The position numbers were made by a program, and so were the translations under genes. Below the pieces are notes generated by a model that worked only from the letters and a program-made list of their open reading frames with translations, searched no databases and was not told where the DNA came from. This document shows, in pieces, positions 1 to 55,145 of a stretch of DNA of 55,145 bases. Origin of the DNA: Gemmatimonadota bacterium (lineage in GTDB: Bacteria; Gemmatimonadota; Gemmatimonadetes; Gemmatimonadales; GWC2-71-9); contig QHUZ01000030.1 in assembly GCA_003223395.1 (NCBI GenBank), positions 1 through 55,145 on the forward strand, given 5' to 3'. The number at the start of each line of letters is the position of its first letter. Positions within the stretch are counted from its first letter, which is position 1.

Positions 1-144
1 CTCGACGGTACCGCGACGATGGACCAGCTCGCGGACGACCTGTTCGCGCTGATCCTCGACGTGGCGTCGGGACGAGCGCTCGCGAACAACGAGAAGCACG
101 GGTACCGCGAGATCGCGATCTGGAAAGAAGGCGTCACCCTGTGA
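1..144 (+). CDS. UxaA/GarD-family altronate or galactarate dehydratase, C-terminal fragment
   Basis: The window opens inside this gene; only the last 47 codons are visible. The end resembles the C-terminus of the altronate/galactarate dehydratase family, which dehydrates sugar acids in hexuronate catabolism: an A-S-G stretch, then N-E-K-H-G-Y-R-E-I-A-I-W-K and the closing G-V-T-L. The stop codon overlaps the GTG start of the transporter gene (GTGA, 4 bp). An ExuT-like transporter directly downstream supports a uronate or aldarate role. The catalytic part lies outside the window, so altronate and galactarate cannot be told apart. Confidence 0.72.
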   Translation, partial: LDGTATMDQLADDLFALILDVASGRALANNEKHGYREIAIWKEGVTL

Positions 145-1397
145 CGTCCACGGCCGCCCCCCCAACGCCCCGCCTCGGCTACCGCTGGACGATCTGCGCC
201 CTGCTGTTTGCTGTCACCACGATCAACTACATGGATCGCCAGGTCCTGAGCATTCTCGCACCCACGTTGCAGCGCGAGCTGACCTGGTCGGAGTCGCAGT
301 ACGCCGCCGTGGTCTATTCGTTCACCTTCGTGTACGCCTTCGGCTTCCTGATCGCGGGACGCTGGCTGGACCGCGTGGGCGTGCGGCGCGGCTTCGCGAC
401 GGCGGTGATCCTCTGGAGCGTCGCCGCGATGAGCACGGCGTTCGCCCGCACCACCGCCGCCTTCGCGGCTGCGCGCGGGATGCTCGGGTTGGGCGAGTCC
501 GCCAATTTTCCCGGTTCGATCAAGAGCGTGGGGGAGTGGTTCCCGAAGGACGAACGCGCGCTCGCCACGGGTATTTTCAACGCCGGCACGAACACGGGCG
601 CGATCGTCACGCCCCTCGCCGTTCCCTGGATCGCGCTGACGTGGGGCTGGCGCTGGGCGTTCGTCGCCGTCGGCGCGCTCGGCTTCCTGTGGCTGCTGCT
701 GTGGCTCGCCCTGTACCGCAGTCCGCCCGCGGACACACACCCGGACGAACCCGACGGAGCCCGCGTCCCATGGATCCGCCTCCTCGGCGTGCGGCAAACG
801 TGGGCGATCGTGGTCGGCAAGCTGATGGCGGACCCCATCTGGTGGTTCTACTTGTATTGGCTCCCCAAGTTTCTGGACGCCAAGTACGGCATCAAGCTGG
901 CGCAGGTCGCACTGCCGCTCATCGTCGTCTACCTCGTGGCCGACGTCGGCTCGATCGCGGGAGGCTGGCTCTCGAGCGGCCTCATGAAGCGCGGGTGGAC
1001 GGCGAACCGCGCCCGCAAGACGGCGATGCTGCTCATGGCGCTCCTGATCGTGCCGACGGCGTTCGCGCCGCACGCGGGCAGCATGTGGACGGCCGTGCTG
1101 ATCGTCAGCGTGGCGGCCGCGGCGCACCAGGGGTGGTCGGCCAACGTCTATACGCTGGCGAGCGACATGTTCCCGCCTTCGGCGGTGGCCTCAGTCTCCG
1201 GGATCGGCGGGTTCGCGGGCGCGATGGGCGGCGTGCTGTTCCAGTGGCTGACCGGGCACATTCTCGACGCGACGGGGAGCAACTATGCGTCGATATTCGC
1301 GGTGTGCGGATTCGCGTACGTCACCGCCTGGACCCTCATTCACATTCTCGCCCCGCGGCTCGAGCCGGCTCGGTTGAGTCCCGAGGCTGCGTCTTGA
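141..1397 (+). CDS. MFS transporter, hexuronate (ExuT-like) family
   Basis: A 418-residue protein with about twelve hydrophobic segments, the usual size for the major facilitator superfamily. The N-terminal INYMDRQ motif, the loop-2 motif around DRVGVRRG and the GLGESANFPGSIK segment are typical of the anion:cation symporter subfamily containing ExuT, which imports galacturonate and glucuronate through the inner membrane. The GTG start overlaps the preceding stop codon by 4 bp, so it is probably translationally coupled to the dehydratase gene. The substrate is inferred from subfamily and neighbour; a related sugar acid is possible. Confidence 0.87.
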   Translation: MTSTAAPPTPRLGYRWTICALLFAVTTINYMDRQVLSILAPTLQRELTWSESQYAAVVYSFTFVYAFGFLIAGRWLDRVGVRRGFATAVILWSVAAMSTAFARTTAAFAAARGMLGLGESANFPGSIKSVGEWFPKDERALATGIFNAGTNTGAIVTPLAVPWIALTWGWRWAFVAVGALGFLWLLLWLALYRSPPADTHPDEPDGARVPWIRLLGVRQTWAIVVGKLMADPIWWFYLYWLPKFLDAKYGIKLAQVALPLIVVYLVADVGSIAGGWLSSGLMKRGWTANRARKTAMLLMALLIVPTAFAPHAGSMWTAVLIVSVAAAAHQGWSANVYTLASDMFPPSAVASVSGIGGFAGAMGGVLFQWLTGHILDATGSNYASIFAVCGFAYVTAWTLIHILAPRLEPARLSPEAAS

Positions 1398-1419
1398 CCC
1401 CTGTCAACGAGAAGCACTC

Positions 1420-2058
1420 ATGATTGCACCGATCCTACTCCTCTCTCTCCTCCAATCCCCGCCCAACACCCTGACGCCGGCGGAGAAAGCCGCCGGCTGG
1501 CGTCTTTTATTCGACGGCCAGACGCTCGCCGGCTGGCGCGGCCTGGGCTACGACACCGTCCCCACGGGCCACTGGGTCGTCGTGGACGGCGCGATCAAGA
1601 AGATCGCGAACGGCAACGTGCCCCGCGTCGCCGATGGACGGCCGCTCAACGGCGGCGATCTCATGACGGTGGACACGTTCGGGGACTTCGAGCTGAGCTG
1701 GGAATGGAAGGTCACGCCGAGCGCGAACAGCGGCGTCAAGTACAACGTCTCCGAAGAGATGTCGCTCGCGCAGAACGGCGCGATGACGCCCACGGCGGTC
1801 GCCAGAGGCGCCATCGCCCCGAATCACTCGGCGCTCGGGTTCGAGTACCAGATGCTCGACGACGACCGCCACGAGGACGGCAAGCTGCCCACCCACCGCT
1901 CAGGCGCGTTGTACGACCTGATTGCTCCAAACGTCGCGAAACGGCTGCGGCCGGTGGGGGAATGGAACCGCTCGACCATCATCTTCCGCGGCAACCACGG
2001 CGAGCACTGGCTGAACGCCCCACCCCCTAGTTGGATCGCGCCGAATCGGTGTAGATGA
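1420..2058 (+). pseudogene. DUF1080 (3-keto-disaccharide hydrolase-like) gene, 3'-truncated
   Basis: A secreted protein of the DUF1080 / 3-keto-disaccharide hydrolase family, with a concanavalin-like jelly-roll fold. A hydrophobic N-terminus is followed by WRLLFDGQTLAGWRG (about residues 26-40), the F-E-L-S-W-E-W strand, the SGVKYN motif and the GEHWLN motif. Family members normally continue about 50-60 residues past GEHWLN with a strand ending in an I-R-E-L-type motif. Here the similarity stops near base 2016, and a short non-homologous tail (APPPSWIAPNRCR) runs into the opposite-strand lipoprotein gene. The fold is therefore probably incomplete. Start at 1420 follows the transporter by 22 bp. 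Confidence 0.8.
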
Positions 2059-2377
2059 TGATCTTGCCGGTCAGCTGCGGCTCTTGGCCCTCGTCGCCGC
2101 CTATACGGGTCAACGAGCTCGAGTCGAAGAGGACAGCGTGGCCACCAAGCCGGGCGGCCTCTTTGATGAGCCGCTGGCGGGCTCTGTCGACGGCCCCTCG
2201 CGTAGACACGATCGCGACCACCAGATACGGCCTGGCAGGCTCTTGTGCAATCAACCGAATCGATTGGGGAGTCGTCTGGGGCCGTAGTGAGGGATCGAGC
2301 ACCAGGATTTCCGAGTTGCGGGCGCACGCCAAGGCGCCGAGCAACGCGGAGAGCGAAAGCACGCGCATCTTGAGCAT
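2027..2377 (-). CDS. small predicted lipoprotein, unknown function
   Basis: A 116-residue protein if started at 2377; an internal Met at 2368 is an equally plausible start. It has a short hydrophobic signal ending L-A-C-A-R, a loose lipobox, then a single soluble domain. The segment R-L-I-K-E-A-A-R-L-G-G-H-A-V-L resembles the helix-strand unit of small YbjQ- or DUF4156-like envelope proteins, but the match is too short for a name. It lies downstream of tRNA-Asn on the same strand, and its 3' end abuts the broken end of the DUF1080 gene. Confidence 0.55.
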   Translation of the reverse strand: MLKMRVLSLSALLGALACARNSEILVLDPSLRPQTTPQSIRLIAQEPARPYLVVAIVSTRGAVDRARQRLIKEAARLGGHAVLFDSSSLTRIGGDEGQEPQLTGKIIIYTDSARSN

Positions 2378-2444
2378 AGAGCCTGACTGGTTGGTGTCTA
2401 TATGGATACGTTTGACATCGGGAGGATGTTCGCGGACTACGAAC

Positions 2445-2516
2445 TGGGGCGGGAGGACTCGAACCTCCAACTTCCCGGTTAACAGCCGGGCGGTCTGCCA
2501 GTTGACCTACACCCCA
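2445..2516 (-). tRNA. tRNA-Asn (anticodon GTT)
   Basis: A 72-nt cloverleaf on the minus strand. The acceptor arms TGGGGTG and CGCCCCA pair over 7 bp with one G-T wobble. The anticodon loop CTGTTAA gives anticodon GTT, closed by a CCGG/CCGG stem. The T arm reads GGAGG-TTCGAGT-CCTCC. CCA is not encoded beyond the acceptor A at 2445. No integrase gene or duplicated 3' end is visible nearby, so it does not look like an occupied integration site. Confidence 0.95.
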
Positions 2517-2523
2517 CTATGGG

Positions 2524-2555
2524 ACGCCGAGAAGCCGAGAGGCCTAGACGCCGAG
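2524..2555. repeat. Degenerate tandem array, 4 x 8 bp (ACGCCGAG type)
   Basis: Four contiguous octamers: ACGCCGAG, AAGCCGAG, AGGCCTAG, ACGCCGAG. The array sits just upstream of the 5' end of tRNA-Asn, so it would lie in the tRNA promoter or leader. On the minus strand a TTGACA hexamer ends at 2587, but no convincing -10 element follows. Confidence 0.7.
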
Positions 2556-2591
2556 GAAAGCCAAACAAAACACGATAGATTTGCTGTGTCA

Positions 2592-2975
2592 ATGAACATT
2601 CAGGCCGCGAAGACTACGGACCTGCCGGACATCCTGACGCTGCTCAAGACGGCGGCGCTCCCGGTTGCCGGAATCGAGAACCATATCGAGACGACTCTGG
2701 TTGCGCGCGATTCCGAGCGACTCCTGGGATGCGCGGCGGTGGAGGTGTACGGCCAGGCCGGATTGCTGCGGTCGGTGGCGGTCGAGGCTGGACATCGGGG
2801 CGAAGGGTGGGGCGAACGGCTGACCACAGCGGCGCTCGAGCTGGCACGGAAGCGGGGCGTCCGCGACATCTATCTGCTCACGACGACCGCTCACCTCCGC
2901 CAGGCAGCGACCCCGTCGGACGCGGGATCGTCGGTCACGCGGATCACGCCGGTCCCGTCGGCGTTCATGACATAG
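2592..2975 (+). pseudogene. GNAT acetyltransferase (ArsN2-like), 3'-truncated
   Basis: The first ~100 residues form a clear GNAT N-acetyltransferase start of the arsenic-resistance ArsN2-like type. The acetyl-CoA-binding R-x-x-G-x-G motif appears in GHRGEGWGERL, and beta5 reads YLLTTTA. Relatives continue with a phenylalanine-rich segment and a C-P-x-S-A motif, about 145-150 residues in all. Similarity here ends at base 2890, exactly at the stop codon of the convergent PD40 gene, and the remaining 28 codons are antisense to that gene. The protein would lack strands beta6 and beta7 and is probably inactive. Confidence 0.72.
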
Positions 2976-3814
2976 ATATCGTAGTTACCGCCGGGAGCGC
3001 TCGTGAACGCCGTGAACGCGATCCGACTGCCGTCCAGAGACCACGCAGGCTCCCGCCCGCCCGTTGCGGTGTTGGTGAGGCGCGTTATGTCCGTGCCGTC
3101 CGCGTGCATGACGTAGATGTCGGTATTGCCGCCCCGATCGCTTTTGAACGCGATCCGGTTGCCGTCAGGCGACCAGGCGGGGTCACTGTCGCCAGCCGTG
3201 CCGTCGCTGAGCCGGGTCTGCGCTGTCCCATCGGCGTTCATGACGTAGAGCTGCCATTTGCCGTCGCGGGTGCTCACAAACGCAATCTGCGCGCAATCCG
3301 GCGACCACGCGGGGCTTGCATCCGTGCCCTGTGTGAACGTGAGCCGCGTGACGCCGGTACCATCCGCGTTCATCACATAGATCTCGTAGTTGCCGTCGCG
3401 ATTGCTGTAAAACGCGATCCGGGCACCGCACCACGTGGGCTTGCGACTCGACGCGGGGCCGCTGCTCGTCAGACGGGTGACGCCAGTTCCGTCAGCGTTC
3501 ATGACGAAGATGTCGTACCCGCTGTCGCGGTTACTCGTGAACACGATCCGGTTGCCGTCGGGCGACCAGGCGGGCTCGTAGTCGGCAGCGTTAGCGAGAT
3601 TGGAGAGCTGGGTGACTCCCGTCCCGTCCGCGTTCATGGTGTAGATGTGGTAGTTGATCGGGCCATCACGCGTGCTTGCGAAGGCGATTGTCCCTCCGGG
3701 CGGCGGGGGCGGTGGAGGCTGCGTCGTCGGGGCGAGCGGCGGTCGATCCGTGTTACAACCAGCAATCAGCAGGATAGACCACAAATAGAACGGACGAAGA
3801 CGTGGACGAACCAT
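2891..3814 (-). CDS. TolB/PD40 beta-propeller lipoprotein
   Basis: A 307-residue lipoprotein; the start at 3814 is chosen because a GGGGAGG ribosome-binding site precedes it and the L-I-A-G-C lipobox follows. After a proline-rich spacer come six PD40-type propeller blades, each with a version of I-Y-V-M-N-A-D-G-T-G-V-T-R-L-T and most with W-S-P-D-G-N-R-I-A-F. Such TolB-like propellers sit in the periplasm and bind proteins or ligands; no enzymatic domain is present. The gene stands alone, with its 3' end fused to the broken GNAT gene. The partner is unknown. Confidence 0.82.
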   Translation of the reverse strand: MVRPRLRPFYLWSILLIAGCNTDRPPLAPTTQPPPPPPPGGTIAFASTRDGPINYHIYTMNADGTGVTQLSNLANAADYEPAWSPDGNRIVFTSNRDSGYDIFVMNADGTGVTRLTSSGPASSRKPTWCGARIAFYSNRDGNYEIYVMNADGTGVTRLTFTQGTDASPAWSPDCAQIAFVSTRDGKWQLYVMNADGTAQTRLSDGTAGDSDPAWSPDGNRIAFKSDRGGNTDIYVMHADGTDITRLTNTATGGREPAWSLDGSRIAFTAFTSAPGGNYDIYVMNADGTGVIRVTDDPASDGVAAWRR

Positions 3815-3921
3815 ACCGACCTCCCCCGGAGAGACTGCTGGTCTGAGACGTGGTCGTTGATGCCGCAACGTCCATGCCCGCACCTAGCGTCATAATCAGT
3901 GGGAGATTGCCCATCGGTGGT

Positions 3922-3959
3922 CGTGGCATCGGAGCAACGCCTGGGGCCTTGATGCCACG
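3922..3959. terminator. Stem-loop between dnaJ and the PD40 gene
   Basis: Perfect 9-bp inverted arms CGTGGCATC and GATGCCACG enclose a 20-nt loop just past the dnaJ stop codon. The position fits the end of the dnaX-to-dnaJ gene string. No T-tract follows on the minus strand, so this may be a mRNA-stabilising hairpin or an operator rather than a true intrinsic terminator. Confidence 0.4.
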
Positions 3960-3968
3960 TGGATCACT

Positions 3969-5063
3969 TCAGTACTTCAGCCCCGCCTTCTCCGCAAAAC
4001 TCTTCACCGCTTCCTGCTCCTCGGCGCTGAGTTTTTCGGGTAGCGTCACATGGGCTTCCACGTACATGTCCCCGCGCCGTCCGTTCTTCTCGATGCCATG
4101 GCCCGGAATCCGGAACTTCTGCCCATGCTGCGTACCCGGCGGAATGCGGAGCACGACATGCTTGTCATCGAGCGCTTTGACCTTGATGCGGGAGCCGAGC
4201 AGCGCCTGCGCGAGATTGATCGGCACGACGCCGATAAGATCGAGCCCCTCGCGCCGGAAAAAGCGATCGAGCGCGATGTGGATTTGTACGATGAGGTCGC
4301 CGCGGCCCTTCGGCCCCTGATTCTTGAGACGCAGTCGCGCGCCTTCTTCGACGCCCGGCGGGACCTCGACGTTGATGTGCTTCTCGACCCGGACTTCGCC
4401 GGCGCCCTGGCACGTGGGACAGCGCTGCGAGGGCACGGTGCCCTTGCCGCGGCAGACCGGGCAGGGTCGATTCACCGCGAACCCGCCCTGACCGAACGAG
4501 ACCGTCCCGCGGCCTTTGCACTCGGGACACGTGCTGACCGTCGCACCTTTCGCCGCGCCCGTGCCACCGCACGTCGGGCAAACCTCCTGCATGACGAGCG
4601 TGATCGGCACCGTCCCGCCCAACGCGGCGACACGGAACGGAATCGTGACCTCGGTCTCGGTTTCCTCCGGCTCGGCTTCGCGACCTCCTGCGCCGCGGCG
4701 CCCGAAGATCGACGAGAAGATGTCGCCCAGGCCGCCGAGGTCGGAGATGTCGAAGTCGCTGTCAGGAGGACCGCCGCGGCCGCGCCGTGTGCTGGGCCCC
4801 CCCCCGCCGCCACCGCCAAAGCCGCCCGGGCCGGCGAACGCGCCATACCGGCGCAGCTGATCGTATTTCTTGCGCTTCTCGGCGTCGCTCAGGACGTCGT
4901 GCGCTTCATTGATCTCCTTGAAGCGCTCGGCGGCCTGCGGATTGTTGGGATTGCGGTCAGGGTGATGCTGTTTGGCCAACCGCCGAAAGGCTTTCTTGAT
5001 TTCGTCCGTCGTGGCGGTTTCGGCGACTCCCAGCACCTGATAGTAGTCGCGCTGTGCTGCCAT
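3969..5063 (-). CDS. dnaJ: Chaperone protein DnaJ (Hsp40)
   Basis: A 364-residue class A Hsp40 that delivers unfolded clients to DnaK and stimulates its ATPase. The J domain (about 5-70) has the HPD triad in KQHHPDRN. A Gly-rich and Ser/Arg linker follows, then four C-x-x-C-x-G-x-G zinc repeats (CPTCGGTG, CPECKGRG, CPVCRGKG, CPTCQGAG) and the two C-terminal beta domains. Its ATG overlaps the grpE stop as TAATG, so the two are translationally coupled. No dnaK or hrcA is in the window. Confidence 0.97.
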   Translation of the reverse strand: MAAQRDYYQVLGVAETATTDEIKKAFRRLAKQHHPDRNPNNPQAAERFKEINEAHDVLSDAEKRKKYDQLRRYGAFAGPGGFGGGGGGGPSTRRGRGGPPDSDFDISDLGGLGDIFSSIFGRRGAGGREAEPEETETEVTIPFRVAALGGTVPITLVMQEVCPTCGGTGAAKGATVSTCPECKGRGTVSFGQGGFAVNRPCPVCRGKGTVPSQRCPTCQGAGEVRVEKHINVEVPPGVEEGARLRLKNQGPKGRGDLIVQIHIALDRFFRREGLDLIGVVPINLAQALLGSRIKVKALDDKHVVLRIPPGTQHGQKFRIPGHGIEKNGRRGDMYVEAHVTLPEKLSAEEQEAVKSFAEKAGLKY

Positions 5064-5665
5064 TACTGTCCCTGCCAGGTCAGCACCACAACGCGGGCCG
5101 GCCGTAGCAACGTGTCGCGCATCTTATAGCCCGGTTGCACCACCTGGCCTACGGTGTGATCCTGCTCCGGTTTCGCCGCGGGTTGCGTCGTCACCGCCTC
5201 GTGGACGTTCGGATCGAACGGCACGCCCGCCTGATCGATGCGCGTCACGCCGGCGTTCTCGAGCTCCTTCCACACTTTGCGCTCCACGAGATCCACACCC
5301 TCATGGAGTGTTTTGGAATCGATCTCCGCGGGGTCGATGTGCGCAAAGCGCGACAAATCGTCCAGCGCATCCGCGAGACGTGACACGATCTCCGCTTGCG
5401 CGCGCGCCCACGTCTCGGCGCGTTCTTTCGTCGTGCGCTTGCGGAAATTGTCGTATTCGGCCGCGAGCCGCAGATGGCGCTCTTTCCATGCATCGAGCTC
5501 TGAGACAGCTCCTTGAGACGCAGCAGATGCAGCAGACGCAACAGGTCCCCCCGAGGTCTCCGACGACGCAGGAGCGGGCACCGGCTCGCCCGTATCGGGA
5601 TCGAGCGAAGGGGCGCGTGGCGTAGGCGGAACCTGTGGCGAGTGGGCGTGGCGTTTGTTGTTCAT
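5063..5665 (-). CDS. grpE: Nucleotide exchange factor GrpE
   Basis: A 200-residue GrpE, the exchange factor that releases ADP from DnaK. The N-terminal ~55 residues are Pro/Ser/Ala-rich and low-complexity. The coiled-coil segment (L-A-A-E-Y-D-N-F-R-K-R-T) and the C-terminal beta domain with V-G-Q-V-V-Q-P-G-Y follow. Three 9-bp units (ACGCAGCAG type, 5518-5544) encode part of the low-complexity head. It is followed by dnaJ. No CIRCE operator (TTAGCACTC/GAGTGCTAA) is present in the 60-bp gap upstream, so HrcA control is not supported. Confidence 0.95.
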   Translation of the reverse strand: MNNKRHAHSPQVPPTPRAPSLDPDTGEPVPAPASSETSGGPVASAASAASQGAVSELDAWKERHLRLAAEYDNFRKRTTKERAETWARAQAEIVSRLADALDDLSRFAHIDPAEIDSKTLHEGVDLVERKVWKELENAGVTRIDQAGVPFDPNVHEAVTTQPAAKPEQDHTVGQVVQPGYKMRDTLLRPARVVVLTWQGQ

Positions 5666-5725
5666 GGATTTGGAACCTTCGGTCCGACAACAAGATACCC
5701 GGGGGCTCGTTGTATCGGTAGCGCC

Positions 5726-6484
5726 CTACGGGCGATATCCCGCGATAAAACGAGCCACGTCTTCCCGAACCGCAGGCGCGGTCAGCAAGTCGTGGGGAAG
5801 CTCGGCGTACCACCGGATCGTTGCGAGGGGCGCCAGTCCGTCGGCGAAACGTCGTGCCGCCTCGACATCGACGACCGCGTCGGCGCCACCGAGTACGAAC
5901 AGCAGCGGTCGCTCGATCCGGTGGTAGTCGGCCACGACGGCACGCTGCGCCCATAACAGCTCGGCGCGCGCCCCAGCGGTCATGAACCCGGCGCCGCGTC
6001 CCGTGGGCAGCGTGGGCCACAGATCCGCGAGTCTGGCGGCGAGGCGTTTCCACGCGGCAGGCCGCGCGCGCGACGCGAGCCAGGGGCTCGCAATGACCGC
6101 CGCGACGGGAGGCTCGCCCGGTTGGGTCTCGAGGTAGCGCAGTACGACCAGCGCACCGAAGCCGTGACCGACGAGGACCTGCGGCACATCATGGCGGCGA
6201 CGCACGGCGCGGCGCAGCGCCTGTAAATCCCCGAGGAGCTGGCTGAAGCGCGACAAATGCCCTCGGCGCCCACCGGAACGTCCAGCCCCTCGCTGGTCCA
6301 CGAAGTACACCGCCAGTCCAGCGTCCTTGAGCTGCGTTCCCGTTTCCGCGAATCGGTTGGCGAGCCCCGCAGGGGGAGGCTCCGGATGCCAGTCGTGCAG
6401 AAACAACACGGCGACGGCAGGACGAGCAGGCTCGTACGCGTCATAGACGAGCGCCGTGCCGTCGGGCGCGTTGATGTGATTCAT
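5726..6484 (-). CDS. Alpha/beta-hydrolase fold protein with nucleophile Ser replaced by Gly
   Basis: A 252-residue protein like the monoacylglycerol lipase/lysophospholipase group of alpha/beta hydrolases. The oxyanion region LFLHDWHPE (28-36), the FVDQRGAGRSGG loop (61-72), Asp202 in the GGADAVVD turn and His231 in ELPHD match the family. The nucleophile elbow, normally G-H-S-x-G, reads G106-H107-G108-F109-G110, so the catalytic serine is Gly. As written it should not act as a serine hydrolase. It may be a binding protein, a decayed enzyme or a sequence error. The start overlaps the cinA stop as ATGA. Confidence 0.8.
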   Translation of the reverse strand: MNHINAPDGTALVYDAYEPARPAVAVLFLHDWHPEPPPAGLANRFAETGTQLKDAGLAVYFVDQRGAGRSGGRRGHLSRFSQLLGDLQALRRAVRRRHDVPQVLVGHGFGALVVLRYLETQPGEPPVAAVIASPWLASRARPAAWKRLAARLADLWPTLPTGRGAGFMTAGARAELLWAQRAVVADYHRIERPLLFVLGGADAVVDVEAARRFADGLAPLATIRWYAELPHDLLTAPAVREDVARFIAGYRP

Positions 6485-7725
6485 GGTTTGTCGGCGAGCA
6501 GGCGCCGGAGCAAATCGAGCGCTGCTTGGGCGGAGCGCGCCCGGATCTCGTTGCGATCGCCCGGAAAGATGCGCTTCAGCGCTCGGGCTTCGGTGCCGTA
6601 GCGCGCGACGAACCATACGGTCCCAACCGGCTTGTCCGCGGTGCCACCTGTGGGGCCGGCGACGCCGGTGATCGCGAGCGCGGCATCCACCGCAAACTGC
6701 CGCTGGACGCCTTCGGCCATCGCGCGCACGACTGGTTCCGATACCGCGCCATATTGATCGAGCAGCTCCGGAGGAACATCGAGCGTACCGCTCTTCACGA
6801 TGTTATCGTACGCGACGACTCCTCCGATGAAGACCTTGGAGGCTCCCGGAACGGCGGTGATCCGCGCACTCAAGACGCCGCCGGTGCACGATTCCGCCAC
6901 CACCAGGCGAGCCTGGCGCGCCCGCAGCTGGTCCAGCACAACAGCGGCCAGGTCGGCGCCATCCCCACCATACCAATGCTCGCCCGCTCGCTCGCGCAGT
7001 TGCGCCGTTGTCTCGGTGAGACTGCGATCCGCCTCGTCGGGACGCAGTCCCCACGCCGTGACACGCAGGTCCACGCCTTCGACCGACGGCAGATATGCCA
7101 GCGTCAGCGGCGCGATCGATTCTTCGATCGCGCCGACGCGTTCGGCGAGCGCGGATTCCGCAATCCCCGTCGTGCGGACCGTCCGCGAGCGCACCACGGC
7201 GCCCGACGTCCGGGCCGCGAGTCGCGGCAGCACTTCCTCGGCGAGCAGCCCGCGCATCTCCGACGGTACGCCCGGCAACATCACCACGACGCGCCCACGC
7301 GTGTCCTCGACCCACAAACCCGGCGCGGTGCCGCGCGGATTCGGGAGCACCGTGGCGCCCGCCGGGACTTCCGCCTGCGTGCGATTCACCGCCGGCATCG
7401 GGCGGCCGAGGCGGCGGAATCGCTCCTCGAGCGACCGCAGGACCGCCGCGTCCAGTTCGAGCGTTTTTCCGAGCAGCGCCGCGACCTCGCGCTTCGTCAT
7501 GTCGTCGCGCGTCGGGCCGAGGCCGCCGGTCGTGATCACGAAGCCCGTCCGCTCGAGTGCCTCGGCCACCGCGGCCCGAATGGCCTCGGGGCGATCGGCC
7601 ACCGAGCTGCGCCGCACGACTTCGGCCCCGGCGGCGGCCAAGGCGCGGCCCAGCTCGGCGGCGTTCGTGTCGATGATCTGGCCCAGCAGCAGCTCGGTGC
7701 CGATGGTGACGACCTCGAGCTTCAC
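6481..7725 (-). CDS. cinA: CinA family protein (competence/damage-inducible; NMN deamidase domain)
   Basis: A 414-residue CinA. The N-terminal MoaB/MogA-like domain (about 1-170) starts KLEVVTIGTELLLGQI and contains TTGGLGPTRDD. The C-terminal PncC-type nicotinamide mononucleotide amidohydrolase domain carries VVAESCTGG, ITGVAGPTGG and PVGTVW. Members hydrolyse ADP-ribose-type pyrophosphates and NMN, in pyridine-nucleotide salvage. GTG at 7725 is chosen because it overlaps the pgsA stop (GTGA) and begins the conserved N-terminus. In several bacteria cinA neighbours pgsA and recA; here it follows pgsA. Confidence 0.93.
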   Translation of the reverse strand: MKLEVVTIGTELLLGQIIDTNAAELGRALAAAGAEVVRRSSVADRPEAIRAAVAEALERTGFVITTGGLGPTRDDMTKREVAALLGKTLELDAAVLRSLEERFRRLGRPMPAVNRTQAEVPAGATVLPNPRGTAPGLWVEDTRGRVVVMLPGVPSEMRGLLAEEVLPRLAARTSGAVVRSRTVRTTGIAESALAERVGAIEESIAPLTLAYLPSVEGVDLRVTAWGLRPDEADRSLTETTAQLRERAGEHWYGGDGADLAAVVLDQLRARQARLVVAESCTGGVLSARITAVPGASKVFIGGVVAYDNIVKSGTLDVPPELLDQYGAVSEPVVRAMAEGVQRQFAVDAALAITGVAGPTGGTADKPVGTVWFVARYGTEARALKRIFPGDRNEIRARSAQAALDLLRRLLADKP

Positions 7726-8375
7726 TTGCCGACTTTGAGAAGGGCCCGGTAGCGGTAGAGGTAGACGAGGAGGGAGTACACGGTGAGCACGATCGCACCC
7801 GCCAACGTGACGGCGACGAACCAGCCGTGGAATTGATCCCAGAAGTTCCGGAAGTCCCCGGCCAGGTGCATCTGCGCGATCGCGTCCTTCCAGGCGAACC
7901 ACGCGATCGTCGCGCCGATGAAGATGTTCTGGACCACGGCTTTCAGCTTTCCGGCTCCCATCGCGGGAATCACGATGCCGCGGCGCTTGGCGAACCAGCG
8001 GAACACCGTGATGAGGACCTCACGGCCCACCAGCAGGAGCGCGACCCACAACGGCAGGCTCCCCCACCACGGAATCGCATAGTCGACCTTGTCGCGCGCC
8101 AGGATCGCGGGGTGTCGCGTCATCCAGAAAATGGGAATCAGCGTCGCGAACAGCAGCAGTTTATCCGCGATCGGGTCGAGCAGGATGCCGAGCTCGCTGG
8201 TCGTGCCGTAGCGACGCGCGAGATACCCATCGAGCAGGTCGGAAAAGGCGGCGATCAGGAAAACGACGAACGCGATGACCTTGGGCCAATACCCTTGAAT
8301 GAAGGGCAGCAGCGCGATGACGGGCGTGAGACAGATGCGCGCCAGTGTGATGATGTTCGGCAGCGTCCACCGCAT
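7722..8375 (-). CDS. pgsA: CDP-diacylglycerol--glycerol-3-phosphate 3-phosphatidyltransferase
   Basis: A 217-residue membrane enzyme making phosphatidylglycerol phosphate from CDP-diacylglycerol and glycerol-3-phosphate. The full CDP-alcohol phosphotransferase motif is visible: Asp46, Asp49-Gly50, Ala53-Arg54, Gly63, Asp67 and Asp71. Several hydrophobic segments flank it. The start MRWTLPNIIT is typical of PgsA (P-N-x-x-T). It lies 11 bp downstream of mglA and overlaps cinA by 4 bp. Substrate choice within the family cannot be proved from sequence, but context and length favour PgsA. Confidence 0.9.
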   Translation of the reverse strand: MRWTLPNIITLARICLTPVIALLPFIQGYWPKVIAFVVFLIAAFSDLLDGYLARRYGTTSELGILLDPIADKLLLFATLIPIFWMTRHPAILARDKVDYAIPWWGSLPLWVALLLVGREVLITVFRWFAKRRGIVIPAMGAGKLKAVVQNIFIGATIAWFAWKDAIAQMHLAGDFRNFWDQFHGWFVAVTLAGAIVLTVYSLLVYLYRYRALLKVGK

Positions 8376-8386
8376 CGAACTGGGCT

Positions 8387-9061
8387 TCAGCTCAACGTCT
8401 TGAGGACGAGCTTGCTCACCGCTTTCAGTGTGTCGAATACGCCATCGCCGCGAACCGCCACGGCCTCGTGGTAGGGTGCGTGGCCGACCCACTCGCCGTC
8501 GACCTTATCGACCAGGCTCTCGCCCGGATGGGCCGGATCGGGCGTCGGTTTCTGACGCGCGGCTTCTTCGATCGGCCAACCCGGATTAAGGGACGCCTGG
8601 AGGTCTTTGATCGGCGCGGCATTGGGAAGGTCGCGCTTGTTGTACTGAATCGCGAACGGGATCTTGGTCAGATCGTACCCGTATTCCGCCATGTTGTCGT
8701 ACAGGTTCTGCATCGACTCGACGTTGGCCTCCATGCGCTCGATCTGGCTGTCGGCGACGAAGACGATGCCGTCCACGCCCTTGAGAATGAGCTTGCGGCT
8801 GGCATTGTAGTACACCTGGCCGGGGACGGTGTAGAGGTGGAAGCGCGTCTTGAAACCGCGGATCGTCCCGAGATCGACCGGGAGAAAGTCGAAAAACAGC
8901 GTGCGCTCGGTTTCCGTCGCGAGCGAGATCATCTTGCCCCGCGTGTTGGGCGAGACCTTCCCATAAATGTGCTCCAGGTTGGTCGTCTTCCCACCCAGAC
9001 CGGGGCCGTAGTAGACGAGCTTACAGTTGATCTCGCGGGACGCGTAGTTGATCATCGACAT
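8387..9061 (-). CDS. mglA: MglA-type small Ras-like GTPase
   Basis: A 224-residue small GTPase of the MglA family, the polarity switch for motility in Myxococcus and more widely in non-motile bacteria. The Walker A motif [10 protein letters not shown] (19-28) is typical of MglA. Switch/G3 reads Y-T-V-P-G-Q and G4 is N-K-R-D. The G3 element TVPGQ instead of DxxGQ/G is normal in this family. It follows mglB by 12 bp, as expected for a GTPase and its GAP-like partner. No type IV pilus or gliding genes are in the window, so the process it polarises is unknown. Confidence 0.93.
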
Positions 9062-9073
9062 GGGCGCGCCCCG

Positions 9074-9559
9074 TTACCCGAAGAGTTTGTCAATTTCGTC
9101 TTCCGCCCCTTCGAGCAGGCCTTTTTGCTGGGCCTGACCCGTGCCGACCCGATTGAACATCTCCGCGAAGACCTTGTTGAGCTCTCCGACGACGCCTTTC
9201 GCCTTGAGCTTGACGAGCCCCAGCGTGGCGCGCTGATCGAACAGCACCACGAGGATCACGCGCTTCGCCACGTCGGCGAGGTACATCGATTCGCGCTCGC
9301 CCTGATGCACCAGCGAGGCGAACTCCGCCTCGCCGATCATTTTCGCGAGCTGATCGTTGGCGCTGAAGTCGGCGGCGGTGAGTGAGGCGAACGCGGTGGG
9401 ATCGAACTGCGGTGTTTCCCCGACCGTGGCGACGAGTTGGCCGTTGCGATCAACGAGCAGCGCACAGCGGGCGTTCGAGTCGCGGAGAAACGCCTGCAGG
9501 TGCGTCTGGATTTGCTTGAAATCGCTCTCGTTGAAAGACCAGCTTGCGGCCCCGGCCAT
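9074..9559 (-). CDS. mglB: MglB-like roadblock/LC7 domain protein (GAP for MglA)
   Basis: A 161-residue single roadblock/LC7 domain protein directly upstream of mglA. Family features are the N-terminal helix, the ALLVDRNGQLVATVG beta hairpin, the E-x-x-S-M-Y-L-A-D strand and V-I-L-V-V-L-F-D-Q-R. MglB dimers stimulate GTP hydrolysis by MglA and help place it at one pole. The C-terminus (about residues 140-161) is acidic and may be flexible. Gene order mglB-mglA matches the Myxococcus operon. Confidence 0.9.
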   Translation of the reverse strand: MAGAASWSFNESDFKQIQTHLQAFLRDSNARCALLVDRNGQLVATVGETPQFDPTAFASLTAADFSANDQLAKMIGEAEFASLVHQGERESMYLADVAKRVILVVLFDQRATLGLVKLKAKGVVGELNKVFAEMFNRVGTGQAQQKGLLEGAEDEIDKLFG

Positions 9560-9574
9560 GCGCCTCCTAGAGGA

Positions 9575-10177
9575 TCAGTCGGTCTCCGACATCTCGCGCC
9601 GTGCCGCCAGCGCCTGAGCGATCGTCACCGCGTCGGCATACTCGAGATCGCCACCCACCGGCAACCCGCGCGCGATCCGCGTGACACGGACGCCGCTGGG
9701 CTTCAGCACCTGCTGCAGGTACGTCGCCGTGGCTTCCCCCTCCATCGAGGGATTCGTCGCCACGATCACCTCCCGAACCTCTGAGCCATTGGCCAATCGC
9801 GCAAGCAGGCGGTCCACATGCAACTCGTCGGGTCCCACACCATCCAATGGTGAGATTCGACCGCCCAGGACGTGATAGCGGCCGCGGTAGCGGCCGGCGC
9901 GCTCGATCGCGCTGACGTCGCCCGATTCCTCGACCACGCACAGCAGGGCCGCGTCGCGGCGCGGGTCGCGGCAGATCGGGCAGGGATCCTCGTCGGCGAG
10001 GTTCCCGCAGATCTGGCACGCCGTGACCTGTCCACGGACGCGCCGGATGGCCTCCGCCAGGCGCTCCGCGGTTTCCGCGGGCTGCTTCAGCAAATGGAAC
10101 GTGAGCCGTTGGGCGGTCTTGCGCCCGATGCCGGGGAGCTTAGCGAGCTCCGCCACGAGCTCCTCGATGGCGGACAC
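9575..10177 (-). CDS. recR: Recombination mediator protein RecR
   Basis: A 200-residue RecR, part of the RecFOR pathway that loads RecA at gaps. The helix-hairpin-helix LPGIGRKTAQRL lies near residues 13-25, the four-cysteine zinc finger C-x-x-C...C-x-x-C at about 54-69, and the Toprim domain starts LLCVVEESGDV. Length is standard. It sits 12 bp after ybaB, the common dnaX-ybaB-recR order. Confidence 0.97.
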   Translation of the reverse strand: MSAIEELVAELAKLPGIGRKTAQRLTFHLLKQPAETAERLAEAIRRVRGQVTACQICGNLADEDPCPICRDPRRDAALLCVVEESGDVSAIERAGRYRGRYHVLGGRISPLDGVGPDELHVDRLLARLANGSEVREVIVATNPSMEGEATATYLQQVLKPSGVRVTRIARGLPVGGDLEYADAVTIAQALAARREMSETD

Positions 10178-10189
10178 GGAACTCGCCGC

Positions 10190-10507
10190 CTACAGCGGCA
10201 GCTGGAATGGGAACGGCAGACCCGACGCCAGCTTCCGCACTTCGGCCTGATACAGCTCGGCCGCGCGCTTTTGCGCCTCCGCCACGGCTGCCAGCACGAG
10301 GTCCTCAAGCATCTCGACATCCCCCTGCTTGACTGCTTCGGGGTCGATCTTGATGCCGCGAATGTGCCCCCGCCCGTCGACCGTGGCCTGGACCATGCCG
10401 CCACCGGCCGACACCGTCAACGTCTGCTGCGCCAGCTGCGTCTGGATCTCGGTAAGCCGCCCCTGCATCTGCTGGGAGAGCTGGAGCAGGCTAGATAAAT
10501 CCGCCAT
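10190..10507 (-). CDS. YbaB/EbfC family nucleoid-associated protein
   Basis: A 105-residue protein of the YbaB/EbfC family, small DNA-binding dimers often encoded between dnaX and recR. The family core G-G-G-M-V-Q-A-T-V-D-G-x-G and I-x-I-D-P-E-A-V is clear, with a glutamine-rich N-terminal helix and a C-terminal helix of A-E-A-Q-K-R-A-A-E-L. Position between dnaX and recR supports the call. Confidence 0.94.
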   Translation of the reverse strand: MADLSSLLQLSQQMQGRLTEIQTQLAQQTLTVSAGGGMVQATVDGRGHIRGIKIDPEAVKQGDVEMLEDLVLAAVAEAQKRAAELYQAEVRKLASGLPFPFQLPL

Positions 10508-10543
10508 GTGTCGAAAGTTACCCCTCGTCGCACTGTTGGCAAG

Positions 10544-12163
10544 CTATTCGAGCAACTCCAAATCTAATGCGTCTACGGCGGCGCTCAGGGTCGGATCTTT
10601 CGCCCGCAGACTCTTGAGGCGCTCCGCGCTGGCGCCGGCAAGAGTTATGCGCTCGGCGCTGGCTCCCCCCGCCGCGACAGCCACGCGTGGGGCTTCGCTG
10701 ATGTACTGGCCGAGTGCCTGGGCAATAATCTCCCGTTGCCGTTCGAGCCCCTCGGCGTGCACGGCGTGACCGGGTCGCAGCGTAACGATGCGCCCCTCGA
10801 CCGCGACGACTTCCGCCTCCGCGAGGAGACTGCCGAGTAGCGGGGTTTTGGCGCGGGCATCCTGCACGACTTGCGCCCAGATCGAACGGACGTTCTCCAA
10901 TGTCGGTTCTAATTTCTGACCTGTGGGACGGTCGGACGGCCTGACGGCCGGACGGTCGGATACTGTCGGGGTGTGCGACGGCGCCGGCGATGGATTTGTC
11001 CGGCCGTCGGGCCGTCCGGCCGTTGGTCCCTTTAGCGCCTCCAACACTTCACCGATTTCGACCGTCCGATCGAGCATCGCCCATCGGAGCAACAGCACCT
11101 CAACGAGGAGCCGCTGGTTGGCGCTCCGGCTGAGCCGCTCCTCAGAGTCACTCAGGATCGTCAGGAGACGCACGATGTCCGCCGGGGGGAGCTGAGGTGC
11201 GTACTCGCGCACGACGCTCATCAAGCCCTCGGTCAGGCCTTCGGGCTGGCCCCCGACGCCGACCAGGAGCAGAGCACGGAGCGCTTCGCCGGCGCCATTC
11301 ACGAACTCGGCGAGGTCCGCACCTGCCTCGAGTAGGCGCTCGACGAGGGGGAAGATGGCCGCGGCGTCACGCTCGACGATGGCGCGGAGCATCTCGCCGA
11401 ACAGCTCGTCGGGAATCAGGCCGAGGACTTCCCGGACGCGCGCTGCGGTGACCGGGCCTTCCCCGAACGAGAGGACCTGATCGAGCAACGAGAGCGCGTC
11501 GCGCATGCCGCCGTTGGCGCTGCGGGCGATGAGGGTCAGCGCGTCGTCTTCGACCTGCAGCTGTTCTGCCTTCGCCACGGCTTTCAGCCGGTCCACGATG
11601 GCGTGGGGGCCGATCCGCCGAAAATCGAAGCGTTGCAGCCGCGACAGAATGGGCGCGGCGGTGTTCGCGATCTTCTGCGGCTCGGTCGTCGCGAAGACGA
11701 ACACCACGCGGGGGGGCGGCTCCTCGAGAATCTTCAGGAGCGCGTTCCACGCCTCGCGCGTGAGCATGTGCGCTTCATCGACGATGTAGACCTTGGATCC
11801 CGACTCGGTGCTCGCGGCATACATCGCGCGCTCGCGCAGATCGCGGGCGTCGTCCACGCCGCGGTTCGACGCGGCATCGAGCTCCACGACATCCAGATTC
11901 GCCGCCCCGGTCCAGATGCGCCGGCAGGGGTCGCACTCCCCGCACGGTTCGCCCGCGCCGCCCGGGGTGCGCCGCTCGCAATTCAGGGCCATCGCCAGAA
12001 TGCGCGCTGCGGTCGTCTTCCCTACCCCCCGGGGTCCCGCGAACAGGTAGCCGTGCGCGACGCGTCCCTGCGCCACGGCCCCGCGCAGCGCCGCAGCCAC
12101 GTGATCCTGGGCGATGAGATCGGAGAACCGCTTCGGACGATACTTGCGCGCTAGTGCAATCAT
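10544..12163 (-). CDS. dnaX: DNA polymerase III subunit gamma/tau
   Basis: A 539-residue clamp-loader ATPase. The Walker A motif GPRGVGKTTAA, the four-Cys zinc module (about 64-82), Walker B V-D-E-A-H-M-L and a sensor region with T-T-E-P-Q-K-I are visible. After the AAA+ core (to about 365) comes a Pro/Ser/Arg-rich linker and a short tau-like C-terminal domain. The linker is encoded partly by two 8-bp repeat arrays (10927-10958 and 11002-11025), so it has probably grown by repeat insertion. It starts the gene string ybaB-recR-mglB-mglA-pgsA-cinA. Confidence 0.96.
   Translation of the reverse strand: MIALARKYRPKRFSDLIAQDHVAAALRGAVAQGRVAHGYLFAGPRGVGKTTAARILAMALNCERRTPGGAGEPCGECDPCRRIWTGAANLDVVELDAASNRGVDDARDLRERAMYAASTESGSKVYIVDEAHMLTREAWNALLKILEEPPPRVVFVFATTEPQKIANTAAPILSRLQRFDFRRIGPHAIVDRLKAVAKAEQLQVEDDALTLIARSANGGMRDALSLLDQVLSFGEGPVTAARVREVLGLIPDELFGEMLRAIVERDAAAIFPLVERLLEAGADLAEFVNGAGEALRALLLVGVGGQPEGLTEGLMSVVREYAPQLPPADIVRLLTILSDSEERLSRSANQRLLVEVLLLRWAMLDRTVEIGEVLEALKGPTAGRPDGRTNPSPAPSHTPTVSDRPAVRPSDRPTGQKLEPTLENVRSIWAQVVQDARAKTPLLGSLLAEAEVVAVEGRIVTLRPGHAVHAEGLERQREIIAQALGQYISEAPRVAVAAGGASAERITLAGASAERLKSLRAKDPTLSAAVDALDLELLE
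10927..10958. repeat. Degenerate tandem array, 4 x 8 bp (GACGGYCN) inside dnaX
   Basis: Four contiguous octamers: GACGGTCG, GACGGCCT, GACGGCCG, GACGGTCG. They are read in frame as part of the dnaX linker (P-A-V-R-P-S-D-R-P). Bases 10931-10953 are identical to 15094-15116 in the threonine aldolase gene, 4 kb away. Confidence 0.85.
11002..11025. repeat. Second degenerate 8-bp array inside dnaX (GGCCGTCN)
   Basis: Three octamers GGCCGTCG, GGCCGTCC, GGCCGTTG lie about 45 bp from the other dnaX array and belong to the same sequence class. They encode another part of the same variable linker (T-A-G-R-P-D-G-R-T). Confidence 0.75.
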
Positions 12164-12191
12164 TGAGTCCTAATCTACACCGGAGCGCGCA

Positions 12192-12233
12192 TGATGAATG
12201 ATCATTGAACATTGATCATTGATCATTGATATT
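12192..12233. repeat. Degenerate tandem array, 6 x 7 bp (TGATCAT)
   Basis: Six contiguous heptamers: TGATGAA, TGATCAT, TGAACAT, TGATCAT, TGATCAT, TGATATT. This is the clearest 7-bp array in the window. It is strikingly AT-rich for this genome and lies between dnaX and the SRP RNA gene, where it supplies the predicted ffs promoter. Confidence 0.9.
12205..12233 (+). promoter_or_regulatory. Predicted ffs promoter inside the heptamer array
   Basis: A TTGAAC -35 box (12205-12210) is followed after 17 bp by GATATT (12228-12233). This predicts transcription from about 12240, exactly the 5' base of the folded SRP RNA. Both boxes are made of heptamer units. Confidence 0.6.
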
Positions 12234-12239
12234 TCAGGC

Positions 12240-12336
12240 GCCCCAGGTCCGCAGGCTTTCCGCTCGTGAACCGCGTCAGGCCCCCGCAGGGAGCAGCGCT
12301 AAGCGATGTCGGGATTCGTTGCGGGGTGCCTGGGGC
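12240..12336 (+). ncRNA. ffs: Signal recognition particle RNA, bacterial small type (4.5S)
   Basis: A 97-nt hairpin RNA. The outer arms GCCCCAGG (12240-12247) and CCTGGGGC (12329-12336) are perfectly complementary. The apical domain has the conserved SRP core: GTGAACC, GTCAGG, a short CCC/GGG-closed loop, then GGGAGCAGC and TAAGCG. The RNA binds Ffh and directs nascent membrane proteins to FtsY. It is divergent from dnaX; linkage of ffs and dnaX is common in bacteria. Confidence 0.93.
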
Positions 12337-12349
12337 ATTTTACTGGGCC

Positions 12350-12377
12350 ACGGTCAACCGACAACGGTGAACCGACG
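12350..12377. repeat. Degenerate tandem array, 4 x 7 bp (ACSGNSA)
   Basis: Four heptamers ACGGTCA, ACCGACA, ACGGTGA, ACCGACG lie between the 3' end of the SRP RNA gene and the stop codon of the Ig-like gene. Alternate units match better, so the true period may be 14 bp. Confidence 0.7.
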
Positions 12378-12395
12378 CACAGCGGTTAACAGGAA

Positions 12396-13358
12396 TCAGC
12401 GACAGTCCACTTTCCCCGGCGCGGCTCGCGGTGGCACCGTCACGGTGAGATACTGCCGCATCCCGTTGGCGATGACGGCGAGGCTCGTCGTGCCCGCCTG
12501 ATCGGGCTTCAGCGTCACCGTGCCGACCGCGCTGTCCTGCACCACCGCCAGCACGCGAAAAACCCGCGCATCCGCTACGGCCGCGCGGAGACCGAGGAGC
12601 GGCGTAGGATTCGCAAACCCGTCCTGCGCGGACACGCGTAACGCCACCGCGCTGTCGGGGCGAATCGCGAAGTGTCCGGCCACGCTGGACGGGCCACACG
12701 TCACCACGAGCTGCGTCGCCGGTCCGGCGGCGACATTGAACGCCACCTGCTTTTCGACGACACCGATCGAGCCGATGACGGTCGCCGATCCGAGGCGCTG
12801 GCCCAACGTCACACCCACGTGCGCCTGCCCCGCGGCGTCCGTGGCAACTGCCGCCGGCCGAATGGTCGCGTTGATCCCCGTGAACGTCACCGCCTGACCG
12901 GAGAGCGGCGCGCCGGCGGAATCGCGCGCCTCGAACACCAGCGCGCGCGGCAGTTGCGCGCCGACGCTGCCGCGCTGCCCACCCCCCGAAACGAAGCCGC
13001 TGCGTTCCGCAGATACGTTGACGACGATCCGCTGCACCTGAAAAACTGGTGGCGGCGCGGGAGGGGTCGCGGGCGGAGCAGCCGGTGGTGGTCGGGCTGT
13101 CGCCCGCCGAGAGGCCTTGCGCCGCGCGCATTCTTCCATCGCCGCGAGCAGCGTCCGGTCGGCGCCCATGAGCTGCAGATCGTTGCGGTCGCGACTGGTC
13201 GGGTCGAAGGTGAGACAGTTGCGGCGCACGAGCTGCGCCAGCTCCCCCGTCGACATCTCCGCGGCCGACAGGAGTCGCACCAGGTCGCTCTTTCGGAGCG
13301 GCGCCGTGCGCTGTTGTTGCGTGGCGATCAGCGCGACCAGCAGCAGCACGTGCGTCAT
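12396..13358 (-). CDS. Secreted protein with bacterial Ig-like (Big-1 type) domain
   Basis: A 320-residue protein. The start at 13358 overlaps the JAMM gene stop (ATGA) and gives a signal peptide (MTHVLLLVALIATQQ). An early segment (about 25-80, R-K-S-D-L-V-R-L-L...R-R-N-C-L-T-F-D-P-T-x-R-D) is followed by a Pro/Ala-rich spacer and at least one Big-1-like fold with D-S-A-G-A-P-L-S-G-Q-A-V-T-F and A-T-D-A-A-G-Q-A. Its likely site is the periplasm or outer surface. It is the last gene of the pyk-to-Ig string. Function unknown. Confidence 0.72.
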   Translation of the reverse strand: MTHVLLLVALIATQQQRTAPLRKSDLVRLLSAAEMSTGELAQLVRRNCLTFDPTSRDRNDLQLMGADRTLLAAMEECARRKASRRATARPPPAAPPATPPAPPPVFQVQRIVVNVSAERSGFVSGGGQRGSVGAQLPRALVFEARDSAGAPLSGQAVTFTGINATIRPAAVATDAAGQAHVGVTLGQRLGSATVIGSIGVVEKQVAFNVAAGPATQLVVTCGPSSVAGHFAIRPDSAVALRVSAQDGFANPTPLLGLRAAVADARVFRVLAVVQDSAVGTVTLKPDQAGTTSLAVIANGMRQYLTVTVPPRAAPGKVDCR

Positions 13359-14902
13359 GGCCGGGGGCAACCGGAGTCGTCGAAGCGTCTCGAGACGGAG
13401 TCCACGGACGCCCACAATGCTTGATCGCGCGACACCCGCGCAGGATCGAACGACGCGAGACGCGCGCGCCGCTCGGTGTTGTAGGTAATCCACAGGTTGT
13501 CGACGGCGACAAGCCCGGTTGCCAAACCGCCGCAATCCATCCGTCCGCTTCCGAACAGCGCAGCGCGGTCCTGAAAGTTGCGCACCGCGCGCGCTAGCGA
13601 ATCGCTCAGGCGATCGAAGCGCGCGAACGGCGATGCGACCACGGGCTGCGGCACCGGGACGGGCGCAGGCGCGCGCGCGGCGGCCGGCGGTGGCGCAGGC
13701 GGCGGGGCGGCCGGCGGCGCGGCCGGCGGCGACCCCGCCGTCGTCCGGCGCCGAGGAGCGGCCGGCGGTGGCGCGGGGCTCCGTTTCGTGATGCGCGACG
13801 CGAGCTGCTTCGCACGATCCAGCAATCCGGGAAGGAGAGTCGGATTGCGAATCGCCAAGTACCAATAGCCACCCGCTCCGACGCCCGCCAACACCAGCAG
13901 AATTGCGAGGCGCTTGAGCCACGGCCCGCGCCGTTTGCGACGCTTCGGTTTGGCAGCCGGCGCAGCCCTTCTCTCTTCCTCTTCGTCCAGCAGCCGGAAC
14001 GCGGGCGCCGCCGTGCGGCGCGGACCGGACGGGGGACCGCGTAGCGGGCCGGACGGCACCAGGCGGGACGGCGGCAAGGGTGGCGCCGGCAAGCGCGCCC
14101 CAACCTCTGCTGGCGACGAGCGCATGATCCGGAACCCGCGATCACCTGCCGCGGGCCGCTGACGCGGCTTTTTTTCTTCCTCTTCAGCTTCCGGCGGGGG
14201 CGGAGCGGGGGGCGGCTTGGGTGGCTCGGGCGACTTCGGTTTCGGCCCGGTCAGCGTCGGGCCGTACGGCTTGTAGTTCCTCCACGTGATGAACGAGCGT
14301 TTCTTCCCGTCCGGCTTGATCGAGTCGGGTTGCAGCAGCTCGTAGAACGCCAACGGCGTCTTATGCCAGTCGGTGTTGCCTTGCGTCGCGCGAAAGAATC
14401 GTCCCGTGACGCCGCCCGCTTCGGCGGCGACCAGAATCGCGACGTGCCACGGCTCCGTGAAGAACTTCTCGTGGGTCTCGACATCGTGGGTCGTGAGGAA
14501 ACCGCCCTGCCCCGGATGGCTGTGGTACCAGCCCAGCAGCGTGCCGGCCGCCTTCTTGAGCTGTTCCTGCATCCGGTCCCACAGGCGCGACACCACGACC
14601 TCGGTTTTATCGCCGTAGATCGCCTGGCTGAGCTTCAGCGTCTTGTCGATGATGGTGTACAGCGCGCCGTTTTCCGGATCACGATAGACATCGCCGATGA
14701 GGAATCCGAAAATCGCCTGGGTGGGCGAGCTCTTGAGGTGTTCCTGCAGCGCGATGACCGCTTCCTGCTGAAAGAAAATCGGATACGGCGAGCGGCTGGT
14801 GGATTTTCCTCCGGGACTCGTCGTGCCCGGCGCGGCCGGTGGATTCCACAGGATCGCCCGTTCCATGGGCATCGGCTGCGATTTGGGCTCGGGCCGGCTC
14901 AC
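13355..14902 (-). CDS. Membrane-anchored JAMM/MPN-domain protein
   Basis: A 515-residue protein. GTG at 14902 is chosen for the GTGA overlap with the aldolase stop. Residues ~40-190 form an MPN/JAB fold with the JAMM zinc motif His127-x-His129, seven residues, Thr137-x-x-Asp140 (usually Ser at 137). The glutamate normally found in E-x-x-G-x-L-x-G appears as Ala63 (Gln62 beside it), so catalysis is doubtful. A Pro/Glu-rich linker, basic stretch, single membrane helix (331-350), Ala/Pro-rich spacer and a ~90-residue periplasmic tail follow. JAMM proteins cleave isopeptide or peptide bonds, e.g. in ubiquitin-like systems; no ubiquitin-like gene is nearby. Confidence 0.8.
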   Translation of the reverse strand: MSRPEPKSQPMPMERAILWNPPAAPGTTSPGGKSTSRSPYPIFFQQEAVIALQEHLKSSPTQAIFGFLIGDVYRDPENGALYTIIDKTLKLSQAIYGDKTEVVVSRLWDRMQEQLKKAAGTLLGWYHSHPGQGGFLTTHDVETHEKFFTEPWHVAILVAAEAGGVTGRFFRATQGNTDWHKTPLAFYELLQPDSIKPDGKKRSFITWRNYKPYGPTLTGPKPKSPEPPKPPPAPPPPEAEEEEKKPRQRPAAGDRGFRIMRSSPAEVGARLPAPPLPPSRLVPSGPLRGPPSGPRRTAAPAFRLLDEEEERRAAPAAKPKRRKRRGPWLKRLAILLVLAGVGAGGYWYLAIRNPTLLPGLLDRAKQLASRITKRSPAPPPAAPRRRTTAGSPPAAPPAAPPPAPPPAAARAPAPVPVPQPVVASPFARFDRLSDSLARAVRNFQDRAALFGSGRMDCGGLATGLVAVDNLWITYNTERRARLASFDPARVSRDQALWASVDSVSRRFDDSGCPRP

Positions 14903-15534
14903 GCGAGCGTCTCCAGAACGATGCGCGCGGCCCGCTCCGCGTCTGCACGGCTCACGTCGAGATGCGTGACGGCACGGAGGCGCCGCGGTCCCCACGGCGC
15001 GAGCCGGACTCCTGCCTGCGCCAGCCGCTGCGACACCGATTCGGGGGTATCGCGCTCGCGCCGCAGATCGACCATCACGATGTTGGTCTGTGGGTCGGAC
15101 GGCCTGACGGCCGGACTGCCGGAAAGCAATTCCGCAAAACGACGGGCATTTTCATGGTCCTCGCCGATGCGCGCGAGGTTGTGATCGAGCGCATACAATC
15201 CCGTGGTGATCGGCCGGATCTGCACGCCCGACAGCGCGGCGACGCCGGCCACCTCGGAGTGCACGAGATGCGCGTTCGCTTCGAGCAGGAGCTCCGTGCC
15301 CGGCTCCGTGACCAGCGCGATGCCGGTCTGATTGGCCTGCGTGCCCGACGGGAAAAAGAGGGCGTCTTCGGTGCCGAGCAGCTGGGCGATGCGCTCTTCG
15401 AGCCGGCGCGTCGTGGGATCCCCGTCGAGGACATCATCGCCCACTTCCGCGTCCGCCATGGCACGCCGCATCGCGGGCGACGGCTGCGTGACGGTATCGG
15501 ACCGGAGATCGATCGTCGGAGCAGAGGGGCTCAT
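14899..15534 (-). pseudogene. Low-specificity threonine aldolase with internal in-frame deletion
   Basis: The N-terminal third is typical threonine aldolase: IDLRSDTVTQPS, GDPTTRRLEERIA and FFPSGTQANQ. The C-terminal third also matches: YALDHNLARIGEDHENARRFA and TNIVMVDL. Around residue 113 (base ~15195) the protein jumps from one to the other. About 120-130 residues are missing, including the LHLDGAR-type segment and the PLP-binding lysine (S-K-G-L-x-x-P). It has 211 residues against about 340 in the family. It cannot bind PLP normally. The frame is open and coupled at both ends (ATGA/GTGA). It also contains an 8-bp repeat array at 15094-15125. Confidence 0.85.
15094..15125. repeat. Degenerate tandem array, 4 x 8 bp inside the threonine aldolase gene
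   Basis: Four octamers GTCGGACG, GCCTGACG, GCCGGACT, GCCGGAAA. The first 23 bases equal 10931-10953 in dnaX. In both genes it is read on the minus strand in the same frame, giving the shared peptide P-A-V-R-P-S-D. Confidence 0.85.
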
Positions 15535-16367
15535 CCGAGGCGGACGCGTTGCAGGCGTCGCATGCGCATCAGGTCGTACGTTTCCGCGACCTCGCCGCCC
15601 AGCAGAAACACGTAGGCCGTATAGTAGATCCACAGAATGAACAGCAGGACGCCGATCAGGTTCGCGTCCGACGCCACGCGGTCGAATGTCACGAAGCGCG
15701 CCACGTACAGCGTGTACAGCCGTTTGGCGATCTCGAACGCCACCGCGCAGAACAGCGACGCCACCACGCCGGTGCGCCAGTAGATCCGCCGGCTCGGCAG
15801 GAATTTGAAGATCACGAAGAACAGGAGCGTGCTGAAGAGCAGCGTGCCGAGCTGGGAGAGGACGCCGCGACTCGTGGACGCGAACGCGTTCGCCAGGAAC
15901 AACGCCCCCGCGACGAATACCATGGCGAGATCGGTCAGCTTGGCGATCGGCCAGGATCGGTTCTCCTCGGTATCAAACACCTCGTTCAGAGCCGCGCGCA
16001 GTCCTCCGAACATACGAGTCGAGAACCACAGGAACAGGGGCGCGGCGAGGAGCGTGAGGTGGCCGCGGCGCGCGACCAGGTCGCCGAGGGCGCGCTCGAT
16101 GAAGCCGAACTGCCCGTTCGGGCCGCCGCTCGACTCGGGGAGGAAGCGCTCCAGCAGCTCGTGGACGTTGAACTGGTGAATGGCGAGCTGATACTGCGCG
16201 AGGTAGCCGACCACGGCCAGGATCAGCCCGACGAAGGGAATCGCGGTGAGGAGAATGTCGAACGACACGGCGCTGGCGAGGAACGGAATGTTGTCTTCGT
16301 AGGCGGCCTCGAGGGTGCGCCGGACGACGCCGGTGACCGTGCGGTGCCAGCCGCCTTCACGATTCAC
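15531..16367 (-). CDS. YihY/BrkB family inner-membrane protein
   Basis: A 278-residue membrane protein with about six hydrophobic helices. The family signatures are N-I-P-F-L-A-S-A-V-S-F near the start, N-E-V-F-D-T-E-E-N-R-S-W in the middle, and I-G-V-L-L-F-I-L-W-I-Y-Y-T-A-Y-V-F-L-L-G-G-E near the end. Once called RNase BN, this family is now thought to be a transporter or envelope factor of unknown substrate. Both ends overlap neighbours by 4 bp. Confidence 0.88.
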   Translation of the reverse strand: MNREGGWHRTVTGVVRRTLEAAYEDNIPFLASAVSFDILLTAIPFVGLILAVVGYLAQYQLAIHQFNVHELLERFLPESSGGPNGQFGFIERALGDLVARRGHLTLLAAPLFLWFSTRMFGGLRAALNEVFDTEENRSWPIAKLTDLAMVFVAGALFLANAFASTSRGVLSQLGTLLFSTLLFFVIFKFLPSRRIYWRTGVVASLFCAVAFEIAKRLYTLYVARFVTFDRVASDANLIGVLLFILWIYYTAYVFLLGGEVAETYDLMRMRRLQRVRLG

Positions 16368-16729
16368 GCGAGCGGCTCGTCCTCCTCATCGGACACAGGG
16401 GGCACCGGGGGCCTGGTCGCCCGGGCGCGACGGCGGCGGGCGGCCTCGAGCCGGCGGCGCAGCTGCTCGCGTGTCGCGATCTCCGGCGCCTCGTCGTCTT
16501 CCTCTTCGTCGGACTCCTCGGACTCCGCGTCTGCTTCGGCCTCCTTCAGGAGGCCGCGAACCTCATCGACCTTATCCTCGGCGAGCTCCTTCAGGTTGCG
16601 CAGGCCTTTGGTCACTTTGCGGCGCGTGCTCTCCCCGCCCTCGGTCGGCGCGAAGACGAAACCCGCCACCGCGCCGAGCACGATGCCGAAGAGGAACGCG
16701 CCAAAGCCGCCTCCAGTCCGCTCGCTCAT
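16364..16729 (-). CDS. YtxH-like small membrane protein
   Basis: A 121-residue protein with an N-terminal Gly/Ala-rich helix (G-A-F-L-F-G-I-V-L-G-A-V-A-G-F-V-F-A-P) followed by T-R-R-K-V-T-K-G-L, the YtxH pattern. An amphipathic, then acidic region (about 65-85) and an Arg-rich tail ending in acidic residues follow. YtxH proteins are stress-linked envelope proteins with no known activity. It is coupled to both neighbours by 4-bp overlaps. Confidence 0.8.
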   Translation of the reverse strand: MSERTGGGFGAFLFGIVLGAVAGFVFAPTEGGESTRRKVTKGLRNLKELAEDKVDEVRGLLKEAEADAESEESDEEEDDEAPEIATREQLRRRLEAARRRRARATRPPVPPVSDEEDEPLA

Positions 16730-18057
16730 TCGCCGGCCTCCGCGTCATCCGGTGCCGACACCAGCGCGGTCCGCGGCGCGGCGTGCGACACGAGTTTCGG
16801 TTTGACGTACCGATCGGTCGCCGCGCGTGTGCCCTTGACCCGCAGCTGCTCGAACAGGAACGCGAACGTCTTCTCGAGATCGGCCCCGATCGCGGCCCGC
16901 ACATCGGCGGGCAGATCCCAGAACCGGCGCTTGAAGGGCCCGATCGCTTTCTTCCGGCTCTTATAGATGAACTGTTCCTCGGTGTCGCCCTTCTTCCACT
17001 CTTCCTTCGCTTCGCGCTTGACCCACTCGTTCACCTCGCGGCGCAGATCTTTGGGGAGCGCGGGGTGATCCATGACGATGGTCTGGAAATTCGTCGCGAG
17101 GTGGATCTCGACCGCTTCGCACTCGGGGAACTGCGAAAACGCTTCCGGCGGCAGCGTGGACGCGCCGTGCTGCACCGCGCCGCCGAGTCCGTACTTCGTC
17201 CGCGCGTCATGGGAGAGCGCTTTCAGCGCCTCGAGGTCGAGCTGCACCTTGGCAATCGAGCCGTCGGGCAACACGACGCCGCCGTGGCTCGTGCCGGTCT
17301 GCACGGAGATCTTCGAAATACCCGGTGCGGTCCCGAGCTTTGTCAGCGTGCGGTTGTAGCCGTCCATGAACGCGCGCAGCTCGTGCACGTCGCTGTTCTT
17401 GCCGCCCACTTCGCCGATTTCCGCACCGACCGACGTCGTGACGTCTTCCGGTTCCGAGTCGCGGATGAATTTCGTGAGCTCGGCGGCGCGCTCGTAGTTC
17501 GTGCGCTGCTGTTCGTCGAGATTGGGCTTGGAGAGGTCAACGAGCGTGGACGTGTCGATGTCGATGTTGTAAAAGCCCGCGTGCAGCTCCTCTTCGATCA
17601 GCGCGCGCAGCGCCTTCAGCTCGGCGTCGGGATCGGCCGCGTACTTCTTCGCGTTGACCTGGACGTGGTCGCCTTGAATGAACAGCGGCCCCGCGAATCC
17701 CTCGCGCAGCGCCGCCGCCGTCATCACCGCCACGTACTCGGCGGGCCGCTGGTCGGTGTAGGCGATCTCGCTGCGGGCGATCTCGCAGATGATCGCCCCC
17801 GCATCGAGCCGCTTCGCCGCGCGGAAGATCGCGCGTCCCGTGTCGTAGGAGAGAATCCGGACGTTCATCGCGGGCGTGGTGAACGCCGGGACTTCGCCCC
17901 GGCCCCGCGCCAGATAGAGCTCGTGAATCGAGGCGGGCCGCACGCCGGCCTGTTGCCCCATCTCCCAAATCATCCATCGCGCGTGCGCCTTCTCGTCTTC
18001 GCTGCCGAAGACAGCCGTGCGCACCAGCGCGTCGATCTTGGCGGTTTCTTTGAGCAT
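16726..18057 (-). CDS. Class II fructose-bisphosphate aldolase-family protein
   Basis: A 443-residue protein with a zinc aldolase-like TIM barrel. A metal-binding segment L-F-I-Q-G-D-H-V-Q-V-N, the T-S-H-G-G-V-V-L-P-D-G loop and G-A-S-T-L-P-P recall class II aldolases. It is longer than the usual ~300-350 residues and has an N-terminal helical region and a basic C-terminal tail, so it belongs to a divergent branch. Aldol cleavage of a sugar bisphosphate is likely, but the exact substrate is not certain. It sits between the MBL hydrolase (20 bp) and YtxH (4-bp overlap), downstream of pyruvate kinase, which supports a glycolytic link. Confidence 0.78.
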   Translation of the reverse strand: MLKETAKIDALVRTAVFGSEDEKAHARWMIWEMGQQAGVRPASIHELYLARGRGEVPAFTTPAMNVRILSYDTGRAIFRAAKRLDAGAIICEIARSEIAYTDQRPAEYVAVMTAAALREGFAGPLFIQGDHVQVNAKKYAADPDAELKALRALIEEELHAGFYNIDIDTSTLVDLSKPNLDEQQRTNYERAAELTKFIRDSEPEDVTTSVGAEIGEVGGKNSDVHELRAFMDGYNRTLTKLGTAPGISKISVQTGTSHGGVVLPDGSIAKVQLDLEALKALSHDARTKYGLGGAVQHGASTLPPEAFSQFPECEAVEIHLATNFQTIVMDHPALPKDLRREVNEWVKREAKEEWKKGDTEEQFIYKSRKKAIGPFKRRFWDLPADVRAAIGADLEKTFAFLFEQLRVKGTRAATDRYVKPKLVSHAAPRTALVSAPDDAEAGE

Positions 18058-18077
18058 GAGCCTCCTCGCGGCGGAAT

Positions 18078-18860
18078 TTATGCCCCGGGTAGGTCGATAA
18101 CCAGCCCGTCGTACGCCGGCGCAATGCCGGGTGGGAGCTTCGCCGCAAGCGCCGCATGGGTGTTCTCATGCGTGAGATGCGTGAAGAGCGTGCGGCGCGC
18201 ACCGACACGCTGTGCCGCGGCGACCGCTTCCGGCACGGACAGGTGCAGCGGATGGGGCCGCGACAGCAGCGCGTTGAGCACCAGCACCTCGAGGCCGGTC
18301 AGGGCAGTGACCACGTCGTCGGGAATCGTCTTCACGTCCGTCAAATACGCGACCGCCCCGATGCGATAGCCGAAGACCGCATGATCCCCGTGCGGGAGCG
18401 ACAGCGGCAGGACCGGCACGCCGGCGATCGACGTAGTCGTTCCGGGCTCGAGCACGTGGGCCTGCAGCTCGGGCTTGCTCGTGCCCACCGGCACCACGAT
18501 CGAGGGGTCGAAAATGTAGGGAAACTTCGCGACCAGCTCCGCCATGGTGTCGCGCGAGCCGTACGCCGGCAGCATGGCACCCTGGCGCACCGAGAGGGCG
18601 CGCAGGTCGTCGATGCCGTGCACGTGGTCGGCGTGGGCGTGGGTAAACAGCACCGCGTCGATGTGATCGACGCCGGCGGCGACGAGCTGCAGCCGCAGCT
18701 CGGGCGGCGTGTCGATCAGGAGGCGTTTGCCCTGGGTTTCGATCAAAGCGGCGGTGCGCGTGCGCCAGTCGCGCGGGTCAGCGGATGTACAGGTAGGACA
18801 GCGGCAGCCGATCTGCGGCACGCCGAACGACGTGCCGGTGCCGAGCAAGATCAGCCGCAC
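18078..18860 (-). CDS. MBL-fold metallohydrolase (PhnP-like)
   Basis: A 260-residue metallo-beta-lactamase-fold enzyme. The metal motif H-x-H-x-D-H is in FTHAHADHVHG. Further ligands are in S-L-P-H-G-D-H, Y-L-T-D-V-K and the late F-T-H-L-T-H. An N-terminal C-R-C-P-T-C zinc-type cluster after GTGTSFGVPQIG is typical of PhnP-like phosphodiesterases that cleave cyclic ribosyl phosphates. The GTG start lies one base from the pyruvate kinase stop. The physiological substrate is unknown; no phosphonate genes are present. Confidence 0.85.
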   Translation of the reverse strand: MRLILLGTGTSFGVPQIGCRCPTCTSADPRDWRTRTAALIETQGKRLLIDTPPELRLQLVAAGVDHIDAVLFTHAHADHVHGIDDLRALSVRQGAMLPAYGSRDTMAELVAKFPYIFDPSIVVPVGTSKPELQAHVLEPGTTTSIAGVPVLPLSLPHGDHAVFGYRIGAVAYLTDVKTIPDDVVTALTGLEVLVLNALLSRPHPLHLSVPEAVAAAQRVGARRTLFTHLTHENTHAALAAKLPPGIAPAYDGLVIDLPGA

Positions 18861-18861
18861 G

Positions 18862-20286
18862 TCACACTACCTCGACCTTGATGAGGTTGGTGCTGCCCGA
18901 GACGTCCCACGGGACGCCCGCGGTCATGACGATGCAATCGCCGCGCTTCGCGTATTGGCGGCGGAGAATGAGATCGCGCACGACCGTGAGCATGGCATCG
19001 TAGCCGGGGACGCGATCGACGAGGACCGGGATCACGCCCCACACCAGGGCGAGCTGGCGGTAGGTCGGCGCCTCGGTCGTGATGGCGAGAATCGGGACGG
19101 GGGGGCGCAGCGCGGCGACTTTGCGCGCGGTGAATCCGCCCTTGGTGAGCGTGACGATGAGCGGCGTCTTGAGCATCCGCGCGACCGCGTATGTCCCCCA
19201 GGCGATTGCGTCTTCGGTGTGGACGCCTTCGGTCTCGCGGCGCCGCTCCTCCCGCAGGCGCAGCGGGTGGCGCTCCATTTCGCGGATGATGCGGTCCATG
19301 GCGCGCACCGCTTCCACCGGGTATTTGCCCACGGCGGTTTCCGCCGAGAGCATCACCGCATCGGTGCCGTCGAGGATCGCGTTGGCCACGTCGGAGGCTT
19401 CGGCACGGGTGGGCCGCGGATGGTTGACCATCGACTCGAGCATCTGCGTCGCCGTGATCACCGGCTTCCCTTGGTGATTCGCTTCGCTGATGAGGCGCTT
19501 CTGGACGAGGGGGACCTGCTCGAACGGGAGCTCGACACCCAGATCGCCGCGCGCGACCATGACGGCATCCGACGCCGCCACGATCTTCTCGAGATTATCG
19601 AGTGCGGTCGCCTTCTCGATCTTTGCCACCAGCTTCGTGGCGCCGCGCACCAATCCCCGCAGCTCCTCGATGTCCTCCGGGCGGCGCACGAACGACAGCG
19701 CGAGGTAGTCCACACCGATCTGCAGGGCGTCCTGGACGTCCTCGCGGTCCTTCTCCGTGAGCGCGGGAGCCGACACCTGGACGCCCGGCAGGTTCATGCC
19801 CTTGTGAGCGGTCAGCATTCCGCCGTCGATCACGCGGGCGCGCACGCGCGGGGGCTCGACCGCCGTCACGTCCACCGAGAGGAGGCCGTCGTTCAGCAGG
19901 ATGCGGGAGCCGACGCGGGCGTCGGTGGCGAGTCCGTCGTACGTTGTCGGGAGTTCGCCTCCCCGCGCGACCTCTTCCGGAGCGAAAACTACCTCCTGAC
20001 CCGGCTTCAGCTCGCGCGGCGCGGCGAGATCTCCGACCCGAATGCGCGGCCCCTGGAGGTCCAGCAGGATGGCGACCGGCGAGTCGCTGCGGCCCGCGAC
20101 CCGGCGGGCGGCGTCGATCCACTGGGCGCGCAGTTCGGGAGTCCCGTGGGATGCATTGATGCGCACGACGTTCGTGCCGGCCTGGATCAGGGCAGCGATC
20201 GTCGATTCGTCGCCCGTCGCGGGACCCAGGGTCGCGACGATCTTGGTGCGGCGGATCTGCGGGACGCCGTTTGTTCGGTTATCCAC
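18862..20286 (-). CDS. pyk: Pyruvate kinase
   Basis: A 474-residue pyruvate kinase (PEP + ADP to pyruvate + ATP). R-R-T-K-I-V-A-T-L-G-P-A-T opens the barrel. V-V-R-I-N-A-S-H-G, the catalytic V-A-K-I-E-K-A loop, M-V-A-R-G-D-L-G-V-E and I-T-A-T-Q-M-L-E-S-M follow. A usual N-S-F-S-H-G is N-A-S-H-G here. GTG at 20286 is the only canonical start close to the conserved N-terminus. It lacks a good ribosome-binding site and lies inside a DnaA-box-like sequence. It heads the string to the Ig-like gene. Confidence 0.95.
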   Translation of the reverse strand: MDNRTNGVPQIRRTKIVATLGPATGDESTIAALIQAGTNVVRINASHGTPELRAQWIDAARRVAGRSDSPVAILLDLQGPRIRVGDLAAPRELKPGQEVVFAPEEVARGGELPTTYDGLATDARVGSRILLNDGLLSVDVTAVEPPRVRARVIDGGMLTAHKGMNLPGVQVSAPALTEKDREDVQDALQIGVDYLALSFVRRPEDIEELRGLVRGATKLVAKIEKATALDNLEKIVAASDAVMVARGDLGVELPFEQVPLVQKRLISEANHQGKPVITATQMLESMVNHPRPTRAEASDVANAILDGTDAVMLSAETAVGKYPVEAVRAMDRIIREMERHPLRLREERRRETEGVHTEDAIAWGTYAVARMLKTPLIVTLTKGGFTARKVAALRPPVPILAITTEAPTYRQLALVWGVIPVLVDRVPGYDAMLTVVRDLILRRQYAKRGDCIVMTAGVPWDVSGSTNLIKVEVV

Positions 20287-20316
20287 AAATGCACGCGGGG
20301 TGGGAGATGTGGAAAA
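20279..20316. promoter_or_regulatory. Two inverted DnaA-box-like sites at the pyk start
   Basis: TTATCCACA (20279-20287) is a perfect consensus DnaA box and covers the pyk GTG. TGTGGAAAA (20308-20316) is a one-mismatch box in the opposite orientation. Together they form an inverted repeat, so another dimeric regulator is equally possible. The rest of the 213-bp gap up to marR shows no RNA gene or hairpin I can support. Confidence 0.45.
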
Positions 20317-20499
20317 GTGACCAGCCTGGAACGGGATTCGACACGCGATGGAGAAGCGACAGCTGCTTCGACAACGTCGAACTGAATGCGTTGAATTGAC
20401 TACGTCTAATGGCGATCGTTGAAGTAATACGTGAAGCGACACTGCGGTCCCGGCCAGCTCCGCCTCGGTGCATAAAGATTCGCACATTTGTATACACGC

Positions 20500-20961
20500 T
20501 CAGCGCACGACCTCGAGCGACTTCTGCTCCAGCCGCAACTTGAGCTCCTGCAGCACGTGAATCGTCCGCGCCATGGCCGAGGCGGGCATGCCCTCGATGG
20601 TACGGGCGGCGAGGCGGCGCTCGAGCTGTCCGACGCGCAGGAGGACCTCCAACCCGTGCCGGGTGATGGTCACGCGCACGCCGCGATCGTCGTCGGGATC
20701 GGTCGTGGTCTCGACAAACCCCTTCGCCTCGAGCCGCTGGATGAATGTCGTGGCCGCGGCGCGCGACACGCCCAGCTCGCTGGCGACGTCACTGGGCCGC
20801 GCGCCGTCGGGGCCACCCAGGTCGACGGCCTGCATGACCGCGTGCGCCCGCTGTGACAGCCCAAACGCCTTGTAGGCGCGATTCCCGGCCCGCTCGATGG
20901 CCTGCTGCGCCGCGATCACGGCGTCGGTGAGCTGGAGGGCCAATTCTGAGCGGTCACCCAT
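20500..20961 (-). CDS. MarR-family transcriptional regulator
   Basis: A 153-residue winged-helix regulator; the start M-G-D-R-S-E-L at 20961 is preferred over an upstream ATG at 20994 that lies in a repeat. The core has G-A-R-P-S-D-V-A-S-E-L-G-V-S-R-A-A-A-T-T-F as helix-turn-helix, R-L-E-A-K-G-F-V-E-T and wing D-D-D-R-G-V-R-V-T-I-T. MarR proteins bind palindromes and release on ligand. A GTTAAC palindrome just upstream suggests autoregulation. The neighbouring genes give no clear efflux target. Confidence 0.87.
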   Translation of the reverse strand: MGDRSELALQLTDAVIAAQQAIERAGNRAYKAFGLSQRAHAVMQAVDLGGPDGARPSDVASELGVSRAAATTFIQRLEAKGFVETTTDPDDDRGVRVTITRHGLEVLLRVGQLERRLAARTIEGMPASAMARTIHVLQELKLRLEQKSLEVVR

Positions 20962-20963
20962 GC

Positions 20964-20991
20964 CCGTCAGCCTTCTGCCGTCAGCCGTCGG
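20964..20991. repeat. Degenerate tandem array, 4 x 7 bp (CCGTCAG)
   Basis: Heptamers CCGTCAG, CCTTCTG, CCGTCAG, CCGTCGG lie directly between the marR start and its predicted operator, so they would form the marR mRNA leader. Confidence 0.75.
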
Positions 20992-20995
20992 CAAG

Positions 20996-21021
20996 ATGTT
21001 AACATGTTGATAGTTAACATA
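20996..21021. promoter_or_regulatory. Predicted MarR operator / marR promoter region
   Basis: Two GTTAAC hexamers, themselves palindromes, lie 13-14 bp apart in an AT-rich island: TGTTAACA at the left and AGTTAACA at the right, with TGTTGATA between. Size and symmetry fit a MarR-family operator with tandem half-sites. The AT-rich stretch extends to about 21033. Confidence 0.55.
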
Positions 21022-21064
21022 CTAAATATTTTCGTGTCCGCAAGAGCAGTCTTTGGGGGGAGTC

Positions 21065-21092
21065 TGATGGCAGATCGCTGACGGCCGATGGC
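21065..21092. repeat. Degenerate tandem array, 4 x 7 bp (TGAYGGC)
   Basis: Heptamers TGATGGC, AGATCGC, TGACGGC, CGATGGC end five bases before the stop codon of the zinc-ribbon gene. Together with the 20964 array they bracket the marR promoter region. The units are partly reverse-complementary to CCGTCAG. Confidence 0.75.
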
Positions 21093-21096
21093 TCCC

Positions 21097-21486
21097 TCAG
21101 CAGGTTTCCGACCAATCGACCTTCGATTCCGTTTTGCAGCGCAGGCACTTCAGCGAGTCGGGCTTGCCGCTGAAATCCTGACGCTCCTGGCACTGGGGAC
21201 AGACGGCGTAGGTCTGGGTGACTTCCTCCCCTTCCCTGCCGCCCAGGGTAGGGCGGAGCAGACCGGTCCGCACCACGATGCTCCAGCGGTCGGGGGGCGA
21301 CTCGCGCACAGCGAGGTCGATGCGGCTGACACGCACCGGTTTCTTGCGCACTTCGATGACGACTTTCCCGTCATCAGTTTCGTCGACGATGGGGTACCAC
21401 GCGCCGCGCCGCAGAACGTCGGCGACGTTGTCCAGACATCGCGCCCAACCGCGTGGCGAGGGGGGGGGAACCATGCGCGGGGCCAA
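21097..21486 (-). CDS. Small zinc-ribbon protein, paralogue A (unknown family)
   Basis: A 129-residue protein of no family I recognise. It has G-W-A-R, L-R-R-G-A-W-Y-P-I-V, a beta-rich middle with S-P-P-D-R-W-S-I-V, then T-Y-A-V-C-P-Q-C-x-x-R-Q and a second C-L-R-C pair near the C-terminus. The two C-x-x-C pairs would bind one zinc. The protein at 22233-22622 is a clear paralogue with the same order of motifs. No signal peptide; likely cytoplasmic. It is divergent from the MOSC gene by 26 bp. Confidence 0.65.
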   Translation of the reverse strand: MAPRMVPPPSPRGWARCLDNVADVLRRGAWYPIVDETDDGKVVIEVRKKPVRVSRIDLAVRESPPDRWSIVVRTGLLRPTLGGREGEEVTQTYAVCPQCQERQDFSGKPDSLKCLRCKTESKVDWSETC

Positions 21487-21512
21487 TGTAGCACATCCTG
21501 CTAGATTTCGTT

Positions 21513-22091
21513 ATGCGCACGATCGGAACGGTCACTCGCCTGCAGATCCAACGCGACTCGCTGAAGACCGGCGAGAAGCCCACGCGAACCTACGACCCCG
21601 CGCCACTCCTCGCCGTGCCGGCGCTCCACGTCTCACCGGACGGCGCACTCGGCGCGAGCCCCGGTGGGATGTGGGCCGTGGACGTCCACCATCGCTCTCA
21701 TCCCGTCACCAAGAACGAAGATGGACTGCACGGCATCTCGCTCGGGTTCACATCGCACTACGACGCGATGCGCGCGCACTTCGGGGAGAAGGTCGTGGTC
21801 GGATGCGCGGGCGAAAACATCATCGCGACGAGCGACCGGCAATTCGGTTATGACGATCTCGCGGCCGGCGTCGCGATCCTGTCACCCGAGGGGAAGGAGC
21901 GCGTGCGGCTGAAGGTGCTCCAGGTCGCGCACCCGTGCAGACCGTTCACCGGATGGGCACTGGGAAAGACGGTCGAGCCCGAAGAGCTCAAAAAGCACCT
22001 CCAATTCCTCGATGGGGGCATGAGAGGGTTCTACTGCGTCGGTGAGGGGATGGGGACGGTGTCACTGGGAGATTCCGTTGCAATTCTTTAG
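21513..22091 (+). CDS. MOSC-domain protein
   Basis: A 192-residue MOSC domain protein. Family marks are G-C-A-G-E-N-I, a conserved cysteine in the V-A-H-P-C-R-P-F segment (residues ~145-151), and the end motif M-G-T-V-S-L-G-D-S-V-A-I-L. MOSC domains carry sulfur or molybdenum cofactor-related chemistry on a conserved Cys; stand-alone forms such as YiiM reduce N-hydroxylated bases. The substrate is not clear here. It is flanked on each side by one zinc-ribbon paralogue on the opposite strand. Confidence 0.82.
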   Translation: MRTIGTVTRLQIQRDSLKTGEKPTRTYDPAPLLAVPALHVSPDGALGASPGGMWAVDVHHRSHPVTKNEDGLHGISLGFTSHYDAMRAHFGEKVVVGCAGENIIATSDRQFGYDDLAAGVAILSPEGKERVRLKVLQVAHPCRPFTGWALGKTVEPEELKKHLQFLDGGMRGFYCVGEGMGTVSLGDSVAIL

Positions 22092-22096
22092 GACAT

Positions 22097-22220
22097 GCAA
22101 AGGCTAGGCCTCAGACGCAGCAGCGGGCCACCGGAAACAGGAAACGGGACAATCCCGCGCGAGGGTTGTCCCGTTGACGTTTGACCAAAAACCGCGGTGC
22201 GTCTGCAGCCTAGCTTTTGC
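22097..22220. terminator. Nested long hairpin between convergent genes (bidirectional terminator or structured RNA)
   Basis: Outer arms GCAAAGGCTAGGC (22097-22109) and GCCTAGCTTTTGC (22208-22220) pair over 13 bp with one mismatch. A second pair, CAGACGCA and TGCGTCTG, lies inside, with GCGG/CCGC next to it. The centre is a perfect 10-bp stem AACGGGACAA/TTGTCCCGTT. The MOSC gene ends just left of it and paralogue B ends just right, so it probably terminates both. Confidence 0.65.
22131..22151. repeat. Short 7-bp array, 3 units (CMGGAAA)
   Basis: Heptamers CCGGAAA, CAGGAAA and CGGGACA run into the left arm of the central terminator stem. It is the shortest array reported here and could be chance. 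Confidence 0.45.
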
Positions 22221-22232
22221 AGGTCCCCGCTT

Positions 22233-22622
22233 TTAGCTCAGTTCATCCCAGGCCATCGCCGCGCTCTTATGGCAGCGATCGCATATCATTTCATTCGTCC
22301 TGGCTTCAATGCCCTGCCGATGTCTGCACGCTGGGCACACCGCGTATGTCAGTGGGAAGATTCGCCCGAGCCGTTCGATCACACGCGGCTCGCAGCGGAC
22401 GATCGTCCACCGTTCCGGCGGATGATAGCGGATCTCGAGGAAGCGACGATCGACCGGCACGTTGTGCCGGTTGACGTCGAGGACGACGATGTTGCTCGAG
22501 GAGATGCGAACGACGGGATACCATGCGCCACGCCGCAGCGTGTGCGCGCCCGCCGGACCGACGCGAGCCCAACCCTTCACCTGCAACCGCGTCGGCGTGA
22601 CCATTCGGTTAGCGCTTTCCAT
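22233..22622 (-). CDS. Small zinc-ribbon protein, paralogue B (unknown family)
   Basis: A 129-residue paralogue of the 21097-21486 protein, with G-W-A-R, L-R-R-G-A-W-Y-P-V-V, P-P-E-R-W-T-I-V, T-Y-A-V-C-P-A-C-x-x-R-Q, a late C-D-R-C pair and a closing W-D-E-L-S (W-S-E in the other copy). It differs mainly in the N-terminal ~15 residues and in the loop before T-Y-A-V-C-P. No signal peptide. The shared N-terminal fold plus a C-terminal zinc ribbon suggests a nucleic-acid or protein-binding role, but this is inference. Confidence 0.65.
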   Translation of the reverse strand: MESANRMVTPTRLQVKGWARVGPAGAHTLRRGAWYPVVRISSSNIVVLDVNRHNVPVDRRFLEIRYHPPERWTIVRCEPRVIERLGRIFPLTYAVCPACRHRQGIEARTNEMICDRCHKSAAMAWDELS

Positions 22623-22694
22623 GACCTCTAGACTACCCTCATCGTCAAGGGACTGTCGTGACTAGAGTCACAGCTACCCCGGTCGGGTCAGGGT

Positions 22695-25154
22695 TCAGCC
22701 ACACTCCGAAAACCCGCAGACGTGACATTTAGCACATCCCTCGATAAACGCCAGTTGCGAGCCGCAATCGGGGCATGCGCCAATGAAATCCTGCTCAGGC
22801 CCACGCGCCGCTCGCAGCGCCGCATCGCCCATGGCACCCCGCACCACTTCCGCCTGCGCCGGCGACTTCGTCCCCGTGCTCTCCAGCAGATCCTGCTGCA
22901 CGCCCTGCTTCTCCTGCATCCACTTCTCGATCGCGATGCCGATCGCGTCGGGGACGGACATCACCTTGTTCGGACCGAGGCCGACGGCGCGGTCGGAGGA
23001 GATCCCCCGCAGCTGCCGGTAGATCTCGGGCAGCGGCACGCCTGACCGCAGCGCCAGCGAGATCAGCCGCCCGATCGCCTCGACGTCCGCCATCAGCGCG
23101 CCACCCGCCTTGCCGAGCGACATGAAGACCTCGAACGGCTGGCCCTTGTCGTCTTCGGTGATCGTCACGTACATCGTGCCGAGCGGGGACTCGATGCGGC
23201 GCGTCGAGCCCTTGAGCAGATCCGGACGGGAGCGCTTGGCGCGGCGCTGCAGGTTCTCCGCCTCGACGTCGTGCAGCCGCTCCTTCGTCAAATGCAGCTC
23301 GGTGTCCAGCTCCGCGATGCGGCCGAGTGCTTCGACGAGGGCGTCCTTCCCTGCCCCTTCCTGCACCTTCTTCGCGGTCGAGCCGGTGGACAGCACCTGG
23401 TTCTCGCGCGCGCCGTCGCGATACACCGTGACGCCCTTGCACCTCAGCTGGTACGCGTAGCGGTAGATCTGCTCGACGTACTCCTCGGTCGCATCATTCG
23501 CGAAATTGCAGGTCTTGGAGATCGCCGAATCGGTGAAATCCTGGAACGCGGCCTGCATCTGGATGTGCCACTCCGGCGACACGTCGTGCGCGGTCACGAA
23601 GACCCGCTGCCATTTCTCCGGCACCGCGTCGAAGTGGATGTGACCCGCCTCCGCGATCTGCTTCACGAGGTCTTCGGAGTACCAGCCGTCGCGCTTGGCG
23701 ATCGCCACGAAGTCTTCGTTGACGTCGGGCATCAGCACGCCGGCCTGATTGCGCATGAACGCCACGGCGAACAGCGGCTCGATCCCCGACGAGCAGCCGG
23801 CGATGATGGAAATGGTGCCAGTGGGCGCAACCGTTGTCAGGTTGCAATTGCGCAGCTTCCGCATGGGGCGGATCCGCTCGCCACGCGCGTTGCGCGCGCA
23901 GGTGGCGTCCGGCCCCCAGATCGACCGCTCCCACTCGGCGAACGGGCCGCGCTGCTCCGCCAGCTTCTCGGACGCGACCTTGGACTCCTCGTCGATGAAC
24001 TCCATCATCTTGCGGCCGAGCGCGACGCCTGCGTCGGAGTTGTACGGGATGCCGAGCCGCACGAGGAGGTCAGCCCAGCCCATGATCCCGAGGCCGATGC
24101 GGCGGATGCGCTTCGCCAGATCGTCGATCTCGGCGAGCGGGTACTTGTTCGCGTCGATGACGTTGTCGAGGAAGTGGGTGCAGAGATGCACCGCCGTGCG
24201 CAGGCCGTCCCAGTCCACATCCCCGTTCTTGACGAACAGGCCGACGTTGATCGAGCCGAGGTTGCACACGTCGTAGGGAAGCAGCGGCTGTTCGCCGCAG
24301 GGGTTCGTGGCCTCGTAGCTCCCGAGGTGCGGCACCGGGTTGTAGTGATTCGCGCGATCGATGAAGAACACCCCCGGCTCGCCGGTCTTCCAGGCGCCGT
24401 GGACGATCTGCTTGAAGACGTCGCCGGCGTCGAGCTGGCCCACGACCTTGCCGGTGCGGGGGTGGATCAGATCGTAGGACTTCCCCGCCTCGAGCGCGAG
24501 CATGAATGCGTCCGTGACCGCGACCGAAATGTTGAAGTTCGTGACCTGCGTGAGATCGTCCTTGCAGTGGATGAAATCCATGATGTCCGGATGATCCACC
24601 CGCAGGATGCCCATGTTGGCGCCGCGGCGGGTTCCGCCCTGCTTGACGACGTCCGTCGAGGCGTCATACAGCTTCATGAAGGAGACGGGACCGGAGGCGA
24701 CACCCATCGTCGAACGGACGACGTCGTTCTTGGGGCGCAATCTGGAGAACGAGAATCCGGTCCCGCCCCCTGACTGGTGTACCAGTGCCATCGCCCGGAG
24801 CGTGTCATAGATGCCCGAGCGGCCATTGGAGAGGGCGTCTTCCACCGGGAGGACGAAGCACGCCGACAGCTGGCCGAGGGGACGGCCCGCGTTCATCAGG
24901 GTGGGAGAGTTCGGCATCCACACCCGCGTCGCCATGAGCTCGAAGAACGTCTCCGCGAGGCCCTCCACGGCCTTGGCCGATGCGCCATACGTCCGGTCGG
25001 GAGCCGCGATGGTCCGCGCGACGCGCCAGAACAGGTCCTCAGGGCGCTCCACCGGCTTCCCCTGGTCGTCCTTCACCAAGTAGCGGCGCTCGAGCACGGT
25101 GAGCGCGTTCGCGTTCAAGTCGAGACTATGGCGGCGGGCTTCAGATGCAGTCAT
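22695..25154 (-). CDS. nrdJ: Vitamin B12-dependent ribonucleoside-diphosphate reductase (class II)
   Basis: An 819-residue adenosylcobalamin-dependent reductase making deoxyribonucleotides. S-A-C-F-V-L-P-V and N-P-C-G-E-Q-P-L-L-P-Y-D-V-C-N-L-G-S hold active-site cysteines. T-G-T-I-S-I-I-A-G-C-S-S-G-I-E-P and T-R-R-G-A-N-M-G-I-L are family core elements. A C-terminal domain ends with cysteine-rich C-P-D-C-G-S and C-A-K-C-H-V-C-G-F-S-E-C-G, which regenerates the active site. The 130-bp upstream gap has no B12-riboswitch box that I can see. Confidence 0.96.
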   Translation of the reverse strand: MTASEARRHSLDLNANALTVLERRYLVKDDQGKPVERPEDLFWRVARTIAAPDRTYGASAKAVEGLAETFFELMATRVWMPNSPTLMNAGRPLGQLSACFVLPVEDALSNGRSGIYDTLRAMALVHQSGGGTGFSFSRLRPKNDVVRSTMGVASGPVSFMKLYDASTDVVKQGGTRRGANMGILRVDHPDIMDFIHCKDDLTQVTNFNISVAVTDAFMLALEAGKSYDLIHPRTGKVVGQLDAGDVFKQIVHGAWKTGEPGVFFIDRANHYNPVPHLGSYEATNPCGEQPLLPYDVCNLGSINVGLFVKNGDVDWDGLRTAVHLCTHFLDNVIDANKYPLAEIDDLAKRIRRIGLGIMGWADLLVRLGIPYNSDAGVALGRKMMEFIDEESKVASEKLAEQRGPFAEWERSIWGPDATCARNARGERIRPMRKLRNCNLTTVAPTGTISIIAGCSSGIEPLFAVAFMRNQAGVLMPDVNEDFVAIAKRDGWYSEDLVKQIAEAGHIHFDAVPEKWQRVFVTAHDVSPEWHIQMQAAFQDFTDSAISKTCNFANDATEEYVEQIYRYAYQLRCKGVTVYRDGARENQVLSTGSTAKKVQEGAGKDALVEALGRIAELDTELHLTKERLHDVEAENLQRRAKRSRPDLLKGSTRRIESPLGTMYVTITEDDKGQPFEVFMSLGKAGGALMADVEAIGRLISLALRSGVPLPEIYRQLRGISSDRAVGLGPNKVMSVPDAIGIAIEKWMQEKQGVQQDLLESTGTKSPAQAEVVRGAMGDAALRAARGPEQDFIGACPDCGSQLAFIEGCAKCHVCGFSECG

Positions 25155-25284
25155 GCGAATCTCACGGCCGATCGAGTTGAATTCAGGAAGTTAACGGAAC
25201 GTGGAGGCCCAAGGTAGGCGGGTGTGTGGAGGCGGGCAAGACTAAAGACTCGCGTTGGTGCGTCTCGCACTCCGAGTATCAACA

Positions 25285-25842
25285 TCACAAAGTTGCTCTC
25301 TCGATCGGAAATGTCCCGCGACGATGTCGCTCGGCCTCCGCGACGTAATGCTCCCACGTTCCTTTGATCCGCGCGCGCAGACCATCGTCGACGTGACGCA
25401 CGACACGCGCGGGCACTCCCATCACGAGCGAGCCGGGAGGCACCTGCATCCCCTCCGGCACCACCGCTCCTGCGGCGATCACGCTGCCGGTCCCCACGCG
25501 CACATCGTTCAGCAGGATGCTCCCCATCCCGATCAGGCAGTCGTCCTCCACCACGCAGGCGTGGAGAATCACCCGGTGGCCCACGCCGACCCGGGCACCG
25601 ATCAGGGCCGGCTTCCCCTCATCCACATGCACGATCGTGGCATCCTGGAGGTTGGTCGCCTCGCCGATCACGATCGGCGCCATGTCGCCCCGCAGCACGG
25701 CGTGATACCAAACGCTCGAGCGCGGTCCTAGCGTGACGTCACCCATGACGACCGCGGTTGGCGCGATGAACGCGGTAGGATGGACTTTGGGGTTGGGCGT
25801 GTGGATTACTGGCGCACCGGCGGGAATGGCCACTGCACCCAC
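25285..25842 (-). CDS. Gamma-carbonic anhydrase family protein (left-handed beta-helix)
   Basis: A 185-residue hexapeptide-repeat protein with turns such as P-T-A-F-I-A-P-T-A-V-V-M-G-D-V and I-G-A-R-V-G-V-G-H-R-V-I-L-H-A-C. The histidines expected to bind zinc are in I-V-H-V-D, V-G-H and L-H-A. Many members (YrdA, PaaY types) show little or no anhydrase activity. The GTG start at 25842 (or 25833) lies inside the 3' end of the upstream kinase gene, an overlap of 28-37 bp, so the two are probably coupled. Confidence 0.87.
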   Translation of the reverse strand: MGAVAIPAGAPVIHTPNPKVHPTAFIAPTAVVMGDVTLGPRSSVWYHAVLRGDMAPIVIGEATNLQDATIVHVDEGKPALIGARVGVGHRVILHACVVEDDCLIGMGSILLNDVRVGTGSVIAAGAVVPEGMQVPPGSLVMGVPARVVRHVDDGLRARIKGTWEHYVAEAERHRRGTFPIERATL

Positions 25843-27644
25843 GCTTCGGTCGGCTCGCCGTTCTTCTGAGCCGGATTCCAGCGCAGATTCCTGGCCATGT
25901 CGAGCGCCTCATTGTTGAAAGTTTCCACATTGGAGGGCACGAACACCCGCGCCTCCATCGTCGTCCCGTTGCGTGAGACCCGGATGAGCAGGATCGCCTG
26001 CCGGGGGAACACCGGCGCGTCCTGAGCGACGGGAATGACGGTTGCGGACAGCGGTGTCGGGCGTGTATCCCAGCAGATGTTGTCCTGATTGTAGGCTGGG
26101 CCGAAGCGGTCACAGGGCCCCGCGTCGTCCTCGCTGGTTTGCATGTCCAATCGGACGTTGTAGGTCTCGCCTGCTGTGATGATGACCTGGCGATCGTAGG
26201 TCTGGTATCCCGCGGCGCGGACGGTCAAACGATGGACGCCGGGGGGGAGGTCCAGTTGCGTCCCCCGCACCGGCTGCCCTTCAACGCTGATGCGCGCACC
26301 GGCCGGCACATTCTGGAGGACGAGGTGACCGGGCGTCCCCATCGCCGGTGGCAGCGGGGGAATGACTCGTCGCGTGCTGTCGCGGCTCGAATCGGTCGCG
26401 GCGAGTCGCGTGGTATCGCGCGCGCTGCTGTCCGGCGCAGCGGTGGAGTCGCTGGCCGCGCCTCCCGGGCTCTTCGCGAAGATGAGTCCCCGCTTGTACG
26501 CGTAGAAGCCGCCGCCGCCGAACACCGCCCCGACGATGAGGAGCCACAGCAGCAGGCCGGAGAGCACCGAGCGGCGTGGCGCCTCGTCGCCCGTCGCGGG
26601 CGGCCGCGTTCCCGGCGCGCGCGGGAGTGGGGTCGTCGGCGCCGACGCGAGGCGCGCGCCGGTGAGCGACGGCATCGCCATCGTGGCGTCGGTCGTGAAG
26701 GTTACCGACCGACCGCTCTCGAGCACGCTGACCAGCTCGTCCGCGCTCTGAAAGCGCTGCCCCGGCGTCTTCGCCATCATCTTCCGGACGATTTCGAACA
26801 GCTGCCGCTTCTCGGGATTGTCGAGCGCTGGAGTCGGGATTTCCTCCATGATGTGCTTATAGCCGATGGAGAAGGAATCTTCGCCGTCGAACGGCACGCC
26901 TCCCGTGAGGCATTGATACGCAACGACGCCGAGCGAATAGAGGTCGCTCCGGCCGTCCAGCGGCTGCGCCTTGGCCTGCTCGGGACTCATGTAGTGCGGT
27001 GTGCCGATGGACATCCCGGTGCCCGTGAGCTTGCCGCCCGAGGCCGCCTTCGCGATCCCGAAGTCGGTGACCACCGCGTGCCCGTGTTCGTCGAACATGA
27101 TGTTGTCGGGCTTGATGTCGCGGTGCACGATTTCCTTCTTATGCGCATACGCGAGCGCGCGACCGACCTCGGCCAGGATCTTCTTGATCTCGGCGGGAGG
27201 GAGGCTGCCGCGAGCCGCCAGGACACTCGAGAGCGGCTTGCCCCGCAGAAACTTCATGACGAAGTAGATGATGCGGCCCGATTTTCCGACGCGATAAATC
27301 GGAATGATGTTCGGATGTTCGAGCCGGGCGGATGTGCGGGCTTCGCGCTGGAAGCGCTCGACGAATTCCTTATCGAACGCGAGCGAGAACGGCAGCACCT
27401 TGATCGCGACTTCGCGGTCGAGCTGTTTTTCTTTCGCCTTGAAGACGATCGCCATGCCCCCGCGACCGAGCTCCTCGAGGATTTCGTATTCCTCGTTGAG
27501 CTCCTGGCGCACCATATCGATTTCCGTGATGTCCGGCGCCTCGGCGCGCACGCCCGTGGGCGTCGTCGCGGTCAGATCGAGGCCGCAAGAATCGCAGAAC
27601 TTCGCGGTGTCCTTATTCTGAGTGCCACAGCGGGAGCAATACAA
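25806..27644 (-). CDS. Transmembrane Ser/Thr protein kinase with zinc ribbon, PEGA and TonB-C-like domains
   Basis: A 612-residue kinase. A zinc ribbon C-x-x-C...C-x-x-C (3-20) precedes the kinase domain (~53-310): G-R-G-G-M-A with Lys82 in A-I-K-V-L, catalytic H-R-D-I-K-P-D-N (174-181) and D-F-G (194-196). A membrane helix (~361-380) follows, then a Ser/Thr/Asp-rich periplasmic linker, a PEGA domain (~438-503) and a C-terminal ~65-residue domain resembling TonB C-termini (L-L-I-R-V-S-R-N-G, A-L-D-M-A-R-N-L-R-W-N-P-A, W-V-Q-W-P-F). The periplasmic part probably senses the envelope or an outer-membrane partner. Confidence 0.9.
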   Translation of the reverse strand: MYCSRCGTQNKDTAKFCDSCGLDLTATTPTGVRAEAPDITEIDMVRQELNEEYEILEELGRGGMAIVFKAKEKQLDREVAIKVLPFSLAFDKEFVERFQREARTSARLEHPNIIPIYRVGKSGRIIYFVMKFLRGKPLSSVLAARGSLPPAEIKKILAEVGRALAYAHKKEIVHRDIKPDNIMFDEHGHAVVTDFGIAKAASGGKLTGTGMSIGTPHYMSPEQAKAQPLDGRSDLYSLGVVAYQCLTGGVPFDGEDSFSIGYKHIMEEIPTPALDNPEKRQLFEIVRKMMAKTPGQRFQSADELVSVLESGRSVTFTTDATMAMPSLTGARLASAPTTPLPRAPGTRPPATGDEAPRRSVLSGLLLWLLIVGAVFGGGGFYAYKRGLIFAKSPGGAASDSTAAPDSSARDTTRLAATDSSRDSTRRVIPPLPPAMGTPGHLVLQNVPAGARISVEGQPVRGTQLDLPPGVHRLTVRAAGYQTYDRQVIITAGETYNVRLDMQTSEDDAGPCDRFGPAYNQDNICWDTRPTPLSATVIPVAQDAPVFPRQAILLIRVSRNGTTMEARVFVPSNVETFNNEALDMARNLRWNPAQKNGEPTEAWVQWPFPPVRQ

Positions 27645-27703
27645 TTCGGTCTCCGAGGGGTCCGGGCTAACTTAGGGTTCGCCCCGAAGCCGGTCAACAG
27701 ATT

Positions 27704-30481
27704 TCAGAAGTCCGCGCCGAATGCCCCGTACAATTGCGCGTGTCCGGTTGCAGGCTGCGCGACGCCAAAACGCAGGCGTAGCGGGACGTCATAGGTCACC
27801 GTCACGTCGGCGACCAGCTCCGCGCCGACGGAGCGCAGATGCGTGAGCTGCGCGCGCTGACCGACATCCCACGCATCACCCACGTCGCCGAAAACCGAGA
27901 ACGCGAGCTTGTCGGCGCCGAACGGCAGGTGGCCGAGCGCGCGCCCGATCAGTGCGAGCGGCATCCGATACTCGGCGCTGAGCGTCGCCGCGCGGCGGCC
28001 GTGCAGCTCTCCGGCGGCATACCCGCGCACCGGGAATGTGCGGGACGCGCCGACCGTCTGTCCGAACAGGAACTCGACGCCGCCCGACGACACACCGCCG
28101 ACGGAGAATTGATCGGTGATCGGTCCGTCGAGCGCGCCGACCGCCCCGCGCACCGCCAGCACCGAGGATGCGAATCCGACGCGCGGCCCGAGCCGCAGGT
28201 AGACGTTGCCGCGGGCGCGAACTTCGTTGAGGAAGCGCGCGTTGCCCTGCTCTTCTGTGCGCCGGTAGAGGATCGACGCGGTGGCACCGTCCTGCAGTGA
28301 GACGGTGAGCGGCGCCGAGACGGCCGAACCGATCGAGAGGATCACCGATCCGCCGACGCGGTCGCGATCGATGCAGCCATTGCAGATGGCGGCGAGGCTC
28401 GTATCGGGGATCGAAACGAATCTCCTTCCTTCATATTCAGCGGCGAGCCGCAGGGAAACGAAGCTACGCCAGCGCTGCGCGACGACAGTGGCACCGATGG
28501 CCGCTTCGGGCCGGTTCTGCGACACGACGTGGCCCGTGCTGTCGATCCCGACCAGGGACCAGCGGGTCAAGAACGAGAAATCGAGCGTGGGATTGCCGAG
28601 GGCGTGATTAAGAAGGAAGAACGAGCCCTGGAGCCGCAGCGGCGAGGGCGAAACCTGCGCCTCGGCCAAATAGACATACCGTCCCACCGCGTCGGTGCCG
28701 GCAGTCGCGGCGCCAGAGAAGTGACCCGCCTGCCCGGCGTTGATTCCCAGGGGAAGCCAGAAGTGCGGCCGCAGGGAGCCCCACGACGAGTATCCTGTTT
28801 CCCGGATCGCGACGCGCGGAGCAGAATCGAACGCCGCCGGTGCGAACGAAGCCGGCGCCTGCACCACCGGACGCGATGTCGCGACCCGCAGCTCCCACCC
28901 GCCGTCCCCCACCGTCGTGAAGAGTATGCGGCCGTCAGGGAGCGGCGCGGGCGCACGGGCGCCGAGCGGCTCCGCGGTCAGCTGCGCGATACCGTCGCTC
29001 GCGCGCCAGCGATGAATTTGCGGAAACCCACCAGCGTCGGTCACGAACAACACGCTCGTACCATCGGCGGTCCACACCGGATCGGCGATCGCGGACTCGC
29101 CGAACGCTCGCGCGAGCACCACGACCGACTGCGGGTCCCCGGCGCGCCAGCGCACGAGCTCCCAGTGCCCGTTCTGATTGCGGGTCGCGGCGACCCAGCG
29201 TCCGTCTGGCGACGGCACGGTCGGTCCCCACGTTCCATCGATTGCGGCCGTTGGAATCGTCGGCGTGTCACCGCCGCCGGCCAGCTTCAGCGCCGACAGC
29301 GTACCGCCCCCCGCCCGTGGCTCGATCAGGCGGCCGTTGGTCGTCTGGCGCCTCCACGCGCCGTCGGGAGGGGGGGCCCAGCGCCACAGATCGCTGCGAA
29401 TCGTCCAGCGACCGGTGAAATCAAGTTGTGCGACGATCAGCGTATCGCCGAGCCAGTCGTAGCTCACGCCGCCGTTGACGCGGTGGGAGCGCAGCACGGC
29501 GCCGCTCGTCGGATCCACGACGCGCAACCGCCGGGCGCCGCGGCCATCGTCGTAGAGGTAGGCGAGACTCCGGCCGTCGGGGGAAACCCGCGGCACCGGC
29601 TGCGAGCGCAGCCGGCCCACGAGCAGCTGCGCGCGTGCGCCCGATTGGGATGGGGGCACGGCGGCTGCGATCGACTGCGACCACTCCTCGGTCAGCGGCG
29701 ATGTCACACCCGCTTGCCGCAGCTGACGGCCGACGCGGAACGGAATGAGCTGCCCAGCCGTCTTCTCGACGAAGCGGGGCACGATCGAGTCATTCACGTT
29801 GTGCGACAGGAATTCCCAGAAGCGGCTGCCGTAGGCATAGGGCGCGAGCCCGTCGGGCCAGCGAGTGAATAGGAGCGCGTCCCACGGCGAGCGCGCGTGA
29901 CCGGACAACGCGTCCGCCGCGACCACCTCCCGATGAAAGCTGCCTTCCGCGCGGCCGCCGGCGGTAAAGCGTGACTCGTAGTACGTCGCCAGGCCTTCGG
30001 TGACCCAGGTCGGCTGGTATTGATTCGGAAAAAGTCCGGGCGCCCGGCCGAACACCGCCTGCAGTGTGTTCCACAGGCCCCGTGAGCGATCGAGATGAAA
30101 GACGTGCGTCAGCTCGTGTACGATCACGAGCCGCTCCCAGCTGTCGTAGGTCTGGAGCGCGGGATCGGTAACCGGCGGGACGAGCAGAATCGTGAAGCGG
30201 TTGGACGGAAACGTGGTCGTGAAGCCGTTCGGCGTATCGACGTCATCCGACAACGTCAGATCCACGATACCGCGCGGCGGATGGAGCTCACTCGACAGCA
30301 GCGCGTACGCACGCTCGGCTTCGGCCGCCGCCACAACCGCGCGCGCCCGATAGCTCGGACGAAAATGGAGGCGGAAGTGTTGGGTGTGGAGGGTACGCCA
30401 GCTGCCTGACGGGTCGACTTGTGCTGACGCGATGCTTGGAAGGAAAAGGAGCGCTAGGAGCGCTACACGTGCATCTTTCAA
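27704..30481 (-). CDS. HELTH-type peptidase / beta-propeller / outer-membrane barrel protein
   Basis: A 925-residue exported protein. TTG at 30481 is chosen because it overlaps the amidase stop (TTGA) and gives a clean signal peptide M-K-D-A-R-V-A-L-L-A...A-S-A. Residues ~30-290 form a zinc peptidase-like domain with H122-E123-L-T-H126 and E162 in W-V-T-E-G-L-A. A TolB/PD40 propeller (~330-590) has V-S-P-D-G-R-S-L-A-Y and V-W-T-A-D-G-T-S-V-L-F. The C-terminal ~330 residues look like an Omp85-type beta-barrel ending in aromatic F. It likely sits in the outer membrane with the peptidase facing the periplasm. Confidence 0.8.
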   Translation of the reverse strand: MKDARVALLALLFLPSIASAQVDPSGSWRTLHTQHFRLHFRPSYRARAVVAAAEAERAYALLSSELHPPRGIVDLTLSDDVDTPNGFTTTFPSNRFTILLVPPVTDPALQTYDSWERLVIVHELTHVFHLDRSRGLWNTLQAVFGRAPGLFPNQYQPTWVTEGLATYYESRFTAGGRAEGSFHREVVAADALSGHARSPWDALLFTRWPDGLAPYAYGSRFWEFLSHNVNDSIVPRFVEKTAGQLIPFRVGRQLRQAGVTSPLTEEWSQSIAAAVPPSQSGARAQLLVGRLRSQPVPRVSPDGRSLAYLYDDGRGARRLRVVDPTSGAVLRSHRVNGGVSYDWLGDTLIVAQLDFTGRWTIRSDLWRWAPPPDGAWRRQTTNGRLIEPRAGGGTLSALKLAGGGDTPTIPTAAIDGTWGPTVPSPDGRWVAATRNQNGHWELVRWRAGDPQSVVVLARAFGESAIADPVWTADGTSVLFVTDAGGFPQIHRWRASDGIAQLTAEPLGARAPAPLPDGRILFTTVGDGGWELRVATSRPVVQAPASFAPAAFDSAPRVAIRETGYSSWGSLRPHFWLPLGINAGQAGHFSGAATAGTDAVGRYVYLAEAQVSPSPLRLQGSFFLLNHALGNPTLDFSFLTRWSLVGIDSTGHVVSQNRPEAAIGATVVAQRWRSFVSLRLAAEYEGRRFVSIPDTSLAAICNGCIDRDRVGGSVILSIGSAVSAPLTVSLQDGATASILYRRTEEQGNARFLNEVRARGNVYLRLGPRVGFASSVLAVRGAVGALDGPITDQFSVGGVSSGGVEFLFGQTVGASRTFPVRGYAAGELHGRRAATLSAEYRMPLALIGRALGHLPFGADKLAFSVFGDVGDAWDVGQRAQLTHLRSVGAELVADVTVTYDVPLRLRFGVAQPATGHAQLYGAFGADF

Positions 30482-32340
30482 CGCGCCATCTCGCGCAGAA
30501 AGTCTTCGATCCCTCGTGCGACACCGCGGGCATACCGGAGACGTCCCTCTGGGCTCGCCAGCATCGCCTCCTGCTCCGGAATCATCATGAACAATCCCTC
30601 GGTGAGCGCGGAGGGGAACCACGGATCACGCACGAGTGCGTAATCACCGCGGCCCATTCCCAAATCCCTAACCCCTAGCTCCCCAACAAGCGCGCGATCG
30701 AGGGCACGCGCCAGCGCGGCGCCGCGTGGATGGAAATAGTAGACACTCGTGCCGTTATTGATAAACGGATTCACACCATCGGGAAGGGCGTTGGCATGAA
30801 TCGACACGAGCACATCGGCGTCGTGCTCTTCCGCAAAGCGCGTGCGCGGGAACAGGTCCACCGGATTCGAGTCGGTGCGCGTCAAGAGCACCATTGCCCC
30901 GGCCTGCTCGAGCAGCGGCTTGACCAGTTGCGCCACCGCGAGTGTCGCGACCGGCTCCCACAAACCGGAGGGCCCGTGCGCGCCCACCGGCGGATGACCG
31001 GGATCGATGACGATGGTGCGGCCGGCCAGAGGCCGGCGCGGATCGATCACGGGCGGGCGGCGAATCTCGAGCAGCAGATCGCGGCCGCTCCAGCGCGTGC
31101 GATACCCCCACACGCGTCCCGCCAGTGACACGGTGATCGTCACCTCATCCGCCGTCGGCTGCGCGTAGCTCATGCGGGTCACATAGGGATCGGTGCCGCC
31201 GTACTGCATCCAGTTCACGTCGGAGGCCACGCCGTAGAGCCTGAGCGTGAGACTCCTGTCGTCTTCCTCGACCTTGAATGGAACGTGCGCGGGAAGCGGC
31301 ACGCGGAGGAGCAGCGAGCGCGGCCCCGCGACGAGACGCACCGACTCCACGATGCCCCCGGGCGGCGGCGTCCCGGGCGCGAGCGGCACGACGTCGGCGG
31401 TGTTCACCCAGGCCACCGCGCCCCGTGACAACTGCAGGCGCGTCTGGCTGCCCCAGCGCGCCGTCGCCACCGAGACCGTGCCCAGCGGGAAGAACCAGTT
31501 ATAGGTACCGTAGGGCACCGCCTTGCCCACGGTCAGGCTGTCGCTCTTTCCCGTGTGCGCGGTGTCATCGTTCAGCACGATCACCGCCGGGTGCGCGCGA
31601 TCCAGCGTGTCGAGAACGAGCGGCCACACGGCGCGCGCCGTATCCGTTCCCACGATCACCTCGAGGATCGCGTCACACAGTGGCTCGGTGGGCAGCCACG
31701 CGACGTAGCGATCGGCGGCCGGCGGCAGACGAAACGCCGTGGTGTCGGTCCCGAAGGCGCGCACGCCCCACGCCGGCTCTGCCGGAAGCGTGTCCGGGAC
31801 GAACCAGATGGGCGTCTTCTTTCCTTCCATCCGCAGTCGTACCTGCGCGCCAGGGGTGGCGCGAACAAAGAGGCGAATTCCCTCGCCTGCGGGAAAGGCG
31901 AGCGAGTCGGTTGGGGTGAAGCTCGTCGTGTCGATCCAGGCGGTGGCGCCGACGGGCGGTCGGAACGGCTGCGCGATGCGCGCGACGAACGTGGTCTCCT
32001 GCTGCTCGGCACCGGCGCCGCCGCGCGCGACGATCTGAAATCGCGCCACCGAGTCGCTCGGGAGCGGTATCCACGCGAGCCACGTGCCGCTCGGCGACAC
32101 GCGCGCCGGGAATCCGTTGATCGACAGCGCGACATCACCGCGACCACGGCCGACACTGCCGAACAGGAAGGAAGAATCCTGCGCCTGAATTGGCTCCGTG
32201 GTGTCGGGATAGACGATCGTGATGTGCAGCGGTTCGCCGGGAGCGGATAGGGATGGGCGACGGGATGCGGCGGAGGACGCGCAGGCTGCTCCCACCGCCC
32301 CCGTCGCGGCGACGAGGAGCGCGGCACCAATCAGTCGCAT
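30478..32340 (-). CDS. N-acetylmuramoyl-L-alanine amidase (Amidase_3) lipoprotein
   Basis: A 620-residue lipoprotein; start at 32340 gives a signal peptide ending G-A-A-C. The N-terminal ~370 residues are beta-rich and bear no name, with an AMIN-like segment near S-L-T-L-R-L-Y-G. The C-terminal Amidase_3 domain holds I-V-I-D-P-G-H, L-W-E-P, S-I-H-A-N-A and E-G-L, the zinc ligands and catalytic Glu of AmiC-type enzymes that cut the peptide from MurNAc at division or during remodelling. A 7-bp array at 30652-30686 is read inside the domain. It is coupled to the HELTH/barrel gene. Confidence 0.9.
   Translation of the reverse strand: MRLIGAALLVAATGAVGAACASSAASRRPSLSAPGEPLHITIVYPDTTEPIQAQDSSFLFGSVGRGRGDVALSINGFPARVSPSGTWLAWIPLPSDSVARFQIVARGGAGAEQQETTFVARIAQPFRPPVGATAWIDTTSFTPTDSLAFPAGEGIRLFVRATPGAQVRLRMEGKKTPIWFVPDTLPAEPAWGVRAFGTDTTAFRLPPAADRYVAWLPTEPLCDAILEVIVGTDTARAVWPLVLDTLDRAHPAVIVLNDDTAHTGKSDSLTVGKAVPYGTYNWFFPLGTVSVATARWGSQTRLQLSRGAVAWVNTADVVPLAPGTPPPGGIVESVRLVAGPRSLLLRVPLPAHVPFKVEEDDRSLTLRLYGVASDVNWMQYGGTDPYVTRMSYAQPTADEVTITVSLAGRVWGYRTRWSGRDLLLEIRRPPVIDPRRPLAGRTIVIDPGHPPVGAHGPSGLWEPVATLAVAQLVKPLLEQAGAMVLLTRTDSNPVDLFPRTRFAEEHDADVLVSIHANALPDGVNPFINNGTSVYYFHPRGAALARALDRALVGELGVRDLGMGRGDYALVRDPWFPSALTEGLFMMIPEQEAMLASPEGRLRYARGVARGIEDFLREMAR
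30652..30686. repeat. Degenerate tandem array, 5 x 7 bp (CCCTAAC type) inside the amidase gene
   Basis: Heptamers GCCCATT, CCCAAAT, CCCTAAC, CCCTAGC, TCCCCAA. On the coding strand it gives G-E-L-G-V-R-D-L-G-M-G; three heptamers make seven codons. The reading frame is kept. The surface loop it encodes precedes V-R-D-P-W-F-P-S. Confidence 0.7.
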
Positions 32341-32385
32341 GTGGCGCAAGCTAGCGGCGAGCAATAGATTGGGCCACCTTACTTT
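32341..32385. promoter_or_regulatory. Divergent promoter region, amidase / FHA-kinase operon
   Basis: Only 45 bp separate the two divergent start codons, so both promoters must overlap or lie within coding sequence. No convincing pair of -35/-10 boxes can be assigned. Shared control of wall amidase and kinase operon is a reasonable inference. Confidence 0.4.
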
Positions 32386-33351
32386 ATGGCACTGAGCGCT
32401 TGCCAGTATTGCGGCCGGCAAAACGAACCCGGTGCGCAATTCTGCTCCGACTGCGGGAAACCCCTCACCAAAGCCGCAGCCGCGCGAGCCGCGGTGGCGG
32501 CAGGCGGTGGAGGAGGCGTGGTCTCCCGTACGAGCGGGCCCGGATCCCCAGGGGGCGCGCCGGCGGACGCTCCCTGCCCGCTGTGCGGATCGATGGTCAC
32601 GGCGCACGGAGCCGGTGGCGGTAGTGGAGGTGACCGACGCACCATTCCCGATAGACGCTCCGATCACTCCCTCACATTGGTTTTGGTTTCCGAGATGGCC
32701 GCCGACGTGGCGCGTTTCGAGCGCAAGACCACTGCCACGACCATCGGCCGGACCGAGGGAGACCTCCGCTTTCCGGAAGATCAGTTTCTGTCGCCCCTGC
32801 ATTCCAAGCTCTCATGGGAAGAAGGCCGGCTCGAGGTGCGCGACCTCGGCAGCCGCAACGGGACATGGGTATTCCTCGAAGGACCCTATCGCCTGACCGA
32901 AGGTGACCTGATCCTCATCGGCTCCCAAATCATGCGCTTCCGCCGGCTCGGCTACCCCGGCCCCCACAGCGCAGAAGCGGACGCTACGAAGCGTATGGGC
33001 AGCATGACGCCCAGTGCCGACATCGCCAGCCTCACGCAGCTTCGCGCCGACGGCAGCTCCCGTGACGTCATCCAGCTATCGCCCGGGCGCGATGTGCACA
33101 TCGGCCGCGAGCGCGGCGACTGGATTTTCCCCTACGACCCGTCGATGAGCGCGCAGCATGCGACTGTGCGCTCCGAGGACGCGGACTTCGTGCTGGTAGA
33201 CGACCACAGCCGTAACGGCGTCGCGATCGCGGCTCGCGGGGCCATGACGCTGCAGCACGGCTCGCGGATCATGGTCGGCGACAAGCTGCTGCGGATCGAG
33301 CTGCCCGGCGGTGAGGGAGGAGGCACGGGAGGAGGGCCGATGCTCGCATGA
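32386..33351 (+). CDS. Double-FHA-domain protein with N-terminal zinc ribbon
   Basis: A 321-residue cytoplasmic protein. Zinc ribbon C6-x-x-C9...C20-x-x-C23, a Gly/Ala linker with an extra C-P-L-C pair (64-67), then two FHA domains (~96-185 and ~225-310). The first has T-T-I-G-R-T and L-G-S-R-N-G-T-W; the second has V-H-I-G-R-E-R, M-S-A-Q-H-A and S-R-N-G-V. FHA domains bind phosphothreonine. It is first in an operon with kinase, phosphatase and FHA-protease; ATGA overlap with the kinase gene makes it a probable substrate adaptor of that kinase. Confidence 0.88.
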   Translation: MALSACQYCGRQNEPGAQFCSDCGKPLTKAAAARAAVAAGGGGGVVSRTSGPGSPGGAPADAPCPLCGSMVTAHGAGGGSGGDRRTIPDRRSDHSLTLVLVSEMAADVARFERKTTATTIGRTEGDLRFPEDQFLSPLHSKLSWEEGRLEVRDLGSRNGTWVFLEGPYRLTEGDLILIGSQIMRFRRLGYPGPHSAEADATKRMGSMTPSADIASLTQLRADGSSRDVIQLSPGRDVHIGRERGDWIFPYDPSMSAQHATVRSEDADFVLVDDHSRNGVAIAARGAMTLQHGSRIMVGDKLLRIELPGGEGGGTGGGPMLA

Positions 33352-34943
33352 AGATCTGCCCCGTCTGCTCCACCGAATACGCCGATGACGTGAAGTTCTG
33401 CCCCAACGACGGGCAGACGCTCCGGTTCGCGTCGCCGGCGGGCGACCTCATGGGCCAGGTGATCGCCGACCGCTATCACGTCGTGAAAAAACTGGGCGAA
33501 GGCGGGATGGGTCAGGTCTACCTCGCCGAGCACGTGAAGATGGGGCGGCGCAGCGCGATCAAGGTGATGAACCCCGCGATGGTGCACGATCCCGACGCGG
33601 TGGCGCGCTTCAATCGCGAGGCCTCGAACGCCAGCCGCATCACGCATCCCAATGTCTGTGCGATCTACGATTTCGGTGAGACGCCCGACGGGCTGATCTA
33701 TCTCGCGATGGAGTTCATCGAGGGTGAGCCGCTGACCGATCTGCTCCAGCGCGAAGGCGCGCTCCCCGTGCCGCGCGCAACCGCGATCTTCCTGCAAACC
33801 GCCGACGCGCTCCAGGCAGCGCACGATCTCGGCATCGTGCACCGCGATTTGAAGCCGGACAACATCATGTTGACGAGCCGCAAGAGCGGTGGTGAGACGG
33901 TCAAGGTGGTGGACTTCGGTATCGCCAAAGCCGTCGGCGGCGACCAGGCGGGCCAGAAGGTCACCAAGACGGGCCTCGTCGTTGGGACGCCTGAGTTCAT
34001 GAGTCCCGAACAGCTCTCGGGCGATGCGGTGGACGGCCGGAGCGACCTCTATTCCCTGGCGCTGGTGTTCTACCGGATGCTGATCGGCAAGCTGCCGTTC
34101 GAAGCGACCAGTGTGCAGGAGACGATGATCAAGCGCCTGACTGATGAACCGATCACGCTCGCCGCAGCGCGGCCCGATCTCGCGTTCCCCGCCGGGTTGC
34201 AGCCGGTCCTCGATGCCGCGCTCGCCCGCACGCCGCAGGAGCGCTACCAGAGCGTTGCGAAGTTCGCGGCTGACGTCGCTGCGGTCACCGGCCGGCCGAC
34301 GGCCAGTGCCGTTCCGGCAACACAAGAGAAAACGCAGTTGCTCGACACGACCTCTGGAGCCACGCAGCGGATATTGGCTCCGGCCGCCAGGAAGCGCTCG
34401 CTCATCCCCGTGGTGGCCGGCGTCGTCGTGATCCTCGCCGGTGGCGGCGCGTGGGTGGCGCTCAGCGGCGGGAACAAGGCCAACCCGAACGCCGGGGATA
34501 CGACGACGCACGTGGCGCGCGACACAGCGGCAAACAGTGGTGGGCGACAATCTGGAGGCATTACCACCCTGCCCGTCCGAGACACCGGCCGCCGCGCGCT
34601 GCCCCCAGCCGCGCCTCCAGTCCCGCCTCCGTCCACCGCGAGCCGGTACGATGACGCGGCCGGTCGTCGGGCGCTCGACCATCTCACCGATCCCGATTTT
34701 ATGGACACCATGGCTGAAAACGCGCTTGTGGACTCGGCCAACGTGATCTATCGCGCCTCGGTCGCAGACACCGCCAAGGCGTATGCCGCCTACACGCTCG
34801 CGCAGCTCTATATCGTGAAAGTCCAGGACGTCGGCGCCGCGCGCGAATGGATTTCGACCGCGCTGCGGCTTGCTCCGGGCGTCAAGCGGTACAAGGATCT
34901 TCGCACGTCAATCGACACCTTGCAGCAGCGGCGGCGACCATAG
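33348..34943 (+). CDS. Transmembrane Ser/Thr protein kinase (PknB-like) with zinc ribbon
   Basis: A 531-residue kinase. An N-terminal C-P-V-C...C-P-N-D zinc-ribbon-like element has Asp in place of the last Cys. The kinase domain starts V-V-K-K-L-G-E-G-G-M-G with Lys72 in A-I-K-V-M, then H-R-D-L-K-P-D-N, D-F-G-I-A-K and G-T-P-E-F-M-S-P-E-Q. A membrane helix (P-V-V-A-G-V-V-V-I-L-A-G-G-G-A-W) follows near residue 350, then a Pro-rich spacer and a ~90-residue helical TPR-like periplasmic end. The start overlaps the FHA gene stop; the PP2C gene follows by 2 bp. Confidence 0.93.
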   Translation: MKICPVCSTEYADDVKFCPNDGQTLRFASPAGDLMGQVIADRYHVVKKLGEGGMGQVYLAEHVKMGRRSAIKVMNPAMVHDPDAVARFNREASNASRITHPNVCAIYDFGETPDGLIYLAMEFIEGEPLTDLLQREGALPVPRATAIFLQTADALQAAHDLGIVHRDLKPDNIMLTSRKSGGETVKVVDFGIAKAVGGDQAGQKVTKTGLVVGTPEFMSPEQLSGDAVDGRSDLYSLALVFYRMLIGKLPFEATSVQETMIKRLTDEPITLAAARPDLAFPAGLQPVLDAALARTPQERYQSVAKFAADVAAVTGRPTASAVPATQEKTQLLDTTSGATQRILAPAARKRSLIPVVAGVVVILAGGGAWVALSGGNKANPNAGDTTTHVARDTAANSGGRQSGGITTLPVRDTGRRALPPAAPPVPPPSTASRYDDAAGRRALDHLTDPDFMDTMAENALVDSANVIYRASVADTAKAYAAYTLAQLYIVKVQDVGAAREWISTALRLAPGVKRYKDLRTSIDTLQQRRRP

Positions 34944-34945
34944 CG

Positions 34946-35977
34946 ATGTTCGGACGAAACAAGTCCATCCGTGTCGAGGTCTTCGGCAAGACCGATCTGG
35001 GCCGCACGCGCGATCACAACGAGGATCGCTTTCTCGTCGCGGACCTGACGCGCAAGACGGCATCGCTGCAGCCCGACGTGCGGCAGCACGACATCGGGCC
35101 GCGCGGCACGCTGTTCGTCGTGGCCGACGGCATGGGTGGCGCCGCGGCGGGCGAGCTGGCGAGCGAGATGGCGACCGACACGATCTACGCCCACCTCCTC
35201 AAGACCTGGAATGACGACGAGGTGACGCCGCAGCGCTTTGCCTACCGGCTCAAAGAGGCCGTCGAAGTCGCCAACGCGAGCATTCACGCGCACGCGAAGG
35301 CGCACCCGGAAGTGCGCGGGATGGGCACGACGACGACGGCCGCGGGTGTTCTCAACGATCACCTCTATCTCACGCAGGTCGGCGACAGTCGCGCGTATCT
35401 GATTCGCGGCGGCAAGGCGCACCAGATCACCAAGGATCAGTCGCTCATGCAACGCCTCGTCGAAGCGGGAGAGCTGACCGAAGAAGAAGCCGCGCAGAGC
35501 GAGCGCCGCAACATCATCCTCCAGGCGCTCGGCCCCGATCCGAAAGTGAAGGTCGATCTCACGCACCAGGAGGTGCGCCGCGGCGACATGCTGGTGCTCT
35601 GTTCGGATGGGCTCTCGGGCCAGGTAAAGAAGGACGAGATCGCCCAGATCGTGAGCACGACGCCAGACTTGAGCGCCGCCTGCGACAAGTTGATCGCGCT
35701 GGCCAACGAGCGCGGCGGCCCCGACAACATCACCGTCGTCATCGCGCGCTTCGACGGCGACGGCCTGCGCTCCTCGAACCCCGGGCTACAGGAAGACGTC
35801 GGGCATCAGGTCTATCCGCTGATCGACACCGAGACCAGCACGGAGCCGGTCCCCGTGTACAAGGGCAGCCGACCACCGGTGCCCAATCGCGAGACGCGCA
35901 AGGAGACCCGGACAATCATCCTCGCGTTGTTCGCAATCGCCGCCGCTCTCATCTGGTACTTCACCCGGAATCAGTGA
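34946..35977 (+). CDS. PP2C-family Ser/Thr protein phosphatase with C-terminal membrane anchor
   Basis: A 343-residue PPM phosphatase that should reverse the adjacent kinase. Metal-binding motifs are R-D-H-N-E-D-R-F, V-V-A-D-G-M-G-G, V-G-D-S-R-A-Y-L, L-C-S-D-G-L-S-G and G-G-P-D-N-I-T. A Pro-containing linker and one C-terminal membrane helix (about 325-341) place the catalytic domain on the cytoplasmic face. ATG at 34946 starts just ahead of the V-E-V-F-G-K-T-D-L-G-R strand. It is coupled to the next gene by GTGA. Confidence 0.94.
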   Translation: MFGRNKSIRVEVFGKTDLGRTRDHNEDRFLVADLTRKTASLQPDVRQHDIGPRGTLFVVADGMGGAAAGELASEMATDTIYAHLLKTWNDDEVTPQRFAYRLKEAVEVANASIHAHAKAHPEVRGMGTTTTAAGVLNDHLYLTQVGDSRAYLIRGGKAHQITKDQSLMQRLVEAGELTEEEAAQSERRNIILQALGPDPKVKVDLTHQEVRRGDMLVLCSDGLSGQVKKDEIAQIVSTTPDLSAACDKLIALANERGGPDNITVVIARFDGDGLRSSNPGLQEDVGHQVYPLIDTETSTEPVPVYKGSRPPVPNRETRKETRTIILALFAIAAALIWYFTRNQ

Positions 35978-37395
35978 AAGCACAGTTCAAGTTTCTCTCC
36001 GGGGCCCGCGCGGGGCAGATCGAAGCCTTCCGCAAGGGTTACATCGGCCTAGGCCGTCACCCGTTGTCGGACGTGCGCTTCGACGCCGAGCGGGACCTCG
36101 ACGTCTCGTCCCGGCATGCGGCGATCGTTCGGAAGGCCGAGGGGTTCGTCCTGCAGGATCTGGGCAGCCGCAACGGCACGTTCGTGAACGGCCAGCGCGT
36201 CACCGGCGACACGCTGCTGCGCGAAGGGGACGTCATCGGATTTGGCGCCAACGGGCCCGCGCTCGAGTTCGCCGTCATCGAAACCGATGTCGATCTCCCG
36301 GTTACGACCGGCGCGGAGGGACTCGCGGAGCGGGCATCGGCGCCGCGGGACGTCATGGCGGCGGCGCCCCGGGCGACGGCCCCACGGCCCAGCACCGGCG
36401 TGCGGATCAGAGCAGAGGTCGCACGGCAGACCGCGCAGCTGCGGCGCACGACCAAGGTCCTCATCGTCGTGCTGCTGATCGTCGGGACCGGGTTCACGTG
36501 GATGCAGCTGGACGGCCGCCGGCGCGCAAACGAGCTCCGGCAGCTGCAGCTGCGGGCCGACAGCCTGATGCGCGAATCGCGCGGCATGTCCTCGCACATC
36601 CAATCCGAGCTGCAAGGCGTGCGTGACGCGCTGCAGGCGGCACAAGACGAGACCGCGCGCCTGCGGCGCGAGCTCAACGCCTCTGGAGGCGACGCTGCGT
36701 CGGTGACTCGGCTGCGCACGGAGTTGGATGCCGCCGAGCGGCGCCTCGCGGTGGGCGGCGTGGACTACCGGGCGATCTCGCACCGCAATCAGGACGCAGT
36801 GGCCATCGTGCTGGTCGAGTACACCGACGGCGAGCGATACAGCGGCACGGCGTTCGCGTTCGACTCGCTGGGCACGATGATCACGAACAAGCACATCCTG
36901 ATCGGCGAAGATGGCACCAAGACGCCGCAGCGGCTGGGCGTGATCTTCTCGGGCAGCACGCAGTTCTGGCGCGGCGACCTGGTCGGCGTGTCGCCGGACG
37001 CCGACGTCGGCGTGTTTCGGGTGACGATCAAAGGTGGGACGCCGCGGATCGCCGGACTCGCCCGTACCCGCGAAGGAGGGGGGCTCGAGCGCGGCGATCC
37101 GGTCGCGATCCTCGGCTATCCCCTGGGATTCGATCTGCCGATGGAATCGCGGGGTGGACAACCGATCGCCGAGCCGACGCTTACGGTGGGCACGGTGAGC
37201 AAGGCGCTGACGGCGGTCATCCAGGTGGATGCGTACGGGGCGCCGGGGTCATCGGGGAGTCCGATCTTCGATCGCGAAGGGAAAGTGATCGCGATGTTGT
37301 ACGGCGGTGAGCGGGAGTCGCAGGGCAAGATCATCTTCGCCGTGCCGGCGTATGTTGTTGCGGACTACCTGAAGAGCCTCAATCTCGCGCGCTGA
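35974..37395 (+). CDS. FHA domain-transmembrane-trypsin-like (HtrA-type) protease fusion
   Basis: A 473-residue type II membrane protein. An FHA domain (~20-100: Y-I-G-L-G-R-H, S-S-R-H-A-A, L-G-S-R-N-G-T-F) faces the cytoplasm. A membrane helix (161-179), a coiled coil (~183-262) and a periplasmic trypsin-fold domain follow. The triad is His307 in T-N-K-H-I, Asp344 in D-A-D-V-G-V-F, and Ser in G-S-S-G-S-P-I-F. No PDZ domain is present. The FHA part probably reads threonine phosphorylation by the neighbouring kinase and signals to the protease. It is the last gene of the operon. Confidence 0.9.
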   Translation: MKAQFKFLSGARAGQIEAFRKGYIGLGRHPLSDVRFDAERDLDVSSRHAAIVRKAEGFVLQDLGSRNGTFVNGQRVTGDTLLREGDVIGFGANGPALEFAVIETDVDLPVTTGAEGLAERASAPRDVMAAAPRATAPRPSTGVRIRAEVARQTAQLRRTTKVLIVVLLIVGTGFTWMQLDGRRRANELRQLQLRADSLMRESRGMSSHIQSELQGVRDALQAAQDETARLRRELNASGGDAASVTRLRTELDAAERRLAVGGVDYRAISHRNQDAVAIVLVEYTDGERYSGTAFAFDSLGTMITNKHILIGEDGTKTPQRLGVIFSGSTQFWRGDLVGVSPDADVGVFRVTIKGGTPRIAGLARTREGGGLERGDPVAILGYPLGFDLPMESRGGQPIAEPTLTVGTVSKALTAVIQVDAYGAPGSSGSPIFDREGKVIAMLYGGERESQGKIIFAVPAYVVADYLKSLNLAR

Positions 37396-37788
37396 TTAGT
37401 ACGCGGCGCGTCCCGTCGTCACCACGCGCAAGACCGACTCCTGATTGAACCGGCGCTTGTACTCGGCGATAATCGCGACGATCGCCGCTTCGGTGGCGGC
37501 CGACCGTGTCGGATGTACCACCTCGAGGACGAAGCTGGGCTCACGCGTGGCTCGCCCGTCCGCGCCGCGCCACTCGCCCTCGGCGGCCCAGAACGTGAAC
37601 CCTTCCGGCAGTCGGGCGCTGACGACATCAGCCACAAATACGGCCCAGGCAGAGTCGGTGACGCCGAGCGTCCGCGCGACGTTGCGGCCGAAGTAGAGAC
37701 GCTCGGTCACCACCGGCTGCAACCCGCTCGACTGAATCGCGGGGGCGCAGGCGGTCACCAGCAACGCCGCCAGCGTCAGCGCTCTCAT
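37396..37788 (-). CDS. DUF3574-family lipoprotein
   Basis: A 130-residue predicted lipoprotein (signal ending V-T-A-C-A). The DUF3574 pattern is clear: E-R-L-Y-F-G-R-N, V-T-D-S-A-W-A-V-F, R-L-P-E-G-F-T, G-E-W-R-G-A-D-G and K-R-R-F-N-Q-E-S-V-L-R-V. The family has no known activity. It overlaps the upstream small membrane gene by 4 bp and converges end to end with the FHA-protease gene. Confidence 0.82.
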   Translation of the reverse strand: MRALTLAALLVTACAPAIQSSGLQPVVTERLYFGRNVARTLGVTDSAWAVFVADVVSARLPEGFTFWAAEGEWRGADGRATREPSFVLEVVHPTRSAATEAAIVAIIAEYKRRFNQESVLRVVTTGRAAY

Positions 37789-38042
37789 CCCTGCCCCAAC
37801 CGGTCGGATTCGCGGTGCTTCGCCAGCAGGCGCTCGGCGAAGTCGACGCGCTCCTCCAGCTCCGTGACGCGATGCTGCATCGCGGCAAGATTTTCCTGCA
37901 GCTCGGCGATTTCGGGATCGGCGTCCTGCGCGCCGCGCCGGCGCAAACGGAGCCTACCCGACCCCGAGATCGCACGCCCGACTTGAATTGCGATCAGGAT
38001 GACCGCGGCGCCGAGTGCCCAGCTGGGGATGATGAATGGCAT
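37785..38042 (-). CDS. Small membrane protein with coiled coil (PspB-like)
   Basis: An 85-residue protein: an N-terminal membrane helix (I-P-S-W-A-L-G-A-A-V-I-L-I-A-I), a basic stretch, then a coiled coil with E-L-E-E-R-V-D-F-A-E-R-L-L. Size and layout resemble phage-shock protein B, which anchors PspA-pathway signalling in the inner membrane, but no pspA or pspC is near. The ATG at 38042 is used; the stop of the upstream gene overlaps it (TGATG). Confidence 0.62.
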   Translation of the reverse strand: MPFIIPSWALGAAVILIAIQVGRAISGSGRLRLRRRGAQDADPEIAELQENLAAMQHRVTELEERVDFAERLLAKHRESDRLGQG

Positions 38043-38779
38043 CAAAACCTCGTGGTGAAGACTGCCGGACTCAACGCTGACACGCCGTTTTCATCGAAGC
38101 TCTCGATCGCCACCCAGTAATCCTGCCCTACCGTCAGCGCGCGCAGCTCGAGGGTCGTCCCCTGATCGGCAAAGCGCTGGTAGGTCTGATACAACTTCGC
38201 CGGTGCGATGCCCCAGCGCACATTGTAGCCCACCACGCCGGGCACCGGTTGCCAGGTGATGACCGCGTTGCGCGCGTCGCGGTCGCGCCGCGCTGTCAGG
38301 CCTTTGGGCGTCGCGGGGCGTGAGCTTGCCGAACCCCAGCGGTGGCCAAACACGCGGATATCACTGATCGCGAGATTCGCGGCACCGACGTGAATGTGGT
38401 CGTAGCGTACGAAGCGGGCGCGCACCGGGGTCTGCATTTCGACGTACGCGTTGGGGCGATCGCGCCGCTCGCCCGAGAGATCCGCGACGACGGCCCACTC
38501 GCGGCCGTCGAGCGACGCTTGGAGGCGGAACTGCGTGACGACGTTCGAGTCGGTCCCGTAGAGACCAGACTTGTAATCGGCGTAGTTCACCTGGATCGCT
38601 TTCACGTCGTACGTCCCGCCCAGATCGATCGTGAGCCATTCGCCGGGCCGATTCTGTCTCGCCACCCAGAACGTGCGCGGATTCTCGTCGGTGACTCGAC
38701 TGGCGGGAAAGCTGTCGAGCGTCGAAGACGCGGTCGCAGCCTTACGGTAAGCGTGTCGGACGCTAGCGGCCGCAGGCAT
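38042..38779 (-). pseudogene. C-terminal fragment of a GH43-like glycosidase (discoidin + fibronectin III domains)
   Basis: 245 codons with a discoidin (F5/8 type C) carbohydrate-binding domain: T-D-E-N-P-R-T-F-W-V-A, E-W-L-T-I-D-L-G, F-R-L-Q-A-S-L-D-G and V-R-Y-D-H-I. A fibronectin-III-like domain follows (W-Q-P-V-P-G-V-V-G-Y-N-V-R-W-G). This pair usually forms the C-terminal end of much longer GH43-type enzymes. The catalytic domain is missing: homology starts at about base 38757, where the neighbouring lipoprotein gene ends. There is no signal peptide, so the product, if made, stays in the cytoplasm. Confidence 0.72.
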
Positions 38780-39452
38780 CGGGGTGTTGTGCCTCGTTCA
38801 CTCTTGCCTTCACACCACCCATCCTCATCCAGCCCGACCGTCGCGATGTGGAATCGGTCATGTACACCCACCAACTCTGGACCGGTTCGCGGATTGTCCG
38901 CAGCCAGCTGACCGTTCGGCCCAACTCCGCGGTGGTCGTCTCGAACTCTTGGCCATGCCACCTCATGCGATTGACGCCCTCGCGCACGGAATTGAGGATC
39001 TCCAACGTGTCCCCGACGCGAAAACCGGAAGGCTTCTGTCTCATCTCGGACGTCTCTGCGACGACGATGGCGAGTCCGGTTGGACTCAAGATCATGATGC
39101 CGCTATCGGTGTGCACCCGCGATCCGGCGACAACTCTTGCCAGGCTGTCGGAATAGAACGTGGGCAATGCTCGCAAGGTGCCGGGGGTAATCATGGTCGT
39201 AGTGCCGTAGGTGCAGCATTCGTACGGACAGACGCCGTGAGCAATGTACTCGGGGCCGGATGCACCCGCCGGCGATTCCACACTGGACCTCAGAGGCGGA
39301 ACGATGGCGTCCGATGCTTCCGGAGGCGGAGCGGCAGGTGCGGCAGCCGGTGCGTTTTCGGCGCGCCGCTCGGGCGTCCGCTCTGCGCAGGCGCACAGTG
39401 CCGCGAGCACGGCGAGCAGCAGACTACGCGACAGCGACCGAGTCGGACTCAT
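38763..39452 (-). CDS. Predicted lipoprotein with C-P-Y-E-C-C motif, unknown function
   Basis: A 229-residue exported protein. The signal ends in L-A-A-L-C-A-C-A, with two possible lipobox cysteines. A Pro/Ala-rich spacer is followed by A-H-G-V-C-P-Y-E-C-C-T-Y-G, a motif shared by a group of uncharacterised secreted proteins, then a beta-rich domain with F-R-V-G-D-T-L-E-I-L that may be SH3-like. The start is inside the end of the DUF2306 gene (29-bp overlap). The C-terminus overlaps the GH43-like fragment by 17 bp. Confidence 0.6.
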   Translation of the reverse strand: MSPTRSLSRSLLLAVLAALCACAERTPERRAENAPAAAPAAPPPEASDAIVPPLRSSVESPAGASGPEYIAHGVCPYECCTYGTTTMITPGTLRALPTFYSDSLARVVAGSRVHTDSGIMILSPTGLAIVVAETSEMRQKPSGFRVGDTLEILNSVREGVNRMRWHGQEFETTTAELGRTVSWLRTIREPVQSWWVYMTDSTSRRSGWMRMGGVKARVNEAQHPDACGR

Positions 39453-40075
39453 GAATCGACGCAGTGTGCCGCTGCCGGAGGATGATCCACTCGGCGACGA
39501 TGAGATTGGGAACCCAGCAGAGCCACGAGATCGTCTGATAGGCGGCGTCGAACGGCAAGCCCGCCATCTGACTCAGCGGGAGATAGATGCGGAGCGTCAC
39601 CGCCGCGAATGTCAGCGCGTAGCTCCGGATCATCCAGCGGCGATGCGAGACCCGGTCGCCTGCGCGGATGTGGCGGTACGCATTCCCCGTCGCAAACAGC
39701 CAGAGTACCGCAAGCAACCCGAATCCCATGTGCGTCGGCAATCCCGCTTGCGACATGGTCGCGAGCGCGAAGGCCGCCACTCCACCGAGCAGGACGCTGA
39801 CCACGTACGTGCGCCCCATCCACCGATGGACTTGCAGAAAACGATTGCGGAGTCGGGTGTTGAGCTGAAACGGCCCGATGGCGAGGGCAATCCCTGCCCC
39901 AGCGAGGTGCAGGTGCCGCTGGCGGCACAGTGGCGAAGCGCTCTTGCAGGAATGGCGCTCGCATGGCGGGGACGAACAGCAGCGCGATCGCGTACACGGC
40001 GATGATCAATGCCAACGTGGTCATCACGCCCCAGCCGAGCTTGCCGATCATAGGTCGCCCCATCGTTCGCTGCAT
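39424..40075 (-). pseudogene. DUF2306 membrane protein, frameshifted
   Basis: The first ~50 codons (M-Q-R-T-M-G-R-P... to E-R-F-A-T-V-P) encode the N-terminal helix of a DUF2306 protein. The rest of the family signature continues in another frame: H-L-H-L-A-G-A-G-I-A-L-A-I-G-P-F-Q-L, L-Q-V-H-R-W-M-G-R and four helices ending V-A-E-W-I-I-L. The frames switch at about 39920-39930, in a GC-rich non-homopolymer stretch. One net base gain or two losses would explain it. It may be a true mutation or a sequence error. DUF2306 function is unknown. Confidence 0.8.
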
Positions 40076-40084
40076 CGTCGTCCC

Positions 40085-40615
40085 CTAGGCATCAGCCAAG
40101 CCATCCACAAATCTGTCCATCTCGCGTGACGAGCGCAGGACGTAGACGCGTTTGCGCGGCTCGAGCGCCTCCAGCCGCCGCAGAATCGAGCCCCGCCGCC
40201 GCGCGGGATACGTCCAGATCCATTTCAGGAATTCCCACGTCAATCGCTCCGGGCATCCCGTTGGCAACTCCTCGCGATTCCGGTCACCGTGCTGCAGCTG
40301 GCGTCGCATCACGCGCCACAGACAGACGAGCCGCGGGATGTCGAGAAACACGACCGCATCGCAGGCCGCGAGACGAATATCCAGCGTCCCGCCGTAATTG
40401 CCATCCATGATCCAGGCCGGTGTGCGCACCAGGGCTTCGACCTTCGTGCGCCACTCGTCGGCCGGGGTCGGATCCCAGCCCGGACGCCAGTACAATGCAT
40501 CGAGATGGATGAGCGGGAGCTGCGTTCGCGCGGCGAGGCGTCGGGCGAATGTCGTTTTCCCGGATCCGCCGCTGCCGATGACGAGAATGCGCTGCAGCGC
40601 GGCGACCGAACTCAG
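40085..40615 (-). CDS. P-loop kinase-like protein (DNA topology modulation / FlaR type)
   Basis: A protein of about 170 residues with G-S-G-G-S-G-K-T-T Walker A, L-I-H-L-D-A-L-Y-W-R-P-G-W, W-I-M-D-G-N-Y-G-G-T and V-V-F-L-D-I-P-R, the pattern of adenylate-kinase-like proteins annotated as FlaR or topology modulation protein. The P-loop lies upstream of any ATG, GTG or TTG start. A CTG at 40615, four bases past the stop of the upstream gene, is the best candidate. The substrate is unknown. Confidence 0.72.
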   Translation of the reverse strand: MSSVAALQRILVIGSGGSGKTTFARRLAARTQLPLIHLDALYWRPGWDPTPADEWRTKVEALVRTPAWIMDGNYGGTLDIRLAACDAVVFLDIPRLVCLWRVMRRQLQHGDRNREELPTGCPERLTWEFLKWIWTYPARRRGSILRRLEALEPRKRVYVLRSSREMDRFVDGLADA

Positions 40616-40619
40616 CGTC

Positions 40620-41072
40620 CTACTCGGAGTCTTGCACCCAGACGTAGGTCTGGCCGTTCCACACGAACCAGCCGCTCGCGTGCCAGTCCAGCACGCGCAC
40701 GCCAGCTCGATACCCGAGCAACTCGGCGAGGCTCCAGTCCGAGAATTCGACGCGGCCGTTGGCGAGCGGCTTTCCGGCGCCGAGGATGTGTACGGAGCGA
40801 TCGATCTGATTCACGATCGCCACGCCGTGCCGCCGGCCGGCTTTGTCGACGATGCCCAGGGCGATGTCCCACAAGCCGTCGCCGTCCAGATCACCGTATG
40901 CGATCTCGGGACTGACTCGTGACGTGAAGTCGTACCCGGCCCAGAAGCCAGCCTTGGTCAGCGCGCTGTCCGCCCAGAGGGGTACGGCAGATGAGCGCGA
41001 AGCCCACTGCGCGCGGACGGTGCTTGCAAGGAGGACGAGAACTGCGGGGAGGAGAAACGCGCGACTGGTCAT
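40620..41072 (-). CDS. Secreted protein with FG-GAP/VCBS-like motif, unknown function
   Basis: A 150-residue exported protein (signal peptide M-T-S-R-A-F-L-L-P...A-Q). One calcium-loop-like G-D-L-D-G-D-G-L-W-D-I-A resembles FG-GAP repeats. The end is Trp-rich (V-L-D-W-H-A-S-G-W-F-V-W-N-G). It sits 2 bp after the membrane protein gene. I do not recognise the family. Confidence 0.55.
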   Translation of the reverse strand: MTSRAFLLPAVLVLLASTVRAQWASRSSAVPLWADSALTKAGFWAGYDFTSRVSPEIAYGDLDGDGLWDIALGIVDKAGRRHGVAIVNQIDRSVHILGAGKPLANGRVEFSDWSLAELLGYRAGVRVLDWHASGWFVWNGQTYVWVQDSE

Positions 41073-41074
41073 GG

Positions 41075-41512
41075 TCAGGCTCCTTCATCGCCCTCGAGTC
41101 GGGAGGGACGCAACGCGATGAGCGTGATGATCGACAACACCCCGACGCCAGCTGGTACGATGCTCCCCGACATCACGTAGCCGACCCAGCAAAACAGCCC
41201 GGATCCCTCGACGACGGCCCAAATCAGGATCGCGGCGCCGCGCACCTCGGCGCGGCTCCAGTAGTCGTCGGGGGATTGGTCTGTGCTGCGCTGCGGAATC
41301 CGTGGCCGCAGGAGAACAAACGCAACGCTGAGATTCATGAGGGCGAGACCCGCGGTGGCGTAGCCGATCAGCGGACTGCCACCCCCGAGCGGGCCCTGCT
41401 TACGCAGCAGAAAGAAGAAGGTGGCACCCACGAGGATTTGCCCGATTCCGAGTGCCGCGTGGAGGATCCGGGCACCGCGGACTACTGCGACGGGCTGCAC
41501 GGCAGGGTCCAT
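41075..41512 (-). CDS. Four-helix membrane protein, unknown function
   Basis: A 145-residue protein with about four membrane helices (near residues 20-36, 48-66, 91-110, 115-133) and short polar loops. No motif of a known transporter is visible. It is part of a tightly spaced minus-strand run from the cyclase-like gene to the DUF2306 gene. Confidence 0.55.
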   Translation of the reverse strand: MDPAVQPVAVVRGARILHAALGIGQILVGATFFFLLRKQGPLGGGSPLIGYATAGLALMNLSVAFVLLRPRIPQRSTDQSPDDYWSRAEVRGAAILIWAVVEGSGLFCWVGYVMSGSIVPAGVGVLSIITLIALRPSRLEGDEGA

Positions 41513-41528
41513 GTGAATGGGTTACCCC

Positions 41529-41996
41529 TCAATTCGCCTTGAGGACCGCCTCGATGAAGCTCAGGCCCTTCGTTTCGACCCACGCCGCGGACACGGCGGC
41601 GATGCCGATGGTGCCGAGGCGATCGCCCGTTCCGGTCGGCGGCCGCCCTTTCCAAGGCGCGCGCTTGACCTCGCGATGAACCACGATGCCGTGCCGCGGG
41701 TCGTAGCGGAAGATGAGCGCCGAGGCGAGCCCGCTGCGCGGCGTGAAGGAGAGAGCGACACTGGGATAGGCGTCGTCGCGCTCGATGTGCTCGCGCACAG
41801 ACGCCTCGTGACCCACGGTCTTGAGCTCGGCCATGATCGTCTCGAGCACGGGGCGCACGACGGCGTGCAGCCGCTCGCCGCACATCCGGCGATCGGCTTG
41901 ATCGCGCGGCGTCTTGTCCTCGGCCTGCTGCTTTGCCGTCTGTGCGGCATACGCCTGCAGCAGTGCCTGCAGTTTGCCTTTGAATTCGTCGGTCAT
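41529..41996 (-). CDS. Conserved-looking cytoplasmic protein, unknown function
   Basis: A 155-residue protein with a helical N-terminus (L-L-Q-A-Y-A-A-Q-T-A-K-Q-Q) and a beta-rich second half (V-A-L-S-F-T-P, S-A-L-I-F-R-Y-D-P-R-H-G-I-V-V). No signal peptide or membrane helix. I cannot assign a family. It lies 8 bp downstream of the cyclase-like gene and may act with it. Confidence 0.55.
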   Translation of the reverse strand: MTDEFKGKLQALLQAYAAQTAKQQAEDKTPRDQADRRMCGERLHAVVRPVLETIMAELKTVGHEASVREHIERDDAYPSVALSFTPRSGLASALIFRYDPRHGIVVHREVKRAPWKGRPPTGTGDRLGTIGIAAVSAAWVETKGLSFIEAVLKAN

Positions 41997-42004
41997 AGTC
42001 TCCG

Positions 42005-42544
42005 TTACCGGCGCAGCGCGTGCCCGGACCGATGAGGGTCTTCCACCCGAATATACGTCACCGGTGGCGTATGCTTCTTGAAGCGCTGTCGCACATCCGG
42101 GCCCAGTTGCCGGAAGGCCTCGACGGAGAGGGCTACGCCGCTCGCGTCGAGCCGGGCAGTGACGTTCACGGTCTTCCCGAGGATGTCGTACCGCTTGTCC
42201 GACTGCAGGCCGAACTGACCCGCGACGACGGGCCCGAAGTGCGCTTTGACCGTGAGCCGGGATTCCCAGCCGCGATCGACCATGAGGCGGTCAGCCGCAT
42301 CCTTGAGCTCGAGCAGCCCGAGGACTCCGCGATCGACCGACTCGGCGGGAAATACGGCAAGCGTTGCGTCACCAATGAACTTCACGACGCGGCCACCGGC
42401 AGCAGCCACCGTGCGACCGGCCACCTCATAGTACGCGTCCATCACGCGGGCCACCTCGACGTCGTCGAGTCGCTCGGCCTGGGCGGCAAAATGTGTGAAA
42501 TCGGTGAACGCGACCAGCAAGGAGAGTTCGGAGAAGTCGAACAT
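42005..42544 (-). CDS. Class III adenylate/guanylate cyclase-domain protein (minimal)
   Basis: A 179-residue protein that is nearly all cyclase homology domain. Metal-binding Asp15 (F-T-D-F-T-H-F) and Asp59 (K-F-I-G-D-A-T-L-A-V-F) are kept, as is the G-K-T-V-N-V-T-A-R-L helix. There is no sensor domain, and the C-terminus ends shortly after the core. Class III cyclases make cAMP or cGMP as dimers; the nucleotide here cannot be predicted with confidence. The 189-bp upstream gap contains its promoter and a CCGATCG/CGATCGG inverted repeat (42681-42718). Confidence 0.8.
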   Translation of the reverse strand: MFDFSELSLLVAFTDFTHFAAQAERLDDVEVARVMDAYYEVAGRTVAAAGGRVVKFIGDATLAVFPAESVDRGVLGLLELKDAADRLMVDRGWESRLTVKAHFGPVVAGQFGLQSDKRYDILGKTVNVTARLDASGVALSVEAFRQLGPDVRQRFKKHTPPVTYIRVEDPHRSGHALRR

Positions 42545-42680
42545 AGTGCCTCCGGCGATTGGGGTGTTTGACGTCGGCCCGATGTCCGACAGTGACTGAA
42601 CTGGAGGCGCAGGCCCAAAGTCCTGCAGTGCGGAGCAATCTACATGCGCGAGTACAGAACGCGAGAAGCTATGAGGGGGG

Positions 42681-42718
42681 CCGATCGACGTTCGTGCGAC
42701 CTTTGCGGACGCGATCGG
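42681..42718. terminator. Inverted repeat after the HAD gene
   Basis: Seven-base arms CCGATCG (42681-42687) and CGATCGG (42712-42718) flank a 24-nt centre, 15 bp beyond the HAD stop codon. It could end the minus-strand transcript, but no T-run follows. Confidence 0.35.
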
Positions 42719-42733
42719 TGAAATTGTAGCCGT

Positions 42734-43405
42734 TCACGGAGTCATGCTCGGGAACGTGACGACGAAAGCGTCAAGTTCAGGACGGATATCAATACCTCTG
42801 AAATCCGCGATCGTTGCGTCCACGCCGGACAGGTCAGCCGCGGCATGCGTCGTGGTGAGCCCCACGACCCGAGCCCCCGCCGCCCGCCCCGCCGCGACGC
42901 CCGCAGGCGCGTCCTCGAACACGATGCAGGCCGGCGGCGCGTACCCGAGGCGTTCCGCGCCGAGCCGGTAACCGTCCGGCGCCGGTTTGCCGCGTTTGAC
43001 CTCCTCCGCGACCATCATAACATCGGGAATCGGTATACCGGCGGACCCGAGCCGGAGCCGTGCCAAGTCTCGGCCGCACGACGTTACGATCGCCCAGCGG
43101 TGACGCGGCAGGGAGGCGACCAGTTCCCTGGCTCCCGGCACGGGCTTCAGCCCCTCGCGGTCTGCAAGCTCGGTCGCATCGAGCCACTCGACTTCCGTGT
43201 CCGTGGCAAGCCTCGGCAGCACCATGCGCAGCGTGTCCAGCGCGCGGCGGCCGTGGGCGATCTGGAGAAAGGGCGCGGGATCTATCTGGTGGCGCTCTGC
43301 CCACTGACGCCAGGTCCGCTCGACAATCGAGCGTGAATCGACCAACACGCCGTCGAGATCGAAGAGAAACGCCTTGCAGCGTAATTTCTTCGCGGCGTCT
43401 TCTAC
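42734..43405 (-). CDS. HAD-superfamily phosphatase (beta-phosphoglucomutase/GPP-like), start unclear
   Basis: A HAD hydrolase with F-D-L-D-G-V-L-V-D-S (nucleophile Asp at 43358-43360), I-V-T-S-C-G, K-R-G-K-P-A-P-D-G-Y and V-F-E-D-A-P-A-G-V, i.e. subclass I with a helical cap, as in sugar phosphatases. The first GTG (43348) lies after the nucleophile motif and would remove it. The frame is open upstream through K-K-L-R-C-K-A-F-L, but no ATG, GTG or TTG is found. A GTA at 43405 overlaps the preceding TAG stop in the position where coupled starts normally lie. Either a rare start or a damaged 5' end. Confidence 0.75.
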   Translation of the reverse strand, partial: VEDAAKKLRCKAFLFDLDGVLVDSRSIVERTWRQWAERHQIDPAPFLQIAHGRRALDTLRMVLPRLATDTEVEWLDATELADREGLKPVPGARELVASLPRHRWAIVTSCGRDLARLRLGSAGIPIPDVMMVAEEVKRGKPAPDGYRLGAERLGYAPPACIVFEDAPAGVAAGRAAGARVVGLTTTHAAADLSGVDATIADFRGIDIRPELDAFVVTFPSMTP

Positions 43406-43809
43406 CGTACGCGAACCGCCGTCAGAAACGGATCCTGGCCCTCCGGAGCCGTAAAGATGCGCAGCGTGTCGCCGTGAACCTCGAGGTAGGCCGTATCCAG
43501 GTAGTGGTTCAGCACGTATTCAGCGGGGATTCCCTGACAGTTCGGCTCGCCGTTCGAGCGGAGGCCCGAGTGTTGCACGATGAGCCGCGACGAGCCCGAG
43601 TCCACTGCGTAGGTCCCCGTGAGCGCCTGCTTGCCCGAGCTGACCAGCATCGTGCCGTCGCCGCGGAATTCCATCGCAGCGTTCCGACAGGGCTCGAAGT
43701 CACCGCTTCCCTGGCTGCGCCACACGCCAACAAGGCCTTTGGCCAACGATGGAGGCTGGGGCGGGCGGCACCCGAGCCACACGAGGAGGAGAAGGCTGAT
43801 ACGCCGCAT
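43402..43809 (-). CDS. Small lipoprotein, lipocalin-like, unknown function
   Basis: A 135-residue predicted lipoprotein (L-L-L-V-W-L-G-C-R). After a proline stretch, L-V-G-V-W-R-S-Q, a beta-rich body with G-D-G-T-M-L-V-S-S and a late T-A-Y-L-E-V-H-G-D-T-L-R-I-F strand resemble the 8-stranded lipocalin-like or META-type domains of small secreted proteins. No specific family can be named. It is directly upstream of the HAD gene. Confidence 0.6.
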   Translation of the reverse strand: MRRISLLLLVWLGCRPPQPPSLAKGLVGVWRSQGSGDFEPCRNAAMEFRGDGTMLVSSGKQALTGTYAVDSGSSRLIVQHSGLRSNGEPNCQGIPAEYVLNHYLDTAYLEVHGDTLRIFTAPEGQDPFLTAVRVR

Positions 43810-43849
43810 GACTTCAGGATAACGTCGAACGGGGCCCCTTCGGAAGCAA

Positions 43850-44188
43850 CTATCGCTTCACCTTCTTCTTCGCGGCAACGGCGATCGATTTCTCGGCCCA
43901 GGGGCGCAGGGCCCCGGGATCGTCGAGCAGGTCGACGGGGACCTGGTAGTACTTCATCCCTTCGCTGCCCTCGCCATACGGCTGGAACGGCTTCATGCCC
44001 CGCTGCTCGAAATCGGGGCGGTTGGTGTCGTCCACTTTGAAGTAGAGCGTGTCGTCAGCGATGAGGGCGAAGAACAGGTCGCCGGCGTAAATGCCGACTC
44101 CGCCGAACATGGCGCGCGCGCGGACCCGCGACGCGACCCGGCTCAGTTGGTCCAGGATGAACGTGCGGAAGCTCGCGCTGACGGCCAC
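43850..44188 (-). CDS. TfoX/Sxy N-terminal domain protein
   Basis: A 112-residue protein consisting of the TfoX N-terminal domain only: R-A-M-F-G-G-V-G-I-Y, F-F-A-L-I-A-D-D-T-L-Y-F-K-V-D and Y-Y-Q-V-P. In gamma-proteobacteria TfoX/Sxy controls competence; stand-alone domains like this are widespread and uncharacterised. A lysine-rich tail ends the protein. It lies 11 bp after the YCII-related gene. Confidence 0.87.
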   Translation of the reverse strand: MAVSASFRTFILDQLSRVASRVRARAMFGGVGIYAGDLFFALIADDTLYFKVDDTNRPDFEQRGMKPFQPYGEGSEGMKYYQVPVDLLDDPGALRPWAEKSIAVAAKKKVKR

Positions 44189-44199
44189 AGGTCATGCTC

Positions 44200-44571
44200 T
44201 CATTGGACTCGCCGTCGGACAGTCTCGATGTCGCGCACGGGACGCACCTCGACGCAGCCGGTGCGAGCCCAAGGAAACTCCTTCGCGATCTCGACGGCCT
44301 CATCAATGTCTTTCGCTTCGATGAGATTGAAGCCTCCCAGGACCTCTTTGGCTTCACTGAACGGGCCGTCCCTGACTTGGGTGCGGCCGTTGCGGATCCG
44401 AACGGATTTCGCCGTCTCGGCACCTTCGAGCATCTGGCTGTCGGTGAGCCGTCCATCGCGGCGCAGTTCGTCGGCGTGCGCGAGACACCCACGCATCATC
44501 CGATCGGTCTCCGCGCGGGGTAGCGCGTCATAGAGCGCGGGATCGTTGTAAATCACGAGAACGAATTTCAC
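44200..44571 (-). CDS. YCII-related (DGPF-domain) protein
   Basis: A 123-residue small alpha/beta protein with the typical M-K-F-V-L-V-I-Y-N-D start, V-R-D-G-P-F-S-E-A-K-E-V-L-G-G-F-N-L-I-E-A core and E-V-R-P-V end. These proteins often sit beside ECF sigma factors of the ECF41/42 type, but no sigma factor is in the window. Function unknown. Confidence 0.88.
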   Translation of the reverse strand: MKFVLVIYNDPALYDALPRAETDRMMRGCLAHADELRRDGRLTDSQMLEGAETAKSVRIRNGRTQVRDGPFSEAKEVLGGFNLIEAKDIDEAVEIAKEFPWARTGCVEVRPVRDIETVRRRVQ

Positions 44572-44602
44572 TCTGGTGCAGTCCTCCCTGAGGTGAGAGC
44601 AG

Positions 44603-45628
44603 TCATTGACGACGTTCCACCACCATCATCATGAACGAACCCGGAATGACGGGTGGACGGCGTCTCGGATTGGCGGCCGTAGAATCGGTCGGCGCAGGCC
44701 CGAACTTCGCCGAGACGACGTAGACGCGATGGGTCGTGGGGTCGAGACCCATGTTGCGGCCGCCGAGCGCGGTTTGGAGGTTCTCCACGACGTGGAATTG
44801 GTCGGGACTATCCTCGTGAATGACCGTCAGCGTGCCATCCGCGTTCGCCGCGAACACGTCGCCCGTGGCGGGATCGAACGCCGCACCATCCACCCCGGCG
44901 CCGATTGGCGCAGTGGCGACGACTCGGCCGGTTTGGTAGTCGGAAACCGCCAGCACGCCGTTGCGACAGCCGCTGAACAAACGGTGATGCGGGGTATCGA
45001 TGGCCATGGCGACCGGTTGTTGGCAGGGTGCCGTGGACCAGCGGCGAGTGACCGTGAGAGACTTGCCGTCGATCTCCACGACTTCGCCGTTGTCAACGAG
45101 GTTGACGAAGAGCTTGCCGTTGCCCGCGGGAACGCCCGTCTCAGGCTTACCGCCGAGGGGGATGTTCGTGACGAGCCGCCCGGGGCCGGGATCGATGACG
45201 GTGGAGGAATGGGCATCGCCGTTGAACGTGAAGACGCGATTCGAGGGCGCGTCGTAGACGATCGCGTCGGCGTCCTCCGCGGCAGGAATGCGGCCCAGCA
45301 CCTGGAATGTCGTCGGGTCGCACATGACGACGGCGCTGTCGTTGCCGGAAGTCGCGAAGCCGTGGTGCGCCGCGTCCACGAGCGCGACCCCGTGGGCGCC
45401 GTGAATTTCATGGATCTCGCCGAGCAGTCTTCCATCGGTTTCATCCACGACCATGACGCGATCCTGCCGCGCGATGAACACGCGGTGCCGAGGCGGATCG
45501 GGGATGACGTAGTCCCAACGGCCGTCTCCGCCGAGGACGTAGGTGTGCGTGATCTGGTACGGTGCCGGCGTCTGAGCGGCGAGACTCGACACCGCGCCCA
45601 GGGCAAGCACAAGGGCGACACGACGCAT
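44603..45628 (-). CDS. YncE-like beta-propeller secreted protein
   Basis: A 341-residue exported protein; the start at 45628 has a GGAG site 6 bp upstream and gives a signal peptide ending S-L-A-A-Q. The rest is a seven-bladed propeller of the YncE / surface-layer type, with repeated V-D-E-T-D-G-R-L-L-G, A-P-S-N-R-V-F-T-F-N-G and D-P-T-T-H-R-V-Y-V-V. Such propellers bind ligands in the periplasm and have no assigned catalysis. Confidence 0.83.
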   Translation of the reverse strand: MRRVALVLALGAVSSLAAQTPAPYQITHTYVLGGDGRWDYVIPDPPRHRVFIARQDRVMVVDETDGRLLGEIHEIHGAHGVALVDAAHHGFATSGNDSAVVMCDPTTFQVLGRIPAAEDADAIVYDAPSNRVFTFNGDAHSSTVIDPGPGRLVTNIPLGGKPETGVPAGNGKLFVNLVDNGEVVEIDGKSLTVTRRWSTAPCQQPVAMAIDTPHHRLFSGCRNGVLAVSDYQTGRVVATAPIGAGVDGAAFDPATGDVFAANADGTLTVIHEDSPDQFHVVENLQTALGGRNMGLDPTTHRVYVVSAKFGPAPTDSTAANPRRRPPVIPGSFMMMVVERRQ

Positions 45629-45639
45629 GGAGACTCCTT

Positions 45640-45738
45640 TTAGGAAGCGCCCGGACCTGGTGGGGTGCGGCGCCGGCGAACGACGAAAAGGATCACAACC
45701 AGCACAACCACGAAGATTAGACCCAGTTGCCAGTTCAC
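45640..45738 (-). CDS. 32-residue single-helix membrane peptide
   Basis: A GTG-started small frame with a GGGAG site 7 bp upstream. It encodes V-N-W-Q-L-G-L-I-F, a run of Val/Leu/Ile residues and V-V-R-R-R-R-T-P-P-G-P. The four arginines after the helix predict a cytoplasmic C-terminus. It ends 11 bp before the YncE-like start, so it may be the leader gene of that mRNA. Its reality rests on the ribosome-binding site and clean membrane-peptide composition only. Confidence 0.45.
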   Translation of the reverse strand: MNWQLGLIFVVVLVVILFVVRRRRTPPGPGAS

Positions 45739-45805
45739 GTGGTCTCCCGGTGGAGGTTAGGCTGATTCTACCATGGACACCGGGCACCGCCAGCCGAGGG
45801 ACTCC

Positions 45806-46315
45806 CTAGGCTGGAGGTCCCAACCGCTCGGTGAGGAGACCACGGAACGCATCGACCTGTTCCGGCTGCGCGAAACAGTGTTTTGGCACGATGTTGAACA
45901 TCAAGTCGGATTGATATAACACGAACACCGTGGCTCCTTCCCTCCAGCGAATCAGATGATTCCAGGGCAACCGCGTCGTGCTGTTGGCGTTGGTCGACTC
46001 AATCCCGGTGTCGGTGCAGGCCGACTCAAACGGGAGCTGGAGATTGCGCTGTTAGCTGTAGACGCGACGCACGCGTTGGGGAAGGTAGATGAGGCGGACA
46101 AACAGCTGCACCGCGGCGAGAAACAGAAAGATCAGAAGGGGAGGCAGTCCCGTCTGCGGATCCTGAACCGAAATATCTGCGAAGAGCAGCACAGCCACAC
46201 CCAGCACGACCCAGAACGCGATCCACGCAACGCGCTTCCAGCCGCGCTTCTGCATGTGCAGCTTGTTTGCAGCGACGCAATCGTCCACGGACAGCTGACC
46301 GGCGAACTTGATCAT
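45806..46315 (-). pseudogene. YcxB-like membrane protein with one in-frame stop codon
   Basis: A 170-codon frame starting M-I-K-F-A-G-Q-L-S-V-D-D with two membrane helices (~32-50, ~60-76). It reads R-V-R-R-V-Y-S, then TAA at 46052-46054, then continues in the same frame as Q-R-N-L-Q-L-P-F-E, T-D-T-G-I-E-S, W-N-H-L-I-R-W and I-V-P-K-H-C-F to a TAG at 45806. The second half is the conserved YcxB C-terminal domain. A single C-to-T change in CAA would make the stop. The start overlaps the deoC stop (ATGA). The rest of the gene has no other damage. Confidence 0.85.
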
Positions 46316-47037
46316 CGGCTCGCTACGAGGCTCGGCACGTACTCCGCAAAGGTGCGCTTCTGCTCTGCGGGCAGCGCTTCGAACGCGCGTACGAATTGGT
46401 CGGTTCGAGTCGAGCCAAACCGCCGCGCGCCAGCCCGAAGGTACGCCAGCAGCTCGGGGAGCTCCCGGATCCCGCCGGCGGCCTTCACCTGGCACCTCCC
46501 GTTCACCACGTCGTGCATCAAGCGCACATCCTCGAGCGTCGCCCCGCCGTCGGCGTACGCGGTGGACGTCTTCACGAAGTGCGCACCCGCCTGGGCAATC
46601 CAGTCACAGGCCCGGCGTTTTTCTTCCTCGCTCAAGTAGTAGTTCTCCGTGATGACCTTGACGACCCTGCCCGCAGCGGCGCTGACGACGCCTTCGATGT
46701 CTTCCATGAAGACCTGTTGCTCGCTGTTCTTGAGGGCCGGGATGTTCATCACCATGTCGATTTCCTGTGCGCCGAGGCCCAGCACCTGCTCCGCCTGATA
46801 GCGCTTCATCGCTGGTATTTCGTTGCCGTGCGGAAAACCGACCACCGTTCCGACGAGCACGTCGGTGCCTCGCAGCAACTCGACGGCGAGCGGGATGTAA
46901 TGCGGTTGCACCGTAAGAGTGGCGGCGCCGAGTCGAGCGGCGGTCTCCCCGAACTGCACGACTTCCGCCCGCGTGGCATTTGGGCGGACGATCGAATGAT
47001 CGAAGAGCTTCGCAAAGCTGCGCGCGTCGATGGTCAT
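46312..47037 (-). CDS. deoC: Deoxyribose-phosphate aldolase
   Basis: A 241-residue class I aldolase that splits 2-deoxyribose-5-phosphate into glyceraldehyde-3-phosphate and acetaldehyde in deoxynucleoside catabolism. The Schiff-base lysine is in H-F-V-K-T-S-T-A-Y; a second lysine is in Q-V-K-A-A-G-G-I-R. G-F-P-H-G replaces the common G-F-P-L-G. E-I-D-M-V-M-N-I precedes. Length is normal. It is divergent from the ubiA-like gene. Confidence 0.95.
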   Translation of the reverse strand: MTIDARSFAKLFDHSIVRPNATRAEVVQFGETAARLGAATLTVQPHYIPLAVELLRGTDVLVGTVVGFPHGNEIPAMKRYQAEQVLGLGAQEIDMVMNIPALKNSEQQVFMEDIEGVVSAAAGRVVKVITENYYLSEEEKRRACDWIAQAGAHFVKTSTAYADGGATLEDVRLMHDVVNGRCQVKAAGGIRELPELLAYLRAGARRFGSTRTDQFVRAFEALPAEQKRTFAEYVPSLVASR

Positions 47038-47111
47038 GGCTCTAATCTACTCCTGAGGGCTCATTCGATAAGTTATACCGCTGCTTGTTTCATCACCGGA
47101 GGAGGTCCGCC

Positions 47112-47978
47112 CTGCGCTCCGAGCTCGTATTCCTGCTGCAAGTGTCCCGACCCGGTCTGTGGCTCACGGCGATCGCGTTCTACATGCTGCCACTGGCGCA
47201 GCGAAATGTGTTTCACTCCGTCGCTTTCTGGCTCGGCGCCTTGTACGTCAGCCTTCCCATGGGTCTGCTGCTCTACGGCTGGAACGACATCGTCGACTAC
47301 GAAGTCGACCGCCTCAACCCTCGCAAAGGTACGTTCCTGTTCGGCGCGCGCGGCACGCCGGAGCAATTGCGCCGGTTGCCGCTCCGCATCGCGCTCGTGC
47401 AGCTGCCGTTCGTGGTCGCCTGCAGTTTGCTCGGCGGAGCGAAGCTGCTGCTGTGCTTCGCCGGCATGACCGCCGCAGCGGCGCTGTATAACTGGCCCCG
47501 CTACGGCTTCAAGACGCGCCCGCCGCTCGAGATCCTGAATCAGGCGGGGTACCTGTTCGTGTTCCTGCTGAGCAGTTGGCTGAATGACGTTCCACTGCTC
47601 CCCTGGGCCACCCTGGTCTTCGGCGCGCTTTTCGCCATGCACTCGCACGTGTTCGGCGAAGTGATGGATGTGGAGCCTGACCGTTCGGCCGGCCGGCGGA
47701 CCACGGCCGCGGTCATCGGCCGAGTTCCGGCCAAACTATTGATCGTCACGCTGCTGTTGTGTGAAGCGGGGTTGGTCGTTAGGGTTTTCGGCGCGAAAGA
47801 GCTGGCTGCGTTCCTGCTGGTGACCGCGGCGTGGTTCGCCATCGACGCCATGCTGATCTGGCGCAGCCGCCCCTACAGCAACGGGACGATGCGCTTCTTC
47901 ATGTTGGCCTGGAACGCGATCGCGCTGATCAACATGCCGTGGATGTGGGCGAAGGCCATCCTGCTGCACATGCGGTGA
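47112..47978 (+). CDS. UbiA-family prenyltransferase
   Basis: A 288-residue membrane enzyme with eight to nine helices. The two Asp-rich motifs that bind Mg-prenyl diphosphate are Y-G-W-N-D-I-V-D-Y-E-V-D-R and G-E-V-M-D-V-E-P-D-R. CTG at 47112 is chosen because a GGAGGAGGT ribosome-binding site ends 5 bp upstream; the only other in-frame start, a TTG at 47085, lies before this site. Substrate unclear; it could make a quinone, a carotenoid-related or a digeranylgeranyl-type lipid. Confidence 0.82.
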   Translation: MRSELVFLLQVSRPGLWLTAIAFYMLPLAQRNVFHSVAFWLGALYVSLPMGLLLYGWNDIVDYEVDRLNPRKGTFLFGARGTPEQLRRLPLRIALVQLPFVVACSLLGGAKLLLCFAGMTAAAALYNWPRYGFKTRPPLEILNQAGYLFVFLLSSWLNDVPLLPWATLVFGALFAMHSHVFGEVMDVEPDRSAGRRTTAAVIGRVPAKLLIVTLLLCEAGLVVRVFGAKELAAFLLVTAAWFAIDAMLIWRSRPYSNGTMRFFMLAWNAIALINMPWMWAKAILLHMR

Positions 47979-48043
47979 GCTCTGGCGACTCGTCACAACA
48001 CGGGCTCACCGGCACGCTGGTCGCGCTGGAGTCTGACACGCGC

Positions 48044-49468
48044 TCAGGCCTTCGCCGCAACCCATCGCGCCGCCGCTCGCTGCATCAGGGCCTGCCCGTG
48101 CCACGCGCACAGCACCGGCACATCACCCGGGATTTGAGCGGCGAGCCGCGGATGCGCGAACAGGATTACCAGCGACGCTCCGGGCACCAGCCGCTCCAGC
48201 CTGGCTCGTGATACTGGTCCAAGATCAGCACGACCCTTCCACGACCTCGGCTCGGCGTAGACAAGAACCAGGTGCCTGGTGTCTGGTGTCGGGTGCCTGA
48301 GAAACCGTGCACCTTGCGCGGTCAACGACTTGGCGAACACGTCGCGCGGCGGGATCGTGTAAGGTCCCCCTACATCATCATCCACGATCGTGATGCTGAG
48401 CGTCGCGCTGAGCTGTGGCCGCTCGCCGCGCACCAGGTGCACTGCGCGATCGGCCAATTGATCAGCGAACTTCTGGTGCTCGCCGAGCAAAGCGTCGTCC
48501 AACTCGATCGGCTGACCGGGACCGGCCCACGCCGCGACTGCCTGTTCATACCGCGCGAGCGCCGTTTCCGCACGATCCGCCGGGACCGTCTCCAAGGACC
48601 TCACGACGCCAGCCCAATCCGTCGGATACAGCAGCATGTCACACCCGGCGGCGATCGCCGCCGCTGCGGCGTTGCCCTCCGGCGCCGCCGCCGTCGCACC
48701 GCCCATGATGAACGCGTCCGTCACGGTGAGTCCGCGAAATCCGAGCGTGTCGCGCAGATACCCGAGAATGATCGGCGAGAATGTCGCGGCAGATCCGCTG
48801 GCGTCCCACCGCGGATAGGCGACGAATGCCGGCATCACGCTGCCGACGGCGGCGTCCACCGCCGCTTTGAAGGGAGCGACATCGGTGCGCTGCACCTCTT
48901 CGCCGAGTGCCTCGACGATCGGCAGCCCTTCGTGGGAATCGGTCGTGGTGCGACCGTGCCCGGGATAGTGCTTGGCGCAGGCCATGACGCCGTGCTCCTG
49001 ACAACCCTTGATCCACGCCGCCGCGTGCGAGCCGACGAGGCTCGGGTCGGCGCCGAATGAGCGCGTCTGCACGATCGGATTTTTCGGCTCGGTGTCGAGA
49101 TCGCACACCGGCGCGAACACCCAGGTGAGCCCGACGGCGCGCGCTTCGGTGCCGGTGATCTGCCCGCACGCGTAGGTCGCATCGAGATCGTTGAGATAGC
49201 CGAGGGCCGCGGGCGGCGGCAGCTCGGTGAGCCCACGCACCTGTTGCCCCGGCCCGCGCTCGAAGTCCGAGCCGATGAGGAGTGGGCGCTTCGCGAGGTC
49301 GCGCAACGCGGCGGTGAGCGCCGTGACGGCGGCGCGCGTGCCGCCAAACAGAATGAACCCGCCCACTCCCGCGGCGAGCGCCTGCTCGATCTTGGTTCGT
49401 TCGGACCTGAATGAGCCGCGCCGCCAACGGAGCGCCGGACACACGAGTCGCGCACGGGGGGAGATCAT
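48044..49468 (-). CDS. Glycoside hydrolase family 3, NagZ-like beta-N-acetylhexosaminidase
   Basis: A 474-residue GH3 enzyme predicted to release GlcNAc from muropeptides. D-F-E-R-G-P-G-Q-Q-V, the His/Asp dyad loop C-A-K-H-Y-P-G-H-G-x-T-T-T-D-S-H and the nucleophile Asp in T-V-T-D-A-F-I-M-G-G are kept. It is longer than standard NagZ (~340) and has an extra ~130-residue C-terminal domain. This part carries a 7-bp array (48273-48300) read as P-T-P-D-T-R-H-L. Its ATG overlaps the VanZ-like gene stop. Context with anmK and murQ supports peptidoglycan recycling. Confidence 0.88.
   Translation of the reverse strand: MISPRARLVCPALRWRRGSFRSERTKIEQALAAGVGGFILFGGTRAAVTALTAALRDLAKRPLLIGSDFERGPGQQVRGLTELPPPAALGYLNDLDATYACGQITGTEARAVGLTWVFAPVCDLDTEPKNPIVQTRSFGADPSLVGSHAAAWIKGCQEHGVMACAKHYPGHGRTTTDSHEGLPIVEALGEEVQRTDVAPFKAAVDAAVGSVMPAFVAYPRWDASGSAATFSPIILGYLRDTLGFRGLTVTDAFIMGGATAAAPEGNAAAAAIAAGCDMLLYPTDWAGVVRSLETVPADRAETALARYEQAVAAWAGPGQPIELDDALLGEHQKFADQLADRAVHLVRGERPQLSATLSITIVDDDVGGPYTIPPRDVFAKSLTAQGARFLRHPTPDTRHLVLVYAEPRSWKGRADLGPVSRARLERLVPGASLVILFAHPRLAAQIPGDVPVLCAWHGQALMQRAAARWVAAKA
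48273..48300. repeat. Degenerate tandem array, 4 x 7 bp (TGYCTGG) inside the nagZ-like gene
   Basis: Heptamers TGCCTGG, TGTCTGG, TGTCGGG, TGCCTGA, with a weaker unit AACCAGG before them. It is read in frame on the minus strand in the C-terminal domain, just before the L-V-L-V-Y-A-E-P-R strand. Confidence 0.8.
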
Positions 49469-49896
49469 CCGGGCGGAATACGGTCCGCAGCGCGATTGCG
49501 GAGCAGGATCAGAGGCACCAGGAACGCCATGGCGATGAGGGCGCCGCCGAGATCGGGCAGGAGATCCGCCAACCGGCAATTGCCGGTCCGCGTCGCCCCC
49601 TCCTCAAGCTCAACGAGGATTCCCAGCGCGAGCGTCGTGACCAGGGACCACGACAGGCTCCTGCGATCCAGACGATCGAATTGCCACGCGGTGATCAGAA
49701 AGAACACACCGAACAGGACGAAATGAGGAACCTTCGTGAGGGACAGACGCGAGTTGTCCCACGCCATCCGGAAGTCGCACAGGGGCGCGTACAGACGAAA
49801 GTGGGCCTGGGCAGGAATCCGTAACACACCCACAATCACGAGCAGCGTGTAGCCCCAGCGTCGCAACCGCGAAAACCTGGTGAAACTGGCGATCAT
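49465..49896 (-). CDS. VanZ-like membrane protein
   Basis: A 143-residue protein with three to four helices and the VanZ-family pattern K-V-P-H-F-V-L-F-G-V-F-F-L, G-I-L-V-E-L-E-E, N-C-R-L-A-D-L-L-P-D-L-G-G-A. VanZ proteins affect low-level teicoplanin resistance and envelope traits by an unknown mechanism. It sits inside the MurNAc-recycling run, overlapping anmK and nagZ by 4 bp each, which suggests a wall-related role. Confidence 0.8.
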   Translation of the reverse strand: MIASFTRFSRLRRWGYTLLVIVGVLRIPAQAHFRLYAPLCDFRMAWDNSRLSLTKVPHFVLFGVFFLITAWQFDRLDRRSLSWSLVTTLALGILVELEEGATRTGNCRLADLLPDLGGALIAMAFLVPLILLRNRAADRIPPG

Positions 49897-51008
49897 GCGG
49901 GAGTGATGTGGCCCAGAATGCGTGGGCCCCGCGCCCCTGTCGCCGCGGGCAGATTGCCCGGTCTTCCCAGTACCGTCTGATGGCCGAGGAACGCGAACGC
50001 CACCGCCTCCTTCGCTTCGCCGTTGAAGAACACCTGATCGAAGAGGACGACGGGGCGCGGCTGGATCTTCGCCGCGAGCCGCTCGACGAGCGCGGGATTC
50101 TTCGCGCCGCCCCCGGAGATCACGACCTCGGCCGTGTCATCCTTTCCCCACTTCGCAATCGCGCGTCCGATCGACTCGGCCGTCAGCGCCGTCGCCGTCG
50201 CCACCGCATCGTTGTCCGATCCGCCGGACTTCTTCACGCGCGCGAGCAGCTTGTCGGCATACTCGATCCCGAATCGTTCGCGGCCCGTGCTCTTGGGCGG
50301 CGGCTGGTCGAAGTAGGGATCCGCGAGCAGCTCGTCGAGGAGTTTCGCCACGGGGCGGCCGCGGCGCGCGCGCTCGCCGCCCTGGTCGAACGCCGCGTCG
50401 GGATCGACGCGCCGGGTAATTGCGTCGATCACGGCAACGCCGGGACCGGTGTCAAAGGCAAACGCCCCGTCGGGCACGCCGCGCCGCGGCACCCAGGTCA
50501 CGTTCGCCATCCCGCCGATGTTGAGCAGCCAGCGCCCGCGCTGCTCGTGACCGAACAGCATGACATCAGCCAGCGGCACGAGCGGCGCCCCCTGCCCGCC
50601 CGCGGCCACATCCCGCGCGCGGAAGTCGCTCACCACGCGCACCCCGACGCGCTCTGCCAGCACCGCCGGGTCGCCGAGCTGGAAGGTGGCGCGGCCCGGC
50701 TCATGCCAGATGGTCTGGCCGTGCGATGCAATAAAGGAAAGGTCTTTGGCCGCGACGCGGGCCTGCGCGAGGAGCGCCAGCACCGCGCCGGCGAATCGCT
50801 CACCCAATGCGACATGCAGGAACGCGACGTCCTTCGGCGTGCCGCGCGCCATCGTGTCGATGATCGAACCACGCTCAGCCGCCGAGTACGGCTCCTGCCG
50901 AAACGCGACGAGCTCGGCTCCTCCCTTGCCGTCGTCCAACCGCACGAGCGCCGTCGAAATGCCATCGAGCGATGTCCCCGACATGACCCCGACGGCGAGA
51001 GTCGTCAT
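49893..51008 (-). CDS. anmK: Anhydro-N-acetylmuramic acid kinase
   Basis: A 371-residue sugar kinase that opens and phosphorylates 1,6-anhydro-MurNAc to MurNAc-6-phosphate. V-M-S-G-T-S-L-D-G-I-S, S-H-G-Q-T-I-W-H, L-N-I-G-G-M-A-N-V-T, F-D-T-G-P-G and V-I-S-G-G-G-A-K-N-P are all in place. The product is the substrate of the adjacent MurQ; anmK follows murQ with a 4-bp overlap. Confidence 0.96.
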   Translation of the reverse strand: MTTLAVGVMSGTSLDGISTALVRLDDGKGGAELVAFRQEPYSAAERGSIIDTMARGTPKDVAFLHVALGERFAGAVLALLAQARVAAKDLSFIASHGQTIWHEPGRATFQLGDPAVLAERVGVRVVSDFRARDVAAGGQGAPLVPLADVMLFGHEQRGRWLLNIGGMANVTWVPRRGVPDGAFAFDTGPGVAVIDAITRRVDPDAAFDQGGERARRGRPVAKLLDELLADPYFDQPPPKSTGRERFGIEYADKLLARVKKSGGSDNDAVATATALTAESIGRAIAKWGKDDTAEVVISGGGAKNPALVERLAAKIQPRPVVLFDQVFFNGEAKEAVAFAFLGHQTVLGRPGNLPAATGARGPRILGHITPA

Positions 51009-51931
51009 CGACCCACCGGCGGCGGATCACCCACGACGGGACGAACAAACCCGTTTGCCGATTCGAGCAGGCGCCGCGCTTCGTTCGCATCCACTTTGCG
51101 TCGCGCCATGACGATCGCGAGCTTCACGCTGCCCGTGGCGCCCGCGATCGCCCGGCGCGCTTCCTCCCGGGACACGCCGCAGACCTCCATCACGATCCGT
51201 TCGCCGCGGTCATGCAGCTTCGCGCTCAGCGCGACCAAGTCGACCATCAGATTGCCGTAGACCTTGCCGAGCCGGATCATGGCGCCCGTGGTGAGCATGT
51301 TGAGGACGAGCTTGGTCGCCGTCCCGGCTTTCAGTCGAGTCGAGCCGGTGAGCACTTCCGGCCCCACGACGGGATTGACGATGACGTCGCACGTTTCGGC
51401 AAGGACTTTCGGCGGGGCGGCGCAGGTGACAAGCACGGTCTTGGCGCCCAGGGTCTGCGCACGCGACAGCGCCGAGCGGACGTAGGGGGTCGTACCGCTC
51501 GCTGCAATACCGACGACGACATCGCGATTGGTGACCGCTGCTGTGTCCATCGCTGCCGCCCCGGCGTTCACATCGTCCTCGGCTCCCTCGGCGCTCTTCA
51601 CAAGCGCGCCGTAGCCACCGGCGATCACCCCCGTCACCATGGTAGGCGGTACGCCGAACGTCGGCGGGCATTCGGTGGCGTCGAGGACTCCCAGTCGCCC
51701 GGACGTACCAGCCCCGACGTAGACGAGGCGACCCCCGGCCTTGAATGCCGCCATAATCAGGTCGATCGCCTGTGCGATCTGTTCGCGCTGCCCGTGCACG
51801 ACGTCCGCAACCCGCGCATCCTCGGCATTCATGATGTCCACGATCTCGAGACTCGAAGCGACGTCGATGCGCTCGGAGCGGGGGTTGCGCTGCTCGGTGG
51901 CGCGCGGATCCGAGAAATCGCGGTTTGTCAT
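51005..51931 (-). CDS. murQ: N-acetylmuramic acid 6-phosphate etherase
   Basis: A 308-residue SIS-domain etherase that removes lactate from MurNAc-6-phosphate to give GlcNAc-6-phosphate. Y-V-G-A-G-T-S-G-R-L-G-V-L-D-A-T-E-C-P-P-T-F is the family signature with the catalytic Glu. G-I-A-A-S-G-T-T-P-Y and N-M-L-T-T-G-A-M-I-R also match. It leads the recycling operon murQ-anmK-vanZ-nagZ. No ribosome-binding site is visible ahead of the ATG. Confidence 0.96.
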   Translation of the reverse strand: MTNRDFSDPRATEQRNPRSERIDVASSLEIVDIMNAEDARVADVVHGQREQIAQAIDLIMAAFKAGGRLVYVGAGTSGRLGVLDATECPPTFGVPPTMVTGVIAGGYGALVKSAEGAEDDVNAGAAAMDTAAVTNRDVVVGIAASGTTPYVRSALSRAQTLGAKTVLVTCAAPPKVLAETCDVIVNPVVGPEVLTGSTRLKAGTATKLVLNMLTTGAMIRLGKVYGNLMVDLVALSAKLHDRGERIVMEVCGVSREEARRAIAGATGSVKLAIVMARRKVDANEARRLLESANGFVRPVVGDPPPVGR

Positions 51932-51959
51932 GGAGGAGAATTAGACGATAAGATTACGA
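51932..51959. promoter_or_regulatory. 28-bp divergent region murQ / ggt, possible leaderless start
   Basis: Divergent start codons are only 28 bp apart. On the plus strand TAAGAT (51949-51954) is 5 bp from the ggt ATG, so transcription could begin at the ATG itself. A GGAGGAG at 51932-51938 is too far (about 21 bp) to serve as ribosome-binding site for ggt. Confidence 0.4.
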
Positions 51960-53687
51960 ATGCGAAAGCTCCCCGCGATATGTCTTGTGGCGGCCCTTGG
52001 CTGTGCGCATCGCCCTCCAGCCGCCGCTCCTGCACCGATCCGCGGCCGTGCCGTCATTCCCGCGACCTGGACGCTGCACGCTCGGCCTGTCGTCGCGCCC
52101 CACGCCATGGTCGTTTCGGCCCATCCGCTCGCGTCCCAGGTCGGGGTGGACATCCTGAGGCAGGGCGGCAACGCCATTGATGCCGCAGTCGCTGTCGCGT
52201 TCGCGCTCGAGGTGGTGCTGCCCGACGCCGGCAACATCGGTGGCGGCGGCTTCATCGTGCATCGCACTGCCGCCGGCGACGTAACGGCGCTCGACTACCG
52301 CGAGGTGGCACCTGCCGCGGCCACCCACGACATGTTCGTCGACTCGGCCGGCAACCCGACCGACAGGAGTGAAATCGGCCATCTGGCTGCGGGAGTGCCG
52401 GGCAGCGTCGCTGGGCTGTACGAAGCCTGGCAGAAGTACGGCACCCTTCCCTGGGCGACGTTGATCGCGCCGGCGATTCGGCTCGCGCAAGGTCACGTGA
52501 TCGACTCCGCGCGGAATCGCGAGATTGCGAGCGACCGCTCGCTGCTGGCGCGGTTCCCGGCGAGCCGCGCGCAGTTCCTGGTGCACGACAGTGCGCCGCC
52601 GCCCGGGGCGATGTGGCGCCAGCCCGATCTCGCGCGAACGCTGCAGCTCATCAGCGACTCCGGTCCGGATGTCTTCTATCGCGGCCAGATCGCTGATCTG
52701 ATCGTGGCCGAGATGCAGCGCGGCGGGGGGTTGATCACCAAGGACGATCTGCGCCGCTATCGCCCCATATGGCGCACGCCCATCCAGCTCACCTACCGCG
52801 GCCACACGATCTATTCGATGCCGCCGTCCAGCTCGGGCGGCGTGACGATGGGCGAGATCCTCAACATCCTCGAGGGCTACGACACTCTCCCGGCGTTCGG
52901 CACGGCCCCCTACCTCCACGTGCTGACCGAAGCGATGCGCCGCGCCTTCATGGATCGGAACCGCTGGCTCGGCGACCCCGATTTCGTCACGATGCCGCTC
53001 GATCGCCTGCTGTCGAAGTCGTACGCGGCGACGCTGCGGTCCCAAATCGATCCGAAGCACGCGACCCCCACGCCGCCACAGGCCGGGGGCGGGGGCGGCG
53101 AGGCGATGCACACGACGCACTACTCGATCGTCGACCAGCAGGGCAATGCCGCGTCGGTGACCACGACGCTGAATGGCGGATTTGGGAGCGGCGTGACAGT
53201 CACCGGGGCAGGATTCCTGCTGAACAACGAGATGGACGATTTCGCAACGGCGCCGGGCAAGCCGAACATGTACGGGCTCGTGCAGGGCGAAGCGAACGCC
53301 GTCGCCGGCAACAAGCGGATGCTGTCGGCCATGACACCGTCGATCGTGCTGGACAGTGCGGGCAATCTCGAGATGGTGGTAGGAACGCCCGGCGGTCCGA
53401 CGATCATCACGAGTGTTGCGCAGGTCATCCTTAACGTGCTCGATCAGAAGATGAGCCTCGCCGACGCGGTCGCCGCGCCGCGTATTCACCACCAAGCGCT
53501 GCCGGACCAGACCTACTACGAGCATGGAGGATTGAGCGACGCGACCGTGCGGGCGCTCGAGGCAATGGGGCATAAGCTGGAACAGCGGCCAGGACACAGC
53601 GGCATCATCGCCGCTATACAGAAGACCGCGGGCGGGTGGGTGGGTGTCGCTGACCCACGCTACGCCGGCGGGGCACTCGGCTACTAG
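51960..53687 (+). CDS. ggt: Gamma-glutamyltranspeptidase, lipoprotein type
   Basis: A 575-residue exported Ntn-hydrolase that cleaves gamma-glutamyl bonds, e.g. of glutathione. The signal ends V-A-A-L-G-C, so it is a lipoprotein. G-G-N-A-I-D-A-A-V-A, N-I-G-G-G-G-F-I-V, the autocatalytic Thr in M-H-T-T-H-Y-S-I-V-D, and P-S-S-S-G-G-V match the family. T-P-G-G-P-T-I-I near the end is the usual G-x-P-G-G loop. The GMC gene follows 9 bp downstream. Confidence 0.95.
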   Translation: MRKLPAICLVAALGCAHRPPAAAPAPIRGRAVIPATWTLHARPVVAPHAMVVSAHPLASQVGVDILRQGGNAIDAAVAVAFALEVVLPDAGNIGGGGFIVHRTAAGDVTALDYREVAPAAATHDMFVDSAGNPTDRSEIGHLAAGVPGSVAGLYEAWQKYGTLPWATLIAPAIRLAQGHVIDSARNREIASDRSLLARFPASRAQFLVHDSAPPPGAMWRQPDLARTLQLISDSGPDVFYRGQIADLIVAEMQRGGGLITKDDLRRYRPIWRTPIQLTYRGHTIYSMPPSSSGGVTMGEILNILEGYDTLPAFGTAPYLHVLTEAMRRAFMDRNRWLGDPDFVTMPLDRLLSKSYAATLRSQIDPKHATPTPPQAGGGGGEAMHTTHYSIVDQQGNAASVTTTLNGGFGSGVTVTGAGFLLNNEMDDFATAPGKPNMYGLVQGEANAVAGNKRMLSAMTPSIVLDSAGNLEMVVGTPGGPTIITSVAQVILNVLDQKMSLADAVAAPRIHHQALPDQTYYEHGGLSDATVRALEAMGHKLEQRPGHSGIIAAIQKTAGGWVGVADPRYAGGALGY

Positions 53688-53696
53688 GAGCCTTGA

Positions 53697-55145
53697 ATGC
53701 GCCTTGCAACCCAATCGTCGCCCGTCGATGTGCTCATCGTCGGCTCGGGAGCCGGTGGTGGGATGGCCACGTACGCGCTGACACGCGCCGGCGTCAACGT
53801 CACCGTGCTCGAAGCGGGCGGGCCGTGGGACAACACGACCGATTCCGCGATGTTCACCTGGCCCTACCAATCGCCGCGCCGCGGCGCCTCCACCAAGGAT
53901 CGGCCGTTCGGCGAATTCGACGGCTGCATCGGAGGCTGGGACATCCCCGGCGAGCCCTACACCGTGGCTCGAGGGGACAAGTTCCGCTGGTGGCGGGCAC
54001 GGATGGTCGGCGGGAGGACGAACCATTGGGGTCGCATCTCGTTGCGCTTCGGGCCGCGCGACTTCAAGGCGAAAACGTTCGACGGCCTGGGCGACGACTG
54101 GCCGATCAGCTACGACGACGTCGCGCCCTACTACGACAAGCTCGAGCAGCTGGTGGGCGTCTTTGGGAGCAAGGAAAACGTCCCCAATGCCCCGGACTCG
54201 ATCTTCCTCCCGGCGCCCAAGCCGCGCTGCTACGAATTGCTCGTGCTGGACGCGGCTCGGCGGCTCAACGTCACGTGCATCCCGGCGCGGCTGTCGATTC
54301 TGACCCGTCCGCTCAACGGACGCGCCGCGTGCCACTATTGCGGCCAGTGTAACCGGGGCTGCAAGACGAATTCGAACTTCTCGTCCACCAACGTCCTGAT
54401 CGCGCCCGCCCTCAAGACCGGTAAGCTCACCCTGAGGACGAACGCGATGGTGCGTGAAATCACGCTGGACCGGACGGGCCGGGCGAGCGGCGTCATCTAC
54501 ATCGACACGACGGACGGGAGCGAGCACCACATCGAGGCCCGCGTCGTGGTCCTGGCGGCGAGCGCCTGCGAAACGTCGCGGCTCCTGCTGAACTCGAAGT
54601 CTCCTTCATTCCCGAACGGACTCGCGAACGGCAGCGGCACGGTGGGCAAATACCTCACCGATACCACCGGTACCGACGCCGGGGGATTCGTTCCGAAGAT
54701 GATGGATCCCGTTCCCCACAATCACGACGGTGTGGGAGGGATGCACGTCTACATGCCGTGGTGGCTCGACAACAAGAAGCTCGACTTCCCGCGCGGCTAC
54801 CACATCGAGGTGTGGGGCGGCACGGGGCTGCCGGAGGCGGGCTTCGGCGGCGGGATCCAGGAGCAGAACGGCGGCGGGTACGGCAAGCAGCTCAAGAACG
54901 ACTATCGCCGCTACTACGGCGCGTACGTCGGGTTCTCCGGGCGCGGCGAGATGATTCCCAACGACGGCAGCTACTGCGAAATCGATCCGCGAGTCGTGGA
55001 CAAATGGGGCATCCCCGTGCTCCGCTTCCACTGGAAGTTCACCGATCACGAATACCTCCAGGTCAAGCACATGCAGGAGACGTTCCGCGCGCTCATCACG
55101 GAGATGGGCGGCACGCCATGGGGGAACATGCCGAGCAAGGAGGAT
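53697..55145 (+). CDS. GMC-family FAD oxidoreductase, 3' end outside the window
   Basis: The first 483 residues of a flavoprotein, in frame to the window edge. The ATG has an AGGAG site 6 bp upstream. The dinucleotide motif V-L-I-V-G-S-G-A-G-G-G and later M-V-G-G-R-T-N-H-W-G mark GMC enzymes. C-H-Y-C-G-Q-C-N-R-G-C is a cysteine cluster typical of the sugar 3-dehydrogenase / gluconate 2-dehydrogenase-like branch, usually paired with a small Tat-exported subunit. The late catalytic His lies beyond the edge. Role: probably oxidation of sugars or sugar acids in the periplasm. Confidence 0.87.
   Translation, partial: MRLATQSSPVDVLIVGSGAGGGMATYALTRAGVNVTVLEAGGPWDNTTDSAMFTWPYQSPRRGASTKDRPFGEFDGCIGGWDIPGEPYTVARGDKFRWWRARMVGGRTNHWGRISLRFGPRDFKAKTFDGLGDDWPISYDDVAPYYDKLEQLVGVFGSKENVPNAPDSIFLPAPKPRCYELLVLDAARRLNVTCIPARLSILTRPLNGRAACHYCGQCNRGCKTNSNFSSTNVLIAPALKTGKLTLRTNAMVREITLDRTGRASGVIYIDTTDGSEHHIEARVVVLAASACETSRLLLNSKSPSFPNGLANGSGTVGKYLTDTTGTDAGGFVPKMMDPVPHNHDGVGGMHVYMPWWLDNKKLDFPRGYHIEVWGGTGLPEAGFGGGIQEQNGGGYGKQLKNDYRRYYGAYVGFSGRGEMIPNDGSYCEIDPRVVDKWGIPVLRFHWKFTDHEYLQVKHMQETFRALITEMGGTPWGNMPSKED

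Follow-up and report, generated by a model that had tools for sequence, protein, structure and literature searches.

Inversion of the SRP RNA gene in place as the probable reason why its promoter lies in heptameric repeats in a genus of Gemmatimonadota

The predicted promoter of the small SRP RNA gene (ffs) studied here sits in an array of 7-base repeats, and it probably does so because ffs turned around in place at a site where such repeats are common. Our explanation as a whole, in which we have good confidence, combines an ancient promoter, separate heptamer arrays in the gap between ffs and dnaX, and repeated inversion of ffs in place, which would have brought an array to the promoter. The window, by which we mean the whole 55,145-nucleotide stretch of DNA that was analysed, is contig C56 of a Gemmatimonadota genome (G000); among named genomes, those closest to it are soil MAGs of Gemmatimonadetes from the AG series. 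An earlier note on this DNA had drawn attention to the promoter and the array; the wider cause proposed here, that ffs was inverted next to an array inherited in the gap, goes beyond it. The features are collected in Table 1.

Table 1. Features of the dnaX-ffs region, in positions of the window
Feature	Position	Strand	Basis or remark
dnaX (DNA polymerase III subunit gamma/tau)	10544..12163	-	ORF, orthologue search
Divergent dnaX/ffs gap, 76 bp	12164..12239		Array and predicted promoters of both genes inside
Probable dnaX -10 box, TAGATT on the minus strand	12172..12177	-	8 nt from the ATG; inferred
Array of six 7-bp units	12192..12233	+	Last unit merges into the -10 box
Predicted -35 box of ffs, TTGAAC	12205..12210	+	Array unit; aligned with the -35 T conserved among relatives that lack arrays
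Predicted -10 box of ffs, GATATT	12228..12233	+	Lineage consensus TAnnTT
ffs, small SRP RNA	12240..12339	+	Rfam RF00169 match and fold
Degenerate second 7/14-bp repeat (ACGGTCA/ACCGACA)	12350..12376	+	Directly 3' of ffs; TRF period 14

The array reads TGATGAA TGATCAT TGAACAT TGATCAT TGATCAT TGATATT, its first and last units being degenerate. The earlier note had placed its six units exactly: TRF returns an array core at 12199-12230 with period 7, and the gap has a lag-7 score of 23.8 against a maximum of 11.7 in 20,000 dinucleotide-preserving shuffles, which never approached it. The two boxes spaced 17 bp within the array were likewise where they had been reported, and the predicted start is indeed the first base of the folded SRP RNA, since both the covariance-model match (RF00169, 44.8 bits, above the gathering threshold of 40 bits) and the pairing of the fold begin at 12240. 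The window array has only a weak inverted partner, and a strong hairpin was not borne out by folding (RNA z -0.9, DNA z -1.9). On the other side of ffs, the repeat directly 3' of the gene is nearly identical in the sister G002, and ATTG/CAAT arrays lie at that place in G001 and G009. This flank is therefore alike in G000 and G002 yet of array type in G001 and G009, contrary to the species tree; the 3' flank of ffs is a stretch that has been exchanged more than once. The TAGATT ahead of dnaX recurs in sisters and in other genera, whichever way ffs points, and its short distance from the ATG (6-8 nt in several species) suggests that the dnaX transcript may be leaderless.

The position of the ffs promoter is best judged from relatives that have no array. 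When 43 of these are aligned on the RNA, TA...T stands at one place in all of them and TAnnTT in 41, and TAnnTT keeps a constant distance from ffs throughout the order. A T lies 23 bases before the -10 hexamer, that is, at 17-bp spacing, in 38 of the 42 array-free relatives scored (background 19%, binomial P about 2e-23), and no other upstream column holds more than 21 T. The window's TTGAAC-17-GATATT falls in exactly this register, and the same register reads TTGAAC in the array sisters G001, G002 and G009, TTGATC in G007, and TGCGGA, from ATTGCGG arrays, in G004 and G005. The predicted ffs promoter, with the position and 17-bp spacing that had been proposed for it, is thus well supported by comparison. 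It is not listed by a generic sigma-70 scan based on TATAAT, because the lineage consensus is TAnnTT and GATATT matches TATAAT at only four of six positions; it fits TAnnTT at every fixed position but the first T. That first T, invariant in the 43 array-free promoters, is a G in all five species with ATTGNNC arrays. Its loss is evidence against the promoter as predicted in array species, and it also means that the -10 box has been encroached on by the array.

In one member of the genus, G008, an almost identical ffs is preceded by TTGAGA-17-TAGCTT without any array. Because both boxes exist there without it, the predicted promoter is, from these alignments, older than the array, which occupies the promoter but did not create it. 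The description of the promoter as built from the array therefore holds in part: the array gives the -35 box and the spacer and touches the -10 box, but the promoter predates it. The expectation that changes in unit number would shift or duplicate the promoter did not survive the comparison of sister gaps. Upstream of the -35 box the sisters do differ, both in the length of the sequence and in how many units of which type it holds, and gaps of 34 to 89 bp separate dnaX from ffs in the flipped members of the genus, but the spacing stays at 17 bp with a single -10 box. G008 and every genus examined outside this one have the same two-box promoter, and no array at it.

We located ffs in 53 of 61 relatives. 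It reads toward dnaX on the same strand in 41 of 48 relatives and in 67 of 75 named loci, and this order is the ancestral one. Five related genomes have no ffs beside dnaX (L190, L192, L193, L198 and L203); two of them, L192 and L198, retain inverted heptamer arrays upstream of dnaX, and L193 retains a promoter-like box, TAGCTTTC, that is not followed by an SRP RNA. It looks as though ffs was excised there or missed in the assembly. Of eight members of the window's genus, six have ffs inverted (G000, G001, G002, G004, G008 and G009) and two, G005 and G007, have it unflipped, and the genes on both sides remain collinear despite the inversion. We read these neighbours as dnaX, ybaB, recR, mglBA and further conserved collinear genes, and recognised no invertase among them.

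The number of inversions was addressed with trees. In a tree of 12 linked proteins the unflipped G005 lies within the flipped group (IQ-TREE support of 95.8/93 for G001+G005), and AU tests reject two topologies that would need only two switches, a clade of G005 and G007 (p 0.0002) and a grouping of the flipped species without G005 (p 0.0003). A single inversion in the genus was also tried and is ruled out by the AU test (p 1e-61). RpoB is missing in G005 and G009, and IleRS served as the second marker; its tree, built from other contigs and thus independent, joins the flipped G000 with the unflipped G005 (96/97) and requires three changes too. All three lines give three switches within the window's genus, and we conclude that at least three took place among its eight species. 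The dnaX tree gives at least five in all, with flips outside the genus in L228/L250 and in L229, at loci without arrays.

Arrays lie in the ffs-dnaX gap in either orientation of ffs. A period-7 array is present in 19 of the 22 named clade loci with ffs in place, or 20 of 23 with the window, and across all 75 named loci 22 gap arrays have period 7 against 0-5 at any other period. Depending on the species the unit is AATGCGG, AACGCGG, ATTGCGG or ATTGNNC. In the sisters L199 and L247 the hairpins stand at the same place, but both arms are built throughout from different units (AATGCGG versus AACGCGG), so that the whole palindromic array has either been replaced or undergone concerted change. Folding of the gaps of six relatives gave long hairpins in five, with z from -5.5 to -8.8 and three array types; the single-arm gap of G005 gave no long hairpin. 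A hairpin kept while all of its units are replaced is reminiscent of large-scale compensatory change. Selection may have retained the hairpin itself, for example to insulate ffs from dnaX or to serve as a 3' end element between the two genes, or its retention may follow from how such arrays are made.

These repeats are not a peculiarity of ffs: we rejected that idea on finding arrays genus-wide. In 400 kb of the sister G002 there are 33 period-7 segments versus 0-15 at any other period, and the pattern ATTGNNNATTGNNNATTG occurs in all ten genus genomes and in 31 of the 150 genomes of a phylum sample, the reversed control pattern giving none in the genus. Unit types comprise ATTGNNC, ATTGCGG, AATGCGG, AACGCGG and GGGGACG. 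Forty of the 68 ATTG-type arrays read in context are paired with an inverted array at most 50 bp away, a typical pair being GAATGNNCAATG...CATTGNNCATTC. The nearest 3' end is at most 20 nt from the array in 43 of 65 cases, the nearest 5' end in 18 of 51. About 17 of 49 non-ffs arrays adjoin a tRNA gene; among the gaps sampled in G002 the figure is 6 of 124 (P about 1e-6). The test is rough, its gene calls coming from a simple caller and its baseline from that one genome. An intergenic location is secure for the ATTG type only: 58 of its 65 placeable arrays lie outside CDS calls, and in the all-type scan 20 of 33 period-7 segments fall within crude CDS calls. G-rich GGGGACG arrays, some as inverted pairs, lie inside predicted genes in the first 400 kb of G002:C87 (L082-L101; for example 384878-384951 and 213717-213749), where they are possibly quadruplex-forming in-frame repeats, or else the gene calls are wrong. 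In the window's own genome, a heptamer array on contig C32 (L152, 1038-1076) stands directly upstream of tRNA-Met. There TACATT follows a TTGATC unit at a distance of 18 bp, and this may be a second case of an RNA promoter carried by an array. Spread of the arrays by RAYT transposases is unsupported: no Y1 transposase match was obtained in the array-rich G007, and the one to three matches in other genomes come without shown association.

These observations fit together as follows. The ffs gene carries an ordinary, ancient predicted promoter of two boxes (a -35 T, 17 bp, TAnnTT and about 6 nt to the RNA start), and the clade separately carries period-7 intergenic repeats, often as inverted arrays forming hairpins. 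One such array occupies the ffs-dnaX gap, which in the ancestral order places it 3' of ffs. Several times within the window's genus the cassette of promoter, RNA and 3' end has been inverted in place, and a flip puts the gap array against the predicted ffs promoter, as in the window. Array units now fill the stretch from upstream of the -35 box to the edge of the -10 box; one of them would act as the -35 box, and selection would keep a TTG-type unit in that register. The inverted arrays flanking ffs may themselves promote flips, by recombination or by replication template switching.

This last step, the promotion by arrays of flips of a cassette of about 130 bp, is plausible on evidence from one genus, and we regard it as tentative. 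Similar arrays stand today on both sides of ffs in G001, G005, G007 and G009, where the left and right flanks score 20-33 as inverted repeats versus 5-10.4 in species without two-sided arrays. Against it, the flipped G008 has no array at present, and in G000, G002 and G004 arrays of the matching type flank ffs on a single side. A strict requirement of arrays for flipping we reject, L228, L229, L250 and G008 all being flipped without an array now. It is possible, if rather doubtful, that flanking inverted arrays make ffs a recurrently and perhaps still inverting cassette, with hairpin arrays fixed in place and their heptamers swapped wholesale between species.

Other explanations of the arrangement have to be weighed. 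The array could be the source of ffs expression, its units having mutated into the two boxes: the -35 hexamer is a unit, the GAT of the -10 box continues the unit series, and the G in place of the normally invariant T is found exactly in the five ATTGNNC-array species. We consider this very unlikely, because the same boxes, spacing and distance occur without an array in G008 and in all other genera examined, which also speaks against the origin of the promoter from the array that the earlier note had implied. Conversely, the array could have been inserted neutrally and play no role, with a TTG at -35 through coincidence of phase. With one TTG per 7-bp unit such a match has a chance of about 1 in 7, and arrays often lie close to genes, RNA genes included. 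We find it quite unlikely nonetheless, as the T is in register in all seven array species (which are not independent) with two heptamer types, and the spacing is constant while unit number varies.

The change of orientation, in turn, could have come about by re-acquisition or copying of ffs with its promoter the other way round, by transfer or by duplication and loss. The five genomes without ffs beside dnaX indicate that the cassette can be lost or moved, and the array types of the flanks contradict the tree (G000 like G002, G001 like G009). But ffs is 95.8-100% identical within the genus, compared with 77-90% to outgroups, its location is unchanged and its flanks are collinear. In-place inversion is the simpler account, and re-acquisition seems to us rather unlikely.

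Heptameric repeats are over-represented in many bacteria, and to our knowledge there is no agreed view of their origin or role. The nearest described class is that of the GGGAATC heptamers of Xanthomonas, degenerate 7-bp units that are dispersed in intergenic regions with few units per array and 70-75 inverted pairs per genome, often at most 50 bp from ORF ends and rarely (7-8%) between divergent genes, built on a single G-rich unit able to form G-quadruplexes, at sites that differ between related species and with no regulatory role found (Rehm et al., 2015, PMC4692102). The window array shares their period, dispersion and degenerate units. It differs in that the arrays of Gemmatimonadota are of several unit types and in that its own lies in a divergent promoter gap and is not G-rich: a G-tract was looked for in TGATCAT and none was found, so that it is not a quadruplex-forming unit by that measure. 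Cyanobacterial and Beggiatoaceae heptamers (STRR; TAACTGA) have period 7 as well, are intergenic and occupy many sites per genome; the TAACTGA unit is almost fixed and stands immediately ahead of start codons, and a part in translation control has been proposed for it (PMC4679880). Unlike TAACTGA, the units of Gemmatimonadota are variable and are placed chiefly at 3' ends.

REP/BIME elements, associated with RAYT transposases, are interspersed intergenic palindromes near 3' ends. The arrays described here are likewise interspersed and often palindromic near 3' ends and, for the ATTG type, intergenic, but are tandem heptamers of changing sequence, abundant in a genome without a Y1 transposase match. 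As for the inversion, small inversions in hairpin loops are known in chloroplast genomes. Replication template switching at inverted repeats is also established elsewhere (PMC8794818). In those cases as in ours, a short segment between short inverted repeats is inverted recurrently, but here what is inverted is an essential RNA gene in full, promoter included. Our literature search found no description of the Gemmatimonadota arrays or of ffs inversions.

The ffs locus can be aligned across a series of species: the array keeps its place and its hairpin shape as its units change in sequence, and an essential gene lying between arrays flips repeatedly. This makes the origin and spread of such arrays, and the rearrangement of neighbouring genes, directly testable. 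It also yields T-17-TAnnTT as a well-supported consensus of the predicted ffs promoter for a bacterial order with little promoter data.

Follow-up and report, generated by a model that had tools for sequence, protein, structure and literature searches.

The two small zinc-ribbon proteins that flank a MOSC gene in the 55,145-nucleotide stretch of Gemmatimonadota DNA analysed here (the window) belong to an unnamed, lineage-specific, and mostly strongly basic protein family of some uncultured Gemmatimonadota, and it is this lineage-expanded family, not a functional set with MOSC, that constitutes our main finding. The two proteins, designated w1 and w2, and the genes around them are arranged as follows:

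20500 to 20961, minus strand: MarR-type regulator (PF12802, E 1.3e-11), downstream of w1 and in the same syntenic block.
21097 to 21474, minus strand: w1, family member of 125 residues (ATG start), with a predicted SH3-like barrel and C-terminal zinc ribbon (mean pLDDT of the model, 83.5).
21513 to 22091, plus strand: MOSC-domain protein of 192 residues (PF03473, E 1.3e-7).
22092 to 22232, no strand assigned: palindromic repeat element of 141 bp in the gap between MOSC and w2; an insertion, outside the family.
22233 to 22622, minus strand: w2, family member of 129 residues, the nrdJ-linked copy (mean pLDDT of the predicted model, 85.2).
22695 to 25154, minus strand: nrdJ, adenosylcobalamin-dependent ribonucleotide reductase (NF006417, 1144.5 bits, above cut-off; also TIGR02504).

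The preliminary description, made from the sequence of the window, had placed two minus-strand reading frames around a plus-strand MOSC gene, and both are present at these positions. w1 and MOSC are divergent, head to head, with their starts 38 bp apart; MOSC and w2 are convergent, tail to tail, with 141 bp separating their stops; and w2 starts 72 bp past the stop of nrdJ, which lies upstream of it on the same strand. The MOSC protein itself had no match among PDB sequences at E <= 1. As proposed earlier, w1 and w2 are real paralogs, sharing 39% identity over 128 columns (E 8e-28, far past chance). The length of 129 residues first given for both holds for w2, whereas w1 reaches it only from a TTG at 21486, the in-frame ATG yielding 125 residues. 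Both genes are under purifying selection, with a median dN/dS of 0.175 for w1 and 0.078 for w2, the latter approximating that of the ribonucleotide reductase (0.087; 45 pairs, 10 genomes each); across the five block genes tested (w1, w2, MOSC, the reductase, and MarR), the medians run from 0.08 to 0.18. The element between MOSC and w2 is a near-perfect palindrome (fold -79.5 kcal/mol, z -8.5) of MITE- or REP-like character, which recurs elsewhere in the genome as three near-full copies (at 77-80%) and as several partial copies, and the MOSC/w2 gap is far shorter in some relatives.

Neither w1 nor w2 matched any Pfam or NCBIfam family above cut-off, and a literature search, shallow in depth, found no description of the family. 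The proteins are ~105-140 residues long and carry no export signal recognisable by eye. An alignment of 55 diverse members (alignment A1) has a mean column identity of 27% with key residues invariant: Arg30, Gly32, Trp34, Tyr35, Cys96, Arg102, Cys114, and Cys117 are present in all of the unique domain sequences (171/171). The zinc-ribbon cysteines, namely Cys96, Cys99, Cys114, and Cys117 of w2, form two CxxC knuckles in both w1 and w2, and all four are kept in 166 of the 171 sequences, which upholds the zinc-ribbon assignment made at the outset; in the remaining five, Cys99 is replaced by Ser. These five CPxS members (L131, L149, L155, L156, and L160) keep the other three cysteines, and four of them end in A-W-[WH]-E-T-G. 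A pI above 8 was found for 163/171 members versus 77/197 small non-family genes of the fetched loci, and the median net charge was +8 versus 0, a comparison whose significance is overstated because the family rows are related and are not independent samples. Only mildly basic are w1 and the Cpn10-linked copy, both with a pI of 8.4 (for w1, over the domain), and one member (L085, positions 833-1336) has a long Arg-rich C-terminal tail. Stop-codon recoding, considered for some matches, was rejected for the L005 copy, which was translated and whose stop sits just upstream of the start, as well as for its tandem-triple orthologues, which were judged by stop position only.

Predicted models of w1 and w2 comprise a five-stranded SH3-like barrel (approximately residues 17-76 of w2) and, after it, a C-terminal ribbon of short hairpins, which zinc would fold. 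Structural alignment of w2 gave Z scores up to 7.5, modest values (under 8) that may, at a Z of about 7, reflect a common arrangement only; the match of its barrel with the CED-2 SH3 domain (VIA-align) had a Z of 7.4 and an rmsd of 1.4 over 54 residues. More generally, the N-terminal barrel superposes on SH3 domains (CED-2, spectrin, and beta-PIX) at 1.4-1.7 A over 50-54 residues in several rows, whereas sequence identity to them is 6-12%. Foldseek returned weak KOW, ribosomal, and DSIF matches (best PDB E, 0.14) and none at E <= 0.001, viral models included; the KOW-type barrels concerned (Spt5/DSIF, KIN17, OapB, and ribosomal proteins) all belong to nucleic-acid or RNP proteins and appear to share the same barrel, but had no sequence match to the family. 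Scans of the 55 members gave scattered weak matches, mostly to ribbons, and for w1 and w2 no known SH3/KOW family matched above its Pfam or NCBIfam cut-off. The ribbons of TiaS, S27ae, eL43, and TFIIB (PF23783, PF12773, and others) resemble that of the family in their CPxC...CxxC pattern and weak profile matches, whereas w1 and w2 score below the curated cut-offs and their SH3-like half is left without a match. The uncharacterised phage protein family phrog_10121 likewise has a C-terminal zinc ribbon in its 109-position profile, which 11/55 members match at E <= 0.01 (best, 9e-6), but the match is confined to approximately the last 30-37 positions, i.e. to the ribbon, in the members shown.

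Taken together, the SH3-like barrel, the zinc ribbon, the Arg and aromatic residues that never vary, and the marked basicity suggest nucleic-acid or RNP binding, and we tentatively favor, at somewhat less than even confidence, a reading in which the family, expanded in its lineage, would serve in the cytosol as an adaptor that binds nucleic acids or RNPs. The strand bearing Arg30, Gly32, Trp34, and Tyr35 may, together with Arg102, form a binding surface on the mostly basic protein, with nucleic acids or RNPs (the ribosome, RNA polymerase, or mRNA) as its target, and the several copies would then work side by side, each with a target or a condition of its own. For SH3-like barrels in general, peptides are as frequent a ligand as RNA or DNA.

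The window's own genome holds seven family members and one Pfam-detectable MOSC gene. Besides the MOSC-flanking pair, the members comprise (i) a tandem triple (L070, positions 8099-9291; also in G002), which comes after RidA-like and formate-tetrahydrofolate-ligase-like genes and sits between the RidA-like gene and a diacylglycerol-kinase-like gene; (ii) a single copy at C4 (L071); and (iii) a copy overlapped by 8 bp by a Cpn10-family gene (PF00166, E 2.6e-11; L072, positions 7992-8673). The names RidA, diacylglycerol kinase, and formate-tetrahydrofolate ligase, as well as ispG and pyk below, are our presumptive assignments, recognised from sequence. Including this genome and 60 relatives, the family is present in 26/61 genomes and reaches 18 copies in G034 and 14 in G024; the scanned relatives are nearly all recorded as Gemmatimonadetes or Gemmatimonadales MAGs. 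A survey of 395 sampled Gemmatimonadota genomes, whose copy counts are lower bounds because ~11 candidates were scored per genome, found it in 45, all within two taxonomic families of one order. Beyond Gemmatimonadota, the scope was 299 genomes of one other phylum plus a pattern scan. The only match among the 299 came from a contig binned as Novosphingobium (L069), on which a member whose DNA is 78% identical to that of a Gemmatimonadota copy adjoins a type I restriction methylase-like gene; a mis-binned contig is the simplest, if unproven, reading. A mobile or phage origin was rejected, as neither the family profile with one pattern against viral contigs, nor w2 against plasmids and phages, gave a match, in line with the Foldseek result for viral models.

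No neighbor common to all copies was seen, in clusters that contain spurious antisense frames from a simple gene caller, which also missed some members. Copies do occupy fixed orthologous positions, and the nrdJ/ispG block, the RidA triple, and the Cpn10 overlap are recurring loci. Genes that we take to encode cold-shock proteins lie near members in L118/L139, L136, and L161 (three genomes), and one of these members adjoins what is presumably a ribosomal protein S21 gene.

Other neighbors point toward the main rival of the adaptor reading, in which the family would be a redox-regulated zinc-ribbon chaperone whose Cys4 oxidation frees zinc and exposes a client-binding surface, by analogy with Ruc (Rv0991c). 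The Cpn10 overlap belongs to an association found in five loci (L072, L077, L087, L181, and L185), the triple comes after RidA, RidA neighbors recur in four loci, and rhodanese genes lie near other copies, accompanied by SufE in G118/G135. According to PMC7448276, Ruc too is a small protein with a Cys4 zinc ribbon, and ruc itself lies near GroES/GroEL and RidA genes in Chloroflexi and Gemmatimonadetes. Indeed, the Cpn10 and RidA neighbor types fit a chaperone better than an adaptor. However, these neighbors were noticed post hoc and are absent from most copies, 5/171 members are without one of the cysteines, and the layout is opposite: the ribbon is C-terminal here and the rest is predicted to be ordered, whereas Ruc, as described there, has an N-terminal ribbon, a disordered C-terminal partner region, and no SH3-like domain. 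On balance, we consider a chaperone role possible but unlikely.

As a gene order, the w1-MOSC-w2 trio is genuinely conserved within one clade. Within this inner clade, the order nrdJ-w2-MOSC-w1-MarR-pyk recurs, and MOSC lies between two members in 25 of the 33 loci of our genome scan; of the eight that remain, contig ends truncate four (L045, L061, L064, and L065), two are outgroup loci with one member (L066 and L067), and two are unrelated (L068 and L069). All three genes share a contig in 16 genomes, which overlap in part with the scanned loci (G000-G008, G019, G020, G024, G028, G034, G107, and G170), and the locus is cut by contig ends in G009 and G201. Twelve outgroup genomes lack w1 at this place (G014, G015, G025, G027, G029, G032, G033, G069, G255, G321, G334, and G338); in these, a w2-type copy precedes ispG, and the fetched block includes nrdJ in 11/12. 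A MOSC relative stands between the w2-type copy and ispG in 5/12 (G027, G032, G069, G255, and G321; in G027 and G032 it is missed by Pfam and was detected through similarity), whereas no MOSC homolog was found beside the w2-type copy in the other seven. MOSC is thus an optional component of a nrdJ-w2-ispG block that is itself old.

The preliminary description had taken the duplication around one gene to suggest a functional set. In such a set, w1 and w2 might, for example, regulate or assist a MOSC reaction, perhaps tied to nucleotide metabolism through NrdJ. While the recurrence of the trio and the MOSC relatives in outgroups agree with this, the outcome named at the start as refuting it, members at loci unconnected with MOSC, was obtained: with one detectable MOSC gene in the own genome, only 2/7 members adjoin it and 5/7 lie elsewhere, and other genomes carry up to 18 copies, the family as a whole being found mostly at a distance from MOSC genes. 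Moreover, the pyk-like gene, MarR, and nrdJ around the trio are as conserved as MOSC, so that plain synteny suffices to account for the order, and w1 and MOSC are >1 kb apart in L051 and L052. Such a set is, in our judgment, quite improbable.

A different possibility is that w2 serves the B12-dependent NrdJ specifically, as its partner or regulator, and that the other copies are later recruits. The w2-type copies of the outgroup nrdJ blocks, which are often the next gene on the same strand (the called genes overlap in G032), speak for it. However, NrdJ occurs in 29/29 genomes tested, which makes its co-occurrence with the family uninformative, and 13 of these have no detected family member, so that NrdJ is independent of w2. 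Further, the single copies of G118, G135, G242, and G284 lie on contigs other than that of nrdJ, and within the 13.0, 7.3, 9.0, and 10.5 kb around them, respectively, we found no homolog of nrdJ or of this MOSC, the latter with two MOSC queries only, which a distant MOSC may escape. We regard this role for w2 as improbable, and for the whole family a specific partnership with MOSC or NrdJ is the less likely reading.

The origin of w1 was assessed in a tree of 111 rows and 120 columns, many forks of which are weak. In it, w2 joins nrdJ-linked outgroup copies from genomes without w1 (support 94/87), whereas w1 joins the solitary G118/G135 copies (100/94) and then the Cpn10-linked copies (99/90). 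Since w1 groups with other copies, the local duplication first proposed is not favored by the tree, although it is not rejected either, as constraining w1 and w2 to one clade costs 8.3 log units (AU test, p 0.327). The copy at the conserved nrdJ-w2-(MOSC)-ispG locus is w2; under the adaptor reading, MOSC would be a positional neighbor in this old block, and w1 a later addition, made in one clade, across MOSC from w2.

A bolder interpretation, which we put forward as unlikely, is that one SH3-plus-zinc-ribbon module has been amplified to as many as 18 adaptors working in parallel, each conserved in its own right, and that several of these have become fixed next to different enzyme or chaperone genes (NrdJ, MOSC, Cpn10, and RidA). 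These would form a new class of paralogous regulators, acting either as nucleic-acid-binding controllers of the neighboring genes or as redox-switched helpers of the neighboring product. Alignment A1 provides a searchable definition of an uncharacterised family that, in uncultured Gemmatimonadota, accounts for as many as 18 genes in a genome. Should the copies be adaptors that differ in their targets, they would represent a regulatory or stress system at the level of the lineage, one that is missing from current family libraries.
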